Origin: Alphaproteobacteria bacterium
GTDB lineage: Bacteria; Pseudomonadota; Alphaproteobacteria; Sphingomonadales; Kordiimonadaceae
Reading direction: 5' to 3'
NCBI GenBank assembly: GCA_006226495.1
Contig: SBGU01000044.1
Span: 1-64,000 of the forward strand
DNA length: 64,000 nucleotides
Of the stretch, positions 1 through 64,000 are shown piece by piece; position 1 is the first letter of the stretch; every line of letters starts with the position of its first letter. The notes beneath the pieces were generated by a model, which was not told where the DNA came from, searched no databases, and saw only the letters and a list, made by a program, of their open reading frames with translations. The position numbers and the translations under genes are program-made.

Positions 1-14
1 TGTTCCATGGAACA
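1..14. promoter_or_regulatory. 14-bp perfect palindrome at window edge
   Basis: The first 14 bases, TGTTCCATGGAACA, form a perfect palindrome. It may extend beyond the window or be an operator. No known consensus is recognised, and its location at the edge prevents judging its context. Confidence 0.25.
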
Positions 15-55
15 TGCCGTTTGTGTTTCAGGCGGGAGAATTGCCCCTCACCCTG

Positions 56-109
56 CCCTCTCCCCTCAGGGGAGAGGGAAACGCAGGCCCGGCGGGCGCA
101 AAGCCCGCC
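56..109. repeat. REP-like paired hairpins upstream of hisI
   Basis: Two hairpins lie next to each other. Positions 56-65 (CCCTCTCCCC) pair perfectly with 69-78 around a 3-base loop, and 91-97 (GGCGGGC) pair with 103-109 around a 5-base loop. The surrounding sequence, with alternating CCCTC and GGGAGAGGG, resembles dispersed intergenic palindromes common in proteobacterial genomes. No second copy was seen in this window, so its repeat status is inferred from appearance. Confidence 0.45.
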
Positions 110-159
110 CTGGCCGTAGTCGGGAGAGGGGGCCGCCTGTCCGTATTATGGAGTGCTGC

Positions 160-585
160 ATGACCAAGATCAGCTTCGCGCCGCGCGGTGACCGCGCTTT
201 TGTCGAAACCGGCGACACACTCGCGCTCAGGTTCGATGACCGGGGACTGATCCCCGTGGTCACCACCTGTGCGACCACGGGCCGGGTGCTGATGCAGGCC
301 TGGATGAACGCCGAAGCGGTCGAACGCACCATCGAAAGTGGTGAAGCGCATTATTACAGCCGTTCGCGGAATGAGCTGTGGCACAAGGGCGCCACGTCGG
401 GCGAGTTTCAGGTCGTGCATGATTTCCGGGTCGATTGCGACCAGGACAGCCTGTGGCTGGTGGTCGAACAAAAGGGTGGCAAATGCTGCCACGTGGGGTA
501 CCCGGGTTGTTTCTACCGCTCGATCCCGGTTGGCCAACCGGTCGTGGCGGGTGTGCCGGTGAAAGTCGCCCTTGATGAAAAATAG
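160..585 (+). CDS. hisI: Phosphoribosyl-AMP cyclohydrolase
   Basis: This cytoplasmic enzyme of histidine biosynthesis opens the adenine ring of phosphoribosyl-AMP. The 141-residue protein has the family landmarks: LMQAWMN near the start, the [15 protein letters not shown] block, the metal-binding DCDQDSL motif, and the Cys-rich [11 protein letters not shown] segment that carries the zinc ligands. The length fits a stand-alone HisI without a fused HisE. The reading frame is open further upstream, but that part runs through the palindromic repeat and does not look like HisI, so the ATG at 160 is chosen. The stop overlaps the next gene by 11 bases, so the protease downstream may be translationally coupled. 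Confidence 0.96.
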
Positions 586-1423
586 GCTCGTCTGCCTGAT
601 CGCCTTGTTCCTGATGAGCACCGGTGCGCTGGCGCAGGTGAACGGCACGGAATCGGTTGAGGACAAGCTTGCCAGGATGCGAGCGGCAGGCAAATTGCCG
701 CAGACCGCCGAAACCAGTTTCCACCGCCGCGCGGTCGACAGCACGGAAGCCCCCTGGCGCGCCATCGGCCGGGTCAATGTCGGCGGGCGGGCGCACTGTA
801 CCGGCAGCCTGGTGGCACCGAACCTGGTGCTGACTGCCGGCCACTGCCTTTATTCCAAGGCCGACGATGCGCTGGTGGTGCCCGGTGTGCTGCATTTTGT
901 CGCCGGCTATCATGGCGGTGAGTATGAGGGGCATTCCAAGGTGAAGGCCTATGAAATCAGCCCCGAATTCGACCCGCGCCTGGGCCCTTCGCCCGACACA
1001 TTGATGCACGACTGGGCGCTGTTGACCCTTGAGGAACCGCTGGGCGAAAAACTGGGTTACCTGCCCTTCCCGCCCGAACTGCTGTCCGAACAGAAGGCGG
1101 GCGAAACCCTGCGGCTGACGCTCAAAAGCCCCATTGTCACCACGGCGGGCTACCCGGGCGACCGGCCGCATGTGCTGTCGCTGGAGGAAGGCTGCAGGGT
1201 CAGGGCCGCTGCCCACAAGGGCCAGCTTGTGCTGACCGACTGTGTCGCCCTGCACGGCGACAGCGGCGGCCCGGTACTGCAGAAGGCCGAGGACGGCCAC
1301 TGGCAGATTATCGGCATCCAGAGCGCCGCCACCCGGCACGAAGGCCATATCGCCAGCATGGCGGTAACGGTGCTCGCCTTCTGGCCGGCCTATGAAAAGC
1401 TGGTGGCGCCCGAAAGCCCCTGA
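575..1423 (+). CDS. Secreted trypsin-like serine protease (S1 family)
   Basis: A 282-residue exported protein. The N-terminus is a clear Sec signal peptide ([21 protein letters not shown]). The chymotrypsin-fold triad is visible: His90 in TAGHC, Asp146 in HDWALL, and Ser230 in GDSGGPV. It probably acts in the periplasm or outside the cell; the substrate is unknown. The ATG at 575 is preferred to a TTG one codon earlier. It begins inside hisI (11-base overlap), an odd pairing of a secreted protease with a cytoplasmic biosynthetic enzyme, so the link may be expression rather than function. Confidence 0.9.
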
Positions 1424-1449
1424 TTACAGCCCAAAAGGCGCCCTTCGTA

Positions 1450-1712
1450 ACATTTGTTATGATCCTGAACAGTTTGTCGCGCGCGCCGAACGTTTGGCCG
1501 CATCCTGCGTTGTCAGGCGAAGGGCCGAACGCCTACATCCGTATCTGAGATGTACCGCGTTTCAGGTGCGGGGCTGAGTTCCCAAGTTTCCCGTACCCCC
1601 GCCCCTGAGTTCCCAAACACGGTATGTTTCATGAGTACTGAGTACAGGATTTCCTCCCTGAACATGCTCTGCGCCCAGTTGGTAACCCCAACTGGGCGGC
1701 TTTTTTTGTGCC
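1450..1712 (+). ncRNA. Candidate structured small RNA ending in a strong terminator
   Basis: The 304-base gap between the protease and the regulator holds no convincing gene, but it looks structured. Two perfect 12-base direct repeats (CTGAGTTCCCAA, 1574-1585 and 1605-1616) sit in a stem-forming segment (GCGGGG with CCCCCGC, and CCGCGTTT with AAACACGG at one mismatch). A CCTCCC stretch near 1656 could pair with ribosome binding sites. The region ends in a strong intrinsic terminator (1673-1707). A -10-like TATGAT lies at 1458-1463 without a good -35. It could instead be the 3' untranslated region of the protease mRNA. I could not match it to a known RNA family. Confidence 0.35.
1673..1707 (+). 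terminator. Intrinsic terminator
   Basis: A perfect 10-bp stem (GCCCAGTTGG, 1673-1682, with 1688-1697) is followed closely by seven T residues (1701-1707) on the plus strand. It ends transcription from the protease or from the candidate small RNA before the convergent regulator gene. Confidence 0.85.
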
Positions 1713-1727
1713 GCATGCTGTGGGGGA

Positions 1728-3092
1728 TCAATGGGTTTCCTGCGCCTCGATGGCCGCAAGGCGTTCACCATAGGCGCGCGCATAGGGCGCCAGCCGGATT
1801 GCAAGGCGGTAGGCATTCAGGGCCCCGGTCATGTCCCCCGTGCGCACCTTGGCTTCCGCCATCAGGGACAGGGCATAATGGTCGCCCGGCGCGATTTTGA
1901 GCGCCTGATCCAGAAGGACCGCCGCCCCCGGCGCGTCACCGTCCCGGAACAGTTTCACACCCGCGGCGTCAATGAGCGCAATATGGTCGCCGTCGATGGG
2001 CGCCACGTCGGTTGCCGTGCCGTCAGCCAGCTCCGGCCAGCGCGCGGCCAAGGCGGCCAGCCCGTTGTGTGCCATGCTGTTGCCAGGGTCGGTGGCCAGA
2101 AGCGCCCGCCAGCGCTCCGCTGCACGTGCGGCGGCGCGGGGGTTAGAGAGTTCGGCATCATAGCGCGCGGACCAATAGTCTTCGTCGCGGGTCAGGGGCG
2201 CGGCAGCGGCATCCGCCATGCCGGTATCGACAACCCCGATACGCGCGGTCATGGCGGCCAGAAGGCCAAAATAGTCGCGGCTGCCGGCGTCGGCATTCAT
2301 GCGGCCGGACCAGAGCACTTCTTCGGTCATGGGCACCGACAGGGTCAGCACCACGACAGGCGTGCCCGCGTCGTCGATCAGGCTGCCTTTCAGAAGGTAA
2401 ACCGGCGTGTCGGCACCGTACCGGGTGTAGATGCCGCCCGTGGGGTCGGGCGCATCAAAATTCCACCAGTGGCGAATGACCAGCAGCTCCGGCAGGCGCG
2501 CCAGGTAATAGGCGCCCAGTTCGCTGAGCGCGATGGCGCGCTGGGTATCGGCATCGGTGCCAGACGGCGCACGGATATCCTTCACGGTCAGGATGATGCC
2601 GGGTTTGATGGCAAGCGCCGGCGCGGTTTCCAGTGGTCCGTCGCGGCCCAAAAGGCCGGCGACCAACACCACAAGCACCATGGCAAGGGCGGCCAGCCAC
2701 AGACGCCGCTGGCCGGAAGGCGCGGGCGCAGCGGCCATATCTGCCGCCACAAGGTTCAGCCGGTAGCCGCGCTTGGGCACGGTTTCCAGCAGCGGGCGGG
2801 TCTCGGCCCGGTCGTCCAGCGCTTTCCGAAGCTTGCTGATGGCCACCGGCACCGTCTGTTCGCTGACCGCGCGGCCATCCCAGACGGCGCCAATGATCTC
2901 GTCGCGCGACACGACCTGCCCGGCACGTGCGATCAGCAGGTCCAGCAGAAGGGCGACCTTGTCTTCAAGCCCCACGACGGTACCGTCGTCGCCCATAAGG
3001 CTTTTGGCCGCCGCGTCATAGCGCCAGCGCCCGACCGGGATGGGGGCCGGTGCAGCCTGCGCGCCTCGGGCGTCTGTCTGATTGTCCGTCAT
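1728..3092 (-). CDS. CadC/ToxR-like transmembrane transcriptional regulator
   Basis: About 454 residues. The N-terminal ~100 residues form an OmpR/PhoB-type winged helix (LEDKVALLLDLLIARAGQVV, then the DEIIGAVWDGRAVSEQTV helix and KRGYRL wing). It is not preceded by a receiver domain. One membrane segment (LWLAALAMVLVVLVAGLL) follows, then a periplasmic part ending in TPR-like helices (DQALKIAPGDHYALSLMAEA). This is the architecture of one-component CadC-like sensors. The start at 3092 (MTDNQTD) is chosen because the upstream residues are not winged-helix sequence; an ATG at 3122 is the alternative. It is divergent from the secreted protein at 3290, which it may control. Confidence 0.85.
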   Translation of the reverse strand: MTDNQTDARGAQAAPAPIPVGRWRYDAAAKSLMGDDGTVVGLEDKVALLLDLLIARAGQVVSRDEIIGAVWDGRAVSEQTVPVAISKLRKALDDRAETRPLLETVPKRGYRLNLVAADMAAAPAPSGQRRLWLAALAMVLVVLVAGLLGRDGPLETAPALAIKPGIILTVKDIRAPSGTDADTQRAIALSELGAYYLARLPELLVIRHWWNFDAPDPTGGIYTRYGADTPVYLLKGSLIDDAGTPVVVLTLSVPMTEEVLWSGRMNADAGSRDYFGLLAAMTARIGVVDTGMADAAAAPLTRDEDYWSARYDAELSNPRAAARAAERWRALLATDPGNSMAHNGLAALAARWPELADGTATDVAPIDGDHIALIDAAGVKLFRDGDAPGAAVLLDQALKIAPGDHYALSLMAEAKVRTGDMTGALNAYRLAIRLAPYARAYGERLAAIEAQETH

Positions 3093-3289
3093 TGCCGCTG
3101 CCTGTCTGTTGTTTGCGCCCATGGTAACCGCGCCCGCCCCCCGCAGGCCAGCGCAAAGGCGGCGCACGGGCGGCCCACCTGCTGATTTAAGCTTTTCTTA
3201 AAGTGCATTAAGCGCCCGACTGGGCGCAGGCTTTATCTCAGGCAGGGACCCTCCCCGCAAAAACCGAAGCACGCAGCGAGGATAACAGC

Positions 3290-4435
3290 ATGCATACAAG
3301 AAGCCTTTTCCGCCCCCGTTTCACCATCCCGGTCGCACTGGCGATGGCCGCCCTGATCGGGCTGGCGGTCGCCCCCGCCTCAAACGCCGAGGCCAAACCC
3401 GTACCCATGACCGCCGAGCACTGGAGCCTGTCCGATGGCGGCGCCAGTTTCGAAACCTATCTGGACCGGCCGGCCATCCGCATCAGCCGCGGCATCGCCG
3501 ACCTGAAGGACATGAGCTTCCACAATGGCACCATCGAATTCGATATCGCCATGCCGGACGCGCGGGGCTTTGCCGGGGTCTATTTCCGCCAGCGGGGTGA
3601 TGCGGATGCCGAGCATTTTTACCTGCGCTCGCACCTGCCGGGCATGCCGGACGCCAACCAGTATACGCCGGTCTTCAATGGCGGCACCGCCTGGCAACTG
3701 TTCCATGGCCCGCGCTACAGCGCGCCAACGCCCTATCATTTTGGCGACTGGACCCATGTGAAACTGGTGGTGCTCAATGACAAGATGGATGTCTATATCG
3801 ATAGCGACCAGCCTGTCCTGCATGTGGACAAACTGTTCCACGGCGACAGCGAAGGCGGCATCCGGCTGAACGGTGCGGTCGCCGATTATTATTTCTCGAA
3901 CGTGCGGGTGGACACGACCGCCCCCGAGGCACTGGTCGGTACGCCCGCTGCCTTGCCCGCGCTCAGGCGCGACCTTGTGCGCAGCTTCCAGGTCGGCAGC
4001 CGGGTCGTGAAGTCGGCAGATGTTGAAGCCAAGCCGGTGCTCGACCCCGCCGCCATGGCGGGTCAGACCTGGACCCGCCTTGATATCGATGAAGCGGGGT
4101 CGGCCAACCTTGCGCGCCTGGCCGCGCGCACCAAGGATGCCGACACCCAGCTTGTGCGCATGGTCATCACGTCCGATACGGCCCGCACCATAAAGCTGGA
4201 CTATGGCTACAGCGACCGCGCCACCCTGTTCCTGAACGGCCGCGGCCTGGCGCACGGCGACAATAGTTATGTCAGCCGCGACTATCGTTACCTGGGCACC
4301 ATCGGCCTGTTCGACAGCGTGTTCCTGCCGCTCCAGGCCGGTGAAAACGAGCTGGTGATTGCAATCAGCGAGGCCTTTGGCGGCTGGGGCATCATGGCCG
4401 CCCTTGACGCACCGTCTGGCGTTTCGGTGCAATAG
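3290..4435 (+). CDS. Secreted concanavalin-fold (LamG/DUF1080-like) protein
   Basis: A 381-residue protein with an Ala-rich signal peptide ending near SNAEA. The middle part (SFHNGTIEFDIAMPDARGFAG, then FGDWTHVKLVV and EGGIRLNGAVADYYFSNVRV) has the beta-sandwich pattern of LamG/DUF1080 domains, which bind or cleave sugars. The last ~150 residues look like a second beta domain (YGYSDRATLFLNGRGL). A good ribosome binding site (GAGGA at 3278-3282) sets the start. The exact substrate is unknown; its divergent partner is the CadC-like regulator. A non-catalytic carbohydrate-binding role is equally possible. Confidence 0.7.
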   Translation: MHTRSLFRPRFTIPVALAMAALIGLAVAPASNAEAKPVPMTAEHWSLSDGGASFETYLDRPAIRISRGIADLKDMSFHNGTIEFDIAMPDARGFAGVYFRQRGDADAEHFYLRSHLPGMPDANQYTPVFNGGTAWQLFHGPRYSAPTPYHFGDWTHVKLVVLNDKMDVYIDSDQPVLHVDKLFHGDSEGGIRLNGAVADYYFSNVRVDTTAPEALVGTPAALPALRRDLVRSFQVGSRVVKSADVEAKPVLDPAAMAGQTWTRLDIDEAGSANLARLAARTKDADTQLVRMVITSDTARTIKLDYGYSDRATLFLNGRGLAHGDNSYVSRDYRYLGTIGLFDSVFLPLQAGENELVIAISEAFGGWGIMAALDAPSGVSVQ

Positions 4436-4602
4436 GGCGGCTTCTGGGGGTGGCAGGCTGCGGAACACAAGCCCCCTGCAGCCTGCCATCCCGGCGCCAT
4501 GGCCCAATGTACGAGGGGGCGGCATGAGCAGTTGCAGCCCCCTTCCCCTTCTGGCATGTATGGATGCAATCGCAATTCAGGCTTTTGTCAGAAGGTATTT
4601 TT

Positions 4603-5424
4603 ATGTCCGAAAAGAACCCGGCGCTGGCGCGCTATTACGCGCACGACAAGATGGTTGGCTGTACCCAGCCGGCGCAGGCCGCCCTGATGTCCTTCTTCCT
4701 GCAGCAAATGCATGAAGCCGGCACCGCTGGCGACGTTATGGAAATCGGTGTTTACCGCGGCATGTCGGCAATCCTGTTTTCGCTCTATTTGGGGAACAGG
4801 CGCAAGTTGCATCTGGTGGACCCCGGCATTCACGGCAATGTGCGCGCCACGATCGAGGAACATCTGCTGGCCCTGAACCCGGACCTGAAGCTGGAGGAAA
4901 GGGTGCTTTTCGACGACCGCTTCTCCCAACACCTCAAACGTGACACAACGATCCATAATCGTCAGCAATATGGATTCATCCATGTCGATGGCGGGCACGC
5001 CGTGGCCGATGTGTATCGCGACCTTGAAAGTGCCGCCGACCTGCTGACCGACGACGGCATTGTGATCTGCGACGACTTCTTTGGCACCGGCCGCCCGGAC
5101 GTGACCGAAGGTGTGTACCGGTACCTGCGCGAACGCCCGACCGTGTTCCGCATTCTGGTGACCGGCCACCACAAGGCCGTCCTGTGCCGGGTCGATGCCT
5201 ATTCGAAATGGTGGATCCGCATCGTCAAGGACATGCCGGACTATATGGAAGCCAATCACCGGCCGACCCAACTGCACCTGTATGGTTCGCCCGTCGAATT
5301 CCCGACCATCGGCCTTGTCGACCGCGCGCCTAACCAGCCCACCTATGCCGGTTATTTCCTGACCGACGCGGCGCAGGAATTTGTCGCGGTCATGTCGAAA
5401 GCGATTGGCCTGACGGACAAATAG
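4603..5424 (+). CDS. Class I SAM-dependent methyltransferase (TylF/CmcI-like)
   Basis: A 273-residue protein. Motif I is VMEIGVYRGMSAILF. The HVDGGH motif followed by YRDLESAADLLTDDGIVICDD is typical of the TylF/MycF and CmcI-type methyltransferases, where these acidic residues can bind a divalent metal. The ATG at 4603 has GAAGG seven bases upstream, so an in-frame ATG at 4564 is rejected. It probably methylates a hydroxyl on a small molecule or sugar; the acceptor cannot be told from sequence. It stands alone, followed by a bidirectional terminator. Confidence 0.8.
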   Translation: MSEKNPALARYYAHDKMVGCTQPAQAALMSFFLQQMHEAGTAGDVMEIGVYRGMSAILFSLYLGNRRKLHLVDPGIHGNVRATIEEHLLALNPDLKLEERVLFDDRFSQHLKRDTTIHNRQQYGFIHVDGGHAVADVYRDLESAADLLTDDGIVICDDFFGTGRPDVTEGVYRYLRERPTVFRILVTGHHKAVLCRVDAYSKWWIRIVKDMPDYMEANHRPTQLHLYGSPVEFPTIGLVDRAPNQPTYAGYFLTDAAQEFVAVMSKAIGLTDK

Positions 5425-5452
5425 ACAGCCAGACAGCACGAGCCAGAAACAC

Positions 5453-5482
5453 AAAAAGCGCCCCGGATTTCAGGGCGCTTTT
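5453..5482. terminator. Bidirectional intrinsic terminator
   Basis: AAAAAGCGCCC (5453-5463) pairs with GGGCGCTTTT (5473-5482). The A and T tracts on either side make it work in both directions, between the convergent methyltransferase and MHYT genes. Confidence 0.85.
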
Positions 5483-5502
5483 CCATTTGCGGCAAGGGCG
5501 GT

Positions 5503-7890
5503 TCAGGCGCCTTCTTGTTCCTGCAGTACGACACGCCCGACATCCTGGCGCCAGGTCTCGATGCGTTCGGGCCGGCCCAGCAGATAACCCTGCGCTTCGT
5601 CGCAGCCTTCGGCCTTCAGCATGGCGAACTGGGCCGTGGTTTCGACGCCTTCCGCCAGCACCGGCATGCCCAGGCCGTGGGCAAGGCCGATCACGCCGCG
5701 CACGATGGCAGCCGATTGCGGGCTGTCGATCATCTGCATCACAAAGGCCCGGTCGATCTTCAGCTTGTCGAACGGGAAATTCTGCAGATAGCTGAGCGAA
5801 CTGTAGCCGGTGCCAAAATCGTCCATCGCCAGCCGGATGCCCAGCGCCTTCAGGGACCGAAGCACATCAAGCGCGCGGCCTTCGTCGGCAATCAGGACAC
5901 CTTCGGTGATCTCGAGCTCCAGCCGGTCCGCCCTCAGGCCATGGCGGCTGGTGATGCGCTGGATCAGTTCCACCAGACCGTCCTCAAGGAACTGCACGGG
6001 CGAAAGGTTGATCGCCACCGACAGCGGCAGCGCCCAGCTCGCGGCTTCGCGGCAGGCTTCGTTCAGTATCCAGATGGAAATATCGTTGATGACGCCGGTT
6101 TCTTCCGCCAGCGGGATGAATTCATTCGGCGGGATCATGCCCTTTTCCGGGTGTTTCCAGCGAAGCAGCACTTCAAAGCCGGCCAGCGAGCCATCGGCCA
6201 CCCGGTATTGCGGCTGGTATACCAGGAACAGTTCGTGCCGGCCCAGCGCACCCAGCAGGTCCTGCTTCAGCCCGCGCCGCAGCTCCAGCTTGCGATCGGT
6301 TTCATGGCCATAAAAACAATAACGGCCCCGGCCTTCGGTCTTGGCACGTTTCATGGCGATTTCGGCACGCAGCAGCAATTCCTCGGTGGTATTGCCGTCA
6401 CCCGGGAAAATGGCGATGCCGGTCCCCGCAGTGACCGACACCATCTGGTTGCCGATAATGAAAGGCTTCACAAGCCGGCGCCTGAGCCGAAGTGCAAGCA
6501 GGTCAGCGGCTTCCGAATTTTCGATATCTTCCTGGATGATGCAGAACTGGTCAGCCGACAGGCGCGCCACCGTGTCGATGTCACGGGCAGCTTCCTTCAG
6601 CCGGTTGGCAATTTCCTTCAGAAGCTCGTCGCCGCCCTTCTGGCCCAACTGCACGTTGATATCGTTGAACGTGTCGATATCGACAAAATAGAGCGCGACC
6701 TTCTTGCCCGACCGTTTGCTGATCGTGAGGCTGTGTTCCAGCCGGTCGGTCAGCACCGCGCGATTGGCAAGGCCGGTGACCGTGTCGTGGCTGGAAAGAT
6801 AGTCGATCTGCTGTTCGTGGGCCCGGCGTTCGCGGATATCGCGCACGATGGCCACATGGGTCGCATCCGTGCGGTCCTGCACCGGGCGGAAGAAAATCTC
6901 GGTCGGGATTTCGCTGCCGGAGGCACCGATCAGCAGCGCGTCGCCCACATAACCCGCGGAGCGGATGCCGGTGCCGAAGCTCAGATTCTGGAAACAGACC
7001 GTAAAGGGCATGCTGCGCAGGGTGGCGAGACGCCGGCCGCACAGGCCCAGGAAACTGTGGTTGGCATCCACGATGCAGCCCTTGTCGTCCAGAAGCACGA
7101 TACCCTCAAGCGCCGCGTTGGCCAGGCCCTTCAGGCGCAGGGTTTCAAGACGCCGCCGCTCGGCCAGGTGCCGGTCCAGAAGCGCGCCAGACAGGCTGAA
7201 GGCCAGGATAACCATGGTCGCAACCGACACACCGAAGATCAGGAAGGCATCAGAGAGCGCCCCGCCCGGCACCGCGATGGTGGGGTCAGGCGTCACCACA
7301 AGGGCTGCCATGGCTGTAAAATGCAGGCCGCAGATGGCCAGCGCCAGCGCCGAACCTTCCGCGATATGGTGCTTCACACCACCCCGGGTTTTCATGAGCC
7401 ACATGGCCAGTACCGAACCACCGACACCCAGGGCAACGGACAGGACAATAAGGGGCATGTCGTAGGTGAAGCCGCCCTGCAGGCGGAGGCCCGACATGCC
7501 CAGATAATGCATGGCACCAATGCCAAGGCCCATCACCGTGCCCGCAGCCACAAAACCCAGCTTGTGCCGGCTGAAGGTGGCGACGGAAAAAGCCAGGCCC
7601 GACATGATAATGGCAACAATCACGGATACGACGGTGGGCACAAACGCATAGCCGCTTTCTGTGCCCGGATCATAGGCGAGCATGGCGACAAAATGGGTGG
7701 CCCAGATGCCGCTGCCCGCGGCAACGGCGGTCAGCATCAGCCAGCGGCGACGAATGCGCCCGTGCGATTCTGAAATACGCTGCGCCAGGCTGGCAACGGT
7801 GTAGCAGGCAAAAAGGCAAATGACGGCGGCAAGCAGAACCAGGCGGAAATCATGGTCGACCACAAGACACTGGTAAATTTTTTCAACCAT
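5503..7890 (-). CDS. MHYT-PAS-GGDEF-EAL cyclic-di-GMP protein
   Basis: About 795 residues. An N-terminal seven-helix MHYT sensor shows the repeated signatures ATHFVAM, AMHYLGM and LHFTAM; such domains are proposed to bind copper and sense gases. A PAS-like region and a GGDEF domain follow, then EAL. The GGDEF signature is degenerate (RLSADQF), so cyclase activity is unlikely. EAL keeps EVLLRW, ELEITEGV, DDFGTGYSSL, KIDR and AEGVET, so phosphodiesterase activity is expected. The start at 7890 (MVEKIYQC) matches usual MHYT proteins; GTG 7923 and ATG 7917 are alternatives, and none has a strong ribosome site. Confidence 0.92.
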   Translation of the reverse strand: MVEKIYQCLVVDHDFRLVLLAAVICLFACYTVASLAQRISESHGRIRRRWLMLTAVAAGSGIWATHFVAMLAYDPGTESGYAFVPTVVSVIVAIIMSGLAFSVATFSRHKLGFVAAGTVMGLGIGAMHYLGMSGLRLQGGFTYDMPLIVLSVALGVGGSVLAMWLMKTRGGVKHHIAEGSALALAICGLHFTAMAALVVTPDPTIAVPGGALSDAFLIFGVSVATMVILAFSLSGALLDRHLAERRRLETLRLKGLANAALEGIVLLDDKGCIVDANHSFLGLCGRRLATLRSMPFTVCFQNLSFGTGIRSAGYVGDALLIGASGSEIPTEIFFRPVQDRTDATHVAIVRDIRERRAHEQQIDYLSSHDTVTGLANRAVLTDRLEHSLTISKRSGKKVALYFVDIDTFNDINVQLGQKGGDELLKEIANRLKEAARDIDTVARLSADQFCIIQEDIENSEAADLLALRLRRRLVKPFIIGNQMVSVTAGTGIAIFPGDGNTTEELLLRAEIAMKRAKTEGRGRYCFYGHETDRKLELRRGLKQDLLGALGRHELFLVYQPQYRVADGSLAGFEVLLRWKHPEKGMIPPNEFIPLAEETGVINDISIWILNEACREAASWALPLSVAINLSPVQFLEDGLVELIQRITSRHGLRADRLELEITEGVLIADEGRALDVLRSLKALGIRLAMDDFGTGYSSLSYLQNFPFDKLKIDRAFVMQMIDSPQSAAIVRGVIGLAHGLGMPVLAEGVETTAQFAMLKAEGCDEAQGYLLGRPERIETWRQDVGRVVLQEQEGA

Positions 7891-8067
7891 AAACGACCGA
7901 ACCCGGCTGATACCCATCGACACAAAAGTATTAACCCGACCTTATTGCCAGGAAGTTAATGGACATAGCAAAAATCGGCCATCGGGTCATATGATATATA
8001 ATATTTTCCGGCCCGCACCGAACGTCTTCGCGCTCGCATTCGGCGCGCAAGCGGATAGAATGGCGCC

Positions 8068-9474
8068 ATGGACAAGAAACAAGCCCTTGAGAAACTGCGC
8101 GATCGTTTTGGTGACCGCCTTGTCGAAACCGGCGCCGCACGTGCCGCCCACGGCCGCGACGAAGGCGGATATGACGGCCCGGCGCCCGACGCGGTTTTTT
8201 ATGCCGAAAACGCGCATGAGGTGGCGGACGCGGTCAAGATCTGTGCGCGCCACCGGCTGCCGGTGATTCCGTTTGGTGCCGGCACGTCGCTGGAAGGCCA
8301 TGTGACCGCCCCCAAAGGTGGCCTGAGCATCGACCTGAGCCGCATGAACCGTATCCTGGCGCTGCATGCCGCCGATCTGGATGTGCGGGTCGAAGCCGGA
8401 GTGACGCGCCAGCAACTGAATGCCTGGCTGCATGACCAGGGCCTGTTTTTCCCGGTTGATCCCGGCGCGGAATGTACTTTGGGCGGCATGGTCGCCACCC
8501 GGGCATCGGGCACCAATGCCGTGCGGTACGGCACCATGCGCGAACAGGTGCTGACCCTCGAGGTCGTGACCGCCACCGGCGAGATTATCGAAACCGGCAC
8601 ACGCGCCCGCAAATCGGCGGCGGGCTACGACCTCACGCACCTGTTTGTCGGTTCGGAAGGCACGCTGGGCATTGTCACCGAAATGACCCTGAAGCTGTAT
8701 GGTTTGCCGGAAAAGCTGATGGCCGGTGTCTGCCGATTCCCCAGCCTTTCTGCCGCCATCCAAACCGTCATCACCACCATCCAGTCCGGCCTGCCGGTCG
8801 CGCGCATCGAGCTGTTGGATGAACTGTCGGTCCGCGCCGTGAACCGGCATTCGGGCATGGCGCATGTCGAAGCCCCGACCCTGTTCCTGGAATTCCACGG
8901 CAGCCCGAAGGCGGTGGACGAACAGGTGGAAAGCTTCCACGCCATCGCGTCCGAGTATGGCGGCAGCGCGCCCGAGTTCGCCAGCAAGCAGGAAGACATC
9001 AACCGCCTGTGGCACGCCCGGCACCAGCTTTATTATGCGACCCGCGCCATGGCGGGCGGCAAACATGTCTGCACGACGGATGTGTGTGTGCCCATTTCGC
9101 GGCTGGGCGACTGTATCCTGGAAACCCGCGCCGATTTTGACGCCGCCGGCATTTTTGGCACCATGGTCGGCCATGTGGGCGACGGCAATTTCCACACCAT
9201 CATCGCAGCCGACCCCCATGACCCGGTGGAAATGCAGCGCGCCGAGGACCTGAAGGAAAAAATGGCGCACCGTGCGATTGAGATGGGTGGCACGGTCACC
9301 GGCGAACATGGTATCGGCAGCGGCAAGCGCAAGTTTCTGGAAGCCGAGCGCGGGGCGTCGCTCGCCTTGATGCGGCAGGTCAAGGCCGCCTTGGACCCCT
9401 TCGGTATCATGAACCCCGGCAAGGTGGTCATGACCGACGACAGGGACGATCAGCCATGCTCAGGGAGACACTGA
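8068..9474 (+). CDS. FAD-linked D-lactate/glycolate dehydrogenase (GlcD/LDHD family)
   Basis: A 468-residue flavoprotein that oxidises a 2-hydroxy acid to the keto acid, likely passing electrons to quinone or cytochrome. The FAD domain shows PFGAGTSLEGH, TLGGMVATRASG and GSEGTLGIVTEMTL. The C-terminal cap has the metal-binding HVGDGNFH and the GEHGIGSGKR motif, ending with DPFGIMNPGKV. Length and motifs fit mitochondrial-type LDHD. Substrate choice between D-lactate, glycolate and related acids cannot be settled from sequence. The end overlaps the next gene by 19 bases. Confidence 0.93.
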   Translation: MDKKQALEKLRDRFGDRLVETGAARAAHGRDEGGYDGPAPDAVFYAENAHEVADAVKICARHRLPVIPFGAGTSLEGHVTAPKGGLSIDLSRMNRILALHAADLDVRVEAGVTRQQLNAWLHDQGLFFPVDPGAECTLGGMVATRASGTNAVRYGTMREQVLTLEVVTATGEIIETGTRARKSAAGYDLTHLFVGSEGTLGIVTEMTLKLYGLPEKLMAGVCRFPSLSAAIQTVITTIQSGLPVARIELLDELSVRAVNRHSGMAHVEAPTLFLEFHGSPKAVDEQVESFHAIASEYGGSAPEFASKQEDINRLWHARHQLYYATRAMAGGKHVCTTDVCVPISRLGDCILETRADFDAAGIFGTMVGHVGDGNFHTIIAADPHDPVEMQRAEDLKEKMAHRAIEMGGTVTGEHGIGSGKRKFLEAERGASLALMRQVKAALDPFGIMNPGKVVMTDDRDDQPCSGRH

Positions 9475-10226
9475 CCGCATTGACCGCACGCAGCGTACCC
9501 GGTGCCCGCAGCGCCGGGCTGGTGTCGGAACTTGCCGGCATCAGGGGCCGCCACCGGCGCCAGCGCGCGGCCTGGCAGGCCCATCTGCAGCACAGCAAGG
9601 AATGCATCACAGCGCACCTGTACCAGGCCGACCAGAGTGAACCGATCCTTCTGATGGGCGCGGGGCTTGGCCTTGATGTACCGCTCGCGGCCCTCAATGC
9701 CCACCCGGCCGGGGCCTTGCTGGTCGATGCCGTCGAAACCCTGTCCCTGCGCTGGCGCCTGCGCCGGTTTGCCAATATCCGGTTTGAGCGCATGGATGTG
9801 ACCGGCTTCCTGAAGGACTATGCCGCCGCGAAGCATGGTGCCGCGCTTGTGCCGCCCGCCATCGCGCCGCTGCCGCTGGTGGGCCACGGCATGGCCATAA
9901 GCTGCAATATGCTGAGCCAGTTGCCGCTGGCTTTTACATCCAGCCCACCCCTGGACGCGGACGAGACCACCCTGGCCGCCACCATCCAGAAAGCCCATAT
10001 CCGCGCCCTGATGTTGATGGATTGCCCGGTCTTGTTGATCACCGACCATGAAAGGCTGGAGGTCCGGGACGGGCATACGAGCCGCATCACCACGGTCGAC
10101 CCGAAGTTCCTGCCCGGCGACCCGCTGGAGACATGGGACTGGCATGTCGCGCCCGCGGGCGAAGTGGCGCCCGGCCTTGATGTCACGCTCAAGGTCGGCG
10201 CCTGGCTGTTGGGCGCCTATTGCTGA
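9456..10226 (+). CDS. Uncharacterised Rossmann-like protein coupled to the lactate dehydrogenase
   Basis: A 256-residue protein I do not recognise. Residues ~60-115 look like the start of a nucleotide-binding fold: a beta strand and glycine turn (ILLMGAGLGLDVPL), a second strand ending in acid (ALLVDAVE), and NIRFERMDVTGF. That is the layout of class I methyltransferases, but no acceptor-site motif is clear. It starts inside the dehydrogenase gene (19-base overlap, AGGGA at 9442-9446), so the two are co-translated. Methyltransferase-like or NAD-binding roles are both possible. Confidence 0.65.
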   Translation: MLRETLTALTARSVPGARSAGLVSELAGIRGRHRRQRAAWQAHLQHSKECITAHLYQADQSEPILLMGAGLGLDVPLAALNAHPAGALLVDAVETLSLRWRLRRFANIRFERMDVTGFLKDYAAAKHGAALVPPAIAPLPLVGHGMAISCNMLSQLPLAFTSSPPLDADETTLAATIQKAHIRALMLMDCPVLLITDHERLEVRDGHTSRITTVDPKFLPGDPLETWDWHVAPAGEVAPGLDVTLKVGAWLLGAYC

Positions 10227-10242
10227 ACCGTTGAATTTTCGT

Positions 10243-10317
10243 CATTCGCCGACCTGACCGGCGAGTCCAGTCTTTTGGGGCCACGGCCGCTGCGTTCGCC
10301 GGTCAAGCCGGCGAATG
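10243..10317. repeat. Intergenic inverted repeat (palindromic element)
   Basis: The left arm at 10243-10264 (CATTCGCCGACCTGACCGGC) is matched in reverse by the right arm at 10295-10317 with two mismatches, around a 30-base loop. Each arm is itself partly palindromic (CGCCGG...CCGGCG). The form resembles the short dispersed palindromes found between alphaproteobacterial genes. It sits between convergent genes and could slow transcription or protect mRNA ends. Confidence 0.5.
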
Positions 10318-10329
10318 CCAAGGAAAAAA

Positions 10330-12048
10330 CTATTCCTTTTCCCAGCCGGTCCAGCCGGGGCCGTGCACAAAACGACCGGGAGTCGCGCCCGTATGCTGGC
10401 CGTCCTTCAGGACCTGCTGGCCGTTCACAAACACCGCATTCACGCCGGTGGACAACTGGTGCGGGTCCTCGAACGTGGCATGGTCGGCGATGGTCGCGGG
10501 GTCGAACACCACGATATCGGCATAATAGCCCGCATGCAGGAAACCGCGCTCGCGCAGCTTCAGCCGCGTGGCCGGTAGGCCCGACAGGCGGTGGATGGCG
10601 TCTTCAAGCGGGATCACCTTTTCGTCGCGCACATAATGGCCCAGAAGCCGCGCCACATTGCCATAGGTGCGCGGGTGCGTACCGCCCCAGGCCTTCGCGC
10701 GTTCGGGGTCGTAGGCCCCGGCGTCCGAGCCGAAGGCCACCCACGGCAGGCGGATCTTCTTTTTCACATTGTCTTCGCTCATCAGGAAATAGATGGCGCT
10801 GACCCGGGTACCGTCGGCAATCACCAGGTCCATCGCCGCTTCTGCGGGCGTGGTGCGCATTTCGGCGGCCACTTCGGCCAGGGTCATGCCGGCATAATGC
10901 TTGAGGTCCGGGTTCTGGAAATAGGGCAGCAGCACACCTTCGGGGCCTGCCGCCAGCATCAGGTTTTCCCACTCGTCGGACGGGGTGGTCATTTCCAGCT
11001 TCAGCCGTTCGCGGATCGCCGGGTCCTTCAGGCGCGCGGCCCAGTCCTGATAGCCGCCTTCCTGCACCCAGGGCGGCATGGCGGCATCAAGGCCGGTGGC
11101 GCCGGCCGTGTAGCTATACATATCGGCGCTGATGTCCAGCCCCTCGGCGCGCGCAGCTTCGACCCGTTCGATCAGGGTATCCAGCTTGCCCCAGTTATCC
11201 TTGCCTGCAGCCTTCAGGTGATAAATCTCAGCCGGGATGCCGGCCTCGCGCGCGATGGTGATCAGCTCGTCCAGCGCTTCCAGCAATTGGCCGCCTTCAT
11301 TGCGCATGTGGGAGATATAACGCCCGCCGCGCGCCGCCGCGACCTTCGACAGTGCGACCAGTTCGTCGGTCTTGGCATAAAAGGCCGGCGCGTAAATCAG
11401 CGAGGTGCCAAGCCCCAAGGCACCTTCCTGCATGGCGGTGTCCACCTCGGCCTGCATGGCCTTCAGCTCGTCTTCCGTGGGTGCGCGGTTGGCGGCCCCC
11501 ACATGGTTCATGCGCACGGTGGTCGCGCCCACGAACGAGGCCACGTTGGGCGATATGCCCTTCTGTTCCAGCATGCCCATATAGTCGCCAAAGCCGGTCC
11601 AGCTAACGGTATAGGGGTCCGGCGTCGCGCTGATCTTTTGCTGGTACTGGGCCTTGACGGCGTCGCTCAAGGGTCCCATCGACCAGCCTTCGCCGAACAC
11701 CTCGAGCGTGACACCCTGCACCACATCCGAAAGCCCGCGACCGTCGGTCACCAGGCTGTCGGTCGCCCAGGAAAGCATGTTGATGAAACCGGGGCTGACG
11801 GCCATGCCGGTTGCGTCCACCACCGTGTCGGCCTTGGCATCCGTCAGGTCACCGATATAGGCGATGCGGTCGCCGCGCACCCCCACATCCGCATGCACGG
11901 GTGCCGCACCACTGCCGTCATAGACCGTGCCGCCCCGGATGATGGTGTCATAGTGCGCCGTCTCTTCGGCCGGGCGGCCGCAGGCGGCAATCACCAGCAC
12001 AAGGCCGATCGCCAGCCATGCCCGCGCATGTGTGAAGACCCGTTTCAT
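10330..12048 (-). CDS. Amidohydrolase-family lipoprotein (D-aminoacylase-like, incomplete metal site)
   Basis: A 572-residue member of the N-acyl-D-amino-acid deacylase family. It has a lipoprotein signal with lipobox VIAAC, so it is probably anchored in the envelope. The start at 12048 follows a strong GAGGGGAAG site. Conserved parts include YDTIIRGGTVYDGSG, ISHMRNEGG, IYHLKAAG, FGSDAG and the C-terminal YYADIVVFDP. The HxH that normally follows PGFI is replaced by NMLSWATDSL, and the usual Cys in GNCG is replaced by FGEG. It may use a single metal or have a changed function. It stands alone on the minus strand. Confidence 0.82.
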   Translation of the reverse strand: MKRVFTHARAWLAIGLVLVIAACGRPAEETAHYDTIIRGGTVYDGSGAAPVHADVGVRGDRIAYIGDLTDAKADTVVDATGMAVSPGFINMLSWATDSLVTDGRGLSDVVQGVTLEVFGEGWSMGPLSDAVKAQYQQKISATPDPYTVSWTGFGDYMGMLEQKGISPNVASFVGATTVRMNHVGAANRAPTEDELKAMQAEVDTAMQEGALGLGTSLIYAPAFYAKTDELVALSKVAAARGGRYISHMRNEGGQLLEALDELITIAREAGIPAEIYHLKAAGKDNWGKLDTLIERVEAARAEGLDISADMYSYTAGATGLDAAMPPWVQEGGYQDWAARLKDPAIRERLKLEMTTPSDEWENLMLAAGPEGVLLPYFQNPDLKHYAGMTLAEVAAEMRTTPAEAAMDLVIADGTRVSAIYFLMSEDNVKKKIRLPWVAFGSDAGAYDPERAKAWGGTHPRTYGNVARLLGHYVRDEKVIPLEDAIHRLSGLPATRLKLRERGFLHAGYYADIVVFDPATIADHATFEDPHQLSTGVNAVFVNGQQVLKDGQHTGATPGRFVHGPGWTGWEKE

Positions 12049-12176
12049 AAGCTTCCCCTCTTGATCAGGCCACGAGGGTAAGACGGCCAAGGCCGATCAC
12101 GCAAGCTTGAAGCGTGTTTCCAGTTGGCACCGGTTGCAAGCCGCCGTTATAGTGGCGCCCTTACGGGAGTGCCTTG

Positions 12177-12941
12177 ATGCTGGAAATCGTTCAGATTCCT
12201 GTCCTGCAGGACAATTATGTCTATCTGATCCACTGCGCGGAAACCGGTGATACAGCGGTTGTCGACCCGGCGGTGGCCGAGCCGGTTGTGGCCGCGCTTG
12301 AAGCCCGGGGCTGGACCCTCAACCATATCTTCAACACCCATCATCATTTCGACCATGTCGGCGCGAACAGGGAACTGAAGGCAAAATATGGCCTGAAGAT
12401 CACCGGCCCCGCCGCCGACCGGGACCGCATTCCCGGCATCGATATCGCCGTGGGCGACGGCGACCAGGTCTGGCTGGGCGACGAGGCCGCCACGGTTTAT
12501 GACGTGCCGGGCCACACGACCGGGCATATCGCCTATCATTTCGGCGCGTCGCAGGCGCTGTTCTGTGGCGACACGCTGTTCGCGCTTGGCTGTGGCCGGC
12601 TGTTCGAAGGCACGCCCGACCAGATGTGGCAGTCGCTTGGCAAGCTGATGCGCCTGCCCGACGAAACACAGGTTTATTGCGCCCATGAATATACGCTCGC
12701 GAACGCGCGCTTCGCCGTGACGGTCGAGCCGCACAACAAGGCCTTGCTGGCGCGCATGGACGACATCAGGGCGATGCGCGAGCACGGCGAACCCACCGTG
12801 CCCAGTACATTGGGTATCGAGAAGGCCACCAACCCGTTCCTCCGCCCCATGAGCGAGGATATCCAGGAAACGGTTGGCCTGTTGGGCGCGCCTTTGCCCG
12901 CCGTCTTCGCCGAAGTACGGCGCCGCAAGGACGATTTCTGA
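12177..12941 (+). CDS. gloB: Hydroxyacylglutathione hydrolase (glyoxalase II)
   Basis: A 254-residue metallo-beta-lactamase-fold enzyme that hydrolyses S-lactoylglutathione in methylglyoxal detoxification. The metal motif THHHFDH, then GHTTGHIAYHF, CGDTLFALGCGRLFEGT and CAHEYTLANARFA match GloB, including the C-terminal glutathione-binding region. The ATG at 12177 has GGGAG seven bases upstream and is preferred over the TTG just before it. The product, D-lactate, is a possible substrate of the dehydrogenase at 8.1-9.5 kb. Confidence 0.95.
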   Translation: MLEIVQIPVLQDNYVYLIHCAETGDTAVVDPAVAEPVVAALEARGWTLNHIFNTHHHFDHVGANRELKAKYGLKITGPAADRDRIPGIDIAVGDGDQVWLGDEAATVYDVPGHTTGHIAYHFGASQALFCGDTLFALGCGRLFEGTPDQMWQSLGKLMRLPDETQVYCAHEYTLANARFAVTVEPHNKALLARMDDIRAMREHGEPTVPSTLGIEKATNPFLRPMSEDIQETVGLLGAPLPAVFAEVRRRKDDF

Positions 12942-13031
12942 CAATCATCCGTTCACCGCAAAGGGCTGGCCAAGGCGGTGGATGGGTTTAGAACTATGGT
13001 TTCGTTACAAAAATCCTTTGGAGGGGGAACA

Positions 13032-15128
13032 ATGAAAACACTGATGGCAGGACTGTTGATGACAGCAAGCATGATGACGGCACCCGCATTCGCCGACGAT
13101 GACCCGTACCAGTGGCTTGAGGAAGTCGAGGGGCAGAAGTCGCTGGAATGGGTCGAGGAACAGAATAAACATTCGCTGGGTATTCTGGAGGCCGACCCGC
13201 GCTTCCATGAGCTGGAGGCCCGCGCGCTGAAGGATTATAACGCCAAGGACAAGATCGCCTATGGCAGCCTGGCCGGCGGTTCGGTGGCCAATTTCTGGCA
13301 GGATGAAACCCATGTACGCGGCATCTGGCGCCGCACCAGCCTGAAATCCTACGCCAGCAAGGACCCGCAGTGGATCACGGTCCTGGACTTCGATGCACTG
13401 GCGAAGGAAGAAGGCGAAAACTGGGTCTATAAGGGCCGCGACTGCCTGGCGCCCGATTTTGGCCGCTGCCTGATCCGCCTGTCGCGCGGCGGCGGTGACG
13501 CCGTTGTGGTGCGCGAATTCGATGCCGTCACCAAACGTTTCGTCGACAATGGTTTCAAAACGCCTGAGAGCAAACAGTGGGTTTCCTGGGTTGATGCCGA
13601 CACATTGATGATCGCGACCGACTTCGGCCCCGACGCCGACGGCAGTTCCAGCATGAACGAAAGCGGTTATCCGCGCCAGGTGCGGCTGTGGAAACGCGGC
13701 ACGCCGCTCGAGGACGCCGAACTGCTGATGAACAGCGATCCCGAGATCGTGTTCAACTTCCCGATGGCTAGCCACCGGGCCGACGGCACCTACACGGGCG
13801 TCATTCAGGGCCCGGACTTCTTCACCCAGATCATTTTCCTGATGGTGGATGACGAACTGAAACAACTGGACCTGCCGAAAGACATCGACTTCAAGGGTTT
13901 CTTCGGCACCCGTATGATCATCCAGATGCGCAAGGACTGGACCGTGGGTGGCAAGACGGTGAAAGCCGGCGCGTTGGTATCGGCGCTGGTGACCGACCTT
14001 GTGGCCGGCGATCCGGCACGCAGCCTGGTGACCATTTTTGAACCGGGTGAGCGCAGCTCGATCGACGGTGTGTCCATCGGCAAGGACCGGATTTTCCTGT
14101 CCGTGCTGGATGAAGTGACCGGCAAGCTGTTGTCTGCGACACCGACCGGCGAAGGCTGGGATGTGGCCGACATGGGCATGCCCAAAAACGGCACGCTGAG
14201 TGTGATCAGCGCCGACGAATGGTCGGATGCCGCCTTCATCAATTTCGAAAGCTTCCTGCAGCCGAGCACGCTTTATACGGTCGAACTGGGCGGCAAACCT
14301 GAACCGATCAAATCGCTGGCACCGCGTTTCGATGCCGCGAACCTGGTCACCGAACAGAAATTCGCCACCTCGACGGACGGCACCAAGGTGCCCTATTTTG
14401 TGATCCGGGCGAAGGATGTGCCGATGGACGGCAGCACCCCGACCCTCTTGTATGGCTATGGCGGTTTCGAGATTTCGATCACGCCAAGTTACATGAGCAG
14501 CATCGGCAAGCTGTGGCTTGAACAGGGCGGCGCCTATGTGATTGCCAACATCCGGGGTGGGGGCGAATTTGGCCCCAAATGGCACCAGGCCGCGTTGAAA
14601 CCCAACCGCCAGCGCGCCTATGACGACTTTATCTCGGTGGGTGAGGACCTGATCAAATCGGGCCTGACGTCCACCCCGCATCTGGGCATTGTCGGCCGTT
14701 CGAACGGTGGCCTCTTGATGGGGGCCATGGTCACCCAGCGGCCCGACCTCTGGAACGCGGTCATCTGCGGTGTGCCGCTTCTCGATATGATGCGCTATCA
14801 CAAGCTGCTGGCCGGTGCCTCGTGGGTCGGCGAATATGGCGACCCGGACATTCCGGAAGAGCGTGAATTCATCCTGAAATATTCGCCCTACCAGAATGTG
14901 AAGGAAGGCGTGAAATATCCGGAAGTCTTCTTCTATACCAGCACCAAGGACGACCGGGTCCACCCGGGCCATGCCCGCAAGATGGCAGCCAGGCTGATGT
15001 CGCTGGGCAACCCGGTGCTGTATTATGAAAACACCGAAGGTGGCCATGCCGGTTCCGCCAACCTGACGCAAAAGGCCTACACCGACGCGCTGCAGGTGGT
15101 TTATGCCCTCAGGAAGCTGAAAGACTAA
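13032..15128 (+). CDS. Periplasmic prolyl oligopeptidase-family peptidase (S9)
   Basis: A 698-residue exported peptidase. The signal peptide (MKTLMAGLLMTASMMTAPAFA) is followed by the family opening DDPYQWLEEVEG. A beta-propeller domain fills the middle. The C-terminal alpha/beta-hydrolase domain has nucleophile Ser557 in GRSNGGLLMG, Asp in KDDRVHPGH and His in EGGHAGS. The oxyanion region RGGGEFGPKWHQA is conserved. It cleaves short peptides, usually after proline. A GAGGGGG site at 13021 places the start at 13032. A strong terminator follows. Confidence 0.93.
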   Translation: MKTLMAGLLMTASMMTAPAFADDDPYQWLEEVEGQKSLEWVEEQNKHSLGILEADPRFHELEARALKDYNAKDKIAYGSLAGGSVANFWQDETHVRGIWRRTSLKSYASKDPQWITVLDFDALAKEEGENWVYKGRDCLAPDFGRCLIRLSRGGGDAVVVREFDAVTKRFVDNGFKTPESKQWVSWVDADTLMIATDFGPDADGSSSMNESGYPRQVRLWKRGTPLEDAELLMNSDPEIVFNFPMASHRADGTYTGVIQGPDFFTQIIFLMVDDELKQLDLPKDIDFKGFFGTRMIIQMRKDWTVGGKTVKAGALVSALVTDLVAGDPARSLVTIFEPGERSSIDGVSIGKDRIFLSVLDEVTGKLLSATPTGEGWDVADMGMPKNGTLSVISADEWSDAAFINFESFLQPSTLYTVELGGKPEPIKSLAPRFDAANLVTEQKFATSTDGTKVPYFVIRAKDVPMDGSTPTLLYGYGGFEISITPSYMSSIGKLWLEQGGAYVIANIRGGGEFGPKWHQAALKPNRQRAYDDFISVGEDLIKSGLTSTPHLGIVGRSNGGLLMGAMVTQRPDLWNAVICGVPLLDMMRYHKLLAGASWVGEYGDPDIPEEREFILKYSPYQNVKEGVKYPEVFFYTSTKDDRVHPGHARKMAARLMSLGNPVLYYENTEGGHAGSANLTQKAYTDALQVVYALRKLKD

Positions 15129-15161
15129 ACCGCAGGAATATCAGTCCAAACAATGGTTTAG

Positions 15162-15188
15162 AAAGGGCGGGCCTTCCCGCCCTTTTTT
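15162..15188 (+). terminator. Intrinsic terminator after S9 peptidase
   Basis: AAAGGGCGGG (15162-15171) pairs with CCCGCCCTTT around a 4-base loop and is followed by a T run to 15188. Confidence 0.9.
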
Positions 15189-15254
15189 GTTGCCCGCGGC
15201 AAACGGCAGTGCATAGGCTGGCGCGTATAAAACAAAAATACGCGAAAGACAGTG

Positions 15255-16325
15255 ATGACAACCCTGATGGAAACCAGTCCGGCCACACGGCTGACGGCTG
15301 ACCCGACAGTCTATCCCTTTCAGGTGGACTGGCTCAAAGGCCGGGCCTGGATGCTGCACGTCCCCGAAGCCTGGTACCAGAATGCCGCCTTCCTGGACCA
15401 GCGCGCGCTGGCCCCCGACGCGCGCGGCGACTGGATGCCCCTGTCCGCGCTTGAGGACGCCACGCGCGGCGCCACACGCCGCCCGCTTGGCCTGATTTTC
15501 CATATCGGCCATTGTGGCTCGACCCTGATTTCGCGGGCGCTTGGCCTGTCGCGCGCCTTCTTTTCGCTGCGCGAACCGCTGCCGCTTCGGGACATCGCCA
15601 GCTTTTACCTGGAAACCGATGCCGTGTGGGCGCCCATGTCGCCCAAACAACTGGATGCGCGGCTGGACCTGTTCCGCACCCTGTGGGCCCGCACGCCGGA
15701 CGACCGGCAAATCGCCATCGTCAAGGCCACCAGCTTCTGCAGCGTGCTGGCCGGGGACTGGCTCGCGCGCTATGCAAACGACCGGGCGGTCATGCTGGCC
15801 ATGGCGCCCGAAATCTATATCGCCACAGTTCTGGGTGCCGAAACCTATGTCAACGACCTGAAGGGTGGCGCGCGCGTGCGCATGGCCGGCCTTGCCGCCG
15901 CCGTCGGCACCGACAGGCTGCAGCCGCTGTATGAACTGTCGCCGGGTGAGATTGCGGCCATGACCTATATGGCGGAACTGATCAACCTGCACCGGGGTGC
16001 GGTGGCTGCGGGCCCGCGCGCCCTGCGGCTGGATTTCGACCAGTATCTGAAGGACCCGGGTGCGGCACTCAGCGACATGACCGCGCATTTTGGCGCACGC
16101 CTGCCGGACGCGGATATTGTCGATATCCTCAATCACCCGCTGCTGGGGCGGTATTCCAAGGCCACGGACTATCAGTTCACCGGCTTCGACCGGCGCCAGC
16201 GGCTGGCGGAATCGCGCGCGGCCAACGGTGCTGAAATCAAAAAGGGCATCACCTGGCTGCGCCGCTTCGCCCGCGACCACGACCTGGGACGCGAAGCCCT
16301 GCTGGCCTACGGTTACGCGAAATAA
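15255..16325 (+). CDS. Sulfotransferase-like P-loop protein (paralogue 1)
   Basis: A 356-residue cytoplasmic protein. A nucleotide-binding loop like the 5'-phosphosulfate-binding motif of sulfotransferases is seen in IFHIGHCGSTLISRAL, followed by LREPLPLRD and IVKATSFC. A later RYSK motif could supply the 3'-phosphate contacts. The gene at 46.3-47.3 kb shares the same ordered motifs (YCCSTLLARAF, KEPVILND, VKPSN, RHSK), so the two are paralogues. The acceptor is unknown. An adjacent GTG at 15252 is an alternative start. It is convergent with a PKHD-type dioxygenase. Confidence 0.7.
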   Translation: MTTLMETSPATRLTADPTVYPFQVDWLKGRAWMLHVPEAWYQNAAFLDQRALAPDARGDWMPLSALEDATRGATRRPLGLIFHIGHCGSTLISRALGLSRAFFSLREPLPLRDIASFYLETDAVWAPMSPKQLDARLDLFRTLWARTPDDRQIAIVKATSFCSVLAGDWLARYANDRAVMLAMAPEIYIATVLGAETYVNDLKGGARVRMAGLAAAVGTDRLQPLYELSPGEIAAMTYMAELINLHRGAVAAGPRALRLDFDQYLKDPGAALSDMTAHFGARLPDADIVDILNHPLLGRYSKATDYQFTGFDRRQRLAESRAANGAEIKKGITWLRRFARDHDLGREALLAYGYAK

Positions 16326-16341
16326 GGGACGGGGACTGGCC

Positions 16342-17004
16342 TCAGTTGCCGTGCCACATGCGCATCAGGTTGGTCTTCACATATTCAAGCCGCACCTGCT
16401 GCTCAAGCCCGACCTTGGCGGCATTTTCATGCAGGAATTCGGTCAGTTCGGTCAGGATCGCGCGTTTCGCGGCGTCGCGGATATAGCTTTCGATAAAGGT
16501 GATACCCACCACCCGCTCGCCCTTCGTGACCGGCATCACCTGATGGAAGAAGGTCGAGGGGTAGAAAACGGCTGCGCCCGGCTTTTCCTTCACCTTCACC
16601 TCGCGGTCGGCAAGGCGGATCGTCAGTTCGCCGCCCTCGTAACTCTCGGGGGGCGAGATGAACACCGTGCAACTGATATCGATGCGGAGCGGCGGGTTGT
16701 AGGGGATGATCGCGGTATCCACATGTTCGCCATAGGCCATGCCGGGCTGGTATTTGGTCATCATCGGCGGCGCGATGGTTTTGGGCACACACCAGTCGCG
16801 GAAATATTCGTTGCGCACCATGGCCTGGTGCAGGATGCCGGCGGCTTCCTTGTACCCGGCGTCGGACGGGCTGGGTTGCAGATTGTTCTTCAGCGAATGT
16901 TCGGGGTTCGATGCGCGCCCGTTTTCAAAGCGGATCACGCCGGCAAGTTGTTGCAGGCGCGACACCTCGTGCGGCATCAGAAGTTCTGGAATGATATGGA
17001 ACAC
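16342..17004 (-). CDS. PKHD-type Fe(II)/2-oxoglutarate dioxygenase (PiuC/YbiX family)
   Basis: A 220-residue non-haem iron oxygenase. The metal ligands are recognisable: His and Asp in GEHVDTA, and His in FFHQVMPV; the 2-oxoglutarate-binding Arg is in KGERVVG. Length and motif order match the PKHD-type hydroxylases often found near TonB-dependent receptors. A GTG start at 17004 is supported by a GGGGGA site upstream; the next in-frame ATG would lose the conserved N-terminus (FHIIPELL). The substrate is unknown. It is convergent with the sulfotransferase-like gene. Confidence 0.9.
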   Translation of the reverse strand: MFHIIPELLMPHEVSRLQQLAGVIRFENGRASNPEHSLKNNLQPSPSDAGYKEAAGILHQAMVRNEYFRDWCVPKTIAPPMMTKYQPGMAYGEHVDTAIIPYNPPLRIDISCTVFISPPESYEGGELTIRLADREVKVKEKPGAAVFYPSTFFHQVMPVTKGERVVGITFIESYIRDAAKRAILTELTEFLHENAAKVGLEQQVRLEYVKTNLMRMWHGN

Positions 17005-17174
17005 CTGTTTCCCCCGGGGATTCTGTCTGGCTTTATTCTCTGTCAGAACGGCCTAGCACAAACCACCGGCCCACCGCAGCCTTTTTGTGGCGCGCTACAC
17101 CAATTGGCTAGCCGTTTTTCCTTGGTACCCGCAACCGGCGGGCGTAGGCTTTTCCACAGGGTAATCCGGGAAAC

Positions 17175-17660
17175 ATGAAGGGGGCGATCATGGCATTTTC
17201 CACACTCGGGCTTGCGGCACTGGCCATGCTGGCAACCGCCGACGATGGCCCGGCCCGCATCAACCTTGTCTGTTACGGCGAAGGCACCAAGAAGGCGCCT
17301 GAAACCAAATATGGCTATGAATGGGACAAGGATAAAAAGAAATACGAGTCCACCCGCCGCACCGAATATGAGGAAAAAGCCTTCGACGCCACCGTGAAGG
17401 TGGAGATTGCCGGCAACATGGGCCGCATCCATTTGACCGGCAAGCTGGTGCCGCCCATCCATTCCGGCGGCAGCGACGGCTGGTGGCCCCTGGAAAAACT
17501 GAATGTGTTCGACGACCGCATCACCGCGCGGTACCGCCTGAACGGGCTGAATAAACCCAAGGTGTCGATCGACCGCATGAGCGGCCGTATCAATATCGAC
17601 GGGCTGGAGGATTTTCGCGGCAACTGCGAAGCGGCGGACGACCAGGAACGCAAATTCTGA
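17175..17660 (+). CDS. Putative exported protein, unknown function
   Basis: A 161-residue protein with a short signal-like N-terminus (MKGAIMAFSTLGLAALAMLATA). An alternative ATG at 17190 has a better ribosome site (GGGGG), but starting there would remove the lysine of the signal. The mature part is mixed in charge, with a lysine/glutamate-rich segment (EWDKDKKKYES) and beta-rich ending (GRINIDGLEDFRGNCEA). Two cysteines (in LVCYG and GNCEA) might form a disulfide in the periplasm. I do not recognise a family. Confidence 0.65.
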   Translation: MKGAIMAFSTLGLAALAMLATADDGPARINLVCYGEGTKKAPETKYGYEWDKDKKKYESTRRTEYEEKAFDATVKVEIAGNMGRIHLTGKLVPPIHSGGSDGWWPLEKLNVFDDRITARYRLNGLNKPKVSIDRMSGRINIDGLEDFRGNCEAADDQERKF

Positions 17661-17742
17661 CAAAGCCCGATTTACCGGATGCGCCGGCGCGGCCCTTGCG
17701 GCATAGTCTGGGCAAACACCCGCACTCTCAGGAACCCGCCCC

Positions 17743-18234
17743 ATGATCATCCGCCGCGCCGACGACAGCGATTTTGCCGCCATCTGGCTGATATTCGAAT
17801 CCATCGTGCGGCAGGGCGCCACCTATGCCTACGCACCCGATACCAGCGTGCATGAGGCACGGCAGATCTGGATGCAGGCCCCTGAAGCCACCTTTGTCGC
17901 CGAAGAGGGTGACGACATCCTGGGCACCTATATCCTGAAGCCGAACCAGCCTGGCCTTGGCGGCCATGTCTGCAATGCCGCTTTCATGGTGGCGCCCGAA
18001 GCGCGCGGGCGCGGCATCGCGGCGGCCCTGTGCGAACACAGCCAGGCAGAAGCCCGCGCGCGGGGTTATCTGGCCATGCAGTTCAACCTGGTGGTGGCCA
18101 CCAACGAAGGCGCCGTGCGCCTGTGGCAGAAGCTGGGCTTCGGGATTTCGGGCACGTTGCCCAAGGCCTTCCGGCACAAAAGCCTCGGTTTCGTCGATGC
18201 CCATGTCATGTATAAATGGCTGGGGGAGGACTGA
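17743..18234 (+). CDS. GNAT-family N-acetyltransferase
   Basis: A 163-residue single-domain acetyltransferase. The acetyl-CoA-binding loop is APEARGRGIAAALCEHS, preceded by the VAEEGDDILGTYIL strand pair and followed by NEGAVRLWQKLGFG. These are GNAT motifs D, A and B in order. The acceptor is unknown; the C-terminal HKSLGFVDAHVMYKWL resembles proteins often annotated as phosphinothricin-type acetyltransferases. It ends six bases before the serine hydrolase and is likely co-transcribed with it. Confidence 0.88.
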   Translation: MIIRRADDSDFAAIWLIFESIVRQGATYAYAPDTSVHEARQIWMQAPEATFVAEEGDDILGTYILKPNQPGLGGHVCNAAFMVAPEARGRGIAAALCEHSQAEARARGYLAMQFNLVVATNEGAVRLWQKLGFGISGTLPKAFRHKSLGFVDAHVMYKWLGED

Positions 18235-18240
18235 GCCGAC

Positions 18241-19311
18241 ATGATACGCACCACCATCATTGCCATCCTGATGCTGTCGTCGTCCGCGGGCGCCGACGCG
18301 CTGAAGGACGCCAATGCGGGGCTGGACAATCTGGCGGCCGGCGGTTTTCAAGGGTCTGTGCTTGTCGCCTGTGGCAAGGATACTGTGTTGCGGCGCGATG
18401 TCGGCCTGCCTGCGCATGACGACACTGCAACCGTGCGATACGAGGTTGCGTCTATCAGCAAATGGCTGACCGCCATCGCGACCCTGAAACTGGTCGAGCA
18501 GGGACACCTGGGCCTTGATGCCAGCCTCTCGAAATTTTTCCCCGCCGTGCCGGCGGACAAGGCGGACATTACGGTCCGGCAGTTGCTGACCCACCAGTCC
18601 GGCCTGCCGCAGGCCTATGCCGCCGAAGGCCATGCCGACATGGCCGACGCTGCCGCCGCCATATTCGCGGGGCCGCTGGATTTCCCGCCCGGCACCGGGT
18701 TTGGTTATGCCAATGACAATTTTTCCCTGCTGGCCATGCTGATCGAAAAAGCATCGGGCATGCCGTATCGCGCTTCCCTGCAACAGACGATTGCCGATCC
18801 GCTGGGCATGGACCCGGTCGCCTTCTGGCCCGACCCGATCCGGCCGGACGAATATTTCCCGCCCCTATTAAGCCCGCGCGAGACACCGCCCTACAGGCAG
18901 GACTGGGGTTTCATGGGCGGGCACGGCGCCCGGCTGTCAGTGGCGGAACTGCACAAGATCCTGATGGGTATCGAGGACGGCACGTTGCTCACCCCCGCAT
19001 CCCGCGCGCTGCTGTTCGGCCCGCACCTGACCACCGAAGGCGGCACCGGCATCGGCATGGGCTGGTATCATAACAGGGACGACGCGGGCCGCGCCCTGCA
19101 GTCCACGCGCGGCAGCGACAATTCGGGCGGCAATGCCGTGGTATACAAAGTTGGCACCGACGGGCTTGTCGTGATCGCGGCCACCAATGCCGGGCCGGAC
19201 GAAGACGCCGGACCCGGCTGGTCCCGGCAGGCGCGTGATGTGCTGATTGCCGCCTTCGCCGCAAGCCCCGGCCACCCGGATTATTGCGCCAGCGCGGGCA
19301 CCAGGCGCTGA
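18241..19311 (+). CDS. Serine hydrolase of the beta-lactamase (class C)/penicillin-binding family
   Basis: A 356-residue protein with a short signal peptide (MIRTTIIAILMLSSSAGADA). The catalytic SxxK is SISK (after YEVA), the second motif YxN is YAN, and a glycine-rich stretch at RGSDNSGGNA stands where KTG would be. The LLTHQSGLP motif is typical of this family. It is more likely an esterase or D-aminopeptidase-like hydrolase than a true beta-lactamase. It probably forms an operon with the GNAT gene. Confidence 0.88.
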   Translation: MIRTTIIAILMLSSSAGADALKDANAGLDNLAAGGFQGSVLVACGKDTVLRRDVGLPAHDDTATVRYEVASISKWLTAIATLKLVEQGHLGLDASLSKFFPAVPADKADITVRQLLTHQSGLPQAYAAEGHADMADAAAAIFAGPLDFPPGTGFGYANDNFSLLAMLIEKASGMPYRASLQQTIADPLGMDPVAFWPDPIRPDEYFPPLLSPRETPPYRQDWGFMGGHGARLSVAELHKILMGIEDGTLLTPASRALLFGPHLTTEGGTGIGMGWYHNRDDAGRALQSTRGSDNSGGNAVVYKVGTDGLVVIAATNAGPDEDAGPGWSRQARDVLIAAFAASPGHPDYCASAGTRR

Positions 19312-19455
19312 CAAGGGGTACGGCCTGCCTTGCCATTGGCGCCCAAGTGTTTTAGGTATCGCGCCGCTTTGGCCGGGTTTTGCCCGGCAAACCCGGGTGG
19401 GCTGGTGGCCTGCCCCTGAAATGCCCGCGCGCATGCGGGCCCACGGAGACACGTT

Positions 19456-20946
19456 TTGACACCCGATTTTCTGCCGCGCCTGCGTGCCGAATGGTTTGGC
19501 AACATCCGCGCCGACGTGCTGGCCGGCCTTGTGGTCGCGCTGGCCCTGATCCCCGAAGCCATCGCCTTTTCGATCATTGCGGGTGTGGACCCGAAAATCG
19601 GGCTGTATGCGTCCTTCTCCATCGCCGTGATCACCGCCTTCGCGGGCGGGCGCCCGGCGATGATTTCCGCCGCCACCGCCGCAACCGCCGTCTTGATGGG
19701 CAGCCTGGTGCGCGACCATGGGCTGGATTACCTGTTGGCCGCCACGGTGCTGGCCGGCATCATCCAGGTGGGTTGCGGGCTGTTGAAGCTGGGCTCGGTG
19801 ATGCGCTTTGTGTCCAAATCGGTGATGACAGGCTTCGTGAATGCGCTCGCGATCCTGATTTTTCTCGCCCAGGTACCGGAACTGATCGGCGTGACCTGGG
19901 TGACCTATGTGATGGTCGCCGGCGGGCTTTTCATCATCTATAGCTTCCCGCGCCTCACCAAGGCCGTGCCGTCGCCGCTCATTTGCATCATCGTGCTGAC
20001 CGCCATTTCCTTGGCAACCGGGGCCGACCTCAGGACCGTGGGCGACATGGGCGAACTGCCGTCCACCCTGCCGGAATTCCTGATCCCCAATGTGCCCTTC
20101 ACGTTTGAAACCTTCCTGATTATCCTCCCGTATTCCGCTGGTGTGGCCGCCGTGGGCCTTCTGGAATCGCTGATGACCGCCGCCATTGTCGACGACCTGA
20201 CCGATACCGGCAGCGACAAGAACCGCGAATGTATCGGCCAGGGCATCGCCAACTTCGCCACCGGTTTCATCGGCGGCATGGCCGGCTGTGCCATGATCGG
20301 GCAATCCATGATCAACGTGAAATCGGGCGGGCGCGGACGCCTGTCCACCTTCTGCGCCGGCAGTTTCCTGTTGTTCATGATCGTGGTGCTGGGTGAATGG
20401 GTGGCCGTGATCCCGATGGCGGCCCTGGTTGCCATCATGATCATGGTCTCCGTGGGCACCTTCAGTTGGTCGTCGATCAAGACGCTCAGCACACACCCGC
20501 GCAGTTCCAGCATCGTGATGCTGGCGACCGTCGTCACTGTGGTCGCAACCCACAATCTGGCCATCGGCGTCGGCATCGGTGTGCTGCTGTCGGGTCTTTT
20601 CTTTGCCTGGAAAATCGCGCAGATTTTCCGGGTCACGTCCAGCCTGTCGGATGACGGGCACCACCGCACCTATGTGGTGGAAGGCCAGCTTTTCTTTGCC
20701 TCTGCCGACACTTTCACCGCCGCTTTCGATTTCAAGGAAGCGGTCGAACGCATCACCATCGATGTCAGCCATGCGCACATCTGGGACATTTCCAGTGTTG
20801 CATCGCTGGACATGGTCGTGCTGAAGTTCCGGCGGGAAGGGGCGACCGTGGATATCGTCGGGCTGAATGAAGCCAGCGAGACCATTGTCGACAAACTGGC
20901 CATTCATGACAAACCGGGCGCGCTTGAACGCCTGATGGGCCACTAG
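19456..20946 (+). CDS. SulP-family anion transporter with STAS domain
   Basis: A 496-residue inner-membrane permease. The SulP signature is near the N-terminus (ADVLAGLVVALALIPEAIAF), followed by about ten to twelve hydrophobic segments and a C-terminal STAS domain (ITIDVSHAHIWDISSVASLD) that normally regulates transport. Sulfate is a reasonable guess because the sulfate-reduction operon begins 1.3 kb downstream, but SulP proteins also carry bicarbonate and other anions. The start is TTG at 19456 with GGAG seven bases upstream. It is followed closely by the Usp gene. Confidence 0.92.
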   Translation: MTPDFLPRLRAEWFGNIRADVLAGLVVALALIPEAIAFSIIAGVDPKIGLYASFSIAVITAFAGGRPAMISAATAATAVLMGSLVRDHGLDYLLAATVLAGIIQVGCGLLKLGSVMRFVSKSVMTGFVNALAILIFLAQVPELIGVTWVTYVMVAGGLFIIYSFPRLTKAVPSPLICIIVLTAISLATGADLRTVGDMGELPSTLPEFLIPNVPFTFETFLIILPYSAGVAAVGLLESLMTAAIVDDLTDTGSDKNRECIGQGIANFATGFIGGMAGCAMIGQSMINVKSGGRGRLSTFCAGSFLLFMIVVLGEWVAVIPMAALVAIMIMVSVGTFSWSSIKTLSTHPRSSSIVMLATVVTVVATHNLAIGVGIGVLLSGLFFAWKIAQIFRVTSSLSDDGHHRTYVVEGQLFFASADTFTAAFDFKEAVERITIDVSHAHIWDISSVASLDMVVLKFRREGATVDIVGLNEASETIVDKLAIHDKPGALERLMGH

Positions 20947-20960
20947 GGGAGGAATTGCGG

Positions 20961-21815
20961 GTGACACAGCTTCTTGCGCTCATTGACGGGTCCATCTATG
21001 CGGACAGCGTGTGCGATCTGGCGGCCTGGGCCGCCAAGCGGCTGGATGCCAACATCCGGCTGTTGCATGTGCTGGGGCGCAACAACCCGGGCCATGAAAA
21101 CGCGAACCTCAGCGGCTCCATCGGCCTTGGCGCGCGCACGGCGCTGTTGACCGAACTGGCAGAACACGACGAACAGGCCGCGAAACTGAGCCTTGAGCGC
21201 GGACGCCTGCTGCTGGACGGCGCCATGCAGCATCTGGCCGACGCGGGCATTGCCGGGGCAACCGGCAAATTGCGGCATGGTGACCTTGTGGAAGCCGTGC
21301 AGGATTTCGAGGATGAAGCCGACCTGATCGTGATCGGCAAACGCGGCGAGGCCGCAGACTTTGCGCGCCTGCACCTGGGCTCGAACCTGGAACGGGTCGT
21401 GCGGTCGGCGCACCGGCCGGTGCTGGTGGCGGCGCGTGCCTTCAAACCGATCAGCCGTTTCATCCTGGCGTTCGATGGCGGCGACAGTGCCAAAAAGGCG
21501 GTCGAACATGTGGCATCCAGCCCCCTGTTCAGCGGCCTTGCCTGCAGCCTGGTGATGGTGGGCAGCGAAACCGCCGACGCCCGCGCGGCCCTGGTGGCCG
21601 CCACCAACCGCCTGACGGATGCCGGCATCATGGTCGATGCCAGCTTTGAAAAAGGCGACCCCGAAGAAGCCATCAAGGCCCGCGTCGAAGAAGACGGCGC
21701 CACCCTCCTGGTCATGGGCGCCTATGGCCATTCCCGCATCCGCAACCTGATCATCGGCAGCACCACCAGCGAAATGGTGCGTTCCTGCCTCGTGCCCGTG
21801 ATGCTGTTCCGCTAG
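20961..21815 (+). CDS. Tandem universal stress protein (UspA-like)
   Basis: A 284-residue protein with two Usp domains. The first starts with LLALIDGSIYADSV; the second with RFILAFDGGDSAKKAVEHV and ends in the ATP-binding-type pattern VMGAYGHSRIRNLIIGSTTSEMV. Both belong to the group of Usp proteins that bind ATP. A GTG at 20961 with AGGGGAGG eight bases upstream is chosen over a TTG at 20955, which is too close to that site. It is 14 bases after the SulP gene, so the pair likely forms an operon; SulP-Usp pairing suggests control of the transporter. Confidence 0.9.
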   Translation: MTQLLALIDGSIYADSVCDLAAWAAKRLDANIRLLHVLGRNNPGHENANLSGSIGLGARTALLTELAEHDEQAAKLSLERGRLLLDGAMQHLADAGIAGATGKLRHGDLVEAVQDFEDEADLIVIGKRGEAADFARLHLGSNLERVVRSAHRPVLVAARAFKPISRFILAFDGGDSAKKAVEHVASSPLFSGLACSLVMVGSETADARAALVAATNRLTDAGIMVDASFEKGDPEEAIKARVEEDGATLLVMGAYGHSRIRNLIIGSTTSEMVRSCLVPVMLFR

Positions 21816-21912
21816 GAACGCCATTCCACAAACAAGGGCAAAGCCGCCGGAATGCAGAAAAAAATTTCTGCATTCAGTGCCAAAACACCCGAAATCGGCA
21901 TATCATCCTGTC

Positions 21913-21943
21913 AAAGCCGCCCGTGACATCATGGGCGGCTTTT
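21913..21943 (+). terminator. Probable terminator after the Usp gene
   Basis: AAAGCCGCCC (21913-21922) pairs with GGGCGGCTTT (21933-21942). The T run is short (four), so termination may be partial. Confidence 0.65.
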
Positions 21944-22105
21944 GCGTCTGCACGCAGCTTTGGATGCCGGCCATTCCAACAAAGCGTACATTCGGCCATT
22001 TTCAATTCCATATATTCCATTTTTTAGATTTTCATTTTTGTTATTGCGGTTATTGCCGCTTTTGTGAGTAAAAATTTTCTACTGAATGTGCTAATTTCTT
22101 CTCGT

Positions 22106-22140
22106 TTGTGACTCTCGTGCCCCATCCCTATCTAGGGCAC
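22106..22140 (+). promoter_or_regulatory. Candidate cysG promoter with overlapping dyad
   Basis: TTGTGA (22106-22111) and TATCTA (22129-22134) are spaced by exactly 17 bases, fitting a sigma70 promoter. A perfect dyad, GTGCCC (22117-22122) with GGGCAC (22135-22140), encloses the -10 box, a placement expected for a repressor site or for a hairpin at the 5' end of the mRNA. Inference only. Confidence 0.45.
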
Positions 22141-22235
22141 TAGTGGAAGGTTTCTTTCGCCCCCTTGGCAGGAACGGGCGGATGGAACCAAGACAAGGCA
22201 TCGCTGACGCGGATGCAGTATGAGGAGTAAGGGCC

Positions 22236-23648
22236 ATGACCGGCATCCCGGTTTTCCTGAGTGCAGAAAAACACCATATCCTGATCGTGGGCGCCACATC
22301 GGCCGCCATGGCGAAGCTGGGCCTGTTTTCGGCCACGCCGGCCCGCATCAGCGTGATCGCACCCGGCGCCAGCGCTGCGGTGAAGGAGGCCGGCCTTGAC
22401 GCCGCCACCACCGGCCACACGGGCCTGAGCATCATCGACCGCGCCTTCGCCGAAGACGACCTTGTCGGCAAGACGCTGGTTTACATCGCCACCGACGACC
22501 AGTTTGCGGAAGAACGCGCGCTCCGGCTTGCGAATGGGCGCGGCCTGCCGGTCAATGTGGTGGACCAGCCCGCCAAAAGCAATTTCACGACCCCCGCGCA
22601 GTTTGCCCGCGGGCCGATCCAGGTCGCCTTTTCCTCTGGAGGCGCTGCACCGGTTTTTGTCCGGCGCCTCAGAAGCAGTCTCGAGAAGCTCCTGCCCCCT
22701 TCTCTCGGGACTGTGGCTGCAGCGGCGGGTACCGCCAGGGACCGCGTCAAGAACCTCATCCCCGACGCTACCCGCCGCCGCCTTTTTTGGGACCGACTTT
22801 TCGATAATGCCGGCCAGTATGCCGACCTCGCCGAAGCAGACGTTGAACGCCTGATTGTCGACGCCGCGCGCAACCACCGTATGGGAGCCACCAGCGGCCA
22901 GGTGCAACTGGTGGGCGCAGGTCCGGGTGACCCCGACCTGCTGACCATCAAGGCGCACCGCGCGCTGCAACAAGCCGACGTGATTGTGTATGACAATCTG
23001 GTCAGCCGCGATGTGCTCGCACTCGCCCGCCGCGATGCCGACCTGGTGTTTGTGGGCAAACGCGAAGGCGACCATGGCATCGGCCAGGACGGCATCAACA
23101 AGCTGATCGTCGAACGCGCGCTTGCCGGCCAGCGTGTCGTGCGCCTGAAGGGCGGCGACCCGCTGCTGTTCGCCCGCGCTGGTGAAGAACTGGCCGCATT
23201 GCGTGCCCATGATGTGCATGTGGAAGTGATCCCCGGCATTAGCGCCTTTCAGGGCATTGCCGCCACCACACAAATCCCGCTGACCGACCGTGAATATTCG
23301 TCGAGCCTGACCCTGGTGACCGGCCATCTGAAAGACGGCAGCTACAAGGACTGGGCGCGCCTCGCCGGCGAAGGCCGGACCCTCGCGGTTTACATGGGTG
23401 TGAAAAACGCCGGCAGCATTTCAGCCGGCCTGATCGGTGAAGGTGTACCGGCCAAGACCCCGGTTGCGGTGGTTGAGAACGGCACCCGCGCGACCGAGCG
23501 GCGTTTCTACGGCACGCTTGAGGGTCTCGCTGACCTCGTGCAGCAAAATTCAGTCAAAAGCCCCGCCCTGTTGCTGATTGGCGATGTGGTCCGCAATGCG
23601 GCGGACCTGAATATCGCCGACCGTGCAGACCTGCTGGCAACCGCGTAA
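22236..23648 (+). CDS. cysG: Siroheme synthase
   Basis: A 470-residue multifunctional enzyme: N-terminal precorrin-2 dehydrogenase/ferrochelatase (to ~200), then uroporphyrinogen-III C-methyltransferase (LVGAGPGDPDLLT, VYDNLVS, LKGGDPLLFARAGEE, GISAF). It supplies siroheme to CysI, encoded two genes downstream. The usual NAD-binding glycine loop (GGGxxA) reads GATSAA here, a weakened version, though VYIATDD and the FSSGGAAPVFVRRLR stretch are kept. A GAGGAG site at 22222 sets the start. First gene of the sulfur operon. Confidence 0.95.
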   Translation: MTGIPVFLSAEKHHILIVGATSAAMAKLGLFSATPARISVIAPGASAAVKEAGLDAATTGHTGLSIIDRAFAEDDLVGKTLVYIATDDQFAEERALRLANGRGLPVNVVDQPAKSNFTTPAQFARGPIQVAFSSGGAAPVFVRRLRSSLEKLLPPSLGTVAAAAGTARDRVKNLIPDATRRRLFWDRLFDNAGQYADLAEADVERLIVDAARNHRMGATSGQVQLVGAGPGDPDLLTIKAHRALQQADVIVYDNLVSRDVLALARRDADLVFVGKREGDHGIGQDGINKLIVERALAGQRVVRLKGGDPLLFARAGEELAALRAHDVHVEVIPGISAFQGIAATTQIPLTDREYSSSLTLVTGHLKDGSYKDWARLAGEGRTLAVYMGVKNAGSISAGLIGEGVPAKTPVAVVENGTRATERRFYGTLEGLADLVQQNSVKSPALLLIGDVVRNAADLNIADRADLLATA

Positions 23649-23661
23649 CGGAGTAAGAACC

Positions 23662-23988
23662 ATGGCCAAAAAACTGTCAGGCCCCCAGATGGTGATCGCC
23701 AACCGCCTTGATGACGGCCGTGTCGTGTTCCTTGACCGCGCCGGCGGCTGGAGCGTCACCCCCGCAAACGCCGCCGTGGCGGACGATGAAGATGCGATCG
23801 AAGCGCTTGCCAATGTGGCCGCGGCATCCGTTGCCGCCAACAAGGTGCTGAGCGTGGAAGTGATTGAAGCGACGACCGACGAAAACGGCGCGCCCTGGCC
23901 GGCCCATATCAAATTCGCCATGCAGGCGAAGGGGCCAAGCGTGCGCGCCGACCTTGGGTATCAGGTCGCGCTGAACTGGGAAAATTGA
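23662..23988 (+). CDS. DUF2849 protein of the sulfite-reduction operon
   Basis: A 108-residue small protein, matching by size, position and N-terminal pattern (VIANRLDDGRVVFLDRAGGW) the DUF2849 family, which lies between siroheme synthase and sulfite reductase in many alphaproteobacteria. Its biochemical role is unknown; the fixed position suggests an accessory to sulfite reductase. The start at 23662 follows a GGAG. It is 13 bases after cysG and 11 bases before cysI. Confidence 0.85.
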   Translation: MAKKLSGPQMVIANRLDDGRVVFLDRAGGWSVTPANAAVADDEDAIEALANVAAASVAANKVLSVEVIEATTDENGAPWPAHIKFAMQAKGPSVRADLGYQVALNWEN

Positions 23989-23999
23989 GGGCCAAACCG

Positions 24000-25655
24000 A
24001 TGTATGCTTACGACCAATATGACCATGCGCTTGTGAACGCCCGGGTTGGCGAATTCCGCGACCAGGTGAACCGGCGCCTGTCCGGCGAACTGACGGAAGA
24101 AGAATTCCGCCCGCTGCGCCTGATGAACGGCCTTTACCTGCAACTGCACGCCTATATGCTGCGGGTGGCCATCCCTTACGGCACCCTGTCGGCCAACCAG
24201 ATGCGCCGCCTGGCGCACATTGCCCGCACCTATGACAAGGGCTATGGCCATTTCACCACGCGCCAGAACGTCCAGTTCAACTGGCCGAAACTGGTGGACA
24301 CGCCCGATATCCTGCAGGAACTGGCCGATGTGGAAATGCACGCCATCCAGACCTCGGGCAACTGCATCCGGAACGTGACCACCGACCAGTTTGCCGGCGC
24401 GGCCGGCGACGAGGTTGCGGACCCGCGCCCCTATGCCGAACTGTTGCGCCAATGGTCGACCTTCCACCCGGAATTTTCGTTCCTGCCGCGCAAGTTCAAG
24501 ATTGCGATCACGGCCGCGAAAGAAGACCGCGCAGCGGTCAAGTGGCACGATATCGGCCTGATCCTGAAGCAGAATGACGCGGGTGAGACCGGGTTCGAGG
24601 TTATCGTGGGTGGCGGCATGGGCCGCACGCCGGTGATCGGCAAAACCATCCGCGACTTCCTGCCGGAAGCCGACCTCCTCAGCTATATGGAAGCCATCCT
24701 GCGCGTCTATAACGAGCAGGGCCGCCGCGACAATAAATACAAGGCGCGCATCAAGATTTTGGTCGAAGACCTGGGCGCGGAAGAATATGCCCGCCAGACC
24801 GAAGCCGAATGGCAGGCCATCAGGAACAACCCCATCGACGTGCCGGCGGAAGAAGCCGCCCGCATCCGTGCCTTCTTCGCGCCGCCGCGCCTTGAGGTAC
24901 TGTCGGACGATGTGGCCGAAGTGGACGACCTGGCCAGACAGAATTTCCTGTTTGCGGCCTGGGTCCGCAACAATACCGGCAAACACAAGGTGCCGGGCCA
25001 TGTGCATGTGACCATCAGCCTGAAACCGCATGGCGGCATTCCGGGTGATGCCACCGATGCGCAGATGGACCTGGTGGCCGACCTTGCCGACCAGTACAGC
25101 CAGGGTGAAATCCGTGTCAGCCATGCGCAGAACCTGATCCTGCCGCATGTGGCCAAACGCGACCTGCCGGCCCTGTGGAAAACCCTGGATGCCGCCGGCC
25201 TGGGTGCCGCGAACCAGGGCCTGTTGACCGACATCATCGCCTGCCCCGGCCTTGATTATTGCGCGCTGGCGAACGCCCGCTCGATCCCGATCGCACAGGC
25301 CATCACGTCGCGCTTCGACGACATGAAACGCCTGATGGATATCGGCCCCCTGAAGATCAAGATTTCGGGCTGCATCAACGCCTGCGGGCACCACCATGCC
25401 GGCCATATCGGCATTCTGGGTGTCGACCGCCGGGGCGAAGAAAACTACCAGCTTCTCCTGGGTGGTTCGGGTGCAGAGGATGCGTCCAAGGCCGCGATCC
25501 TGGGTCCGGGCTTCGGTGAAGAAGGCATTGTCGATGCCGTTGAAAAAGTGGTCGCCGTTTACCTGGGTGAACGCGAAGACGGCGAGGAATTCCTCGCAAC
25601 CTATCGCCGGCTGGGCCCGGCACCTTTCAAGGAGGCGGTTTATGGCGCTCGTTAA
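24000..25655 (+). CDS. cysI: Sulfite reductase haemoprotein (nitrite/sulfite reductase family)
   Basis: A 551-residue protein that reduces sulfite to sulfide with six electrons. The C-terminal siroheme-[4Fe-4S] site is complete: CPGLDYC and CINACGHHH give the Cys-x5-Cys...Cys-x3-Cys pattern. The N-terminal HFTTRQNVQFNW motif is typical. No cysJ flavoprotein is encoded nearby, so electrons may come from ferredoxin or another reductase. Nitrite reductase is the main alternative; the CysG, DUF934 and CysH neighbours favour sulfite. It overlaps the next gene by 14 bases. Confidence 0.94.
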   Translation: MYAYDQYDHALVNARVGEFRDQVNRRLSGELTEEEFRPLRLMNGLYLQLHAYMLRVAIPYGTLSANQMRRLAHIARTYDKGYGHFTTRQNVQFNWPKLVDTPDILQELADVEMHAIQTSGNCIRNVTTDQFAGAAGDEVADPRPYAELLRQWSTFHPEFSFLPRKFKIAITAAKEDRAAVKWHDIGLILKQNDAGETGFEVIVGGGMGRTPVIGKTIRDFLPEADLLSYMEAILRVYNEQGRRDNKYKARIKILVEDLGAEEYARQTEAEWQAIRNNPIDVPAEEAARIRAFFAPPRLEVLSDDVAEVDDLARQNFLFAAWVRNNTGKHKVPGHVHVTISLKPHGGIPGDATDAQMDLVADLADQYSQGEIRVSHAQNLILPHVAKRDLPALWKTLDAAGLGAANQGLLTDIIACPGLDYCALANARSIPIAQAITSRFDDMKRLMDIGPLKIKISGCINACGHHHAGHIGILGVDRRGEENYQLLLGGSGAEDASKAAILGPGFGEEGIVDAVEKVVAVYLGEREDGEEFLATYRRLGPAPFKEAVYGAR

Positions 25656-26151
25656 TCTGACAGGCAAGGAAACCGGCACCTGGGTTCATATCGGTACCGA
25701 AACGACCATTGAAGATGGTGCTGTTGTCGCGGCCCCGCTAGCGCAACTGGTGGACGCGGACGAAAGCTTCTTCAAAGCGGTCGGTGCCGTGGGGGCCGTG
25801 CTGGCCACCGACGCCGACTGGCGCGCCGTTGCGCCCCTGGCCAACAAACTGAGCTTTGTGGTGATCAACTTCCCGTCCTTCAGCGACGGTCGCGGTTTTT
25901 CGCTGGCGGTGCGGCTGCGGAAAGACCTGGGCTTCCGGGGTGAAATCCGGGCCACCGGCCACACGATCCCCGACCAGGCCATGCACCTGTTGCGCTCGGG
26001 CTTCGACAGTGTCGAAACGCCGGACGCCCGCGAAGAAGCCTTCAAGGCAGCCGTGAAACGCTATCAGGTGTTTTACCAGAGCGATTTCACCGGTCGCACC
26101 TCGCTTGCGCATGCGCGCCATGCCCGCGCAGAGGAGCGCAAGGCATCATGA
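25642..26151 (+). CDS. DUF934 protein (sulfur operon)
   Basis: A 169-residue protein of the DUF934 family, regularly found between cysI and cysH. The conserved core is visible in FVVINFPSFSDGRGFSLAVRLRKDLGF followed by RATGHTIPDQAMHLLRSGFDSVE. Its function is not established; an accessory or electron-transfer role for sulfite reductase has been suggested from its context. A strong AAGGAGG site (25629-25635) within cysI sets the start at 25642, and it overlaps cysH by ATGA. Confidence 0.9.
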   Translation: MALVNLTGKETGTWVHIGTETTIEDGAVVAAPLAQLVDADESFFKAVGAVGAVLATDADWRAVAPLANKLSFVVINFPSFSDGRGFSLAVRLRKDLGFRGEIRATGHTIPDQAMHLLRSGFDSVETPDAREEAFKAAVKRYQVFYQSDFTGRTSLAHARHARAEERKAS

Positions 26152-26906
26152 GCGCCGTCCCCGCCATAAATACGGGGTCAGGATATTTCGATCCGCTGGA
26201 TGCGGTCGATTATCTCGACGCGCGCTACAGCGCCTCGAACCCCGAAGAAGTGATCGACGGTGCGCTCAAGTATTTCGGTCGCCGCTTTTCGATCGTGTCG
26301 TCCTTCGGCTCGGAATCGGCGGTGCTGTTGCATATGGCATCGCAGGTATCGAAGGATATCCCGGTGCTGTTCCTGGATACCGGCAAGCTGTTTGGCGAAA
26401 CCAAACGCTACCGCAACCAGCTTATTGATATGCTGGGCCTGACCGACGTGCGCTCCATCTCGCCCGACCCCAACGACCTGTCGGCCAACGACCCCAAGGG
26501 CGCCTTGTGGGCGACGGACACCAACAAATGCTGCTTCATCCGCAAGGTGGCGCCGCTTTCCCGCGTTCTGGAAGGTTTCGAGGGCTGGGCATCGGGCCGC
26601 AAACGGTACCAGGGCGGTGTGCGCTCGCTGCTGCCGCATTTCGAGGCGTCGGATGGCCGGGTGAAGGTGAACCCGCTCGCCTTCTGGACCAAGGATGACG
26701 TGCTGGAATACAAGGAACGCCACAATCTGCCGGACCATCCGCTGGTGGCCGAAGGGTTTGCGTCGATCGGCTGCATGCCCTGTACCGACCGGGTCGTGGA
26801 AGGCGAAAGCGAACGCGCGGGCCGCTGGCGCGGCCAGGCCAAGACCGAATGTGGCATCCATCTGACCTTCGCCGAGAACAGCCGCATTCTTTCCACGCGC
26901 AAATAA
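26148..26906 (+). CDS. cysH: Assimilatory (phospho)adenylyl-sulfate reductase
   Basis: A 252-residue enzyme reducing activated sulfate to sulfite with thioredoxin. The core PP-loop is SSFGSESAVLLHM. A cysteine pair in NKCCF and CMPC downstream form the CC...CxxC motif for a [4Fe-4S] cluster, which points to APS (rather than only PAPS) as substrate. The catalytic C-terminal ECGIH is present. Its ATG overlaps the DUF934 stop. ATP sulfurylase genes are not in this window. Confidence 0.95.
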   Translation: MSAVPAINTGSGYFDPLDAVDYLDARYSASNPEEVIDGALKYFGRRFSIVSSFGSESAVLLHMASQVSKDIPVLFLDTGKLFGETKRYRNQLIDMLGLTDVRSISPDPNDLSANDPKGALWATDTNKCCFIRKVAPLSRVLEGFEGWASGRKRYQGGVRSLLPHFEASDGRVKVNPLAFWTKDDVLEYKERHNLPDHPLVAEGFASIGCMPCTDRVVEGESERAGRWRGQAKTECGIHLTFAENSRILSTRK

Positions 26907-27020
26907 CCCTTTAAAAGGGAAAAGCGCATCCTATCTAAAGCAGGCTTCAAGATTTTCTTGGAGCCTTCGAGACCACCCCTTATGATGCGGTCGAATAGTT
27001 TTTCTAACGCAGGATAGTTT

Positions 27021-27926
27021 ATGAAACGCTCCCTGTTGCCCTTGAACGCGCTCAGGGCCTTCGATGCCGCTGCCCGGCACATGAGCTTCAAGCTGGCGGC
27101 GGATGACCTGTCGGTAACGCCTGCGGCCATCAGCCAGCAGATCCGGTCCCTCGAGGAATTCCTCGGGGTAGAACTGTTTCGCCGCACCAACCGGTCGCTG
27201 GTGTTGACCGAAGCCGCGCAACTGTCGCTGATGCCGCTGAAGGAAGCGTTCGAGAAGATGGAAGAAGCGGTCGATATCCTGACCGAGTCGAAAACGTCGA
27301 ATATCCTGAAGGTCAGCGTATCGCCGTCGTTTGCCAGCAAATGGCTGGTGCCCCGGCTCGCGAGCTATTACGAGCGCCGGCCTGACGCCATCGTGAAAAT
27401 TTCCGCCACCATGCAACTGACCGACTTCAAGGCCGAGGATGTCGATATTGCCATCCGCTACGGCCTTGGCCGGTACGACAACCTGTATGTGGAAGAAGTG
27501 CTGCGGGAAACCATTTTCCCGGTGTGTTCCCCGAGCCTTCTGGACCATGTGCACCCGGCAGATTCGACCTGCGCGATCCTGAAGCATACCCTGATCCATG
27601 ACGACAGCACGGTCGAGGACGACAGTGTGCCCACCTGGGCCATGTGGCTGAAGGCCGCCGGTGTCGAAATGCCGGAAGGCATGCCGGCCCTGCATTTCAA
27701 TACCCACGCCCTGGCCATCGAAGCGGCGGTTGCGGGCCGTGGTGTTGCACTTGCCCGGTCCGCCATCGCGGAGGAAGACCTGAAGGCCGGCCGGCTGGTG
27801 AAACCGTTCGGCGAGGCCGTGCCCATCAACTTCGCCCATTATATCGTGTGCCCGAACGACAAGCTGAAGAACGAACGGGTGCAGGACTTCATCGACTGGC
27901 TGCGTGCCGAAGCCCAGAAGGACTGA
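27021..27926 (+). CDS. LysR-family regulator, GcvA-like
   Basis: A 301-residue regulator. The N-terminal winged helix (LPLNALRAFDAAARHMSFKLAA with VTPAAISQQIRSLEEFLG) is typical of the GcvA subgroup of LysR proteins; the effector-binding domain follows (LKVSVSPSFASKWLVPRLASY, and DVDIAIRYGLGRYDNL). An AGGATAG precedes the ATG. Although next to the sulfur operon, its family is better known for glycine cleavage and beta-lactamase control, so its target is uncertain; the binding-protein gene downstream is a candidate. Confidence 0.9.
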   Translation: MKRSLLPLNALRAFDAAARHMSFKLAADDLSVTPAAISQQIRSLEEFLGVELFRRTNRSLVLTEAAQLSLMPLKEAFEKMEEAVDILTESKTSNILKVSVSPSFASKWLVPRLASYYERRPDAIVKISATMQLTDFKAEDVDIAIRYGLGRYDNLYVEEVLRETIFPVCSPSLLDHVHPADSTCAILKHTLIHDDSTVEDDSVPTWAMWLKAAGVEMPEGMPALHFNTHALAIEAAVAGRGVALARSAIAEEDLKAGRLVKPFGEAVPINFAHYIVCPNDKLKNERVQDFIDWLRAEAQKD

Positions 27927-28001
27927 CCCCGTGCCCAGCCTGTGCCGTGTTCCCGAGACATCCCGAACCGCCATGGGCGAACACCGACAGGGGCGCGCCT
28001 G

Positions 28002-28757
28002 ATGCTGCGCGGGGTTCGAGCATTTTTCCTCATGCTTGCCCTGCCGTTGACGGCCCTGCCCGCCCGTGCCGATCTTGATGAACCACAGACCCACTGCCTG
28101 AAACTGGGGGCGGACGAAAGCCTTGGCGCGTCCTACGACAGGTTCGAGGCCTTGTTTGAGGACCTGTATGGCCGCGCCGGACTGTGCGCCAAATCGGTAC
28201 CCATGGACCCCAAACGCATCGAACAGCTTCTTGACCTCGGCGACCTGGACGGCGACTGGTTCCGCCCCGCCGATTATGTGGAAAGCCGGCACAAGATGAT
28301 GCTGCAACTGCAGCAGCCCATCCTGGGCCTGGAATCGCGGCTGGTGTGGCTGGCATCGAGCGACTTTTCCGGCCAGCCGGCAGACCTGAAGGGGCGTATC
28401 GTCGGCTACCAGGCCGGTTTCCGCTGGCTCGAGGGCCATATCCCGCGCATGGGCGGCATCCCCTTTGCCGTTTCAAGCACCGCACAGATTCGCGGCCTCC
28501 TGGAACGGGGCCGCATTGATGTATTCGCAACATCAAGTGTGCATGAACCGGCTGTTCTGGAAACCTTCGGCAAAGACATGGGCCTTGTGCACCAGTCAAC
28601 CTGGGCCGCCGTGCCCTTTTATCACCTGCTGCACCCCCGCCATGAAGACAAGGTCGCGCGGCTGAATGATGCGCTCAAACAGATGATCGAAAGCCATGCC
28701 ATCGAGGCCTATCTCGACATGCCGGGTGTGATGGTCATGCCCGTGCAGGCGGACTGA
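28002..28757 (+). CDS. Periplasmic substrate-binding-like protein
   Basis: A 251-residue exported protein. The signal peptide is MLRGVRAFFLMLALPLTALPARA. The rest resembles family-3 extracellular solute-binding proteins: LKGRIVGYQAGFRWLE corresponds to the hinge strand, RGLLERGRIDVFATS to the lobe crossing. No ABC permease or ATPase is nearby, so it might be a stand-alone binding protein or sensor. The ligand is unknown. It lies 75 bases downstream of the LysR gene in the same direction. Confidence 0.7.
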   Translation: MLRGVRAFFLMLALPLTALPARADLDEPQTHCLKLGADESLGASYDRFEALFEDLYGRAGLCAKSVPMDPKRIEQLLDLGDLDGDWFRPADYVESRHKMMLQLQQPILGLESRLVWLASSDFSGQPADLKGRIVGYQAGFRWLEGHIPRMGGIPFAVSSTAQIRGLLERGRIDVFATSSVHEPAVLETFGKDMGLVHQSTWAAVPFYHLLHPRHEDKVARLNDALKQMIESHAIEAYLDMPGVMVMPVQAD

Positions 28758-28805
28758 CTGGTCCGCAGGACCGGCCCCGCCGCCGATACGAATTTTCAGG
28801 AAGAA

Positions 28806-29384
28806 TCAGTGCCGGTACACGTGCCGTGTCGGCACATTCAGCGCTTCGAAATGCGCCAGCACCAGGGGCGCGCCCGCGCCGGTATCGACCACCGGCATTT
28901 CAAGCACACCGACGATGCGATATTCCTTGCCCACCTGCCTGAGGTCACGCACCGAATAGCGCAGCCCCGGCCGGCCATCGACCGCCTGATAGAGCATGCA
29001 CCTGAGCTCGGGCGACATCTGCACAAGGTCATTCACCCGCTGGCCGGTCAGGGATCGCCCGAACATCTGTTCCAGGTCATAACCCGCCAGCCGCACCCTG
29101 GCATCGTCATGCAGATCGCATTCAATGAGGGCAATGGAGGAAATGAAGGGCGCCATTTCGCGCACGCTCAGGAGCGATTTCAGGGGCGGTGTGCCACCTT
29201 CGGCGAGGGTCAGCCACCAGTCCAGCACCTTGCGGGCGGTCTGGGTCTGCAGGATGTTACGGAACAAGGTGATATCCTCATCCTCCGGCGCGATACCGTC
29301 GAAGGTGGGACCAAGGAACAGTTGCAGCAAATCCAGGTCGGATTGCGCCTGTCCTGTCGTCTCATCTAGCCTGAGCGCCAGCAT
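28806..29384 (-). CDS. PAS_5-family sensory protein
   Basis: A 192-residue cytoplasmic protein with a single PAS-like domain of the PAS_5 family, typical of alphaproteobacteria: VLDWWLTLAEGGTPPLKSLLS, then RVRLAGYDLEQMFGRSLTGQRV and the second half YRIVGVLEMPV. No output domain is attached, so it probably works by protein contact. AAGGAG is seven bases before the ATG. No cofactor can be told. A near-match to the CtrA motif (spacing six, not seven) lies 40-55 bases upstream. Confidence 0.82.
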   Translation of the reverse strand: MLALRLDETTGQAQSDLDLLQLFLGPTFDGIAPEDEDITLFRNILQTQTARKVLDWWLTLAEGGTPPLKSLLSVREMAPFISSIALIECDLHDDARVRLAGYDLEQMFGRSLTGQRVNDLVQMSPELRCMLYQAVDGRPGLRYSVRDLRQVGKEYRIVGVLEMPVVDTGAGAPLVLAHFEALNVPTRHVYRH

Positions 29385-29511
29385 GGAAGTTCTCCTTCGC
29401 CAGCCTCCCCGAGGTTTTTTAGTTTAATTTTCTTTAACCCTACCATCTTTGTCCGCTTTCGTGAACCGAAACCGGAACGGACCTGTCGGATTCTTTTGGC
29501 AGTGCTCTTGT

Positions 29512-29539
29512 AAAATGATATCAAAATGATATCTATAAT
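29512..29539 (+). promoter_or_regulatory. Tandem operator repeats overlapping the SPFH/Arc promoter
   Basis: Two perfect, adjacent 11-base repeats AAAATGATATC (29512-29522, 29523-29533) each contain the palindrome GATATC and end directly at a TATAAT -10 box (29534-29539). The repeats fill the -35 to -10 region, as expected for a ribbon-helix-helix operator bound by dimers side by side. The Arc-like protein in the operon is the obvious candidate repressor. Confidence 0.6.
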
Positions 29540-29563
29540 AAACAGACTTCGAGGAGACATACC

Positions 29564-30433
29564 ATGATCAAGGAAACCAGCGCCAACACCCTGCACGGAA
29601 TCGGGGCGCTCATCCTGTTTTTGCTCGTCAATATCGCATCCGCAGTCGGATTCGTCTGGGCGCTGGTCACACAAACCTTTGTGCTGGCCCCCGTCGCTGT
29701 GCTGATCGGTTTTATTGCCTTCATTTGCCTGTTTGGTGTGTTCCGGGTTCAACCCAACCAAGCCGTGGCCCTGACCCTGTTCGGCAAATACAAGGGTTCG
29801 ACCACCGAGCCCGGGCTTCGCTGGGCCAACCCCTTCTATTCCAAGAAACCGGTATCCCTGCGCGTGCGCAACTTCGATTCCGACAAGCTGAAGGTCAATG
29901 ACCTGGGCGGCAGCCCGATCGAGATTGCCGCCGTGGTGGTCTGGAAAGTGGTGGACAGCGCCGAGGCCCTGTTCGCAGTCGACGATTTTGTCGACTTTGT
30001 GCAGACCCAGTCGGAAGCCGCGCTCAGGCAGATGGCCACAAGCTACGCCTATGACGGCGCTGACGATGACGGCGAAATCTCGCTCCGGTCCCACACCAAC
30101 GAGATTGCGGCCCACCTGCAGAAAGAGACCCAGGAACGGCTGGACAAGGCCGGGGTCGAGGTGCTGGAAGCCCGCATCAGCCACCTGGCCTATGCCCCCG
30201 AGATTGCCAGCGCCATGCTGCAACGCCAGCAGGCCGGTGCCATCATCGCCGCGCGCCAGCGCATCGTTGAAGGTGCGGTCAGCATGGTCGACAGCGCCAT
30301 CAAGAAACTGAGCGCTGACGGTGTTGTGGAACTGGACGAAGAACGCAAGGCCGCCATGGTATCGAACCTTCTGGTGGTGCTGTGTGGCGACAAGGCAACC
30401 CAGCCGATCGTGAACGCCGGCAGCCTGTACTGA
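29564..30433 (+). CDS. SPFH-domain (stomatin/prohibitin-like) membrane protein
   Basis: A 289-residue membrane protein. Two N-terminal hydrophobic segments ([40 protein letters not shown]) anchor an SPFH domain ([20 protein letters not shown] through [16 protein letters not shown]) and a helical region ([22 protein letters not shown]). Such proteins oligomerise in membrane microdomains and control proteases or channels. A GAGGAG site precedes the start. It is paired with an Arc-like regulator 64 bases downstream, a recurrent combination in Proteobacteria. Confidence 0.93.
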
Positions 30434-30497
30434 CCCGAACCACACCCGAAGGCGCTGCAAGTTGCGGCGCCTTCCCCCTGAAGCCGACGGAGCCCCC

Positions 30498-30683
30498 ATG
30501 CCGCCCGCCAAAAAAGCAGCCCAGAAAAAAGCCTATCCGCTTCGGATCAGCGGCGACATCCTGGACGCCATGCAAAGCTGGTCGGACGATGAACTGCGGT
30601 CGTTGAATGCGCAGATCGAATATGTGCTGAGGGATGCGCTTCGGAAAGCCGGGCGCCTGAAGAAGCCCGGCACGGACGACTAA
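30498..30683 (+). CDS. Arc-like ribbon-helix-helix DNA-binding protein
   Basis: A 61-residue protein: a basic N-terminus ([10 protein letters not shown]), the beta strand KAYPLRI that contacts DNA, and two helices ([11 protein letters not shown] and [16 protein letters not shown]), matching Arc/MetJ-type repressors. It lies behind the SPFH gene and probably represses the operon through the tandem GATATC sites upstream. Automated pipelines often label such proteins antitoxins, but no toxin is seen here. The start at 30498 follows GACGGAG. Confidence 0.88.
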
Positions 30684-30778
30684 GGCCCCACACGCATCGC
30701 CCACCCCAAACATGGGCCGGTTTAGCCTTTTTTAAGACTTGGATGCCACCCTTCCGGTACCAGAGGGGGATTTAGGTC

Positions 30779-31390
30779 ATGCCCAAAGCAGTGTTCCAGA
30801 TGGCCGCGCTTGCGGTCCTTCTTGCTGGCTCCAGCCTTGTTGAAGCGTTCCTGCCCGTCATCATCCATGCCGCAGTTCCCGGCACGGCGGAAGGCACACG
30901 CATCATGCCGGCCGACGAAAAGGGCACCATCAAGGGCTGGAAAAAATGCATGGCCGACTATTGGGAAAGCGCCGGCCCCTATGCGACCCCCGACGCCGCC
31001 ACCAAAGCCTGCCATGACCGGATCGCCGTCACCTTCAAGGATGTGCTGCAGGTTGAAGGCGTGGCTTTCTCGGGCGACGACTGCACTAACAGTGCCGGGC
31101 AATTCAGGATCGGCTCCTTCCTCGCGACCGTCAGCAACGTCAGCGAAGACACGGTGGTCACTGCCGCCGCCATCGAGCTGGTCAATGACGAGCTGGAAGC
31201 GCGCCGCAGCGGCGATATCGAAGGCTGGCTGGCGCCCGGCAAAAGCTTCACCACCTGCATCGACGTCTGGGACAAGGCGCTGCAGACCAGCGCCGATTTC
31301 GACCTGTTTTTCGACCGGCCCGAACTGACCCGCTTCCACGCCCGCAATATACAGGGCATCACCCTGGCCGAACGCGCCTACCCGCGCTGA
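30779..31390 (+). CDS. Putative exported protein, unknown function
   Basis: A 203-residue protein. The N-terminal hydrophobic stretch (FQMAALAVLLAGSSLVEAFL) looks like a signal or anchor. Four cysteines (WKKCMAD, KACHDR, DDCTNS, TTCIDV) could form two disulfides in the periplasm. I do not recognise a family. It has a GGGGGA element about ten bases before the start, stands alone, and is followed by a strong bidirectional terminator. Confidence 0.65.
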   Translation: MPKAVFQMAALAVLLAGSSLVEAFLPVIIHAAVPGTAEGTRIMPADEKGTIKGWKKCMADYWESAGPYATPDAATKACHDRIAVTFKDVLQVEGVAFSGDDCTNSAGQFRIGSFLATVSNVSEDTVVTAAAIELVNDELEARRSGDIEGWLAPGKSFTTCIDVWDKALQTSADFDLFFDRPELTRFHARNIQGITLAERAYPR

Positions 31391-31410
31391 CGCGCCCTCC
31401 GCGCCAACAG

Positions 31411-31446
31411 AAAAGCCCCGCGACCGTGCCGCGGGGCTTTTGTTTT
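31411..31446. terminator. Bidirectional intrinsic terminator
   Basis: AAAAGCCCCGCG (31411-31422) pairs perfectly with CGCGGGGCTTTT (31430-31441), followed by GTTTTT. It separates two convergent genes. Confidence 0.92.
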
Positions 31447-31466
31447 TGTGGCGCTGTAGACGCCGC

Positions 31467-34097
31467 CTATTCTTCGGTCGCCGCCGCTTCCCCGCCACCA
31501 TAGGCGCGTTCAAACGCGGTCGAGAAGAAAAGCGCATTCAGGAACAGCTTGTCGGTGCCCACATAGGTGGCCCGGAAAACAGGATCGTCGGCAAACAGGA
31601 TCACCGAACCCCGGCCCACACGTTCGGCGGTCAACATGGGCGAGCCCTTGATCTCGTCGATGCGGCGCGGGGATGCATAGCCCGACAGCAGCGGGCTGTC
31701 TGTATAGACCGCGACGCGGGCATAGGGGTCCTTCGGCACCGGCAGCTTCAACGTGGTGTTGCGATGCGTGGCCACCATGGGGCGCACATAACCGAAACCG
31801 AGCGGATGGCTGATATCGAGCGTGCTTTCAAACACCGCACCACCGATCACATGTTCGGCGTCCTTCTGGCCCTTGGCCGAATAGGGCAGGCGTTCAGGCG
31901 CGGCTTCCTTCTTGTCGCCGTCCTTTTTGCCCTCGTCCTTCTTGTCATCCGCAAGCAGGGTCTTGGCAGCCCACAGGGCCGACTGGCGCATGCCGACAAC
32001 CGTACCGCCCGCTTTGACCCAGTCCTTCAAGGGCGTTTCCATTTCCTTGGGCACCACAGCAGTGTAGGCGCCCACAAGGATGATGTGCGTATAGTCGCTG
32101 AGCTGCACGCGCGACAGGCGTTCCTTGCGCACGAGGGTCAGCGGCATTTTCATCTTGTGGTCCAGAAGGTGCCAGACCTCGCCGGCGTCATAACTTGCGA
32201 CACCGGGGCCGGTGACCAGAAGCGGTTTCACCGGTTTCAGGTCGGCGACGCTGTCGCGCCCGCCCAGGTCGCTGCCGGCGTCCGGCGTGTGGCCTGAGGT
32301 GACAGCATGGATGGTCAGGCCGTCTTCATCGGCAATCCTGGTCATCAGCGCATGGATATCGGCGCGCGAGGTGGTCTGGTGGTCGAACTGCACCAGGATG
32401 GCACCGCGGTCAAAGGCCACAACACCCCGGCTGGTTTGCACCCGAACCGGGTTTTCAATGACCCGCGCCATGATGCCGGCATCCAGAATACGGGCCAGCG
32501 CACGCGGGGCATAATAGTCCGACCAGCGGAACATATAGCCGTAAGCTGCCTCGACCGGCTGCACCGGCGGGGTCAGGTCCGCCGTGGCCATGTCGCCCAA
32601 CCGGCCCTTCACCGACGTGGTGACAGCGGCATAATCCATGCCGTAGGCCAAGGGCAGGGTCCAGCCCGACACATCATAGAACACCTTGTCCGGAAATTCG
32701 GTGATGCGCCCGAACAGGGCCTTGGCCATGCGGTAATTGGGCTGGTCCATCGGTACAATATAGCTGTCGTCGCCATAGGTGCCGTCGCCCGCTTTCAGGC
32801 TGCCGGACAAGCGATAGCTTTTGACGCCGTTGCGGGTCAGGAGATCGATGAACATGGCCGTGCGGGCCGGGTCTTCGGGCGCACGGAACACATAGGCTTT
32901 CACGTCATCGTCCTTCACCAATGCCGGCACTTCCTTGTAGAAGTCGCGCTGGTAGGCATGCAGCTTCTCGCGCATGGCCAAGGCGCCCGCGATGGTGCTG
33001 AGACTGGTGCGGAAATGGATGCGCGTATTGTTGGCCATGGTCTTGATGCCCTGGTCGCTTTCACGCGCGATGCCCATCTGGCCGCCGGCTTCGAACAGGA
33101 TACCCAAGGAGCCGTTCACCTGCGGGTAGGTCGAGCCCTTGCCGACATAATAATTGTCGAAACCTTCTTCCGAGAAATAGAGCTTGGCTTCGCTGTCCAT
33201 GAAGGCGCGGTGGTAATCGGCGATTTCAACCAGCAGGTCGCGCCCGCGCGCCGGGATCAGCGGATGTTTGCGGGTCGGCACGCCGGGGTGGAAATAATAG
33301 CTGCTGTTCGGGCCCATTTCATGGAAATCGGCCGAAACCTCGGGCCGCCATTTGTGCCACTGTTCCATCCAGGCGCGGCTTTCGGGCTGGGTTTGCAGCA
33401 TCCACTGGCGGTTCAGGTCAAAGAGATAATGGTTGGTGCGCGCCCCCGGCCAGTCTTCGTTATGGATTTCGTCGTTGGGATCGGTGGTCACGACGTCCGA
33501 GCCATATTGTGTGACCCAGGCCACACGGCGGCTGTGGCCGTCCGGGTTGAAGATGGCGGTGATCAGCAGCACGCTGTTCTTCAGGGTATCTTCGATCTCC
33601 GGCCCCTGGGCAGCGGCCAGATGGTAAACCGTGGGCACCACGGCTTCCATGCCGCTGGCTTCCGCGCCATGCACACCATAGTTCAGCCAGGTGATGACCG
33701 GCAGGTCGGGCGAAGCCTGGTCGGCGGTCGCGGGGTTGCTGCGCAAAAGGTGGTTTTCGCGGATTTGATCCAGCTTCGCCAGATTTTCGGGCGAGGAGAC
33801 GGTGATGAACAGGATCGGCCGCCCTTCATGGCTGTAGCCGATGGTTTCCACCTTCATGCGCGGGCTTTTTTCCGCCACTTCGCGGAGATAAGCCACCATC
33901 AGGTCGTGGCGCATGGGCTGGTCGCCAACATCGTGCCCCAGCACTTCGGCGGGCTTCAGGACCGTCTGGTCATAGCTGATGCCGTCGACCAGATAATAAT
34001 CCAGCGGTTCAGCCATCAGTGGCGCCGCGCCCAGCCCCGCAACCAGCGCCGCTGCGGCGCACATTGCTTTCATCGTCCCCAAAAACCGTGCTTTCAT
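31467..34097 (-). CDS. Exported M14-family zinc carboxypeptidase with DJ-1-like C-terminal domain
   Basis: An 876-residue protein with a signal peptide ending near APLMA. The M14 metal site shows His and Glu in HGAEASGME and a further His in ADFHEMG; NDEIHNEDWPG and FDLNRQW are conserved family blocks. Residues from ~600 form a DJ-1/glutamine-amidotransferase-like domain (TGPGVASYD, DYTHIILVG, WVKAGGTVVG), interrupted by a highly charged insertion (DDKKDEGKKDGDKKEAAPE). It likely degrades peptides in the periplasm. ATG 34097 is chosen because it gives a compact signal peptide; GGGAAG precedes it. Confidence 0.9.
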   Translation of the reverse strand: MKARFLGTMKAMCAAAALVAGLGAAPLMAEPLDYYLVDGISYDQTVLKPAEVLGHDVGDQPMRHDLMVAYLREVAEKSPRMKVETIGYSHEGRPILFITVSSPENLAKLDQIRENHLLRSNPATADQASPDLPVITWLNYGVHGAEASGMEAVVPTVYHLAAAQGPEIEDTLKNSVLLITAIFNPDGHSRRVAWVTQYGSDVVTTDPNDEIHNEDWPGARTNHYLFDLNRQWMLQTQPESRAWMEQWHKWRPEVSADFHEMGPNSSYYFHPGVPTRKHPLIPARGRDLLVEIADYHRAFMDSEAKLYFSEEGFDNYYVGKGSTYPQVNGSLGILFEAGGQMGIARESDQGIKTMANNTRIHFRTSLSTIAGALAMREKLHAYQRDFYKEVPALVKDDDVKAYVFRAPEDPARTAMFIDLLTRNGVKSYRLSGSLKAGDGTYGDDSYIVPMDQPNYRMAKALFGRITEFPDKVFYDVSGWTLPLAYGMDYAAVTTSVKGRLGDMATADLTPPVQPVEAAYGYMFRWSDYYAPRALARILDAGIMARVIENPVRVQTSRGVVAFDRGAILVQFDHQTTSRADIHALMTRIADEDGLTIHAVTSGHTPDAGSDLGGRDSVADLKPVKPLLVTGPGVASYDAGEVWHLLDHKMKMPLTLVRKERLSRVQLSDYTHIILVGAYTAVVPKEMETPLKDWVKAGGTVVGMRQSALWAAKTLLADDKKDEGKKDGDKKEAAPERLPYSAKGQKDAEHVIGGAVFESTLDISHPLGFGYVRPMVATHRNTTLKLPVPKDPYARVAVYTDSPLLSGYASPRRIDEIKGSPMLTAERVGRGSVILFADDPVFRATYVGTDKLFLNALFFSTAFERAYGGGEAAATEE

Positions 34098-34275
34098 TCG
34101 ACTTCCCACTTTTATATTTCAAAAAGATACCCGCGGTGTCCGGCAGGACCGGACACATGGCCTATACACAAGACTGATGCAGGATTGCCCCCTCGCTGCA
34201 TGGCCCGAGAGACTAGGGCCATAATCCGGGGCGTTCAAGAGGCTCAGGGATAACATTTAAAGTGATCAGACGGTG

Positions 34276-34569
34276 ATGACAGACAAAAATACATGCGCGC
34301 TGTGCGACCGCCGCCTTGGTGAACGCATTGAAATGCATCACTTAATCCCGAAATCCGAGGGTGGCCGCGACGTGGTGGCGCTACATCCTATTTGCCACCG
34401 CAAGATACACGCCCTATTTAACGAAAAAGAGCTGGCCAGACGCTATGCCACCATTGGCGCGTTGCGGGAGACGGAAGAAATCAGGCACTTTGTCGCCTGG
34501 CTGAGGGGCAAACCCCCGGATTTCCATCGCCGCACCGAACCGACTGGGGGCCGCAAACGGCGCAACTGA
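34276..34569 (+). CDS. Small HNH-endonuclease-family protein
   Basis: A 97-residue protein: a zinc-binding CALC pair, then the HNH core EMHHLIPKSEGG and the second pair and catalytic histidine in CHRKIH. Zinc-finger HNH proteins of this size are found as stand-alone genes widely and may nick or cleave nucleic acids; this function is inferred. ATG 34276 is preferred over the GTG one codon earlier. It lies 28 bases before the alpha/beta hydrolase, in the same direction, with no obvious functional link. Nothing marks it as part of a restriction or homing element. Confidence 0.82.
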   Translation: MTDKNTCALCDRRLGERIEMHHLIPKSEGGRDVVALHPICHRKIHALFNEKELARRYATIGALRETEEIRHFVAWLRGKPPDFHRRTEPTGGRKRRN

Positions 34570-34597
34570 ACAGAAGAAGACCGTTGGAACAGGGACA

Positions 34598-35533
34598 ATG
34601 AACAAGGCGCCAATCGATTTCGAGCAATGGCGCAAATGCGGGCGCTACTTCGAATGGCACGACCACCATGTGTTTTACCAGCGTGGCGGCCAGGGCGAAG
34701 TGCTGTTGACCCTACACGGCTTCCCGACCTCCGGCTGGGACTGGTGCTGGCTGTCGCGCCCGCTGATCGAACATTTCCACCTGATCGTGCCGGACCTGCT
34801 GGATTATGGCCTGACCCTGAATAGCCTGAAACAGTCCTGCAGCATCATGGACCAGGCCGACATGCTGGAAGCCCTGATGGCACACAGGGGTATCGGCGAG
34901 GTACACCTGCTGGCGCATGATGTCGGCGACACGGTCGCGCAGGAACTGATTGCCCGCCAGAACGAAAACAGGCTTGGTTTCCGCATCCGCAGCGCCGTGT
35001 TCCTGAACGGCGGCATGATCCCGGCCCTGCACCGGCCGCGCCGGGTGCAGACTTTGCTGGCCAGCCCCATTGGCGGCCTGTTCGCGCGCATGAGCAGCAA
35101 ACAGAAGATCCTGGCCGGCCTTGCCAGCGTGTTTGGCCCCAATACCAAACCCGAAGGCGCCTTCCTGGACGAATTCTGGGGTGCGATAACGGGCGTGAAC
35201 GGCAGGGGCGCCTTAAGCCGCCGCATCCGCTATATGGCCGAACGGCGCCGCTATGCCGAGCGCTGGGTATCGGGCCTTGCCAATTCGCGCCTGCCGATGA
35301 TGTTGATCAACGGGGTCGAGGACCCGGTATCCGGCGCCCATGCCGCAGACGGGTTCGAAAAGGCCGTGCCCCATGCCAAGGTGGTGCGCCTGCCCGGCAT
35401 CGGCCATTACCCGCAGGTGGAAGCGCCTGAAACGGTGCTGGAACTGGTGATGCAGTTCCATGAATGCATCGTGCGCAACGGTTATGTGAAACCCAGCCCG
35501 CTCAGATGCGCCGAAGGCGCCCAGACTGCCTGA
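34598..35533 (+). CDS. Alpha/beta hydrolase resembling vertebrate MEST
   Basis: A 311-residue cytoplasmic hydrolase. The oxyanion region is LHGFPTSGWDW; the nucleophile is Asp in LLAHDVGDTVAQEL; the acid is in NGVEDPVS and the His in GIGHYPQVEAP. These and the spaced blocks FLNGGMIPALHRPRR, VFGPNTKP, RRYAERWV match, as I remember it, the mammalian mesoderm-specific transcript protein much better than ordinary haloalkane dehalogenases. The nucleophilic Asp suggests epoxide hydrolase or dehalogenase chemistry; the substrate is unknown. It is convergent with the methyltransferase, six bases apart. Confidence 0.85.
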   Translation: MNKAPIDFEQWRKCGRYFEWHDHHVFYQRGGQGEVLLTLHGFPTSGWDWCWLSRPLIEHFHLIVPDLLDYGLTLNSLKQSCSIMDQADMLEALMAHRGIGEVHLLAHDVGDTVAQELIARQNENRLGFRIRSAVFLNGGMIPALHRPRRVQTLLASPIGGLFARMSSKQKILAGLASVFGPNTKPEGAFLDEFWGAITGVNGRGALSRRIRYMAERRRYAERWVSGLANSRLPMMLINGVEDPVSGAHAADGFEKAVPHAKVVRLPGIGHYPQVEAPETVLELVMQFHECIVRNGYVKPSPLRCAEGAQTA

Positions 35534-35539
35534 GCGGCC

Positions 35540-36241
35540 CTAGTTCAGATCGTATCGGTGATATTCGGCCACAATGCCGTAGGAGCGCGGGTTGATGCGC
35601 CGGTCCTGCGTGATGCTGAAACCGGCCCGGATCAGCGCACGGCGCGCGCCGGCGCGCTGGTCCTTTTCGCGGCAGAAGCTGTTGGGCAGCCACGCCGGCG
35701 GTTTGCGCCCGTGCATGCGCTGCACCAAAATCAGCCGCCCGCCCGGCGCCAGAAGGCGCCCGACCTTGTGCAGGGTGGCTTCGGGGTCGCACCAGAAATG
35801 GAAGCTATGCACGGCCAGAATGGCGTCGAACGATGCATCGGGCCAGTCGAGGCCGCGGTCGTCCGATTCCTTCAGTTCGAACCGGGTGTCCAGCTTGAGG
35901 GCGGCCAGCCGGCGCCTTACCGATTGCACCATGATATGGGACGGGTCGACCCCGGCATAATAAATGACCCCGCCGCGCTTTAGGCACATGGTGGCCAGCC
36001 GACCGGTGCCGAAGCCGATTTCCAGCACCCGCGCTTCGGGCGGCAGGTGCAAAAGCGCCCAGTTGTTGGCCTGCCAGTTCAGAAGTTCCCGGACCCAGCC
36101 GATCAGCCGGCCGACGGGACCATGCGGCACAATCGACTGCGGCATGGCACCGGCAGGCTTTTGTGCGGGCATGTCTGACGGCGTCTGGTCGGGCACGGTC
36201 TGTCCTTCCGCGAACATAGGGCTATGGTGCTGGAATAACAC
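35540..36241 (-). CDS. Class I SAM-dependent methyltransferase (Methyltransf_11 type)
   Basis: A 233-residue protein. Motif I is VLEIGFGTGRLATM; the second is GVDPS; the third ESDDRGLDWPDASFDAILAVHSFHFW; the post-motif is LLAPGGRLILVQRM. This is the ubiquinone/menaquinone-type small-molecule methyltransferase pattern. The substrate is not predictable. GTG 36241 is the longest start; ATG 36217 is about equally likely and neither has a good ribosome site. It is divergent from the drug exporter. Confidence 0.85.
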   Translation of the reverse strand: MLFQHHSPMFAEGQTVPDQTPSDMPAQKPAGAMPQSIVPHGPVGRLIGWVRELLNWQANNWALLHLPPEARVLEIGFGTGRLATMCLKRGGVIYYAGVDPSHIMVQSVRRRLAALKLDTRFELKESDDRGLDWPDASFDAILAVHSFHFWCDPEATLHKVGRLLAPGGRLILVQRMHGRKPPAWLPNSFCREKDQRAGARRALIRAGFSITQDRRINPRSYGIVAEYHRYDLN

Positions 36242-36337
36242 CCTACCGCCCTGAATGTAAGGCTTGATTTTGACGCCATGATGGTAAAGCTTGGCCCACG
36301 GATGCGGGGCAACAGACCCCGCTTTTCAGGAAACGCC

Positions 36338-37582
36338 ATGCACGACACAGCGCCAGAGCATTCGATCAGCCACCGGCAGGCCATATTCGCCTGTGCCACC
36401 ATCATTGGCGGCACAGTGCTGTTGTTGTCGGGCATCGATCTTGTGCTGCCATCGGTGCCGGCGATGCCGACCATCTTCGGCACCGATATCGCCACCGTGC
36501 AACTGGTGCTGGCCGCCTATGTGGCCGGCTCGGGCGCCGGGCTGTTGCTGTTCGGCATGCTGGCCGCGCATTATGGCCGGCGGCGGCTGTTCATCGCATC
36601 GCTGACCGCGTTCGGCCTGTTTTCGCTCATGGCCGCCTTTGTCGACAGTATCTGGCCGCTGATCGGCCTTCGGCTGTTGCAGGGTGCGGCGGCCAGTGGC
36701 GCCGCCGTGCTGGCGCCGGGTCTCATTCGGGCGCTGTTCAGCGAAATCGGCGCCATGCGCGCCATTGGCGCCATGGGCAGCATCGAGGCGCTGGTGCCCG
36801 GCCTTGCGCCCATCGCCGGCGCCTGGCTCTACCAGCATTATGACTGGCAGGCCTCCTTCACGGTCACCGGCACCCTGGCGGTGGCCGTGGGGCTGGTCGC
36901 GCTTCTGGTGCCGTCCCTGCTGCCCAGTGTCGGGCGCAAGAAACACAAGGATGTGGCGCACGGCTATCGCAGGCTGATGGCCAACCGGGTCTATATTCGC
37001 TACGCCCTCAGCCACGCGCTGGTGCTGGCGGGTTTGCTGACCTTCGTCTTCACGGCGCCGGCGGTCATTATCGAGACCATGGGCGGCACGATTGACGATT
37101 TTATCGTCATGCAGTTCACCGGGGTTTGCATGTTCATCGTTTCCGCCAACAGTGCCGGCAGTTTCGTCAAGCGTTTCGGCGCCGAAGCGGTGATCATGGC
37201 CGGTACCGTGATCGCGCTTCTGGGCGCGCTGTTGCTGTTCGGCTATGCGCTGTTTGGGCCCAATGACCCCGGGCACCTGATGTATCTGTTCTGGCTTCTG
37301 AACACCGGCCTTGGCGTGCGCGGTGGCCCCGGCTTCGTGCGCGCGCTGGCCGCGGCCCATGGCGACGACGACCGCGCCTCGGCCCTGTTGCTGTTGGCCG
37401 TGATGGCGCTGAGTGCGGCCTGCACCGCCCTTGTGGCGCCCTTCATCCCGCAGGGCCTGCCCGCGCTGACCATCGCGGTTGTTGCCATAATCCTGCCCGC
37501 CCTTGTGATCATGCTTGTGCTGCCCAGGCTGCATATGCCCGCTGAGCAGACACCCCAACCCGCCAACCCCCAGGAGCCCTGA
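36338..37582 (+). CDS. MFS multidrug exporter (Bcr/CflA-like)
   Basis: A 414-residue inner-membrane transporter of about 12 hydrophobic segments. The motif A loop GMLAAHYGRRRLFIAS and the motif C-like LRLLQGAAASGAAVLAPGLIRALF are characteristic of Bcr/CflA proton-drug antiporters (DHA1). The ATG at 36338 has AGGA at -7. The substrate is unknown. It ends three bases before the transaminase gene, so the two are probably co-transcribed; a shared pathway is not evident. Confidence 0.88.
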   Translation: MHDTAPEHSISHRQAIFACATIIGGTVLLLSGIDLVLPSVPAMPTIFGTDIATVQLVLAAYVAGSGAGLLLFGMLAAHYGRRRLFIASLTAFGLFSLMAAFVDSIWPLIGLRLLQGAAASGAAVLAPGLIRALFSEIGAMRAIGAMGSIEALVPGLAPIAGAWLYQHYDWQASFTVTGTLAVAVGLVALLVPSLLPSVGRKKHKDVAHGYRRLMANRVYIRYALSHALVLAGLLTFVFTAPAVIIETMGGTIDDFIVMQFTGVCMFIVSANSAGSFVKRFGAEAVIMAGTVIALLGALLLFGYALFGPNDPGHLMYLFWLLNTGLGVRGGPGFVRALAAAHGDDDRASALLLLAVMALSAACTALVAPFIPQGLPALTIAVVAIILPALVIMLVLPRLHMPAEQTPQPANPQEP

Positions 37583-37585
37583 ACC

Positions 37586-38440
37586 ATGTCCCGTATCGCC
37601 TATGTCAATGGTGCCTATCTGCCGCTCCAGTATGCCGCCGTGCATATCGAGGACCGGGGTTACCAGTTCGCGGACGGGGTCTATGAAGTGGTGGCGATCC
37701 GCCATGGCCGGTTGATCGACCTTGAACCGCACCTGGACCGGCTGTGGCGGTCCATGGCTGAACTGCATATGGCCGCGCCCATGGACCGGGGCGCCATGAA
37801 AGTGGTTTACCGCGAAGTGATGCGCCGGAACCGGGTCAAGGACGCGCTTCTGTATGTGCAGGTCACACGCGGCGTGGCGAAGCGGGACCATGGTTTCCCG
37901 GCGGCGGCCCTGCCCGGTTTTGTGGTCACCTGCCGCCGCTTCGATTTCGGCACCGTGGCCGCGCGGGCGAAGACCGGCATCAAGGCGGTCAGCCAGCCGG
38001 ACATCCGCTGGGGCCGCTGCGATATCAAATCCACCTCGCTGTTGCCGAACGTGCTGGCAAAACAGGCCGCGAAGGACGCCGGCGGCTTCGAAGCCGTGCT
38101 GGTGGACGCGGACGGCAAGGTCACGGAAGGCAGCAGCACCAATATCTGGATGGTCACGAAGGACGGCAGGCTGGTGACCCGGTCTTTGGAGGACAATATC
38201 CTGCCAGGCATCACCCGCGCGGCGGTGCGTGAAATCGCCGAAGGGTTCCAGATGCCGGTCGAGGACCGGGCCTTCAGCCTGGATGAAGCTTATGGTGCCG
38301 CCGAACTGTTCCTGACCAGCACCACGTCGGGCGCCATGCCGGTGGTGATGCTGGACGGCAAAAAAATCGGCGACGGAACACCCGGCCCCGTCGCCACGCG
38401 CCTGATGGCGGCTTACATGGACTTCATGGACAGGGCCTGA
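37586..38440 (+). CDS. dat: D-amino-acid transaminase (PLP fold-type IV)
   Basis: A 284-residue transaminase. The opening YVNGAYLP...VHIEDRGYQFADGVYEV is the class IV signature of D-amino-acid transaminase. The PLP lysine is in CDIKSTSLLPNVLAKQ, and EGSSTNIW carries the cofactor-binding Glu. It interconverts D-alanine and D-glutamate, precursors of peptidoglycan. Branched-chain transaminase is the alternative, but the DRGYQFADGV stretch favours D-specific. Its ATG is only three bases after the exporter stop. Confidence 0.9.
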   Translation: MSRIAYVNGAYLPLQYAAVHIEDRGYQFADGVYEVVAIRHGRLIDLEPHLDRLWRSMAELHMAAPMDRGAMKVVYREVMRRNRVKDALLYVQVTRGVAKRDHGFPAAALPGFVVTCRRFDFGTVAARAKTGIKAVSQPDIRWGRCDIKSTSLLPNVLAKQAAKDAGGFEAVLVDADGKVTEGSSTNIWMVTKDGRLVTRSLEDNILPGITRAAVREIAEGFQMPVEDRAFSLDEAYGAAELFLTSTTSGAMPVVMLDGKKIGDGTPGPVATRLMAAYMDFMDRA

Positions 38441-38458
38441 CCGGCGCCTGTCCGTTCC

Positions 38459-38884
38459 TCAGGCGGCTGCCTCGGCCTCTGCGGGCGCCGGCGCCTTATA
38501 GAGGAACGACAGCACGATACCGACGACCACACCCACGAACAGGTGCGTGATCATGGCCACCAGCCACGGGTCGGTCGACATCTTGACCCCCGTATAGAAA
38601 GTGCTGTCGGTCGCGGCCAGGTAAAGCCCGACCCAGAAGCCGAAAATGGCGCCGGCTTTCATGTCGTTGCTGCCAACCGCCTTGTCGAACAGCCACACGA
38701 CCGCAATGGTCTGCACCAGATGCGCCAGATAACCCCAGGCCATCAGGCTGTCCTCGGGTGGCCGCATCATGTCTGCATTGGCCATGAAAAGTTCGCCGAA
38801 CACGCCCATCATGATGCCGATATACAAGGCGGCATAGACGATATAGGCAGCGATAACACACAGTGTAAAACGTCCAACGTTCAT
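38459..38884 (-). CDS. Small four-helix membrane protein, unknown function
   Basis: A 141-residue integral membrane protein. Four hydrophobic segments are visible (FTLCVIAAYIVYAALYIGIM; GYLAHLVQTIAVVWLF; GAIFGFWVGLYLAA; MITHLFVGVVVGIVLSFLY), ending in an Ala/Pro/Glu tail. The start at 38884 follows GGGGAGGG. I do not recognise the family. It lies head to tail downstream of no clear partner and is convergent with dat. Confidence 0.72.
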   Translation of the reverse strand: MNVGRFTLCVIAAYIVYAALYIGIMMGVFGELFMANADMMRPPEDSLMAWGYLAHLVQTIAVVWLFDKAVGSNDMKAGAIFGFWVGLYLAATDSTFYTGVKMSTDPWLVAMITHLFVGVVVGIVLSFLYKAPAPAEAEAAA

Positions 38885-39025
38885 TGGTCCCTCCCCTGGT
38901 TGCCGGATGTCGCCTGTCCTCGCGGTCGTAGCTTTTATAGTCTTGCATGGCGGACGGCCCGGTGCCCCCACTGGCCAGCCCGCGCATCAGTTTACCATGT
39001 TTAATTGCCGGCGCAGACCGGAAAA

Positions 39026-40354
39026 TCAGTCCGCGCCACCGGCGGCTGCGGCGGCATCCCTCGCGCCGGGCGGCGGTGTGTCCATATCGTGGGTGATATG
39101 CACCACGCGCTGCGGGAACGGGAATTCGATATTTTCGGCATGGAACTTGTCCCAGATCACCAGCATCACTTCGCTGGCGACGTTGGAGACCCCGTTCTGC
39201 GGGTCTTCAATCCACATGCGCAGTTCAAGGTCGACACCATCTGCGCCGAAACCCTTGATCAGGGTGCGCGGCTCCGGCGCCTTCAGCACGCGGTCAACCT
39301 CCATCGCGGCGTCGACCATCAGTTGCATGGCCTTCCTGAGGTCGCTGGAATAGGACACCTGCACCGGGATACGACGCCTGACCAGCCGGTGGCTGTGCGA
39401 CCAGTTCACCACAGGCTGGGTGATCATGTCCTCGTTCGGGATCAGATATTCAGTGCCGTCGCGGGTGATGACGCTGGTATAACGCGCGGCCAGCTTGTTG
39501 ATGGTGCCATAGGTGCCGGCGGTTTCGATCACGTCGCCCGGCTTGATGGAACGGTCCACGAGGAGGATGATGCCGGAGATAAAGTTCCCCACCACTTTCT
39601 GGAGGCCAAAACCGATACCGACACCAAGCGCACCGCCGAAGACCGCAAGGGCCGTCAGGTCAATACCGGTGGCATTCAGGGCCACGATGAAGGCGAGCGA
39701 GATCAGGAGGATCTTGCCGGACTTGTTCATCAATTCCCGCGCGCTGGGCGGCACGGACGCGAGGCTGCTGATGCGCTTTTCCAGAAGCGACGACAGGGCC
39801 GCGGCGGCCCACAGCAGCAGCGCGAAGGTAAAGATGCCCTGGATGACACCCAGCACGCTGATATTGGCTTCGCCAAGCGGCAGGCGCGCATTGCCAAGCA
39901 CTTCTTCAATGGGGTCCAGAAGCCCGACGATATTGAGGGCGGCAACCGTCCAGGCAACCCAGGCCACCAGCCGCGCCAGTTCGCGGTTCGCGATCATGCT
40001 GACCGCAAGCCGGATCACCAGCCAGGCGGTGAACAGGCTGGTCGCGATTGAAAGAAGGTAGGTGCGCATGAAAGGCTGCAGGACCAGGATCGCGGTCCAC
40101 ATCAGCATCAGCGCAACCGCCGCCACCAGAATGGGGCCAAGGAACCGGCTTTCCCATTTCTGCACAAACGGATGCTCGCCAAAGGCCTTGATGATGCCCT
40201 TGCGCAATTTGGCGCAAACAAATTTCGAAAGAAGGAAGGCCACGATGATGATGGCAAGCTCGAGGAGCCTGACCGGTTCGAGCACATTTTCCCGTGCCCA
40301 GGCCCAGCCCTCCATCACCACTGCCGAGATTTTCGCCAGAAGTTCCTGTTCCAT
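39026..40354 (-). CDS. MscS-family mechanosensitive ion channel
   Basis: A 442-residue membrane protein with several N-terminal hydrophobic helices, then the MscS core: pore-lining helix and beta domain AVFGGALGVGIGFGLQKVVGNFISGIILL, DRSIKPGDVIE and GTINKLAARYTSVITRDGTEYLIPN. These are classic MscS signatures. It protects against osmotic downshock in the inner membrane. It is nine bases downstream of tadA on the minus strand and probably co-transcribed, a combination without known functional link. Confidence 0.94.
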   Translation of the reverse strand: MEQELLAKISAVVMEGWAWARENVLEPVRLLELAIIIVAFLLSKFVCAKLRKGIIKAFGEHPFVQKWESRFLGPILVAAVALMLMWTAILVLQPFMRTYLLSIATSLFTAWLVIRLAVSMIANRELARLVAWVAWTVAALNIVGLLDPIEEVLGNARLPLGEANISVLGVIQGIFTFALLLWAAAALSSLLEKRISSLASVPPSARELMNKSGKILLISLAFIVALNATGIDLTALAVFGGALGVGIGFGLQKVVGNFISGIILLVDRSIKPGDVIETAGTYGTINKLAARYTSVITRDGTEYLIPNEDMITQPVVNWSHSHRLVRRRIPVQVSYSSDLRKAMQLMVDAAMEVDRVLKAPEPRTLIKGFGADGVDLELRMWIEDPQNGVSNVASEVMLVIWDKFHAENIEFPFPQRVVHITHDMDTPPPGARDAAAAAGGAD

Positions 40355-40363
40355 GGCATGAGC

Positions 40364-40816
40364 TTAGCGTCGGTCGCGGAAAAAGTCTCTAAGCAATTGT
40401 GCGGCATCTGCTTCCAAAATGCCGCCATAGATTTCCGGCCGGTGATGGGTGGTCGGCTGGCTGAAAATGCGCGCCCCCACGGTGACACCGCCGCCTTTCG
40501 GGTCCTCTGCCCCAAAATAGACACGCCGGATGCGCGCGAAGGCGATGGCCTGCGCACACATGGCACAGGGTTCAAGCGTGACATACAGGTCGCAGCCTTC
40601 CAGCCGTTCCGAGCCCAGCGTGCGCGCGGCGGCGCGGATCGCGATCAGTTCCGCGTGTCCCGTCGGGTCCCTGGGGCCGACAACCGCATTGCCGGCGGCG
40701 GCCAGCACCGTGCCGTCCGGCCCGGTGATGACGGCACCAATGGGCACCTCGCCCCGGCTTGCGGCGGCGCGGGCTTCATCAAGTGCCCTGTGCATATGCG
40801 GAAAATGGTCTATCAT
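40364..40816 (-). CDS. tadA: tRNA-specific adenosine deaminase
   Basis: A 150-residue zinc deaminase that converts A34 to inosine in tRNA-Arg(ACG). The catalytic GHAELIAI with Glu and the zinc-binding PCAMCAQAIAFARI are intact. The start at 40816 (MIDHFPHMHRALDEAR) fits the usual N-terminus, and the sequence upstream does not resemble TadA. It is divergent from the pseudouridine synthase, as is often the case in related genomes. Confidence 0.95.
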   Translation of the reverse strand: MIDHFPHMHRALDEARAAASRGEVPIGAVITGPDGTVLAAAGNAVVGPRDPTGHAELIAIRAAARTLGSERLEGCDLYVTLEPCAMCAQAIAFARIRRVYFGAEDPKGGGVTVGARIFSQPTTHHRPEIYGGILEADAAQLLRDFFRDRR

Positions 40817-40956
40817 GGCCGCGAGCATCGGGCGGGGCAGCCCAAAGGTCAAGGCCCAAGCGGGCCGACGACAGGCACACACGCGGATTGAGTTGCACCG
40901 GCCCCGCTTCGCGCCTATGGTGCGCGGCGATTTTTTGGTGAAGGCAGGACAGCGGC

Positions 40957-42075
40957 ATGACGGACGACAGCGATCAGGAAGCAAAAGGCGAACGCATTGC
41001 GAAGGCGCTTGCGCGCGCCGGCATCGGGTCGCGCCGCGATATCGAACGCATGATCGCCGACGGCCGCATCAGCCTGGATGGCAAAACGCTCGATACCGCC
41101 GCCGTGCTGGTGGACAGCCTTGCGGGCATCAAGGTTGACGGTGAAGCCGTGGGCGAAGTGGCCGAAACCAAACTGTGGCGGTTCCACAAACGCCGCGGCA
41201 CCCTGACCACGCACAAGGACCCCGAAGGCCGCCCGACCGTGTTCGACAAGCTGCCCGACCATCTGGGCCGCGTGATCGCCGTGGGCCGGCTGGACATGAA
41301 TACCGAGGGCCTCTTGCTCCTCACCAACGACGGCGCGCTGGCGCGCTGGCTGGAATTGCCCTCGTCCGAGATCGTGCGCCGCTACCGGGTGCGCGTGCAT
41401 GGCCGGGTGGATGAAAAGGCCCTGAAGGCGCTGGCAGACGGCGCCACTATCGACGGCATCCATTATGGCAGCATCGATGCCAAGCTGGAAAAGCTGCAGG
41501 CCACCAACGCCTGGCTGACCGTGGCCATCAAGGAAGGCAAGAACCGCGAAGTGCGCCGGGTGATGGAACATCTGGGCCTGGTGGTGAACCGGCTGATCCG
41601 CACCCATTATGGCCCCTTCAGCCTGGGCACGTTGAATGACGGCGCCGTGGCACCGGTGGGCGAAAAACAGTTGCATGATGTCCTCAGCGAGTTTTTCAAG
41701 ACCGCACCGCGCAGCGTGACCGCGCCCGAAAAAAAACTGGACCCCAGCAAATGGGCCAAACCGAAGGCCAAGCCGGTCAAACCCGGCACCAAACGCCGAC
41801 GCCCCTTCAACAAGCTTGAAGACGCCGACGCCAAGTCCCCGTCCATGCGCAAACCCCGCGGGCACGGCGAAAAGGTCGAGCCCAGGGGCACCATCACGGC
41901 AAAACCCTCTGGCAAACCGTCCGGGAAACCCGGGGGCAAACCGTTTGGCAAACCGGCTGGCGGCGCCGGTGGCGCGGGCGGCAAAAGCTTCGGCAAACCT
42001 GCGGGCAAGCCCGCGGGGCCGGCTGGCACCAAACCCGGCGCTAAACCGGCGGGTCGGGGCGGGCCGAAAAAATGA
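40957..42075 (+). CDS. rluB: 23S rRNA pseudouridine synthase (RluB/RsuA family)
   Basis: A 372-residue protein. The S4 domain (ERIAKALARAGIGSRRDIERMI) is followed by the catalytic core with Asp in VGRLDMNTEGLLLLTNDG and the KEGKNREVRRVMEHLGL motif. It makes pseudouridine in 23S rRNA (RluB type). The last ~110 residues are a Lys/Gly/Pro-rich low-complexity tail with repeated GKPxGKP units, common in alphaproteobacterial members and probably RNA-contacting. The stop overlaps rsmD by ATGA, so the two rRNA enzymes are coupled. Confidence 0.93.
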   Translation: MTDDSDQEAKGERIAKALARAGIGSRRDIERMIADGRISLDGKTLDTAAVLVDSLAGIKVDGEAVGEVAETKLWRFHKRRGTLTTHKDPEGRPTVFDKLPDHLGRVIAVGRLDMNTEGLLLLTNDGALARWLELPSSEIVRRYRVRVHGRVDEKALKALADGATIDGIHYGSIDAKLEKLQATNAWLTVAIKEGKNREVRRVMEHLGLVVNRLIRTHYGPFSLGTLNDGAVAPVGEKQLHDVLSEFFKTAPRSVTAPEKKLDPSKWAKPKAKPVKPGTKRRRPFNKLEDADAKSPSMRKPRGHGEKVEPRGTITAKPSGKPSGKPGGKPFGKPAGGAGGAGGKSFGKPAGKPAGPAGTKPGAKPAGRGGPKK

Positions 42076-42629
42076 CCCGCATCATCGCAGGCCGCCATCG
42101 GGGCCGGCGCCTTCAGGTGCCTGAAGGCACCGACATCCGCCCGACCACCGACCGCATGCGCGAACGGCTTTTTTCCATGCTGGCGCACGCCCGCTATCCG
42201 GACATGGACGGCGCCCATGTGGCCGACCTGTTTGCCGGCACCGGTGCCCTGGGGCTTGAGGCCCTGTCGCGCGGTGCGGCACATGCCACGTTTGCCGAAC
42301 AGGCGCCCGGTTCGGTTGCCTGCCTGAAGGCCAATATCGCCACCTTGAAGGAAGAGGGGCGCACCAGCATCCTGCGCGCCGATGCCACGCGCCTGCCGCG
42401 CGCCACACAGGCCTGCGACGTCATTTTTATGGACCCGCCCTACCGCAAGGGACTGGTGGCCCCGGCCCTTGCTGCCGTGCTGTCCGGCTGCTGGCTGGCG
42501 GAAGACGGCGTGATCGTGGTCGAGCTCGCCGCCGACGACCCGACCGAATTCCCGATCGAGCTGGACCTTGTCGACGACCGGCGCCAGGGCCAGCAGCGCA
42601 TCGTGTTTCTGAAACGCTGCGAAGGGTAA
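42072..42629 (+). CDS. rsmD: 16S rRNA (guanine-966 N2) methyltransferase
   Basis: A 185-residue methyltransferase. N-terminal MTRIIAGRHRGRRL and TDRMRERLFSML, then motif I VADLFAGTGALGLEALSRGA and the catalytic DPPY in IFMDPPYRKG, are diagnostic for RsmD. It methylates G966 in the small ribosomal subunit. It overlaps rluB by four bases. Confidence 0.95.
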   Translation: MTRIIAGRHRGRRLQVPEGTDIRPTTDRMRERLFSMLAHARYPDMDGAHVADLFAGTGALGLEALSRGAAHATFAEQAPGSVACLKANIATLKEEGRTSILRADATRLPRATQACDVIFMDPPYRKGLVAPALAAVLSGCWLAEDGVIVVELAADDPTEFPIELDLVDDRRQGQQRIVFLKRCEG

Positions 42630-42757
42630 CACCCAAACTTTCCGTACAGTTTATGTCAAACGGCATGTCCGGGGCCTCCACCCCGCGCGTCGTCTGTCTT
42701 CAGTGCCGGTCGCATGTCCCTATGATCGCGGCCGGGATACAAGCCTCCACTAGTTCC

Positions 42758-42790
42758 GGGTGTACGTTTTACCGTACACCCGTTTTTTTT
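42758..42790 (+). terminator. Strong intrinsic terminator
   Basis: GGGTGTACG (42758-42766) pairs perfectly with CGTACACCC (42773-42781), followed by eight T residues (42783-42790). It lies 130 bases after rsmD. It may terminate the rluB-rsmD transcript or a short RNA. Confidence 0.88.
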
Positions 42791-42885
42791 GTTGAGGTAC
42801 CACGTGCGCGCCTTGTCTTAGAAACACAGACCTCATATCGCGCCTTGCGACCCGGAATAAACCGGAGTTTATTTTGCGACATAAA

Positions 42886-42903
42886 GTTATATTCAAATAT
42901 AAC
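42886..42903. promoter_or_regulatory. Perfect 18-bp palindrome in the TonB-receptor upstream region
   Basis: GTTATATT and AATATAAC flank two bases. The right arm contains a TATAAC -10-like box 18 bases from TTGCGA (42874-42879), so a bound protein would block that candidate promoter. Confidence 0.45.
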
Positions 42904-42945
42904 TTACAATTTATTTTAGCATACATCTAAACTTAATAAATAAAC

Positions 42946-42960
42946 GTACTTGATAAGTAC
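42946..42960. promoter_or_regulatory. Perfect 15-bp palindrome in the TonB-receptor upstream region
   Basis: GTACTT and AAGTAC flank GAT. It is a candidate operator about 190 bases upstream of the receptor start. No known regulator consensus is recognised. Confidence 0.4.
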
Positions 42961-43145
42961 TTGGTACAATGTGATTTTTTTGTAACTTAATGCGAATTAT
43001 TTCGCCTGAAACAAATGATTATTACGGTTTTGCTATTCCGAATACTTCCTTCGTCATGAGACAAACACTGCACCTTACGGCAGCGAGCTTGGGCTCGTAG
43101 GCGTCGGGAGTGGGTAATTGCCAAAAGACCAAGAGGAGGAACTCC

Positions 43146-46142
43146 ATGGCAAATTCAATCGACAGGGACACGGCATCACGCCGCCTGCGTAAGACCCTTC
43201 TGGGCAGCGCGGCCACCATGCTCGCCCTCAGCTATCAGGGCGCAGCTTTCGCACAGGAAGATGCCGACACCACCTCGAGCGACACCATGATCGAGGAAGT
43301 GATCGTCACCGGCTCGCTTATCAAAAACCCGAACCTGGTTCGCTCGGCTCCGGTTGCCGTCGTCTCGTCCGACGAAATGACCTACCAGCAAACCAACGTT
43401 GTTGAAGAAGTTCTGCGCACGATCCCGGGCATGGTTGCCTCGATCGGTTCGAACGTGAACAACGGCAACGGCGGCTTCTCGTTCGTGAACCTGCGCGGTA
43501 TCGGCTCGAACCGGAACATCGTTCTGGTGGACGGCGTGCGCATGGCGCCTTCGGAACTGCAAGGCCGCTTCGACCTTCAGAACATTCCGGTGACCCTGCT
43601 GCAGCGCGTTGACGTGCTGACTGGCGGCGCAAGCACCACCTACGGCGCTGACGCCCTGGGCGGTGTGGTCAACTTCATCACCCGCAAGGATTTCGAAGGC
43701 GTTGAATTCGACGCTTCCTACGGCCTGACCGAAGAAGGCGACGGCGACACCAAGCGCTTCGACGTTACCATGGGCGGTAACATCGGCGAGCGCGGCAACG
43801 CCGTCTTCAGCATCGGTTACCAGAAAGCCGACGCCGTGTACCAGGGCGACCGCAAGATCGGCGAATGTGCGATCAGCGGCGGCGACGGTACCTGTGCCGG
43901 TTCGGGCCTCGGTTCCTTCAACTCGCGTTTCGGCAACGTGAACGTTACCGGCACCGACAACGACAATATCTCGCTGGGCGGCGTTCAGGACGACCGGACT
44001 TTCGCTTCGGCCTTCACCCCCTACAACTTCGCACCGCTGAACGTGTTCCAGACCCCGTTCGAGCGTTACAACCTGTACGGCCAGGCCAACTATCAGATCA
44101 CCGACAAGATCGAGGTCTATACCCGTGGCCTGTATTCGCGGAACCAGCGGAACACCCTGATCGCCCCGTCGGGCGCATTTGGTGACACCGTTGAGGTTGC
44201 GCTGAACCATCCGTACCTGTCGGATGCCCAGCGGAACGCCTTCTGCGCGTTCGACACCGACCCGACCGAAGGTGTCTACAGCCCGCTTTACAGCCAGGCA
44301 GAATGTGATGCCGCCGGTGCAGCCGTTGATGCCAGTGATCCGAACTACCGTTCGGTCACCACGCAGCTTCGCCGCCGCAACGTCGAAGGCGGCCCGCGTA
44401 TTTCCGAGTTCGTTTCCGACTATTTCAACTATGAACTGGGCTTCCGCGGCGCGATCACCGACACCATCGACTGGGACGTGATGGGTTCGTATGGCGAAAG
44501 CAAACAGGTTCAGACCCAGAAGGGTTACTGGCTGAAATCCCGCTTCCGCAACTCGCTCCTCGATTGCCCGACCACGTCGGACGGCTGCGTACCGGTTGAC
44601 TTCTTCGGCCCGACCGGCTCGATCACCGAAGAGCAGAACGCCTATCTTTCGGGCGGCGAAAGCGCGATCACGACCAAATTCTCCATGAGCCAGATCAAGG
44701 GCTCGGTCAGCGGTGAAGTTGGTTACACCCTGCCGTGGGCTTCGGACGCGATCAACTTCGCAGTTGGCGGCGAATACCGCAAATACACCGGTAAAGGCGA
44801 ATCCGACCTGCTGTCGCAGTCGGGTGACCTCGGCGGCGCCGGTGGCGCAACCCCGAACGTCTCGGGTGGCTACTCGGTTTATGAAGCCATCGCCGAAGTC
44901 GTGGTTCCGATCGTTCAGGACGCCGATTTCGCCAAGGTGCTGTCGCTTGAAGCCGGTATCCGCTATTCGGATTATTCGATCGATGCCGACAACGACCCGT
45001 CGTTCGACGCAACCACCTGGAAGCTGGGCCTGAACTGGGCACCGACCGACGACATCACCTTCCGCGGCACCTTCAGCCGCGCGGTGCGGGCACCGAACAT
45101 CAACGAACTGTTCGCGCCTGTTAACACCGGCCTCACCAACCTGAACAACGACCCGTGTGCGTCGATCGACGACAACGGCAACCGCATCAACAACGGCCCG
45201 ACCGGTGCCGTTCGCGAAGTGTGTCTGGCTCAGGGTGCGCCGGCAACCTCGATCGGCTTCATTCCGGTTCCGGCTGCCAACCAGGCCAACGCCACCTTCG
45301 GCGGCAACCTGGACCTGGTGCCCGAGAAATCGGATAGCTGGACCATCGGCACCATCATCCGTCCGGTTTCCGTACCGGGCCTGACCGTGACCATCGACTA
45401 TTACAATATCAAAGTTGATGGCGCGATCTCGGCTCCGACACCGGACGATGCCCTGAATGCCTGCTTCGACGATCCGTCGACCTCCAACCCGGCTTGTACC
45501 GCTATCGTTCGTTCGCCGATCGACGGTGGTCTTTCGGGCGACAGCAACGTGGTCAAGGGCCTGCCGCTCTTCAACTCCAACAGCGGCAAACTCGCGACCG
45601 ACGGTATCGACCTGACCGTGACCTACGGCACCAACATCGGTGATGTCGACTGGACCATGAACTTCGCCGGCAACTGGACCAACAGCTCGACCTTCCAGGC
45701 CGTGGCTGGTGTTTCGGAAAACCGCGAGTGTGTGGGCCTCTACAGCGCGAACTGTGCGTCGATCCAGCCTGAATTCTCCTGGAACATGCGCAACACGTTC
45801 AGCTACGACAAGTTCGACTTCTCCGTCTTCTGGCGCCATATCTCCAGCGAAGACTATGAATTCGCTGAAGATGATCCGCTCTATTCCGGTGACGTCGACA
45901 ACGGTCTCGGCAACCACGACTTCAACCATATCGGTGCTTACGACTATTTCGACCTGTCGATCCGCTACCGTCTGTTTGAAAACGTGACCCTGACCGGTAC
46001 CGTGACGAACCTGTTCGACAAGGGTGCGCCGATTGTTTCCGGCGACGCAGGTACCACCGCCTTCAACAGCGGCAACACCTATCCGTCGACCTACGACGCT
46101 GTCGGTCGCCGTTATGGCCTGAGCCTGAAGGCAACCTTCTAA
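43146..46142 (+). CDS. TonB-dependent outer-membrane receptor
   Basis: A 998-residue receptor. The signal peptide ends in QGAAFA; a TonB-box-like EEVIVTG follows, then the plug (NIVLVDGVRM, TGGASTTYGADALGGVVNFIT) and a beta barrel ending in the terminal aromatic LSLKATF. This size and style match the large receptors of alphaproteobacteria that take up sugars, peptides or other organics. It uses more T-ending codons (GTT, GGT, CGT) than its neighbours, a sign of high expression. GAGGAGG sets the start at 43146. No substrate-specific neighbour is present apart from the convergent sulfotransferase-like gene. Confidence 0.95.
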   Translation: MANSIDRDTASRRLRKTLLGSAATMLALSYQGAAFAQEDADTTSSDTMIEEVIVTGSLIKNPNLVRSAPVAVVSSDEMTYQQTNVVEEVLRTIPGMVASIGSNVNNGNGGFSFVNLRGIGSNRNIVLVDGVRMAPSELQGRFDLQNIPVTLLQRVDVLTGGASTTYGADALGGVVNFITRKDFEGVEFDASYGLTEEGDGDTKRFDVTMGGNIGERGNAVFSIGYQKADAVYQGDRKIGECAISGGDGTCAGSGLGSFNSRFGNVNVTGTDNDNISLGGVQDDRTFASAFTPYNFAPLNVFQTPFERYNLYGQANYQITDKIEVYTRGLYSRNQRNTLIAPSGAFGDTVEVALNHPYLSDAQRNAFCAFDTDPTEGVYSPLYSQAECDAAGAAVDASDPNYRSVTTQLRRRNVEGGPRISEFVSDYFNYELGFRGAITDTIDWDVMGSYGESKQVQTQKGYWLKSRFRNSLLDCPTTSDGCVPVDFFGPTGSITEEQNAYLSGGESAITTKFSMSQIKGSVSGEVGYTLPWASDAINFAVGGEYRKYTGKGESDLLSQSGDLGGAGGATPNVSGGYSVYEAIAEVVVPIVQDADFAKVLSLEAGIRYSDYSIDADNDPSFDATTWKLGLNWAPTDDITFRGTFSRAVRAPNINELFAPVNTGLTNLNNDPCASIDDNGNRINNGPTGAVREVCLAQGAPATSIGFIPVPAANQANATFGGNLDLVPEKSDSWTIGTIIRPVSVPGLTVTIDYYNIKVDGAISAPTPDDALNACFDDPSTSNPACTAIVRSPIDGGLSGDSNVVKGLPLFNSNSGKLATDGIDLTVTYGTNIGDVDWTMNFAGNWTNSSTFQAVAGVSENRECVGLYSANCASIQPEFSWNMRNTFSYDKFDFSVFWRHISSEDYEFAEDDPLYSGDVDNGLGNHDFNHIGAYDYFDLSIRYRLFENVTLTGTVTNLFDKGAPIVSGDAGTTAFNSGNTYPSTYDAVGRRYGLSLKATF

Positions 46143-46167
46143 GCCAGCGCCAGGGCAACGAAACAAG

Positions 46168-46194
46168 AAAGGCGGGCCAACTGGCCCGCCTTTT
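46168..46194 (+). terminator. Intrinsic terminator after the TonB receptor
   Basis: GGCGGGCC (46171-46178) pairs with GGCCCGCC (46183-46190), flanked by AAA and TTTT. It can work in both directions and separates convergent genes. Confidence 0.88.
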
Positions 46195-46255
46195 CCTTTG
46201 TGTGTCGCCGAAGCCGGCGACACGCGGTCTGCGCATCCCGGCCTGTCCCCGCCTG

Positions 46256-47269
46256 TCAGGCGATGGCGGCATCCAGTTGCATCGGGATGCCGGCATTTTT
46301 GGCCACGGCTTCAGCCCAGGTCATCACCTTGTCGATCTCGTCGGCATGCAGCACTGCGCCGTCCGCCTGCTCTGCCTTGCGGGTGTCGGCTTCATAATCC
46401 TGCCCGAACTTGGAATGGCGGCTGAACACCGGCCCGGCCACCAGGGCATCGAGCGCCGCATCCTCAAGCGGCACGCCAAAAAAGCCGGCGAGCGCCGCCA
46501 TCGTGGCCTTCGGCGCAGCCAGCAGATGTTCGCTGTTCAGGGTCCGCACCCGTGCGGGGCCCGGCCGGGCAACCAGCGCCGCAAACAGGGCCTGTTGCGC
46601 CAGCCAGCCAACAGCGGCCACCTGCAGGTCGGTCAGGCCCAGGTAATCCTCGCCCTGAAGGCCAAGCTGCACCATGCCGTCGCGCAACTGTTTCAGCATC
46701 AGGTCCCTGACCCACAGCCGCCCCCACATGCCCTTGCGGGCAATGGACGCCAGATAGACCCGCAGGGGCGCATGCAACAGCAGCGCCTTTGCCTCCGGCC
46801 TGACATTCAGGATCAGGGGCGCAAAGCTGTTCAGGAGGTTCGAGGGCTTCACCACCACGGTCTCGCCCGCCACAAAGGGCCGCGCCACAAGCGCCAGCAC
46901 ATCCTTCAGGACCGGCACCAGCGCGTCCGCGCTGGCGCCGCGCTGTTTCCAGCCGTGCAGGTCATTCAGGATCACCGGCTCCTTGTAGCCGATGGCCTGC
47001 CCCGGCAGGTCGAACGCGCGCGCAAGCAGGGTCGAACAGCAATAGGCCGAATGGAAAATGAAATGCATCGGTGCGGTGGCCGGCAGGGCCGCGACCGCGT
47101 CGGCGCGCGCTACGGCAACCGGTTCTTTCGCCGCCGGCAGATAGTCATCGGTCAGGAAGGTGGCTGCGGCATGCACGGCCCGGTCGGCCGCGATATAATG
47201 CACGGCATCGCGCGCGGGGTCATACCGGTGCGGCCACCAGTCCGGATTGCCGGCCAAACTGTTGCGCAT
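46256..47269 (-). CDS. Sulfotransferase-like P-loop protein (paralogue 2)
   Basis: A 337-residue protein. The phosphosulfate-loop-like FIFHSAYCCSTLLARAF is followed by GYKEPVILNDL, VVVKPSNLLN and a C-terminal SRHSK. The order and spacing match the protein at 15.3-16.3 kb. A GAGGAG site seven bases upstream sets the ATG at 47269. It is convergent with the TonB receptor; such receptor neighbourhoods often contain sulfotransferase-like and oxygenase genes. The sulfate donor and acceptor are unproven. Confidence 0.72.
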   Translation of the reverse strand: MRNSLAGNPDWWPHRYDPARDAVHYIAADRAVHAAATFLTDDYLPAAKEPVAVARADAVAALPATAPMHFIFHSAYCCSTLLARAFDLPGQAIGYKEPVILNDLHGWKQRGASADALVPVLKDVLALVARPFVAGETVVVKPSNLLNSFAPLILNVRPEAKALLLHAPLRVYLASIARKGMWGRLWVRDLMLKQLRDGMVQLGLQGEDYLGLTDLQVAAVGWLAQQALFAALVARPGPARVRTLNSEHLLAAPKATMAALAGFFGVPLEDAALDALVAGPVFSRHSKFGQDYEADTRKAEQADGAVLHADEIDKVMTWAEAVAKNAGIPMQLDAAIA

Positions 47270-47475
47270 GCAACAACTCCTCGCTTGTTTTGTTGCGGCG
47301 TTTCACCCCCGGTCTAGCGGCAAAAGCGCCAGATGGGAAGCTACACGAAAGTGAGGCTTTTCCCCAAACCACCCCCTTGCGCCAACTGGCCCCGATCAGA
47401 AAAGCCATTGGAATTTCTGGCAAAAACCGGCACACTGCCCGCCGGGGGCACCCGGGGCGACGAGGACGGGCGGAT

Positions 47476-49863
47476 ATGCGCGAAAAGGAACTCAGACTGG
47501 CGCTGGTATGTTATGGCGGCGCCTCCCTGGCCGTTTATATGAACGGTATTTCAAACGAGATCCTCAAACTTGTGCGGGCCTCGCGCGCGTTTCATGGCAT
47601 CACCAACCGGGCCGCGCGCCACGACGCCACGTTTGAAAGCGCCGCGCCCGAACGCCCCTACCATACCGACACCGAAGCCCTGTATTTCGAGCTCCTGAAG
47701 GCGCTGAGCCACAAGCTGGACCTACGGGTTATTGTCGATGTCATCTCAGGCGCGTCCGCCGGCGGCATCAACGGCATCTTCCTGGCACGCGCGCTGGCGC
47801 ACGACCTAGACCTCGATCCCCTGCGCACCATGTGGCTGAACCTGGGCGATGTCGAGGAACTGATGGAGGAAGACACGCTCGCCGACCGCTGGAGCAAGCT
47901 TTATATGCACCCGTTCCTGTGGCTGTTCGGCGGCAGGATTTTCGGCACCGAACGCCCGGATGCCGAGACCCGGCGCAAGCTGTCGCGTTTCGTGCGCTCG
48001 CGCTGGTTCAAGCCCCCTTTCTCGGGCACCCGCATGCTGACCTGGATGCTGAATGCCTGCGAAAACATGGGCAAGGTGACGGACGACCTGAGCCTGATGC
48101 CGGTCGGCCACAAGCTGGACCTTTATGTCAGCCTGACCAATTTCTATGGCCAGCACCGGCGTGTAACCCTGCATGACCCTGCCGAAATCCTGGAACACCA
48201 GCATGGCGTGAGCCTGAATTTCGGCTACAGGAACGCCATTGGCGCCGGCATCCAGAGCGACTTTGGCGACGACAATGTCGCCGGCCTCGGTTTTGCCGCA
48301 CGCGCGACATCGAGCTTTCCCGGCGCTTTCCCGCCCATGCGGCTGATGGACCTTGAGGAACGGCTGAAGGCGCGCGGGCAGGACTGGCCGCGCCGCGAGG
48401 CGTTCCTGGCCAAAAACTTCCCCGGCCTGGTGGCCGACCTTGATATCCTGAACGCCATGTCCTTCATCGATGGTGGTGTCACCAACAACAAACCGTTTGG
48501 GGAGGCCATCAACGCGGTTTACGAGCGCCCCGCGCACCGGGAGGTGGACAGGCGTATCGTGTATGTGGACCCCGTTCCGGACGACCCCGAAGAATTGCGC
48601 CATTACCGCCGGAACGACGACCTGCCGGGCTTTTTCCGCACCATCCTGTCGTCGCTGGCGGAAATTCCACGCAACGAACCCATCTATGAAGACCTGATGG
48701 CCATCGGCAAACAGAACAAGGCCGCCCGTCGGCTCGAAGCCGTGTTGCAGTCGGTCGAGGCCGAAATCAACGAACTGGTCGACGAAAATATTGTGCTGGA
48801 GCGCGACTGGCGGGTGGATACCGCCATGCTGGCGTCCTGGCGCGAACGCGCGCACGAAGCCGCGCACAAGGGCACGGGCTACACCTACGCCAGCTACCTG
48901 CAGGCCAAGACCGTGCGGCTGCTCGAGCGCCTGAGCCAGCTTATTGTCGAAGGCGCCGCGCTGTCTGGCGCCGCCGTGCCCGAAAGCGATACGTTCGAGG
49001 CCCTGAAATCCTGGGCCGAGGACAAGGGCATCCTGTACCCCGAAGGCGGCAAGCGCCCCAGCGGCAAGGACAGTTTCCTCCTGCATGTGCAGATGCTGCG
49101 GGAACTGGATGTGGATTACCGCGTCCGGCGCCTTCGCTTCGTGACCCAGAAGCTGAACAATTTCATGCAGCGCGACGATGCCGCCCCCTATTTCGAGCAG
49201 GTAAAGGACCTGAAAAAACAGATCTATACCGCGCTCGAAGGCTTCAAGACCCGCTGGCAACCCGCGCAATATGACAGCAAGCTGTTCGAAGGCGTGTCAG
49301 GCCTGCCGCTCAGCGACGAGAATATCGAGACTTTCCTGACCGACCTTGGCAAGGCTATGAACCTAGAAGACCTGGATTTCGACGCCGACGACATGCTGGC
49401 CACATCGATTTCCGGCCTGCCGTACAGTGAAATGCGCCACACCCTGTTCCGGGCCTATGTGGGTTATGCCTTCTATGATGTCATGACCCTGCCGATGAGC
49501 AAAAGCTCGGACCTGCTGGAAGTGGACGAAATCCGGGTCGACCGCATCAGCCCGCTGGATTGCACGGACCTGTATGAAGGTGCCGCCAAGCACCCGCTGA
49601 TGGGCAGTCGGCTGCATAATTTTGGTGCCTTTTTCAGCCGCCGCGCGCGTGAAAACGATTATATCTGGGGCCGCATCCATGCCGCGACCCGGCTGATCGA
49701 TTTCCTCATGGATGCCGCAGGCCCCGGTGCGTTGCCGGAAGGCTTCAACCTCGTGGACCTGAAACGGCGCATCTATCTGAGCATCCTCGCCACCGAATTT
49801 CACCATGCCGAACAAAGCCGCGACCTGATCGCGACCATGAAGGCCCGGTTCAGCGCGCTCTAG
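47476..49863 (+). CDS. Patatin-related phospholipase (TIGR03607-like)
   Basis: A 795-residue lipid acyl hydrolase. The oxyanion-binding [19 protein letters not shown] starts the protein; the nucleophile is Ser94 in [10 protein letters not shown]; the catalytic Asp332 is in [10 protein letters not shown]. The large C-terminal part is helical and characteristic of patatin-related proteins of ~750 residues. ATG 47476 is chosen since the family opens with this motif; the frame is open much further upstream, over the divergent gene. The stop overlaps mutL's stop by three bases in convergent orientation. Confidence 0.9.
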
Positions 49864-51758
49864 CGCCGTCCGAACAGCTTTTCGATGTCGGCGAGTTTGA
49901 GTTCCACATAGGTGGGGCGGCCGTGGTTGCACTGGCCGGAATGGGGCGTGGCTTCCATTTCGCGGAGCAGCGCATTCATTTCATCGACCGTGAGGCGGCG
50001 GCCGGCGCGCACGCTGCCATGGCAGGCCATGGTGCCGCAGACTTCTTCCAGCCGTTCTTTCAAGGACAGGGCTTCATCCAGTTCCGTCAGCTCGTCCGCC
50101 AGGTCGCGCACCAGGCCCTTCACATCCAGCTTGCCCAGCATGGCGGGCACTTCGCGCACCACCACGGCGCCTTCGCCGAAGGGTTCGATAACCAGGCCCA
50201 GGTCGGCCAGTTCGTCCGTGCGGGCGACAAGGCGGGCGGCGGGGCCGTCTTCCAGTTCCACCACTTCAGGGAGCAGCAACGCCTGCCGGGCCACGCCGGT
50301 GGCGGCGATCTGCTTTTTCATGCGTTCATACACCAGCCGTTCGTGCGCGGCATGCTGGTCGACAATCACGATACCGTCGCCGGTTTGCGATACGATATAG
50401 GTGCCATGCACCTGCCCGCGCGCGGTGCCCAGCGGGAAATCGCTGTGGGCCGGCACAACCGGGGCGTCGGGCATGCGCTCGAAGGTCGGGCGCGCGCTGG
50501 GGGCCGCAATGTCACCTGTACGGTCGAGGCTGAGTTGCCCGCCGTCGCGCACCTGCGGGTAACTGTTTTCAACCGGCGCATAAACACTGTCGAACGCCGC
50601 GGCGAAGCCCGCCGGCAGGCTGGGGCGTTCGGCGGCCCGGCCCCAGGGCAGACTGGTGCTGCCGTCCTGCGGGCGCAGGGCGCCAAGCGCCGCGCTCGCC
50701 ACTGTGGTCGAAGCCCGGTGCCCGGCCATACCAAGCCCGTGCCGCAGCGCCGAGACGATCATGCCGCGCACCAGACCCTGGTCGCGGAAGCGCACCTCGG
50801 CCTTGGCGGGATGCACATTCACATCGACAAATTCGGCCGGCACATCCAGGAACAGCGCCAGCACCGGGTGCCGGTCGCGCGCCAGATAGTCCTGGTACGC
50901 CCCGCGCACCGCGCCCACCAGAAGGCGGTCCTTCACCGGCCGGCCATTGATGAACAGATACTGGTGCAGGGCATTGCCGCGGCTGAAGGTGGGCAGGCCG
51001 GCATAGCCGGTGAGCCGGAGCCCCTCGCGCTCGGCATCGATTTCGATGGCATTGTCGCGGAACTCGCGCCCCAGGATGGCGGCCAGCCGTTCCAGCCGGG
51101 CATCACCCGCCAGCCGCCCCACAGGCGGCGCCGAAAAGCTGACCCGGTCGCCGTCCGACAGGCTGAAGGCAATGTCCGGGTGTGCCATGGCAAGGCGTTT
51201 GATCACGTCGCCGGCCTGGCTGTATTCCGTGCGCCCGGTTTTCATGAATTTCAGCCGCGCGGGCGTGGCATAAAACAGGTCCCTGACCTCGACCCGGGTG
51301 CCGGACGACAGGGCCGCCGGTTCAGGTTCATATTTGCGCCCGCCTTCGACCCGCACCATCCAGGCATCATCCGCCCCGCGCGCACGGGACATGACCGACA
51401 GGCGCGCCACGGCTCCGATGGAGGCCAACGCCTCGCCCCTAAACCCGAGCGAGCCGATATGAACCAGGTCTTCATCGCTGAGTTTGGAGGTGGCGTGGCG
51501 TTCAACCGCCAGGGACAGTTCGTCAGCCGACATGCCGACACCGTCGTCCGACACCTGGATAAGCGCCTTGCCGCCGTCGCGCATCACCACATCGATGCGG
51601 CTGGCGCTGGCGTCGATCGCGTTTTCCACCAGTTCCTTCACGGCGCTGGCCGGGCGTTCAACCACCTCGCCCGCCGCGATCCGGTTGATCGTGCGTTCGG
51701 ACAGGAGGCGGATAATGCCGGCAGTTGCGGGCAGGTCGTGTCTGTTCTGGCTGGTCAT
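49860..51758 (-). CDS. mutL: DNA mismatch repair protein MutL
   Basis: A 632-residue ATPase that couples MutS recognition to strand incision. GHKL motifs are present: [15 protein letters not shown] and [10 protein letters not shown]. The C-terminal domain has the endonuclease metal motif [12 protein letters not shown], plus ACHGSVRAG and CNHGRPT, so it should nick DNA itself, in line with organisms lacking MutH. It is convergent with the patatin gene. Confidence 0.96.
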
Positions 51759-51804
51759 GGGCGCGACCCTATCAGGCTTTCATGCCCGATGAAAGAGCGG
51801 GCGC

Positions 51805-52335
51805 TCAGGTCGTCCAAAGGTCCTGTTCGCCCTCGATTTCGGCCTTGATCTGCTCGGCGACACGTTCGCTATACAGCGATTCTTCATATCGGCGAGTCTT
51901 CTCCAGCCAGCCCTCCTTGATGGCCTGGGCCATCTTTTCTTCAGTCAGGCATTTTGCTTCGGCCTCGAACACCTGCCGGTCGCTGTAGGACATGGCGGCA
52001 ATATCTTCCGCCGTGTAACCGCGTTCCTGCATCAACTCGGTCCTGGCCTGTTCCTCAAGCTCGGCGCGCTGGTTGGACAGCGCCCATTCACGCAATGTCG
52101 TTTCACCCTGGCCGATCAGCATGCTCATGTAGGACACGGACGTCAGCCGGGCCTTGTACAGCGCATCCGCCACGGCAGCTTCTGCCGCAGGGTCGAGCGG
52201 TTCCGGACTATCCGCCGCCTCAAGAGACTGCAATTCTGCCTGAAAATCAGCGCCTGTGTCGCTATCGGCATCCGAGGCAACACCAGTAAAACCGGGGGAT
52301 ACAGGGCCCGCAGCCGCGATATCGGTGATCGTCAT
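51805..52335 (-). CDS. Hypothetical acidic helical protein
   Basis: A 176-residue soluble protein with no signal or membrane segment. The N-terminal third is acidic and low in complexity; the rest is helical and charged, with SNQRAELEEQARTELMQERG and YEESLYSERVAEQI suggesting coiled-coil or oligomeric contacts. I do not recognise a family. AAAGGA six bases upstream supports the start at 52335. It lies 46 bases upstream of mutL on the same strand and may share its transcript. Confidence 0.7.
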   Translation of the reverse strand: MTITDIAAAGPVSPGFTGVASDADSDTGADFQAELQSLEAADSPEPLDPAAEAAVADALYKARLTSVSYMSMLIGQGETTLREWALSNQRAELEEQARTELMQERGYTAEDIAAMSYSDRQVFEAEAKCLTEEKMAQAIKEGWLEKTRRYEESLYSERVAEQIKAEIEGEQDLWTT

Positions 52336-52404
52336 TCCATGTCCTTTGCCTGAAGGTTCGCGAAAGCCATGCAAGCCTTGTGCCCCGACCGTTTCGAATT
52401 ATTA

Positions 52405-52456
52405 AACCAAATGGTTGACAGTTCGATGGGGCCATGAAATATTCAACCACATGGTT
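52405..52456. promoter_or_regulatory. Twin ArsR operators with a TTGACA promoter
   Basis: Two palindromes of the form AACCA-NN-TGGTT lie at 52405-52416 and 52445-52456, exactly 40 bases apart. Both extend into TTGACA. The first TTGACA (52415-52420), 17 bases from an AATATT -10-like box (52438-52443), would start transcription at about 52450, essentially at the ATG (52451). The second operator overlaps the start codon. Sites of this shape are typical of ArsR proteins linked to SRPBCC genes; autoregulation is inferred. Confidence 0.6.
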
Positions 52457-52801
52457 GACAATATATCACATCGGCTTGACGCCACCTTTCACGCGCTGGC
52501 GGACCCCACACGGCGGGGCATGCTGGCGACCCTTGCGCTGGGCGACCGCACGGTCGGCGCGCTGGCGGAACCCTATGCGATGTCGCTGGCGGCGGCATCA
52601 AAGCATATCAAGACCCTGGAACGCGCGGGGCTGGTGCGACGCGAAGTTTCGGGCCGCACCCACATTTGCCGGCTGGAGGCCAAGGCCATGGCCGATGCCT
52701 TCGCCTGGATGGACTATTACCGCAAATTCTGGACCGACCGGCTGGACGCGCTCGAAGCCGTGCTGATGGCCGAAGATGCCGCGAAGGACAAGGGCCTATG
52801 A
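52451..52801 (+). CDS. ArsR/SmtB-family transcriptional repressor
   Basis: A 116-residue winged-helix protein: LDATFHALADPTRRGMLATLA, then the recognition helix SLAAASKHIKTLERAGLV and wing RREVSGRTHICRLE. It lacks the metal-binding cysteines of classical ArsR, in keeping with the group associated with SRPBCC proteins. The ATG at 52451 has no ribosome site, and the predicted promoter would give a leaderless mRNA. It overlaps the next gene by ATGA. Confidence 0.92.
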   Translation: MVDNISHRLDATFHALADPTRRGMLATLALGDRTVGALAEPYAMSLAAASKHIKTLERAGLVRREVSGRTHICRLEAKAMADAFAWMDYYRKFWTDRLDALEAVLMAEDAAKDKGL

Positions 52802-53235
52802 GCAGCGAAGCCATCAGCCTGACCGTGCGGCATAGCTTCCGTTTTCCGGCGGAACGGGTGTTCGACGCCTGGCTGGACCCCGCCTGCGCCGGCAAATGGC
52901 TGTTTGCCACGCCGGCAGGCAGCATGGTGCTGGCCGAGATCGACCCGCGTGTGGGCGGCAGCTTCCGTTTTGTCGACCGGCGGGACGGCGCGGATGTTGA
53001 ACATGTGGGCACCTATCTGGAAATCGACCGCCCGCACCGGCTGGTCTTCGACTTTGGCGTACCGGCCATCGGCCCGGACCGCGCGACCGTAACGGTCGAG
53101 ATTGTATCGACACCGGACGGCTGCGACCTGACCCTGAGCCAGACCATGGACCCAGCCTATGCGGCCTACCGCGACCGCACAGCCGCCGGCTGGGCGATGA
53201 TCCTTGAAGGGCTGGACCAGGCAATCACACCATAA
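52798..53235 (+). CDS. SRPBCC/AHSA1-domain protein
   Basis: A 145-residue START-like fold protein: VRHSFRFPAERVFDAWLDP at the N-terminus, VGGSFRFV, GTYLEIDRPHRLVFDFG, and the C-terminal helix GWAMILEGLDQAI. AHSA1 domains bind hydrophobic ligands or Hsp90-like clients. It is translationally coupled to ArsR by a four-base overlap. The ligand and function are unknown. Confidence 0.88.
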   Translation: MSSEAISLTVRHSFRFPAERVFDAWLDPACAGKWLFATPAGSMVLAEIDPRVGGSFRFVDRRDGADVEHVGTYLEIDRPHRLVFDFGVPAIGPDRATVTVEIVSTPDGCDLTLSQTMDPAYAAYRDRTAAGWAMILEGLDQAITP

Positions 53236-53277
53236 CAGGCCGGCCCTACCGCCCGGTCACGACAGAGGAGAAAGAGG

Positions 53278-53823
53278 ATGGAACTTGAACCTTATGGCCA
53301 GAAGGTCGCCCCCGATACCGTTGAACTGGTCCGGCTGTTGCCCGGCCCGATCGAGCGGCTTTGGGCCTACCTGACCGACCCCGAGAAACGCGCGACCTGG
53401 TTTGCGGGTGGCCCCATGGACTTGCGGGTCGGCGGCACGGTAAAGCTGCATTTCAAACATTCGAACCTGATGCAGCCGGGCGAAGTGGCGCCCGAAAAAT
53501 ACCGCGCCGTGTGCGAGGAAGGCGCCTGGATGGAAAGCCGCATCACCGAATGTGTGCCCCCCACGCGGCTGGCGTATGAATGGCCAGAAGGCAACGACAG
53601 CATTTCCGAGGTCCTGTTCAGCCTTCGGGAAGAAGGCGACAAGGTGCGCCTGACCGTCACCCACCGGCGCCTGGCAAGCCGCGCCCTGATGCTGGACGTC
53701 TCCGGCGGCTGGCACGCCCATCTTGGCCTGTTGGCCGACGTGCTGGCCGGGCGGCCGCGCCGGCCTTTCTGGCCGTCCTTCGCGGGCCTCAGGGACGAAT
53801 ACGAACGGCGCCTGCTGGGCTAA
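53278..53823 (+). CDS. SRPBCC-domain protein
   Basis: A 181-residue protein of the same superfamily as the previous gene: VELVRLLPGPIERLWAYLTDP, VGGTVKLHF, CVPPTRLAYEW, and a final helix HLGLLADVLAGR. It lies 42 bases after the AHSA1 gene with a GAGGAGA site, so it probably belongs to the ArsR operon. ArsR plus two SRPBCC proteins form a common small operon in Proteobacteria. Confidence 0.86.
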   Translation: MELEPYGQKVAPDTVELVRLLPGPIERLWAYLTDPEKRATWFAGGPMDLRVGGTVKLHFKHSNLMQPGEVAPEKYRAVCEEGAWMESRITECVPPTRLAYEWPEGNDSISEVLFSLREEGDKVRLTVTHRRLASRALMLDVSGGWHAHLGLLADVLAGRPRRPFWPSFAGLRDEYERRLLG

Positions 53824-53833
53824 ACCATTTCGG

Positions 53834-54652
53834 CTAGTCTAAAAATCGAAACTCATGTCGGAGTTCATTAGCCAAGCCATCTAAGTCAGGAAAAACGGAC
53901 GAATGAGTAACTCCACAATTTGCCAAGTCATCCGAAAATTGGGCTAATCGACTTTTAGGCAGAACGTATTTTCGCAAATATCCCGCCTCTAGAAACGGCT
54001 GCCCTTCAAACATGGCTTCGATTTCGGAGGTGAGCGTCCCATGTAATGTAAAACAGCTCTTCTGAGAACCAACGCGAGCATGAATTGTGGATGGATAAAT
54101 TGCTATTGGCGTGTGGAATACAGGAATTGGACGATCAGAAGCTGTTCCAAACGCTATTTTAATGGTTTGAAGGGCACTGTTTTGTGCCCAAGTATTTGGG
54201 AAATTTGCTCTGTTGCACTCGCTTCCCATACCAGCGGCAAGATTTAGTTGCGTAGGATCGATGGCAAATATCGCGGCGTCAGCCTTGGCACCTTGAGCCG
54301 TCTTAACGCGACTAACAGCAAAATAGACCGCGACTAGCAAGCTTTCAGACCAGTCAAGCAATCGCGTCGGAACGCCATGATGCTGCATCAAGAACAACCA
54401 TTGATCAATTCGATCAGTGTGGGGCGTCGGGCCAAAACCTGGCGCTCTTAGACGGAACTTCTTGGTTATATCAAACTCTTTTTGTGACAAATCACCGTAG
54501 CGGAATATAGAAGGCAGCAGTTTGTACTTGGCGTCGGATACACCTCGAAACCATGGCTTTGCAAATCCATCGTTGGTCCAGCCTGCTGTATCGCGCTTAA
54601 CGATTTCTATTAATTTTGCTAGGCTGTTTACCCTATGCGTTTGGAGTCCCAT
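53834..54652 (-). CDS. FRG-domain protein (low-GC, probably acquired)
   Basis: A 272-residue protein with an FRG domain: FRG in PWFRGVSD (residues 35-37), the characteristic QHHGVPTRLLDW (90-101), and VAVYFAV. FRG proteins are widespread in accessory DNA and some are linked to phage defence or toxicity; their biochemical function is unsettled. The gene is clearly richer in A and T than its neighbours, suggesting transfer. The start at 54652 is chosen because the preceding residues do not fit the family. It has no partner gene and lies convergent with the SRPBCC gene, ten bases apart. Confidence 0.85.
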   Translation of the reverse strand: MGLQTHRVNSLAKLIEIVKRDTAGWTNDGFAKPWFRGVSDAKYKLLPSIFRYGDLSQKEFDITKKFRLRAPGFGPTPHTDRIDQWLFLMQHHGVPTRLLDWSESLLVAVYFAVSRVKTAQGAKADAAIFAIDPTQLNLAAGMGSECNRANFPNTWAQNSALQTIKIAFGTASDRPIPVFHTPIAIYPSTIHARVGSQKSCFTLHGTLTSEIEAMFEGQPFLEAGYLRKYVLPKSRLAQFSDDLANCGVTHSSVFPDLDGLANELRHEFRFLD

Positions 54653-54728
54653 GGTAGCCGCCCTCTCACTTCCGCCAGAAAAACCCAAAGTAGCCTTCCA
54701 AGAATACCATGCAGGTCGCAAAATAAAA

Positions 54729-54757
54729 AAGACCACGGTGAATTACACCGTGGTCTT
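54729..54757 (-). terminator. Terminator of the ileS-lspA-DUF3035 operon
   Basis: On the minus strand AAGACCACGGTG pairs with CACCGTGGTCTT around a 5-base loop, followed by a T run. It lies 23 bases after the DUF3035 stop codon. Confidence 0.88.
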
Positions 54758-54779
54758 GTCGAATTGGTATCAACTTTAA

Positions 54780-55208
54780 TTAGTTGTTGCCGGAGGTGCG
54801 GCGGATTTCGACATTGTCCGGCCGGTATTCATGCTCGTCCGATTCCAGAAGGTCGGCCAGCAAGAGGGTTTTCTTCACCACATCCAGCTTCTCCTGGCCG
54901 GCGTTCGACCGCACGTCCGGGTCGCCGATCAGCATGTGCGACAGAAGCTCGTTCTCGCCGCGGCTTTTGGGTGCGGACGGGGTGTAGGTGGCACCCGGGA
55001 ACAGGGCTTCGAAAGCCTGGCGGCCGGGATCGATTTCCTGCGCGCGCGGCTGGCCCGGACGCGGCGGGCTGAGTTCTGCTTCCGGCGGCACCACAAGCGG
55101 GGCCCGGTCGACGACCTGGAATTCGTCGGGGACGATTTTGCCGTTGCCGCCACAGGCCGCCACAGACACACAAGCAGCGAGCAAGAGCGATGCAGACTTG
55201 AGATTCAT
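54780..55208 (-). CDS. DUF3035 lipoprotein
   Basis: A 142-residue lipoprotein with lipobox VAAC (near residue 19) and the DUF3035 signature PDEFQVVDRAPLVVPPEAEL. It overlaps lspA by ATGA, the arrangement typical of alphaproteobacteria. Its function is unknown; an outer-membrane role is suggested by lipidation. AAGGAGAG supports the start. Confidence 0.9.
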   Translation of the reverse strand: MNLKSASLLLAACVSVAACGGNGKIVPDEFQVVDRAPLVVPPEAELSPPRPGQPRAQEIDPGRQAFEALFPGATYTPSAPKSRGENELLSHMLIGDPDVRSNAGQEKLDVVKKTLLLADLLESDEHEYRPDNVEIRRTSGNN

Positions 55209-55744
55209 GAACTCTCTCCTTCAGGGTCGGTCGCACGTTCGCCGACCTTTGGGGCATTTTTAGGACCTTTATTCCCGGCCCGCAAGCCATCAATGATCAA
55301 CAGGGCCACACCAACGGTAATGGCGCTGTCGGCAAGGTTGAACACATAGAAACTGTAGCCTGCAGCATGTAGGTGCACGAAGTCGACCACGGCGCCATGC
55401 ACAAAGCGGTCGATAACGTTGCCGACAGCCCCACCCAGGATCATGGCGATCGACAGCGCCTCGAAGCGGCGTGTGCTTTGTGCAAGCCAGCGCGCCAGCC
55501 ACAGGCTGATCGCGATGGTGAGCACGATAATGCCCCATTTGCCCAGGGTCTGGCCGATGGGCAGACCCATCGAGATGCCATAGTTCCACACCATGGTGAA
55601 ATTCAGGAACGGCAACAGTTCGACACTGCCGCGCGCGGGCAACTGAAGACCATGCAGCACCCAGTATTTGCTGATCTGGTCGGCCACCATCAGGATGGCG
55701 CCGATCAGAAGCCCGAAACGGAACTGGGGGCCCGGCTTGATCAT
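55205..55744 (-). CDS. lspA: Lipoprotein signal peptidase
   Basis: A 179-residue inner-membrane aspartyl protease that removes signal peptides from prolipoproteins. The catalytic Asp residues are in GNVIDRF and NLADSAI. Four membrane segments are visible. It overlaps ileS upstream (ATGA at 55741-55744) and DUF3035 downstream by four bases each, so all three are coupled. Residues upstream of 55744 belong to the ileS reading region and are excluded. Confidence 0.95.
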   Translation of the reverse strand: MIKPGPQFRFGLLIGAILMVADQISKYWVLHGLQLPARGSVELLPFLNFTMVWNYGISMGLPIGQTLGKWGIIVLTIAISLWLARWLAQSTRRFEALSIAMILGGAVGNVIDRFVHGAVVDFVHLHAAGYSFYVFNLADSAITVGVALLIIDGLRAGNKGPKNAPKVGERATDPEGESS

Positions 55745-58578
55745 GCGGCGTCCATCTTCGCCACGGCGTCGTCGCAGCGGTTGCAGAGGTCGCCGTGCTC
55801 GTGCGCGGTCACTTCCTCGGACACGACCCAGCAGCGCTGGCACTTCTCGCCCGCGGCAAGGCTGGTGACCACGGCCACGCCCTTGACATCTTCAAGGCTG
55901 AAGGCGCCATCGGGGGCCTGGCCCTGTTCGATGGTCGCGGTCGAGGTGATGAACAGCTCGGCGCCGTCAAGGCCGTCGAAGGCCGCGACATAGTCGGCAT
56001 CCGAGACATAGACCGCCACACTGGCCTGCAGGCTGGAACCGATGCGTTTTTCACGCCGGTCGACCTCAAGCGCCCCGGTGACCACACGGCGCAGCCGGCG
56101 GATGCGGGTCCATTTTTCGGCCAGCGCGTCATCACGCCAGGACGCCGGCGTCGTGGGCCAGACCTGCAGGTGCACGCTTTCGGCATCATCGCCAAAGCGG
56201 CTGAGCCAGACTTCTTCCGCCGTGAACGACAGGATGGGCGCGAACCAGGTCACGAGCCGCTTGAACACCTCGTCCAGCACCGTGCGCGCGGCGCGGCGGC
56301 GGACCGACATCGGATGGTCGCAGTAAAGGCAATCTTTCCGGACATCAAAATAGAAGGCCGACAGGTCGACGATGCAGAACTGATACAGCGCCTGGAAGAT
56401 CGGGTTGAAATCGAACTCGGCCGAACGCTCGCGGATCAGGGTGTCGAGGCTGGCGAGACGGTGCAGCACAAACCGCTCCAATTCCGGCATGTCGGCGGCA
56501 TCGAGGCGTTCTTCCTCGGTGAAGCCATGCAGGTTGCCCAGAAGGTAGCGCACGGTGTTGCGAATCTTGCGGTAGGCGTCGACCTGGCCCTGGATGATCT
56601 GGTCGGAGATGCGCACATCTTCCTGATAATCCACCGACACGGTCCAGAGGCGCAGGATATCGGCGCCATACTGGTCGATGATCTTCTGCGGGGCGACCGT
56701 GTTGCCCAGCGACTTGGACATCTTGCGGCCTTCGCCGTCCAGCGCCATGCCGTGGGTCAGCACATTCTTGTAGGGCGCCACGCCGCGGGTGCCGCAGCTT
56801 TCCAGAAGGCTGGACTGGAACCAGCCGCGGTGCTGGTCCGAGCCTTCGAAATACAGGTCCGCCGGGCTTGCGAGTTCCGGGCGTTTTTCCGAAACAAAGG
56901 CGTGGGTACAGCCGCTGTCGAACCAGACATCAAGGATGTCGAAAATCTGCTCATACTGGTCGGCATCATATTTGTCGCCCAGAAGGTCCTGTGCGGGTAC
57001 GGCCACCCAGGCGTCGGCACCGCCGGCTTTTACCGCCGCGATGATGCGGTCGTTCACTGCCGGGTCTTTCAGGATTTCGCCGGTTTCCTTGTGCACGAAG
57101 ATGGTGATGGGCACACCCCAGGCGCGCTGGCGCGAGATCACCCAGTCCGGGCGGTCGGCAACCATGGCCTCGATCCGGTTCTTGGAGATGGCCGGGAACC
57201 AGTTCACATCCTCGCGGATGGCCTTCAGCGCCTTGTCGCGCAGGCCGGTTTTTTCCATCGAGATGAACCATTGCGGCGTGTTGCGGAAAATAAGCGGCGC
57301 TTTCGAGCGCCAGCTATGCGGATAGCTGTGGCTCAAGGTACCCTTGGCCATCAGGGCCTGCACACCGCCCAGAAGGTCGCAAACCTGGTCCGCGACCTTG
57401 TAGACATGCTCGCCGGCCACCAGGGGCACATGCGGGTAATAACAGCCGGCTTCGTCGACCGTATAGGGCACGGCGATGCCGAACTGCACATGCGCGACCT
57501 GATAGTCGTCGTCGCCATGGCCCGGCGCCGTGTGCACAAAGCCGGTACCGGCGTCGGTGGTTACATGCGCGCCCGGCAGCAGCGGCACGTCAAACTCGTA
57601 GCCCTGGCCACGCCAGGGGTGTGCCAGCACGCCGCCTTCGAAGTCGCTGCCCTTGAGGCGCGAGATAACGAGGTAATTGTCGATACGGGCGCGTTTGACA
57701 AAGTCGACCGCCAGCGCGTCGGCAACCACCAAGCGGTCGCCCACCTTGGCGAGCATGCCGTCGCCCGGTTCCGTCACTTCAAGCACCACATAGTCGATTT
57801 CGGAGCCGTAACAAACGGCACGGTTGGCCGGGATGGTCCAGGGCGTGGTGGTCCAGATCACCACCCGCGCGCCTTCAAGGTCGGCATGCGGGGCCTTCAC
57901 AAACGGGAAGGCCACATCGATCTGGGTCGAGGTATGGTCGTGATATTCGACCTCGGCTTCCGCAAGCGCGGTTTTTTCGACCGGCGACCACATCACCGGC
58001 TTCGACCCGCGGTACAGCGAATCCGACATGGCGAATTTCAAGAGTTCTTCCACGATGGTGGCTTCGGCGTCGAAGGCCATGGTGGTATAGGGATTGTCCC
58101 AGTCGCCGATGATGCCAAGGCGTTTGAACTGGTCGCGCTGCACATTGATCCAGTGGTCGGCAAATTCACGGCATTCGCGGCGGAATTCGACCGGGTCGAC
58201 CTCGTCCTTGTTCAGCTTTTTCTTGCGGTATTTTTCCTCGATCTTCCATTCGATCGGCAGGCCATGGCAGTCCCAGCCCGGCACGAAGGGCGCGTCCTTG
58301 CCCTGCATCTGCTGGGATTTGACAATCACATCCTTCAGGGTCTTCTGCATGGCGTGGCCAAAGTGGATATCGCCGTTCGCATAGGGCGGGCCGTCATGCA
58401 GCACAAATTTCTCGCGGCCCCTGGCTTCGGTGCGCAGGCGGCCATACAGGTCCTGGTCGTACCAGCGCTTCAGGAATTCCGGCTCGCGCTGCGGCAGGCC
58501 CGCGCGCATGGGAAATTCGGTTGTCGGAAGGAAGACGGTGTCGCGATAGTCGCGCTTGGTGCTGTCGTCAGCAGACAT
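55741..58578 (-). CDS. ileS: Isoleucyl-tRNA synthetase
   Basis: A 945-residue class I synthetase. The HIGH-type motif is in GDIHFGHAM, the second in GRKMSKSLGN. The editing domain lies between. The C-terminal zinc-binding CQRCWVVSEE and CNRC are present, so this is the bacterial type 1 form (mupirocin-sensitive class). First gene of the ileS-lspA-DUF3035 operon. Confidence 0.98.
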   Translation of the reverse strand: MSADDSTKRDYRDTVFLPTTEFPMRAGLPQREPEFLKRWYDQDLYGRLRTEARGREKFVLHDGPPYANGDIHFGHAMQKTLKDVIVKSQQMQGKDAPFVPGWDCHGLPIEWKIEEKYRKKKLNKDEVDPVEFRRECREFADHWINVQRDQFKRLGIIGDWDNPYTTMAFDAEATIVEELLKFAMSDSLYRGSKPVMWSPVEKTALAEAEVEYHDHTSTQIDVAFPFVKAPHADLEGARVVIWTTTPWTIPANRAVCYGSEIDYVVLEVTEPGDGMLAKVGDRLVVADALAVDFVKRARIDNYLVISRLKGSDFEGGVLAHPWRGQGYEFDVPLLPGAHVTTDAGTGFVHTAPGHGDDDYQVAHVQFGIAVPYTVDEAGCYYPHVPLVAGEHVYKVADQVCDLLGGVQALMAKGTLSHSYPHSWRSKAPLIFRNTPQWFISMEKTGLRDKALKAIREDVNWFPAISKNRIEAMVADRPDWVISRQRAWGVPITIFVHKETGEILKDPAVNDRIIAAVKAGGADAWVAVPAQDLLGDKYDADQYEQIFDILDVWFDSGCTHAFVSEKRPELASPADLYFEGSDQHRGWFQSSLLESCGTRGVAPYKNVLTHGMALDGEGRKMSKSLGNTVAPQKIIDQYGADILRLWTVSVDYQEDVRISDQIIQGQVDAYRKIRNTVRYLLGNLHGFTEEERLDAADMPELERFVLHRLASLDTLIRERSAEFDFNPIFQALYQFCIVDLSAFYFDVRKDCLYCDHPMSVRRRAARTVLDEVFKRLVTWFAPILSFTAEEVWLSRFGDDAESVHLQVWPTTPASWRDDALAEKWTRIRRLRRVVTGALEVDRREKRIGSSLQASVAVYVSDADYVAAFDGLDGAELFITSTATIEQGQAPDGAFSLEDVKGVAVVTSLAAGEKCQRCWVVSEEVTAHEHGDLCNRCDDAVAKMDAA

Positions 58579-58809
58579 AAGTCAGGTCTCGCTTTGATGG
58601 TCTGTGCGCCCCTCGGGGCCGGCACGGCATACTGATATTCTGGATCGATACTTAAAAACTGATACCCCGGTCGCCAGTTATAGCGCCGGGCCAGTAATTC
58701 GAATGATCAGGGCAGGCAGGCGCCGCCGGTATGTCCGTACATCAGGCATGGCGGAACTTTTATCAGCGATAAAACGGGGTGTCGAGCGGAAAGGCGCGCG
58801 ATCTGGGCC

Positions 58810-59340
58810 CTAGAGCCCCCTGAAAACCTTGCGCAGATTTTCGACCGGGAACAGCCCTTTCTGGCCGGTCCGGCGCTCGGGGCCCTGATAGCCGCCCGTG
58901 CCCATGCGGCGGTTCGGGCCATAATAGCCCGTAACCCGGATAAAGGGCTTCGGGTCGTCGATCACGGAATCGAGGTTCTTGACCAGGCTGGCGGTGGTGA
59001 AGGGCATGGCCAGCATCTTGTTCACGCCGGCATCGCGCGCCTGGATCACCTTGGTGCGGTCCGGTTCCTTGATGGCATAGAGGATGGGCGCCACCGATAT
59101 CGGCGCATTCTGGAAACGGATGAAGCGGCAGAAATCAAGTCCGCCCGTGTCCGGGAACGTATCCTCGACCAGCAGCAGGTTGAAGGCCGTGGTTTTCATA
59201 TGCTCCATGGCAACACGGTTGTTATCGGCGATCACGATATGGGCGGCACGCTGTTCCTTGAACACAGCACGCGCCCCCACGGCGGCCTGGCCATTTTCAA
59301 GCGCGATCAGGACCCGAAGGTCGCTCTTGTCCCCCAACAT
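58810..59340 (-). CDS. Degenerate receiver-domain protein with GPNRR tail (copy A)
   Basis: A 176-residue protein with a CheY-like fold. The phospho-acceptor position is kept (Asp60 in LLLVEDTFPD), but the acidic pair after the first strand is replaced (VLIALENG), and the conserved Lys before Pro-Phe is Met112 (LAMPF). A C-terminal tail contains YYGPNRR and YQGPERR, similar to GPDRR motifs in other alphaproteobacterial receiver proteins. It is probably an adaptor that is phosphorylated weakly or not at all. It starts at 59340 after CTGGAG. It lies 108 bases downstream of its paralogue. Confidence 0.82.
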   Translation of the reverse strand: MLGDKSDLRVLIALENGQAAVGARAVFKEQRAAHIVIADNNRVAMEHMKTTAFNLLLVEDTFPDTGGLDFCRFIRFQNAPISVAPILYAIKEPDRTKVIQARDAGVNKMLAMPFTTASLVKNLDSVIDDPKPFIRVTGYYGPNRRMGTGGYQGPERRTGQKGLFPVENLRKVFRGL

Positions 59341-59448
59341 GCTCCAGCCTTCCGTCCGTTCCAGTTCAAGCCCTTGTGCGCGACACACATTCCTACCCCA
59401 TAGCGCGTTTTGCGCGGGCGTGTCTGCACCTGATTGTGTGAATTTTTA

Positions 59449-59991
59449 TCAGGACTTGACGTTGGCAAGGATGCGGCGCTTCAGTGCATCCGAAATGATA
59501 TCCGGGTTTTTGGAGCGGCGGTTACCGCCCGCAGGCAACGGCCCCTGGCGCACGCGACGATCCGGGCCATTATAGGACGTGGATTGCACAATGGCCCGGG
59601 TGTCATTGGCCGCATCCTCGATCGCCTTCAAAAGCGAGGCGCCCGAGAAGGGCATGACCGCAATCTTGGTCGCGCCGGCATCACGCGCCTGCAGCACGGT
59701 TTTCTGGTCGGGCGCATGCAGGCCGAAGATGATGGGCGCCAACGCCATCGGGGTGGTGGTCAGGCGCAGGAAACGGCAGAAATCAATGCCGCCCAGGTGC
59801 GGGAATTTCTCGTCGATCACAACAAGATTATAGGCACGGCTTTGCATCTGCTCGACGGCATCGCGATTGTCCGTCGGCGCAAAAACACCGCCGACACGCT
59901 GGCGCATCAGAATGTCCTTCAGGCTTGCGGCGGCCTGAGCATTGCCCATCGCAAGCAGGATATGCAACTGATCAAGTGGCGTGCCCGCCAT
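59449..59991 (-). CDS. Degenerate receiver-domain protein with GPDRR tail (copy B)
   Basis: A 180-residue paralogue of the next gene. Shared features: Asp60 in VVIDEKFPHLGGIDFCRFLR, Met113 in place of Lys (AVMPF), and the tail motif YNGPDRR. The missing acidic pair (HILLAMGN) means metal-dependent phosphorylation is doubtful. The two copies have the same length and order of blocks, so they arose by tandem duplication. No histidine kinase is nearby; cheY-cheZ at 62.3-63.6 kb is the closest two-component gene pair. Confidence 0.82.
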   Translation of the reverse strand: MAGTPLDQLHILLAMGNAQAAASLKDILMRQRVGGVFAPTDNRDAVEQMQSRAYNLVVIDEKFPHLGGIDFCRFLRLTTTPMALAPIIFGLHAPDQKTVLQARDAGATKIAVMPFSGASLLKAIEDAANDTRAIVQSTSYNGPDRRVRQGPLPAGGNRRSKNPDIISDALKRRILANVKS

Positions 59992-60087
59992 GCTGTTTTC
60001 GTCCCTCCCAAACCGTGCGCTTTCAGCTTATTGGGCGGATGTTAACATTATTTGTAGCATATGAAAGCGCCGGATTGGGTTCTGCCA

Positions 60088-60801
60088 TCAGGACTGTTTG
60101 CGCCGTTTGCGCCGGATCAGGTTCAGGCTTTCGACCGCCAGCGAATACAGCATGGCGAAATAGATGTAGCCCTTGGGCACATGGAAGCCGAGACCTTCGG
60201 CCACCAGGAACACGCCGATCAGCATGATGAAGCTGAGCGCCAGGATCTTCAGGGTCGGGAAACGGTCGATGAAGGATGCGATGAAGCCGCTTGAGAACAT
60301 CATCACGATCATGGCCACGGTCATGGCGGCAATAATTACAGGGATGCTTTTGGTCAGGCCCACAGCGGTCATGACCGAATCGAACGAAAAGACGATATCG
60401 ATGAGCATGACCTGAATCACCACAGCCACGATGCCGCCGGCGAAGGATTTGTAGCTTTCCTGTTTGTCGCCCGTCACTTCGTCATGGATGCTGTTGGTGC
60501 CCTTGTACAGGAGGAAACCGCCGCCCAGCAGCATCAGGATATCCTTGCCCGAAAATTCCTCGCCAAACAGCGTGAGCCAGGGTGCTTCGAGCGAGATGAT
60601 CCAGGCCACGCCCAGAAGAAGCAGGATACGCATCAGCAAAGCGAGGCTGAGACCAATCAGGCGGGCGCGTTTTGCCTCTGCCGCCGGCAGGTGCCCGACC
60701 AGAAGCGCGATGAAGACCACATTGTCGATGCCGAGGATGATCTCAAGCGAGGTCAGGGTCAGGAAACTTGCCCACAGATGATAGTCGAACAGGAAATCCA
60801 C
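60088..60801 (-). CDS. TerC-family integral membrane protein
   Basis: A 237-residue membrane protein with seven to eight hydrophobic segments. The TerC signatures are LTSLEIILGIDNVVFIALL near the start and VMLIDIVFSFDSVMTAVGL in the middle, with intramembrane acidic residues. Related proteins handle metal ions such as manganese or sit with membrane translocation systems; a tellurite role need not apply. The start is GTG at 60801 with GGAGG at the right distance. Confidence 0.9.
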   Translation of the reverse strand: MDFLFDYHLWASFLTLTSLEIILGIDNVVFIALLVGHLPAAEAKRARLIGLSLALLMRILLLLGVAWIISLEAPWLTLFGEEFSGKDILMLLGGGFLLYKGTNSIHDEVTGDKQESYKSFAGGIVAVVIQVMLIDIVFSFDSVMTAVGLTKSIPVIIAAMTVAMIVMMFSSGFIASFIDRFPTLKILALSFIMLIGVFLVAEGLGFHVPKGYIYFAMLYSLAVESLNLIRRKRRKQS

Positions 60802-60864
60802 GCTGGTCCTCCGTCTTTCGGCATTGGCCCGCCTTGATGCGCAACCGGTGCCATGCGGTCCGTG

Positions 60865-61893
60865 TTATCGGGCCCGGACGTGTGGCGCCGGGAATAACTC
60901 CAGATAGCGATCAAGGCTGGGCGGTTCAAGCCGGCCCCGCGCATTTTCGGGTTCCGCCAGCACCACCTTGGCCACCGTGCAATCGCGCGCGATCTGGTCC
61001 TTCAGCGCATCGATGCCGTCGAATTTCTGTTCCGGGCGCAGGAAAGCCACCAGTTCGACCCTGAGGTGCCGGCCATAAATATCGCCGGCAAAATCGAACA
61101 GATGCACTTCAAGCCGCACATCGCGTTTGTCGAAGGTCGGGCGCCGGCCGACATTGGCCACACCCTGATAGATTTTCTTGTCGCCTTCCATGTGCACGCG
61201 CACGGCATAGACACCCAGCCGCGGCTCCAGGCTTTCGCCCAGTTCCACATTCGCGGTCGGGAAACCGATGGTGCGGCCACGCTTGTCACCTTCCGTGACC
61301 CGGCCATTGATCGACCACCAGTGCCCCAGAAGCGCAGCCGCCTTGCGGGCTTCGCCCGCCTGCAACGCCTGGCGCACGAGGGTCGAGCTGTAGACTTCGC
61401 CTGCGTACCCCTCGAGCCCCACGGTGACGGGCCGGATGACGGTCAGGCCAAAGCCTTCCATCTCACCCATCCAGGCCAGGACGTCGGTGCCGCCGCCACG
61501 CGACTTGCCGAAGCGGTAGTCATAGCCGACGCACACATGCATGGCACCCAGGCCGTCCAGCAGGACATGTTGCACAAAATCCTGCGCCGACATGGCGGCC
61601 AAAGACTTGTCGAACGGCAGCACCAGAAGCTGGTCGACCCCAAACTGTTCCAGAAGCTGCAGGCGTTCGCGGAACGGGGTCAGGCGAAAGGGCGGTTTGC
61701 CGGGCGCAAAAAAACTGACCGGATGCGGTTCGGTAACCACCACGGTCAGGTTCAGGCCCATCTCGCGGGCCAGGCGGCCGGCCTCGCCGATCACGACCTG
61801 GTGGCCGCGGTGAAATCCATCGAAATTGCCAAGCGCGACCACGGAACCGCGATCTGCGGTGGTCACTTCATTGATGTGGCGGAAGAGCCTCAT
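60865..61893 (-). CDS. ribF: Bifunctional riboflavin kinase / FAD synthetase
   Basis: A 342-residue enzyme that makes FMN and FAD from riboflavin. The FAD-synthetase half starts with VVALGNFDGFHRGHQ and contains GYDYRFGKSRGG; the kinase half contains RTIGFPTANVEL and the C-terminal VHLFDFAGDIYG. In many alphaproteobacteria it directly precedes ileS; here terC and two receiver genes intervene. AAGGACAGG precedes the ATG. Confidence 0.96.
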   Translation of the reverse strand: MRLFRHINEVTTADRGSVVALGNFDGFHRGHQVVIGEAGRLAREMGLNLTVVVTEPHPVSFFAPGKPPFRLTPFRERLQLLEQFGVDQLLVLPFDKSLAAMSAQDFVQHVLLDGLGAMHVCVGYDYRFGKSRGGGTDVLAWMGEMEGFGLTVIRPVTVGLEGYAGEVYSSTLVRQALQAGEARKAAALLGHWWSINGRVTEGDKRGRTIGFPTANVELGESLEPRLGVYAVRVHMEGDKKIYQGVANVGRRPTFDKRDVRLEVHLFDFAGDIYGRHLRVELVAFLRPEQKFDGIDALKDQIARDCTVAKVVLAEPENARGRLEPPSLDRYLELFPAPHVRAR

Positions 61894-62250
61894 GCCTGTC
61901 CTTGTCCGATCATTCTTGTCGGCCCCGCACGCACCGGGTACCCGGCACAGGGGACTGGACCGGGGACATACACCATCGACGCCGCCGGGGCCACCGTTTT
62001 GTCAATTCCCGCCGATACATGGCCATGCCCGGACCGGCCGGTTTCCCGCGACAGGACCCAATGCCACGCTTATTTATGGCCCCTCGGGGTAAATGAGGGC
62101 GAATCCGCCACGGGAAGTGATTGAAACTTAGTCATCTTTGGGTTAACCAATTCTTCACCGGATAGGGGCTAGTGTCCCGAAAAGGGATAAATGCCGGTTG
62201 CCAGGGATGGCGGCCGGGAAGTGCGAAATTCAGAAAACCGAGGAAAAACC
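61894..62250. other. 357-base divergent control region (ribF / cheY)
   Basis: No gene seen. GC-rich near ribF, more AT-rich towards cheY, with a CtrA-like box at 62143-62159. A short reading frame ahead of cheY is out of keeping with the CheY start and is not counted. Confidence 0.6.
62143..62159 (+). promoter_or_regulatory. CtrA-like binding box upstream of cheY
   Basis: TTAA-N7-TTCACC matches the CtrA consensus TTAA-N7-TTAACC with one mismatch and exact spacing. It lies about 92 bases before the cheY ATG. CtrA controls motility and chemotaxis genes in many alphaproteobacteria; direct control here is inferred. Confidence 0.5.
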
Positions 62251-62637
62251 ATGGCCGTTGATATGGGTATGCCGATCCTGATCGTCGACGACTACAAAAC
62301 CATGCTGCGGATCGTCCGCAACCTTTTGAAGCAGTTGGGCTTCGATAACGTGGACGAGGCAACTGACGGCGCCATGGCGCTCGAGAAAGCCCGCGCCAGG
62401 CAATATGGGCTGATCATTTCCGACTGGAACATGGAACCGATGACCGGTTACGAGCTCCTGAAAGAGGTTCGGGCCGACAACCAGCTCAAGGGCACGCCCT
62501 TTATCATGGTTACCGCCGAATCCAAGACGGACAACGTGATTGCGGCCAAAAAAGCCGGCGTGAACAACTACATCGTCAAGCCGTTCAACGCTGCAACGCT
62601 GAAGCAGAAACTGGTCGCAGTGCTCGGAGAATTCTAG
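62251..62637 (+). CDS. cheY: Chemotaxis response regulator CheY
   Basis: A 128-residue single receiver domain with all canonical residues: Asp13-Asp14, phospho-acceptor Asp58 (SDWNM), Thr88 (MVTAES) and Lys110 (VKPF). When phosphorylated it binds the flagellar motor. AGGA before the ATG at 62251 supports the start. It abuts cheZ with no spacer. Confidence 0.96.
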   Translation: MAVDMGMPILIVDDYKTMLRIVRNLLKQLGFDNVDEATDGAMALEKARARQYGLIISDWNMEPMTGYELLKEVRADNQLKGTPFIMVTAESKTDNVIAAKKAGVNNYIVKPFNAATLKQKLVAVLGEF

Positions 62638-63624
62638 ATGTCTTCCGAACAGCTTCCCAAACAGATCCAACTTCTGGTCGACAGTTTGCGGAAGCAAAAT
62701 ACGGCGAACCTTTCCCTGACGGATGTTGCGTCGGTTACAGAAGTGCTGATTGGCACCATGCAGGTGTTTTTCCGCTCGATCGATACGTCGATCTATCGTG
62801 AATGTCGCTCGCTGTCCGACTATATCAGCAACGCCCGCAAGGAAATCGCCGCCCTGCAGCCAGGTGACCTGGAAAGCGCCCGTATCCCGCGCGCCGGGCT
62901 CGAGCTTGATGCCATCGTGCAGCAGACCGAAGAAGCCACCAACACCATCATGGAGGCGGCTGAGGAGATCATGGCGCTCGACCCTGCGGACATGGACAAA
63001 TATGTGTCCACAACCCAGGACGCCATGATGCGCATCTTCGAGGCCTGTTCCTTCCAGGACATTACCGGCCAGCGCATTTCGAAGGTTGTGGAGACCCTGT
63101 CCCACATCGAACAGCGTGTGCTGGAACTGCGCAACCTGCTGGGTGTGACCGAAGACGATATCGAAGAAGCCAAAGCCGCGCACAAGGACGAGGTCCAGCA
63201 GACCGACAAGGCGCTGCTGTCCGGCCCTGCGCTTGAAGGCGAAGGCATCGACCAGTCTGAAGTGGACGCGCTGATGAGCGGCGGTGCCGCCGCGGCGCCT
63301 GCCCCGGCCCCGGCACCTGCCCACGCGGCCAAAGCACCGGCAGCCAAGGCGCCGGCTCCAGAGCCCGCAAAAGCCCCGCCGCCCAAACCCGTCAGCCCCA
63401 AACAGCTCGACAAGATGTTCGAGGAGGATTTCGATCCTGTCGCCGAACATGCCGCCAAGGAAGCTGCCAAGGCCGAAGAGAAAAAGCGCGAGGAAGAAAA
63501 AGCCGCCGCTGCCGCCAAGGCCGCCGAGCCCAAGAAGAAGGACAACAAGTCGAAAGACGAGGAGTTCAATCTGCCGGCCGGTGAAGAAGTCAGCCAGGAC
63601 GATATCGACGCCCTGTTCGGCTGA
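62638..63624 (+). CDS. cheZ: CheY-phosphate phosphatase CheZ (extended)
   Basis: A 328-residue phosphatase, longer than the ~214-residue enterobacterial CheZ. The catalytic stretch SFQDITGQRISKVV has the key Gln140 in a long helical hairpin. The second half is an Ala/Pro/Lys-rich linker framed by two short acidic motifs: IDQSEVDALM (204-213) and the C-terminal VSQDDIDALF. Both resemble the CheY-binding peptide of FliM (SQDEIDALL type). They probably tether CheY. The ATG immediately follows the cheY stop codon, so translation is coupled. Confidence 0.94.
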   Translation: MSSEQLPKQIQLLVDSLRKQNTANLSLTDVASVTEVLIGTMQVFFRSIDTSIYRECRSLSDYISNARKEIAALQPGDLESARIPRAGLELDAIVQQTEEATNTIMEAAEEIMALDPADMDKYVSTTQDAMMRIFEACSFQDITGQRISKVVETLSHIEQRVLELRNLLGVTEDDIEEAKAAHKDEVQQTDKALLSGPALEGEGIDQSEVDALMSGGAAAAPAPAPAPAHAAKAPAAKAPAPEPAKAPPPKPVSPKQLDKMFEEDFDPVAEHAAKEAAKAEEKKREEEKAAAAAKAAEPKKKDNKSKDEEFNLPAGEEVSQDDIDALFG

Positions 63625-63630
63625 GCCGCC

Positions 63631-64000
63631 TTACCAGACCAGATTTTCCAGAACGGCGTGGGGAACAGCCTTCCCCGCGCCGAATATTTTCCGGAACGCG
63701 GGTACCGGCACCGCGCGACCGTCGGGTGCGGCGGCCCGCATTGCCGGCAGATCGCCCCGGTGGATGCCCCCCGCAATGAACAGCCCCTTGTAGCCCGCCG
63801 CCTGCGCGCCCGCCATATCGGTTTGCAGGCTGTCGCCGACCATGACGATGCGGTCGCCCGGCGTTTCCGGGTCCATGCCAACCTCATGGAGGCACGACCT
63901 GAGCGCCGCCGCCATCGGCTTGCCGAACCAGTGAACCTCGCCGCCCATGCCCGCATAGACATCGGCCACCGCACCCGCGCAGTCATACAGCCGGTTGCCC
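63631..64000 (-). CDS. HAD-superfamily IIA phosphatase (partial, TIGR01459-like)
   Basis: Only the C-terminal ~122 residues are inside the window; the gene continues beyond 64000. The visible end reads through VADVYAGMGGEVHWFGKP, then RIVMVGDSLQTDMAGAQAAGYKGLFIAGG, the motif IV acidic pair region of NagD-type HAD phosphatases. It stands convergent with cheZ, six bases apart. In related genomes this gene is commonly just upstream of ribF. Confidence 0.88.
   Translation of the reverse strand, partial: GNRLYDCAGAVADVYAGMGGEVHWFGKPMAAALRSCLHEVGMDPETPGDRIVMVGDSLQTDMAGAQAAGYKGLFIAGGIHRGDLPAMRAAAPDGRAVPVPAFRKIFGAGKAVPHAVLENLVW

Follow-up and report, generated by a model that had tools for sequence, protein, structure and literature searches.

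Genes at the locus

In the stretch of DNA analysed here (64,000 nucleotides; hereafter, the window), ORF calling placed two adjacent genes on the minus strand, A (176 codons) and B (180 codons). They lie between terC and ileS on the same strand, and cheY-cheZ is found within 2–3 kb. The genes of this region are as follows.

55741..58578, minus strand: ileS, on the downstream side; all 17 syntenic loci give a match
58810..59340, minus strand: gene A, a Cle-like pseudo-receiver of 176 aa; phospho-acceptor position, Glu59; Lys109 position, Met112 (fold from model mbbbd0513cace)
59449..59991, minus strand: gene B, a Cle-like pseudo-receiver of 180 aa, with Asp60 kept and Met113 at the Lys109 position (fold from model m85aa67d77ff5)
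60088..60801, minus strand: a terC-like gene on the upstream side; all syntenic loci but L041 and L052 give a match (15 of 17)
60865..61893, minus strand: ribF, with a match in every syntenic locus (16) except one that is cut off
62191..62637, plus strand: a canonical cheY, with the acidic pair, Asp, Thr, and Lys all present
62638..63624, plus strand: cheZ, by profile match and synteny

The gene at 55741..58578 is the one that we take to be ileS from its sequence; ileS, terC, and ribF are housekeeping genes. The start of A was taken as the ATG at 59340, while an alternative GTG at 59388 would give a protein of 192 aa. An earlier note on this DNA had described A and B as adjacent paralogues of 176 and 180 residues; both ORFs were confirmed, and the two proteins are 36% identical.

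Against the Pfam model Response_reg (cut-off 30.2 bits), B scored 36.1 bits, over the cut-off, and A scored 29.9 bits, slightly below it. No NCBIfam model was found at its cut-off among the best 25 of 38 matches for A or the best 25 of 55 for B. The AlphaFold2 models (mean pLDDT of 82.0 for A and 80.7 for B) have a CheY fold in both cases. When these models were used in a structure search, the top matches were CheY entries, with TM-scores by target length of 0.89 (A) and 0.84 (B), and E. coli CheY is among the closest solved folds. A and B differ from it in that the phosphorylation pocket is gone and an arginine-rich tail is added. In the region 58550–62250, a promoter scan found no sigma-70-like sites against 1.3 expected, and five terminator-like sites were found against 3.7 expected.

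Residues of the phosphorylation pocket

Two features concern the receiver domain: the residue replacing the conserved Lys and an Arg in helix α4.

59005..59007, minus strand: Met112 of A, replacing the conserved receiver Lys (alignment and clade counts)
59035..59037, minus strand: helix-4 Arg102 of A, which corresponds in position to CleD R113; all eight A-clade proteins have R
59683..59685, minus strand: helix-4 Arg103 of B; R in 17 of 17 proteins of the B clade

At the positions of the acidic pair, the acceptor, Thr, and Lys, A carries Leu-Glu, Glu, Ile, and Met, and B carries Met-Gly, Asp, Leu, and Met; neither set is that of a canonical response regulator. Both proteins thus have a receiver fold without the key catalytic residues, as is characteristic of pseudo-receivers. 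The substitution of Met for the invariant Lys had been pointed out in the earlier note and is correct for both (Met112 and Met113). Two other statements of that note apply in part. The phospho-acceptor Asp60, which it assigned to both proteins, is present in B; in A, it is Glu59 that aligns with D57 of CheY, and Asp60 is the next residue. The acidic pair, which it described as absent from both, is broken in both, but only in B (Met-Gly) are both acidic residues gone, since the Leu-Glu of A keeps one of them.

The clades to which A and B belong show the same tendency. In the A clade (n = 8), the acceptor position is Glu in all eight proteins, the Lys position is Met in six and Leu in two, and Glu is found at the second acidic position in four. 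In the B clade (n = 17), the acceptor position is Asp in 11, Glu in five, and Ala in one; Met replaces Lys in 16 proteins and Val in the remaining one. Consequently, Lys occurs in none of the 25 proteins (Met in 22, Leu in two, and Val in one). The Ala acceptor belongs to Kordiimonas gwangyangensis, which is of the same genus as the genome of the window and provides the closest B orthologue found (79–80%). The positions of T87 and Y106 are hydrophobic in A and B, and these two residues are replaced throughout both clades, the Tyr106 position being occupied by Met, Ile, or Leu instead. Tyr106 of E. coli CheY takes part in FliM docking.

The broken acidic pair suggests that Mg2+ is not bound. 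The case is stronger for B than for A, because A keeps Glu at the second acidic position, which in receivers binds the metal directly (PMC12632262). Judging from the sequences, it is very likely that A and B function independently of phosphorylation, as the earlier note had proposed, since all that is left of the acidic pair, Asp, Thr, and Lys is a Glu in A, at the second acidic position, and the Asp in B.

The arginine-rich tail

The C-terminal tails of A and B contain the following arginine-rich elements (ARRs).

58870..58926, minus strand: tandem ARR of A, YYGPNRR...YQGPERR, residues 139–157; matches the CleD peptide of PDB 6sft (E = 0.01)
59554..59574, minus strand: first ARR motif of B, YNGPDRR, residues 140–146; an exact consensus copy
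59515..59529, minus strand: degenerate second ARR copy of B, GGNRR, residues 155–159; the Arg pair is kept and Tyr-x-Gly-Pro is gone

Both proteins had been said to end in a YxGP(N/D)RR element. The element is present, but about 20 residues follow it before the protein end, and A has two full copies, while B has one copy and a degenerate second one. Nor is it a new motif, a possibility that we rejected: it corresponds to the published ARR of the Cle proteins, a tandem with the consensus [YF]xGP[DE][RK]R. This ARR was reported from 302 proteins, of which 294 are alphaproteobacterial and 91% are CheY homologues (PMC5677366). The first copy of A has Asn where the consensus has Asp or Glu. The view of A and B as an undefined adaptor pair, with the Met and the tail as a package, is not supported, the tail being the known c-di-GMP-binding peptide of the Cle proteins (PMC5677366). 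When the PDB was searched with the tail of A, the CleD ARR peptide (6sft) was the top match, though a weak one (E = 0.01; the runner-up, 0.3). A structural paper on the CleD peptide is said to be that of Hee et al. 2020.

Among the 328 ORFs of the window (≥ 60 aa), [YFW]xGPxRR was found only in A (twice) and B (once). Residue shuffling gave a mean of 0.34 occurrences per ORF set and a maximum of 2 (200 shuffles). As a control, a single motif was found in 4 of the 1229 other ORFs of the fetched loci, corresponding to two different ORFs, each in two locus copies. A lone copy is therefore weak evidence; what carries weight is its constant position behind a receiver. Within the A and B clades, the first tail motif is kept in 24 of 25 proteins, the exception being L023, which is shortened by a stop codon, and the second basic pair is also kept in 24 of 25. 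The full second motif is found in only eight of the 25 (A, 2/8; B, 6/17), and it is likewise absent from 36 of the 69 tail-bearing proteins of the outside sample described below. The flank position is R in eight, K in seven, and A in one of the 16 B-clade proteins with the motif, and K in five, R in two, and T in one of the A clade (n = 8); in the outside proteins, it is R in 59 of 69. For these second-motif and flank counts, the positions were assigned by regular expressions.

Cle proteins require an Arg in helix α4, which is R113 in CleD (PMC5677366). The distance from the acceptor to the helix-4 Arg is 43 residues in both A and B, and the published numbers give 43 for CleD (113 − 70) and 44 for CleA. 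The ARR spacings of A and B also agree with the published Cle numbering within one residue. In the models, the pLDDT of the ARR is below 50 in A and about 55–75 in B; such low values are as expected of a peptide that would fold upon its ligand.

Several properties of the Cle tail bear on how these elements may work. Each CleD protomer takes up two c-di-GMP, and E. coli CheY binds c-di-GMP when the ARR of CleD is grafted onto it; the isolated ARR of CleA without its C-terminal region does not bind (PMC5677366). The c-di-GMP affinity of the tails in the A and B clades may be low, because the second copy of B is without Tyr-x-Gly-Pro and the full second motif occurs in only the eight proteins mentioned.

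Homologues, phylogeny, and selection

For comparison with other lineages of the class, 69 loci were sampled (29 automatically and 40 hand-picked for genome spread, five of these being repeats). They gave 71 different profile-matched proteins; two tail-less ones were set apart, leaving 69 tail-bearing proteins from 64 loci. The sample lies among the best-ranked matches and is non-random, and its bias works against pocket-keeping proteins because the search profile was built from pocket-less ones; one homologue search was pre-filtered for a tail-like motif. The table of pocket residues contains 78 different proteins scoring ≥ 75 bits, weaker rows having been dropped. Among the 69 tail-bearing proteins, a pocket was counted as kept when D or E occupied both acidic positions and Asp and Lys were present.

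The outside proteins contrast with the A and B clades. Of the 69, Lys is present in 67, Asp in 63, Thr or Ser in 66, the acidic pair, Asp, and Lys together in 59, and the helix-4 Arg in 68. These receivers are thus like A and B in fold family, tail, and helix-4 Arg, and unlike them in that phosphorylation could remain usable in the 59. The earlier note had asked whether the Met and the tail co-occur. In the profile search, they generally do not, 67 of the 69 keeping Lys, and we therefore rejected the Met and the tail as one co-inherited package. It had also named homologues that mostly keep the acidic pair and Lys as evidence against its own reading, and outside the Kordiimonas clade this is the situation observed (59 of 69 with pair, Asp, and Lys).

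The tree contained 68 rows, including every third outside protein shorter than 215 aa. A, B, and 15 more pocket-poor rows are located in one clade of 40 (support 100/97), in which the A group (99/99) and the B group (99/96) are distinct; at the base of the pocket-poor clade is one long-branched row from another family of the order. Pocket loss appears to belong mainly to this one clade, a marine group around Kordiimonas and its family. We infer that the direction was a loss, with caution, since the root is a midpoint chosen for drawing and the bootstrap is unsettled. Pocket-poor rows outside the main clade, and thus exceptions to a single loss, are L007 (Asn acceptor), L080 (neither Asp nor Lys), L034, and L035, all four of which lie inside the otherwise pocket-keeping group. 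The last two are near-identical, come from another family of the same order, and have Met at the Lys and Asn at the Asp position; their Met probably has a separate origin. At both loci (L034:2094-2615, plus strand; L035:851-1372, minus strand), there are tandem tail-bearing receivers, one of which has the acceptor Asn and the Met for Lys.

At least four more relatives are encoded elsewhere in the genome of the window, singly on contigs C35 and C55 and as a tandem pair on C28. The C28 pair (L004/L005, G000:C28:39436-40371) consists of pocket-poor paralogues, one with a tail and the other without a recognisable motif. The C55 paralogue (L007:1459-2010, minus strand) has a tail and keeps the acidic pair, Thr, and Lys, with Asn at the acceptor position. 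An ORF about 6 kb from it looks like flagellin.

A and B are maintained under purifying selection. In the eight of ten orthologue pairs that have a finite dS (it was saturated in the other two), dN/dS was 0.03–0.16, values that are rough because several dS exceed 1.5, and pN/pS was 0.07–0.33. With the motif residues also kept, the earlier opinion that the shared substitutions do not reflect decay is borne out, and A and B are a real, conserved pair.

Neighbourhood and genome context

Synteny was examined in 17 named loci (L038–L054). As for the conserved neighbours, about which the earlier note had asked, ileS is matched in 17, ribF in 16, terC in 15, and cheY in 14 of them; cheY lies upstream of ribF, and the three loci without it are cut off. 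lspA was matched in nine; of the other eight, some are cut off, and the overlap filter may have dropped others. The receivers themselves vary: A and B occur together in four loci, B only in 11, A only in one (K. laminariae), and an early-branching relative in one (Eilatimonas).

The position near terC, ribF, and cheY-cheZ without a kinase was also described correctly, in that the neighbours matched and no kinase was identified among the near neighbours of A and B, of which part of the ORFs were profile-searched. The only match in the genome to a CheA dimerisation domain is on another contig. The closeness of A and B to cheYZ may be passive.

Just past the right end of the window lies an EAL protein with a hydrophobic N-terminus (G000:C53:64532-66052, minus strand; L135:1033-2553). 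In NCBIfam, it comes closest to TipF, a c-di-GMP protein of flagellar assembly (E = 1.5e-77), with a score of 261 bits that is below the cut-off of 600. A relative of this TipF-like protein is found beside HAD-cheZ-cheY in 13 loci, and the remaining four of the 17 are cut off. In the genome as a whole, 12 GGDEF and eight EAL profile matches exceed the cut-off, which need not all be active. A GGDEF-EAL protein is encoded in the same window at 5569–6792 (minus strand; open frame of 812 codons). The one FliM match has the N-terminal sequence VLDQDEIDSLL, which is close to the published docking motif LSQxEIDxLL (PMC5677366).

Relation to known systems

By the sequence features tested, A and B probably belong to the known Cle kind, the second ARR of B being degenerate. 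CleA–CleE of Caulobacter crescentus (Nesper et al. 2017, PMC5677366) likewise consist of a single CheY-like domain with a C-terminal arginine-rich [YF]xGPx[RK]R and occur as several paralogues per genome, and the published positions give them a matching helix-4 Arg spacing. CleD resembles A in its non-Asp acceptor (Glu70), and its E70A variant is functional (PMC5677366). The differences, as far as the published description of the Cle proteins goes, are that members of the A and B clades have a broken acidic pair, have lost Thr and Lys, and often carry a degenerate second ARR. In addition, A and B stand in tandem between ribF-terC and ileS, close to cheYZ. The window has cheZ, a gene that Caulobacter reportedly lacks (PMC10579534).

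A and B also resemble the bacterial pseudo-receivers reviewed by Bourret et al. 2025 (PMC12632262), which have a receiver fold without the phosphotransfer residues. They differ in that a ligand can be predicted for them and a target proposed. The name 'CleD' is absent from the main text of the review. Among open-licence papers, no literature on this topic was found for Kordiimonas together with c-di-GMP or for GPDRR.

A possible mechanism and its alternatives

We consider it likely that A and B are Cle-family pseudo-receivers that would be switched by c-di-GMP alone and dock on the flagellar switch, with the binding as a prediction. Both c-di-GMP binding and FliM docking are what we infer by homology, and an effect on swimming is a guess from Caulobacter. 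In this mechanism, A and B would each act as a CheY fold with a flexible arginine-rich tail. Rising c-di-GMP, supplied and removed by the GGDEF and EAL enzymes of the genome, would be bound by the tail together with the helix-4 Arg. The bound tail would reshape the α4-β5-α5 face, which would dock on the N-terminal EID motif of FliM, and the docked proteins would compete with or replace CheY-P at the motor. c-di-GMP would be the sole input, phosphorylation having no part, because the pocket appears to have been lost in this lineage.

The proteins might instead be Cle-type c-di-GMP effectors whose partner lies outside the flagellar motor, such as a machine of the envelope or the cell pole. Of the five Cle proteins of Caulobacter, CleA and CleD are those reported to be linked to FliM (PMC5677366), the T87 and Y106 switch positions are replaced in both clades, and the nearest neighbours are terC, ribF, and ileS; nevertheless, the nearby cheY-cheZ, the upstream cheY in every locus that is not cut off there, and the docking motif kept in FliM make such a partner rather unlikely. 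An improbable reading, and the one nearest to the earlier note, is that the tail is dead as a c-di-GMP site and that both proteins act constitutively, as CheY-like decoys or adaptors controlled through their abundance. The degeneration of the second ARR in most proteins would agree with it, and the acceptor Glu could mimic an active state. However, the first motif (24/25), the second basic pair (24/25), and the helix-4 Arg (25/25) are kept, and drift would not preserve just these.

Decaying duplicates would account for the patchy presence in the 17 loci and for the stop codon in the B orthologue L023, but with the rough dN/dS values and the kept motif residues noted above, this is very improbable. 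That A and B are canonical phospho-receivers or phosphate sinks for CheA is hardly credible: Asp60 in B, one residue of the acidic pair in A, and the presence of CheA in the genome could be cited for it, but neither protein has an intact acidic pair, Lys, or Thr/Ser, the acceptor is Glu in A, and it is Ala in the closest B orthologue. Canonical phospho-signalling was accordingly rejected.

The new element in these data is the clade-wide loss of the pocket beside a kept tail, while most of the examined tail-bearing relatives keep the acidic pair, Asp, and Lys. According to a speculation in the 2017 Cle paper, phosphorylation was dropped in favour of c-di-GMP (PMC5677366). The pocket-less and pocket-keeping tail-bearing relatives may be regarded as a natural experiment on this idea, which makes it directly testable whether phosphorylation retains a role in Cle-type proteins. 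The pocket-keeping relatives may be two-input switches. Tentatively, and with considerable doubt, the Cle-type reading may be extended: the CheY-like proteins of the Kordiimonas lineage would be pure c-di-GMP switches, phosphorylation having been replaced altogether, whose pocket is free to erode while the tail and the helix-4 Arg do not change, A (intact tandem site) and B (weaker site) would form a two-threshold device tuning one motor at two c-di-GMP levels, and the pocket-keeping relatives would respond to both phosphate and c-di-GMP. The activation mechanisms of pseudo-receivers have been called a mystery (PMC12632262), and one set of them here gains a predicted ligand and a candidate target.

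Finally, CheZ of the window (62638–63624, plus strand) carries two FliM-docking-like stretches, IDQSEVDALM internally and VSQDDIDALFG terminally, both of which are possibly CheY-binding peptides.
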